Assembly (NCBI GenBank): GCA_009885185.1
Contig: VFLF01000148.1
Coordinates: 1 to 5,197 of the forward strand
Source: Nitrosomonadales bacterium
GTDB lineage: Bacteria > Pseudomonadota > Gammaproteobacteria > Burkholderiales > SG8-41
DNA: 5,197 nucleotides
Direction: 5' to 3'
Shown here piece by piece: positions 1 to 5,197 of this stretch (position 1 is the first letter of the stretch; each line of letters starts with the position of its first letter). A model generated the notes under the pieces. That model was not told the origin of the DNA, ran no database searches, and saw only the letters and a program-made list of their open reading frames with translations. Both the position numbers and the translations under genes were made by a program.

Positions 1-557
1 CCCTTGTATGGCACATGCGTGAGCTTCGCGCCCGACAGATTTTTAAACAGCTCAATGGCGATATGGAAATTGGTGCCGTTGCCGCCGGAGGCATAGTTCA
101 GCGCGCCGGGTTTGGCGCGCGCCAACGCGAGCAATTCCTTGATCGTGTGCGCGGGCACCGACGGATGCACCACCAGCACGTACGGTGCGGCGGTGAGCAG
201 CGTCACGGGGGCGAGGTCTTTTTCCACGTCAAACGCCATTTTGGCAAACAGGCTGGGGTTCACCACCAGCGGCTGCGAGTTGGCGAGCAGCGTGTAGCCG
301 TCGCCCGCCGCGCGCGCCACCAGTTCGGAGCCGATGTTGGTCGATGCGCCGGGGCGGTTGTCCAGCACCAGGCTTTGGCCCATGAGTTCGCTCATCTTCG
401 GCGCCATCAGCCGCGTCACCACGTCGAGTATGCCGCCCGGCGAGGTGGGGATGATGATGCGCACGGGCCGCGTGGGGTAATCGCGGGTTTGCGCGTGGGC
501 GTGGAGCGCGCATGCAGCGCCGGCCACGAGCAAAAGCGTTTTTGAAATCCTGTTCAT
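1..557 (-). CDS. Bug/TctC-family periplasmic solute-binding protein (partial, C-terminus beyond left edge)
   Basis: The reverse strand encodes the first 185 residues of a protein that continues past base 1. It opens with a typical Sec signal peptide: a basic start (MNRISK), a hydrophobic stretch (LLLVAGAACAL) and an AHA-Q cleavage site near residue 22. The mature part follows the Bug pattern: YPTRPVRIIIP with a PGG loop near residues 38-40, then GQSLVLDNRPGAS, GDGYTLL and the THVPYKG motif at the very end of the visible part. Bug proteins are extracytoplasmic receptors that bind carboxylate-type solutes; some feed tripartite TctAB transporters, but many are orphans. No tctA or tctB is visible. 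The family is normally about 320-330 residues, so a little over half is present. In-frame ATGs also exist at 563-561 and 578-576; I chose 557 because it starts directly at the signal peptide. No convincing Shine-Dalgarno precedes any of them. The gene is divergent from the hydrolase at 632. The family call is firm; the ligand is unknown. Confidence 0.93.
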   Translation of the reverse strand, partial: MNRISKTLLLVAGAACALHAHAQTRDYPTRPVRIIIPTSPGGILDVVTRLMAPKMSELMGQSLVLDNRPGASTNIGSELVARAAGDGYTLLANSQPLVVNPSLFAKMAFDVEKDLAPVTLLTAAPYVLVVHPSVPAHTIKELLALARAKPGALNYASGGNGTNFHIAIELFKNLSGAKLTHVPYK

Positions 558-631
558 GGTCATTATTCTACAGGCCATGCGTCAATCGGAAATGTTACGA
601 TTCCATATCTGTTCGCCCTCCCGGATTTTTC
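558..631. promoter_or_regulatory. Divergent intergenic region with a small inverted repeat (584-602)
   Basis: These 74 bases separate the divergent starts of the Bug protein (minus strand) and the alpha/beta hydrolase (plus strand), so any promoters for both transcription units would be expected here. An inverted repeat, AATCG (584-588) and CGATT (598-602) separated by 9 bases, lies near the middle and could be an operator for a dimeric regulator. I found no -35/-10 pair with acceptable spacing on either strand: a TTGACG on the minus strand (585-580) has no matching -10 at 16-18 bases. The regulatory role is inferred from position. Five-base arms can occur by chance. Confidence 0.35.
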
Positions 632-1474
632 ATGCCTTTTCTCGAACGCGCCGGCCAGCCGCGCCTGTATTACGAGCTCGACGATTTCACCGATCCGTGG
701 AAGAACGCGCCTTGCATCCTGCTGCAACACGGCTACGCGCGCTCGTCGAAATTCTGGCGTTTGTGCGTGCCGTATCTGAGCCGTTTTTACAAGGTCATCC
801 GGCTTGATCTGCGTGGGCAGGGGCAATCGGACATTAACTTTGATCTCGACAAAGGGATCAACCTCGATGCCTACCTGAATGATTTCACCGACCTGCTCGA
901 TCACCTGGGCGTCGCATCCGCGCACTACTGCGGCGAATCGTCCGCCGGCACGCTGGGCATGGCATTCGCCGCCGAGCACCCGGCGCGAGTGCGCACGCTG
1001 AGTGTAATTTCATCACCGGTCTACATGACGGAAGAAGACAAACAAAGCTCACTGCATGGCCACCCCAACCGCGTGGAAGCGCTGCGCAAAATGGGCGGGC
1101 GCGGCTGGCTGGAGGCATCCAACGCGGGCCGTCGTTTTCCAGCCGATTCCGACCCCGGCATGCTGAAATGGACATTGGATGAAATGGGCAAATCGGACAC
1201 GGATGTGCTGATCGCGATGTTTAAATTCGTCTCCAACGTCAACGTCACGCCGCTGCTGGCGAAAATCGCAGCGCCCGTGCTGGGCATTTATCCGTCGGGC
1301 GGGGTGATTACCAAGGACGAGCATCACGAACTGCTGCGCGAACACGTGAAAAACCTGCGGTTGATTCGCGTACCCACCGCCGCGCACAGCCTGCAAATCG
1401 TGCAACCCGCGATGACCGCCACCACGGTGCTGCATTTCATTGCGGCGCATGACGGCATTGTGTGCCATGAGTGA
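632..1474 (+). CDS. Alpha/beta hydrolase-fold protein
   Basis: A 280-residue cytoplasmic protein with no signal peptide. Fold landmarks appear in order: an oxyanion-type LQHGYARSS segment at residues 31-39, RLDLRGQGQSD at 57-67 (the usual D-x-R-G-x-G-x-S block), a nucleophile elbow GESSAG at 101-106 with Ser103 as the probable nucleophile, and a C-terminal His252 in TAAHS. The length fits single-domain hydrolases of the meta-cleavage-product hydrolase/esterase type. The strand that normally carries the catalytic acid reads PVLGIYPSGG (215-224), with Gly where Asp is expected, so the triad acid is not obvious; Asp229 or Glu230 lie shortly after. I chose ATG 632 because homologous sequence begins there; upstream in-frame codons back to 512 would run into the divergent gene. 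The Shine-Dalgarno is poor (CGGA around 622-625). The stop overlaps the next gene by 8 bases, implying translational coupling. The substrate is not identifiable. Confidence 0.88.
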   Translation: MPFLERAGQPRLYYELDDFTDPWKNAPCILLQHGYARSSKFWRLCVPYLSRFYKVIRLDLRGQGQSDINFDLDKGINLDAYLNDFTDLLDHLGVASAHYCGESSAGTLGMAFAAEHPARVRTLSVISSPVYMTEEDKQSSLHGHPNRVEALRKMGGRGWLEASNAGRRFPADSDPGMLKWTLDEMGKSDTDVLIAMFKFVSNVNVTPLLAKIAAPVLGIYPSGGVITKDEHHELLREHVKNLRLIRVPTAAHSLQIVQPAMTATTVLHFIAAHDGIVCHE

Positions 1475-1793
1475 CATGAAACCCGCCGTTGACGAATTTG
1501 AATCCTTCCTCGACAAGGAATGGTCCGACGGCCTGCTGGTGGTCACGCCCACCGAGGCGCGCGTCGCGCGCATGCTCACCGGCACCACAAGTGATCCCGA
1601 TGGGCTGATCGTCAATATCCCGCCCGCGATGGAACCCGCCACCGTGCGCTCGGTGGCGACCCACGCGTTGATGGCGGGCTGCAAACCCGAGTACCTGCCG
1701 GTGGTGCTCGGCGCGTTGACGCTGATGCTGCGCGAAGAGTTCAACATGGACGGCGTGCAAGGCACCATGCATGGCGTTTACGCAATAGAATAA
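1467..1793 (+). CDS. Short protein resembling the N-terminal part of a UGSC-associated family (function unknown)
   Basis: A 108-residue protein starting inside the end of the hydrolase gene (8-base overlap, ATG at 1467) and ending in a TAATG junction. It has no good Shine-Dalgarno, so translation probably depends on coupling. The sequence has the look of a conserved family: a charged N-terminus (DEFESFLDKEW), then LLVVTPTEARVARMLTGT, a DPDG turn, NIPPAMEPATVRSVATHA, and MAGCKPEYLPVVLGAL, followed by FNMDGVQGTMHG just before the stop. I recall this pattern (V-x-P-T-x-x-R-V, MAGC-x-PEYLPVVL, GVQ-x-T-x-H) from the start of considerably longer proteins of unknown function, where it continues past the GVQ-T-H motif. 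The present copy stops six residues later. It could be a genuine stand-alone domain or a truncated version; nothing resembling the missing part is seen in any frame after 1793. The single Cys in MAGC may matter functionally. No enzyme activity is assigned. Confidence 0.75.
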   Translation: MSDMKPAVDEFESFLDKEWSDGLLVVTPTEARVARMLTGTTSDPDGLIVNIPPAMEPATVRSVATHALMAGCKPEYLPVVLGALTLMLREEFNMDGVQGTMHGVYAIE

Positions 1794-1900
1794 TGAGACA
1801 TTATGCGTCCAAATCGATTCAGTTCTTATGGCTCCTCAGTGGTGTTTACCGGCATGCAACTGTTTTGATTCGATGGCATGAAAAAAAGAGGGTCATTGCA
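1794..1900 (+). other. AT-richer leader before the second Bug gene
   Basis: About 107 bases between the 108-residue protein and the preferred start of the Bug gene. The frame is open from an ATG at 1793 that overlaps the preceding TAA, but the 36 residues it would add (MRHYASKSIQ...) look like neither a signal peptide nor conserved Bug sequence. The composition is visibly richer in A and T than the flanking genes, consistent with an untranslated leader or promoter region. No clear promoter boxes were identified. Confidence 0.45.
1888..1892 (+). promoter_or_regulatory. Ribosome binding site deciding the start at 1901
   Basis: AGAGG, following an A-run, lies 8 bases before ATG 1901. It supports 1901 rather than the upstream in-frame ATG at 1793 as the start of the Bug gene. 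Confidence 0.65.
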
Positions 1901-2884
1901 ATGAAGCGTGCAGGCAGGCCCATTGAAGGTGTCATGATCCTTATCGCTGCGCTTGCGCTGCACGCGAGATTAACTGGCGCACAAACGTATCCCCACAAGC
2001 CAATCCGGCTGATCATGCCGGTAGCGGCTGGCGGACCCAGCGACACCGCGGGGCGGGTAATTTCGCAAAAACTCAGTACCGTGCTCGGACAAACGATCGT
2101 CGTCGACAACCGCGGGGGGGCGGGCGGAACCATCGCAACGGAACAGGCTGCCCGCGCCGCACCCGATGGCTACACACTGCTGTTCGCGACAGCGGGCACG
2201 TTTGTAACGTCGTCCTTGCTGTACAAGAATCTACCTTACGACATCGAAAAAAACTTTGCGGCCGTGAGTCAGGTCTCTGTGCAACCGCTGGTCATGGTGG
2301 TTAGCGTGTCGCTGCCCGCGAATTCCATTAAAGAATTCATCGCTCATGCAAAATCCAACCCGCGAAAACTGAATTTCAGTTCCGCCGGAAACGCCACGTC
2401 AGGACACTTGGGCGCATTGGTTTTCAACAAGCTAGCGGACATTGCCGCCGTGCATGTGCCGTACAAGGGCGCCGGTCCGGCGTTTACGGGCGTGATACAA
2501 GGCGAGGCGCAGTATCTGTTTGACACCGCATTGACCTCGAAGCCGCATATCGACGCCGGGCGCATCAAGGCGCTGGGCGTTGCCGGCGAGCGACGCAGCA
2601 CAGCATTGCCCGACGTACAAACCTTCGAGGAGGCGGGATTTCCCGGCTTCACGGCGCAGACCTGGGCGGGCGTGGTGGTTCCCGTTGGCACGCCACAGGC
2701 CGTCGTTGCGCGCCTGCACGCTGCCCTGCGCGAGAGCACAGCCTCGCGCGAAGTGCAGGACACTTTCGCGCGCTTCGATACGCGCGCCGTGGGGAATTCG
2801 CCGGTGGAATTCGCGGCGCTGATTTCAAGCGAGCGCAAGAAGTGGCGCGCGACCATTGCCGAATTCAACATCACCATGCAGTAA
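1901..2884 (+). CDS. Bug/TctC-family periplasmic solute-binding protein
   Basis: A complete 327-residue protein, the usual Bug length. The N-terminus is a Sec signal: basic MKRAGR, a hydrophobic core (VMILIAALALHA) and a probable cut near TGA-QTYP. Mature landmarks are PHKPIRLIMPVAAGGPSD, GQTIVVDNRGGAGG, APDGYTLLFAT, LPYDIEKNFAAVSQV, the VHVPYKGAGPAF motif, GRIKALGVAGERRS and LPDVQTFEEAGFPGF; the two loops (AAGGPSD and the PYKG region) normally build the carboxylate-binding pocket. The start at 1901 is chosen for its signal peptide and AGAGG Shine-Dalgarno. The gene lies between the short UGSC-associated-like protein and a second hydrolase on the same strand and is probably co-transcribed with them. 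No TctA/TctB membrane partners are visible, so it may be an orphan receptor borrowing a distant transporter. The family call is firm; the ligand is unknown, though adjacency to hydrolases suggests an organic acid or one of its products. Confidence 0.95.
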   Translation: MKRAGRPIEGVMILIAALALHARLTGAQTYPHKPIRLIMPVAAGGPSDTAGRVISQKLSTVLGQTIVVDNRGGAGGTIATEQAARAAPDGYTLLFATAGTFVTSSLLYKNLPYDIEKNFAAVSQVSVQPLVMVVSVSLPANSIKEFIAHAKSNPRKLNFSSAGNATSGHLGALVFNKLADIAAVHVPYKGAGPAFTGVIQGEAQYLFDTALTSKPHIDAGRIKALGVAGERRSTALPDVQTFEEAGFPGFTAQTWAGVVVPVGTPQAVVARLHAALRESTASREVQDTFARFDTRAVGNSPVEFAALISSERKKWRATIAEFNITMQ

Positions 2885-2908
2885 TCCTTGCTGGACGATT
2901 TAACGTTT

Positions 2909-2916
2909 AGAGGAGG
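2909..2916 (+). promoter_or_regulatory. Strong Shine-Dalgarno for the second hydrolase
   Basis: AGAGGAGG, continuing into GT, nearly matches the full anti-Shine-Dalgarno complement and sits 10 bases before ATG 2927. It is the strongest ribosome binding site in the window and fixes this start over the in-frame TTG/CTG codons just upstream. Confidence 0.8.
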
Positions 2917-2926
2917 TCGTCGGACA

Positions 2927-3997
2927 ATGGCTAATGCGGATTTGGAACGCAACCGCCCGCGCTTTCCCCGCATCATCGCGGCGGGCGTGGACTATAACGA
3001 TCTCATGAGCATCGTTCAACGCTGCGAGGCGCATAACGAGGACTGGGGGAAGGTGTGGGAAGCGTTCGGCGCAACGCACGAAGCGATTGGCGACGATGCA
3101 CTACGCGAAGGCGGAACCATCACTGCTGGCGAGGCGTTCGCGCGCTCCGCCGTCTATTTCCATGTGGCGCAGGCTACCAATCACCACGATCTCCCCGAGA
3201 AGGAACGCTTGCAGCGCCTCCAGCATGCGGTCTATCGCAAGGCGATGCCGCACCTGCGGCCGCCGGTGGAGGCGGTCGATATCCCCTACAAGGATTCGAG
3301 CTTTCCCGGCTATCTGCGCTTGCCGCAAGGCGCGATAAGTCCCGTGCCCTGCGTGTTAATGCTCGCCGGTCTGGATTCCACCAAGGAGGAGTTGGCCTGC
3401 TACGAAAAAGCCTACCTCGACCGTGGCATGGCCACGTTCGTGTTCGATGGCCCCGGACAAAGTTTGACGCGGATACGGTTTCCGCTGGTACCGAACATCG
3501 AATGGCCGGTGAGCGCCATACTCGACCACCTGTCGCGCCGCGCGGATATCGACGCGTCGCGTTTCGCCATCTGGGGCCGCAGCGTCGGCGGCTACATGGC
3601 GCCGCGCGCGGTCGCATTCGAGCCGCGCCTGAAAGCCTGTGTATCGATCGGCGGGTTCTACGACTGGCCGTGGGATCGCTTCCGGCAGGCCTCACGTGAA
3701 GAGTTCGCCATGGTCACGCACGCAAAAAATCTGGAAGAAGCAGAAAAGATCGCCAGGACATTCACGCTGAAAGGGATCATGGACAGGGTGAAGATCCCGC
3801 TGCTCATCGTGCATAGTCAAGGCGACGCGGTGTGCCGCTACGAAGAGGCGGAGAAAATGGCGCGCGAGGCCGGTGGATCGGTAAAGTTGGCGCTGTATCC
3901 CGAAGGCAACCATGTGTGCGACAACATTCCCTACAAGGTTCGCCCAATGATGGCCGACTGGCTGGCGCGGCAGTTGGGGTTGACGGCAGGCTGGTAG
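2927..3997 (+). CDS. Alpha/beta hydrolase of the FrsA / 2,6-dihydroxypseudooxynicotine hydrolase type
   Basis: A 356-residue cytoplasmic protein in two parts. Residues 1-115 form a mostly helical N-terminal cap (DYNDLMSIVQRCEAH, then EAFARSAVYFHVAQ, a hallmark of this subfamily). From about 116 the hydrolase core follows: VDIPYKDSSFPGYLRLP, the oxyanion region LAGLDSTKEE (146-155), FDGPGQS (173-179), the nucleophile elbow GRSVGG with Ser219, Asp300 in HSQGDAV and His329 in EGNHV. From memory, the nicotine-pathway hydrolase has its triad at nearly the same positions (Ser217, Asp300, His329) plus a Glu near 248; here that stretch reads DWPWD (246-250), so a nearby Asp may stand in. Relatives cleave C-C bonds of beta-diketone-like substrates or esters. 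It is preceded by a strong Shine-Dalgarno and lies 42 bases after the Bug gene, in an apparent operon. The fold and triad are secure; the substrate is not. Confidence 0.92.
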   Translation: MANADLERNRPRFPRIIAAGVDYNDLMSIVQRCEAHNEDWGKVWEAFGATHEAIGDDALREGGTITAGEAFARSAVYFHVAQATNHHDLPEKERLQRLQHAVYRKAMPHLRPPVEAVDIPYKDSSFPGYLRLPQGAISPVPCVLMLAGLDSTKEELACYEKAYLDRGMATFVFDGPGQSLTRIRFPLVPNIEWPVSAILDHLSRRADIDASRFAIWGRSVGGYMAPRAVAFEPRLKACVSIGGFYDWPWDRFRQASREEFAMVTHAKNLEEAEKIARTFTLKGIMDRVKIPLLIVHSQGDAVCRYEEAEKMAREAGGSVKLALYPEGNHVCDNIPYKVRPMMADWLARQLGLTAGW

Positions 3998-4112
3998 TGC
4001 GATGATGTGTGGTGCAGGGGCAGCAACAAAATCGCACCCTCGCCCGCACCTTATTCATGCGTTAGTATCCGCCATTGACTTCCCGAACGTAATGACCGCA
4101 TAGAGACCTTGT
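3998..4112 (+). other. Intergenic gap with a long-loop inverted repeat
   Basis: 115 bases separate the second hydrolase from the selenoprotein gene. GTGCGAT (3997-4003) and ATCGCAC (4031-4037) are exact complements with a 27-base loop. No T-run follows, so a standard intrinsic terminator is not supported. A TTGACT at 4075-4080 has only a poor -10 candidate (around 4099-4104) that would start transcription almost at the ATG. A separate transcript for the downstream genes is possible but not shown. Confidence 0.3.
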
Positions 4113-4643
4113 ATGACCGAAGAACCCGGCTTCATCGACCCCACCGCCGGCACCGGCCGCAAGCGCGTGCCGCTGGCGCTGCGCCCCGCCGATCTCGCAG
4201 GCAAAGTGGTGGGCCTGCTCGACAACACCAAGGAACAGGGCAGCCTGACTCTTGAAACGCTGGGCGCTGCGCTGCGAGAAAAATACGGCGTCGCGCGCGT
4301 TGTCACGCGGCGCAAGGAGCGCTATTCCAAACCCGCCATCGATGCGCTGATCAACGAGATGGCAAAGGAGGTTGATGTCGCGATAGCCGCGCTGGGCGGG
4401 TGAGGCTCTTGCACGTTGCGCAGTGTGCACGACACCATCGAATTCGAAAAACGCGGTACCCCGGCGACGGTCATCATCACGCAGGCGTTTCGCAATGCGG
4501 CTCTGTTCCAATTCAAAAGCAAAGGCATGGAAGGTCATGCTTATATCGAAATGCCACACCCGGTGAGTAGTCTGTCGCCGGAAGAAATGCGCACGTTGAC
4601 GCTGCAATTCGTTGATCCCATTGCGCGCCAGCTCAAAGAATAA
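4113..4643 (+). CDS. UGSC-family selenoprotein, in-frame TGA (4401-4403) read as selenocysteine
   Basis: Read through the TGA, this is a 176-residue protein with selenocysteine at residue 97. The first part has family features: FIDPTAGTG near the start, a basic LALRP segment, GKVVGLLDNTKEQG (30-43), VVTRRKERYSKPAIDALI and EVDVAIAALGG up to residue 96. The next codons give U-G-S-C (97-100), then TLRSVHDTIEFEKRGTPATV, QAFRN and a C-terminal helix ending ARQLKE. This order (DPT, LLDN-K, RRK, xxDVAIxAxG[U/C]GSC, SVHD-x-x-E-x-E-x-RG) matches my recollection of the UGSC family, where the U position is Sec or Cys. The U-x-x-C arrangement suggests redox or thiol-type chemistry, but the reaction is unknown to me. 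The same frame stays open for 80 codons after the TGA with conserved-looking sequence, so a true stop is unlikely. The Shine-Dalgarno is weak (AGAG at 4102-4105). Downstream RNA can form a SECIS-like hairpin. A recently decayed Cys gene (TGC/TGT to TGA) is the main alternative. Dependence on SelA, SelB, SelC and SelD is inferred; none of these genes is in the window. Confidence 0.87.
4404..4436 (+). promoter_or_regulatory. Candidate bacterial SECIS hairpin after the Sec codon
   Basis: Immediately 3' of the TGA the mRNA can fold: 4410-4417 pairs with 4422-4429 as 8 consecutive pairs (two of them G-U) around a GCGC tetraloop (4418-4421). Below a U/C mismatch, 4407-4408 pairs with 4431-4432, and across a small internal loop 4404-4405 pairs with 4435-4436. 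Bacterial SECIS elements lie inside the coding region just after UGA and usually carry a G at the start of the apical loop, as here. The loop begins after 14 bases, slightly closer than the roughly 16 or more usually seen. An alternative 4-pair hairpin, 4423-4426 with 4432-4435, places a GCACG loop 23 bases after the UGA. Folding was judged by eye. Confidence 0.55.
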
Positions 4644-4655
4644 TTTTTATTCATC

Positions 4656-4660
4656 AGGAG
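4656..4660 (+). promoter_or_regulatory. Shine-Dalgarno of the SDR gene
   Basis: AGGAG lies 8 bases before ATG 4669 in the 25-base gap after the selenoprotein stop, supporting this start and tight co-transcription of the two genes. Confidence 0.75.
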
Positions 4661-4668
4661 ACAACCGA

Positions 4669-5197
4669 ATGACCACCCACAACAAAGTCGCCGTCATCAC
4701 CGGCGGCGGCACCGGCATCGGCAAGGCTTGCGCGCTGGCATTCATCAAGGACGGCTACCGCGTCGTTATCACGGGGCGGCGCCCGGAGCCGCTGGATGAA
4801 ACCATCAAGGAAGCCGGCGTCGACAGCTCGCGCATGATCGGCGTGCCCACCGACGTGGGTGATCCTGCGGCCGTGAAGAATCTGTTTGCGAAAACCATGG
4901 CCGCCTTCGGTCGCGTTGACGTGCTGTTCAACAACGCAGGCAGCAACGCGCCGGGCGTGTTGTTTGAAGACCTGTCGTGGGAGAAATGGAAATCCGTGGT
5001 GGACGCCAACCTCAACGGCATGTTCCTGTGTTCGCAGGAAGCCTACAAAATCATGAAGGATCAGACGCCGCGCGGCGGACGCATTATCAACAACGGCTCG
5101 ATCTCCGCGCACGTGCCGCGGCCCGATTCCGCGCCCTACACCGCCACCAAACACGGCGTATCGGGCTTGACTCGCACTATCGCGCTCGATGGCCGCA
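4669..5197 (+). CDS. Short-chain dehydrogenase/reductase (partial, C-terminus beyond right edge)
   Basis: The visible 176 residues are a classical SDR, normally about 250 residues, so roughly 70 percent is present. The Rossmann cofactor motif TGGGTGIG is at 11-18, TDV at 61-63, NNAG at 88-91, Asn114 in DANLNG, the catalytic Ser144 in NNGSIS, and Tyr157-x-x-x-Lys161 in YTATK, so the Asn-Ser-Tyr-Lys tetrad is complete. The second beta strand ends ITGRR (34-38); basic residues here usually indicate preference for NADP(H) over NAD(H). Such enzymes interconvert alcohols and ketones, often hydroxyacyl or cyclic alcohol substrates. The gene starts 25 bases after the selenoprotein with a good AGGAG site and is very likely in the same operon. 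Generic SDR sequence does not reveal the substrate. Confidence 0.95.
   Translation, partial: MTTHNKVAVITGGGTGIGKACALAFIKDGYRVVITGRRPEPLDETIKEAGVDSSRMIGVPTDVGDPAAVKNLFAKTMAAFGRVDVLFNNAGSNAPGVLFEDLSWEKWKSVVDANLNGMFLCSQEAYKIMKDQTPRGGRIINNGSISAHVPRPDSAPYTATKHGVSGLTRTIALDGR

Follow-up and report, generated by a model that had tools for sequence, protein, structure and literature searches.

A predicted UGSC-family selenoprotein gene near the remnant of its partner gene, and a possible relationship of the family to selenoprotein B of glycine reductase

The window, that is, the whole stretch of DNA analysed here, comprises 5,197 nucleotides of a contig from a Nitrosomonadales bacterium (VFLF01000148.1). 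On its forward strand, a UGSC-family selenoprotein gene occupies positions 4113–4643, as indicated by family models and related loci, and would encode 176 amino acids with selenocysteine (Sec) at residue 97. Four other features lie upstream of it on the same strand. They are an alpha/beta hydrolase gene (632–1474; PF00561), the remnant of the gene Unk1 (1467–1793), a gene for a Bug/TctC-type substrate-binding protein (1793–2884; PF03401) and a gene for an FrsA-like alpha/beta hydrolase (2888–3997), which was recognized by family scan and, judged by eye, more likely starts at the ATG at 2927. The nearest NCBIfam models of the first hydrolase were of the PcaD type and remained below their cut-offs; the gene is found at the same place in two related loci, L001 and L008. 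Downstream, also on the forward strand, the family scan revealed an SDR family dehydrogenase (4669–5196) that runs off the window. A second Bug/TctC-like protein, named by eye, is encoded on the reverse strand at 3–578; it likewise runs off the window and has counterparts in L001 and L008. The hydrolases, Bug-type binding proteins and SDR reported in the preliminary description as the neighbourhood of the Sec-containing copy were thus present. An Rfam search of the window gave two matches only, both far below the gathering score.

Translation reproduced the reading frame described previously. It opens with ATG at 4113, meets TGA at 4401–4403 (codon 97) and then stays open to TAA at 4641–4643, which gives 176 residues with U97 when read through. 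In the read-through protein, the TGA is the first position of the motif, in the context DVAIAALGG-U-GSC-TLRSVHDTIEFEKRG. The window protein has U97-G98-S99-C100, and U/C-G-S-C was invariant across 37 aligned members of the family. Exceptions were seen among database proteins: P0047 has R-G-S-C and P0043 has C-W-S-C. Mechanical ORF calling broke the gene into a 96-aa ORF and a 75-aa ORF with a TTG start (4416–4643), as had been predicted. The read-through protein scored 160.9 bits with PF24696 (cut-off 25; residues 8–175) and 134.4 bits with NF041046 (cut-off 125; residues 30–174). The earlier assignment to the UGSC family therefore holds by the curated cut-offs of both models. Taken separately, the two halves scored 68.3 and 62.0 bits with the former model and 44.4 and 61.8 bits with the latter. 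Since the UGSC models recognize each half by itself and give the read-through protein more bits than either, the split frame is not a product of chance. In addition, the upstream hydrolase gene ends in a TGA (1472–1474), so TGA is not reassigned throughout.

One scan of genome contigs yielded 44 related loci, which were 35–90% identical. The aligned codon was TGA in all 44, with similarity on both sides of it. Forty-two of the loci read GG-U-GSC; L043 and L044 are paralogues, in which U-G-S-C follows another motif. Two loci (L040 and L041) were cut by contig ends. Six loci titled Bordetella parapertussis (L002, L004, L007, L009, L033 and L037) and one titled Chitinophaga pinensis (L028) carry UGSC loci most like those of uncultured betaproteobacteria, and these labels look wrong. 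Plasmids gave 17 further matches, eight of which were fetched; the codon was TGA in two of them (L045 and L048) and encoded Cys in six.

We also surveyed selection on both sides of the TGA. Between the window and its ten nearest relatives, dN/dS was 0.056–0.193 after the TGA; before it, the values were 0.045–0.226 (nine relatives; L010 was not computable). Among the best 120 of 1023 database matches, 117 were 96–107 aa long. These look like gene-calling artefacts, because the DNA of close relatives runs past the TGA, and the suggestion that homologues might naturally end at residue 96 is not borne out. It is very improbable that the TGA is a true stop followed by a dead remnant, or that the locus consists of two separate genes. 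The listed database matches are mostly predicted homologues of about 96 aa, as this reading would have it, but selection past the TGA is purifying, the family models span both halves, a hairpin lies downstream of the UGA, and related loci combine the TGA with conserved sequence after it. That a Cys codon was misread or misassembled as TGA is less probable still: the family has Cys forms (the six plasmid loci and P0043), but an error for TGC or TGT, which had been named as a possible refutation, is very unlikely with TGA in all 44 related loci. On these comparisons, the gene at 4113–4643 almost certainly encodes a selenoprotein, and by the same sequence evidence the UGA at 4401–4403 is decoded as Sec. 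The family has already been named (PF24696 and NF041046), and the window gene is one more Sec copy. Standard gene calling truncates UGSC selenoproteins at the TGA.

For the Sec machinery, we searched the genomes of relatives, covering 16 of the 30 from which the loci came. Both selA and selB were over cut-off in 15 of the 16, with G014 as the miss in each case; among 14 control genomes, selB was over cut-off in two. For selD, 15 of the 16 genomes were again over cut-off (the miss was G006), and each of the 15 genes had one in-frame TGA. The tRNA-Sec (selC) scored 74.5–77.1 bits in 15 genomes, and G014 gave 47.3 bits, at the gathering score. A score of 47 bits alone says little, because five of the 14 controls pass the gathering score.

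A SECIS-like hairpin was found at 4415–4433 on the forward strand, with the twelfth base after the UGA as its first. It has a 7-bp stem (arms 4415–4421 and 4427–4433) and a 5-nt loop (4422–4426). In the window, a C-A mismatch (4419 with 4429) is the only one and leaves six of the seven pairs. In 20 chosen sequences, 99.3% of the cells were paired vs 94.3% in shuffles; slid versions of the structure reached at most 65.7%, a comparison that favours the hairpin since it was drawn from sequences within this set. Both-sided changes occurred at three pairs, and the covariation score of the same 20 sequences was matched by none of 500 shuffles. Among 86 distinct U-G-S-C stretches with UGA, 94.5% were paired vs at most 86.4% in 500 shuffles. 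Seven pairs were present in 65 of these stretches, six in 15, five in three, four in two and one in a single stretch, the GrdB-like L115. The CTLC subfamily had all seven pairs in 36 of 36 distinct stretches; the window, which reads CTLR, has six. Single-sequence folding energies were not better than those of shuffles (z of 0.73 for the window and −0.09 to −0.88 for four relatives), so the case for the hairpin rests on covariation. From its position, its covariation and the Sec genes in relatives, we infer that the hairpin is a SECIS element. The 21 of 86 stretches with fewer than seven pairs, together with the single-sequence folds, speak against the hairpin being general.

The Unk1 remnant consists of the N-terminal part of Unk1 joined in frame to its last few codons, with the junction at about 1766–1778. 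In near relatives, Unk1 has about 335–350 aa, and full-length copies end in AVHGTYAIS or AVHGVYDV, whereas in the window GVQGTMHGV runs directly into YAIE and the stop. The middle of the window's Unk1 is therefore missing. The two parts meet within a short repeated sequence (CATGG.GT), one copy of which is found in the middle of Unk1 and another at its end. Full-length or cut by a contig end, Unk1 was present in 41 of the 44 loci. It usually precedes UGSC immediately, and 19 of the loci have two copies. It was not in the examined stretch of L004, L007 and L009, where UGSC is intact. In the window, the Bug-type gene and the FrsA-like hydrolase gene stand between the remnant and UGSC. All eight fetched plasmid loci had Unk1, in some cases fused to UGSC. 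The Sec UGSC-Unk1 fusion of L045 (from position 4001; IncP plasmid of Acidovorax sp. T1) is annotated merely as a 96-aa hypothetical protein, and by eye its frame continues past Unk1 into transposase-like sequence. Four stand-alone Unk1 proteins gave nothing above cut-off in Pfam or NCBIfam. Similarly, a Foldseek search of the PDB with a model of one Unk1 protein (pLDDT 85) gave no match with E below 0.048 and none that was convincing.

The window's own copy of UGSC shows signs of wear. Codon 103 (CGC, 4419–4421, forward strand) encodes Arg, whereas every one of the 41 close loci that extend over the site has Cys. The single base 4419 underlies both the Arg in place of the third Cys of UxxCxxC and the unpaired hairpin position. 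Arg at U+6 was also found in the database protein P0047, which has Arg at the Sec position too. The third Cys is no rule for the whole family: Cys occupies U+6 in 48 of the 86 distinct stretches, and other subfamilies have W, G, A or S there. At two residues, C103R and N153S, the window departs from a column that is otherwise invariant across the 40 further full-length rows. Among the window and ten near relatives, private residues at otherwise invariant columns numbered six in the window, 0–5 in L001–L009 and eight in the more distant L010.

We then have several counts of replacement and silent changes. The window's singletons were eight replacement and one silent in UGSC vs none and seven in the adjacent SDR (Fisher test, P = 0.0014). 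When the same UGSC singletons were compared with the 37 replacement and 27 silent singletons of nine relatives, P was 0.14. The singletons of the Unk1 remnant were seven replacement and none silent; nine other copies had 0–3 replacements, and L010 had ten replacement and eight silent. In a three-way comparison that included L001 and L008, replacements were not in excess in the window's UGSC (14:28 replacement to silent, compared with 10:20 and 19:28); in the upstream hydrolase, the ratio was 5:42 in the window and 21:49 and 20:28 in the others. These tests are mixed, and relaxed selection in the window's UGSC is suggested by them at most.

The window copy is probably impaired or in early decay, as its Unk1 is deleted internally, Arg replaces the third motif Cys and one hairpin pair is lost. 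These differences are there in the DNA; the loss of function is what we infer from them, and we hold impairment with moderate confidence. Against decay, the frame is open without an extra stop and pairwise dN/dS is low. Both points also fit a fully working selenoprotein that copes with R103 and one hairpin mismatch, with Unk1 provided from elsewhere in the genome by another copy. This would further agree with the three-way count, in which replacements are not in overall excess, with the other subfamilies that do without the third Cys, with 15 other distinct stretches that have six of the seven hairpin pairs, and with the three loci that keep an intact UGSC without Unk1 nearby. However, all seven pairs are kept in every one of the 36 CTLC-subfamily stretches, and the singletons of UGSC differ from those of the adjacent SDR. 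A working copy is thus a serious possibility, though one to which we give rather less credit than to impairment. Errors in sequencing or assembling the contig are an unlikely source of the Unk1 remnant and R103. Reads could have been joined wrongly at the junction, where a short sequence is repeated, and the same junction was absent from the 29 other short matches examined, of 111. But the window-specific replacements are uneven (none in the SDR, eight in UGSC and seven in the Unk1 remnant), and random errors would not spare the SDR.

With an impaired copy in the window as the preferred reading, we turn to what the intact family may do. The first hint of a link with GrdB, the selenoprotein B of glycine reductase, was the fusion L051, which showed a weak TIGR01917 match over the motif (E 0.18). 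In the profile comparison by hhalign, the C-terminal half of UGSC matched the C-terminal UxxCxxC domain of GrdB with a probability of 96.0% (E 4.9e-9), U falling on U, and the score was 60.9 vs a best of 22.4 in 100 column shuffles. The sets compared were 45 UGSC sequences and the C-terminal part of 11 GrdB-like proteins (nine distinct stretches; two identical pairs), which were read through the UGA and came from relatives' and other genomes. Earlier runs with four GrdB sequences gave 83 and 87%, and the value of 96% was reached after sequences were added on both sides. The GrdB-like L115 itself reads U-G-S-C. The window protein (P0001) had no PF07355 or TIGR01917 match in the family scans. 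A PrdB-like set compared with UGSC gave 1.8–4.2%, which is not significant, vs 99.7% for GrdB compared with PrdB-like proteins.

The gene directly upstream of GrdB is, by its position, presumably GrdE. Unk1 was considered as a relative of GrdE, and this idea was dropped because the profile probabilities of Unk1 were 0.1% with the GrdE-like profile, 0.1% with GrdB and 0.7% with UGSC. Five loci (L073, L074, L075, L093 and L094) encode GrdB-like Sec proteins with the GrdE candidate directly upstream, and in L073 and L074 a Bug-like gene, recognized by eye, follows the GrdB-like gene. There were also 23 short PrdB-like stretches with U-P-x-C/T (L069–L072, L076, L077, L079–L091 and L095–L098), which plain ORF calling cuts at the UGA.

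The predicted model of UGSC (pLDDT 92) alternates strands and helices and places U97 between strand 89–95 and helix 98–113; the domain is predicted to be Rossmann-like. A thioredoxin-like fold was rejected on the same model, given this alternation and the absence of thioredoxin among the best 50 of 1678 Foldseek matches. Those best 50 were weak and unrelated chains of the Rossmann or P-loop type, with a query TM of at most 0.54. A search of PDB sequences with the UGSC profile gave nothing below E 0.15.

Thioredoxin genes were found beside UGSC-Unk1 in two of the eight fetched plasmid loci (L047 and L049), where trxB, or trxB plus trxA, adjoins the pair; two of the eight loci are unannotated. 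L049 has a natural Cys form of UGSC, with trxAB adjacent. Phosphosulfolactate synthase genes lie near UGSC-Unk1 in L046 (1485–1952) and L049 (660–1448), a possible hint at sulfonate-type substrates.

The GrdB profile match, the UxxCxxC motif, the adjacent Unk1 and the thioredoxin genes beside two loci lead us to favour, narrowly, a GrdB-like, thioredoxin-linked two-part reductase made of UGSC and Unk1. In the proposed mechanism, the hairpin just downstream would direct the decoding of the UGA at 4401–4403 as Sec. UGSC would be the selenol component; its U97-x-x-C100, continued by -x-x-C103 in relatives, is predicted to stand where a helix begins. The pair might work like selenoprotein B of glycine reductase, by reductive cleavage of a substrate perhaps imported by the neighbouring Bug-type systems, and would be recharged by thioredoxin. 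Against the reductase reading are the missing N-terminal part of GrdB, the dissimilarity of Unk1 to the GrdE candidate, the match to PrdB-like proteins that is not significant despite the strong one between these and GrdB, and the presence of thioredoxin genes in only two of the eight plasmid loci. The PDB sequence search, which revealed no solved relative, and the weak, unrelated Foldseek matches also count against it. Taken as a whole, we consider the combination of Sec decoding, the hairpin, a GrdB-like UGSC-Unk1 reductase, many Sec copies and an impaired window copy to be a likely best explanation of the data.

UGSC genes were numerous in the related genomes. At E ≤ 0.001, there were 6–31 matches per genome and 515 in total in the 30 genomes behind the loci (G001–G030), all of which have the family by choice because they were found through UGSC. 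One TGA was present in all 150 listed of the 515 matches. Five genomes, four of them chosen for high counts, were listed completely; among their 135 matches, 132 were above cut-off and 130 of these had one TGA. Of the remaining two, one is an open frame of 551 aa and the other a partial match lying past the motif. Among the matches of these five genomes, G012:C301:4654-5157 covers the whole domain without TGA and is possibly a Cys form. In an even sample of 274 genomes from the class of G001, the family was found in three, G001 included. Most records of the genomes with these UGSC counts are MAGs by title and may be mixtures.

In the part of the 2016 survey available to us, 33 UGSC selenoproteins were counted in 26 organisms (PMC5029168). 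The record numbers of selenoprotein genes per genome are given as 57 and 63 in the accessible text of PMC13188914, and up to 31 matches of UGSC alone amount to about half of either. Beyond the 2016 table, we found no report of UGSC copies per genome on such a scale in the accessible portions of the UGSC and selenoprotein literature; the source of the 63-selenoprotein MAG may give them. Our tentative proposal, somewhat more doubtful than the reductase itself, is that UGSC and Unk1 make up a second class of reductases, related to GrdB, that depend on a selenol and are driven by thioredoxin. In uncultured betaproteobacteria and some other bacteria, this class would have diversified into 6–31 paralogues per genome, almost all of them with Sec. 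Neighbouring genes for hydrolases, dehydrogenases and Bug-type binding proteins would link each paralogue to a substrate of its own. If this is true, the selenoproteomes of the hosts are among the largest known, a main share of them falls to one family, and loci like that of the window show how single copies get lost.

Beyond the preliminary description and the named family, the analysis adds a SECIS-like hairpin, a partner gene that is internally deleted in the window, C103R with the broken hairpin pair, the link to GrdB, and many Sec paralogues as the rule in related genomes. The window gene itself adds one Sec copy to a named family, and these consequences outweigh it: an uncharacterized selenoprotein family can now be connected, in a way open to testing, with glycine reductase, and it acquires a conserved partner gene.

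Compared with the UGSC family as modelled (PF24696 and NF041046), which the GOS paper and later reviews call the UGSC-containing protein, the window protein agrees in scoring above both cut-offs and in its U-G-S-C motif, and differs in having R103 for Cys and a deleted partner gene. As far as the available text of the GOS paper (PMC2398784) goes, the Sec form of UGSC was already known and was most frequent in non-marine samples; a thioredoxin-like fold was thought likely there, whereas our predicted model is Rossmann-like. A UGSC/Unknown_1 fusion mentioned in the same text resembles the UGSC-Unk1 fusions in L045 (Sec) and L051 (Cys), and Unknown_1 would correspond to our Unk1. UGSC and GrdB are listed apart in the portions available of PMC2398784, PMC13188914, PMC9312934, PMC5029168 and PMC12013277. 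The PrdB-like stand-alone selenoproteins (U-P-x-C/T) are likewise short Sec proteins, belong to the PF07355 family and occur in the genomes behind the loci, but their direct profile match to UGSC is not significant. GrdB (PF07355 and TIGR01917) differs from UGSC in its additional N-terminal part and in the gene beside it, to which Unk1 is unlike (hhalign 0.1%). The motif of GrdB, UxxCxxC according to the accessible part of PMC13188914, is shared with the UGSC family; the window's own is UxxCxxR. Both also share a U that follows a strand, an E-x-x-GIP-like segment and C-terminal helices, a second gene as partner and, near two of the UGSC loci, thioredoxin genes.
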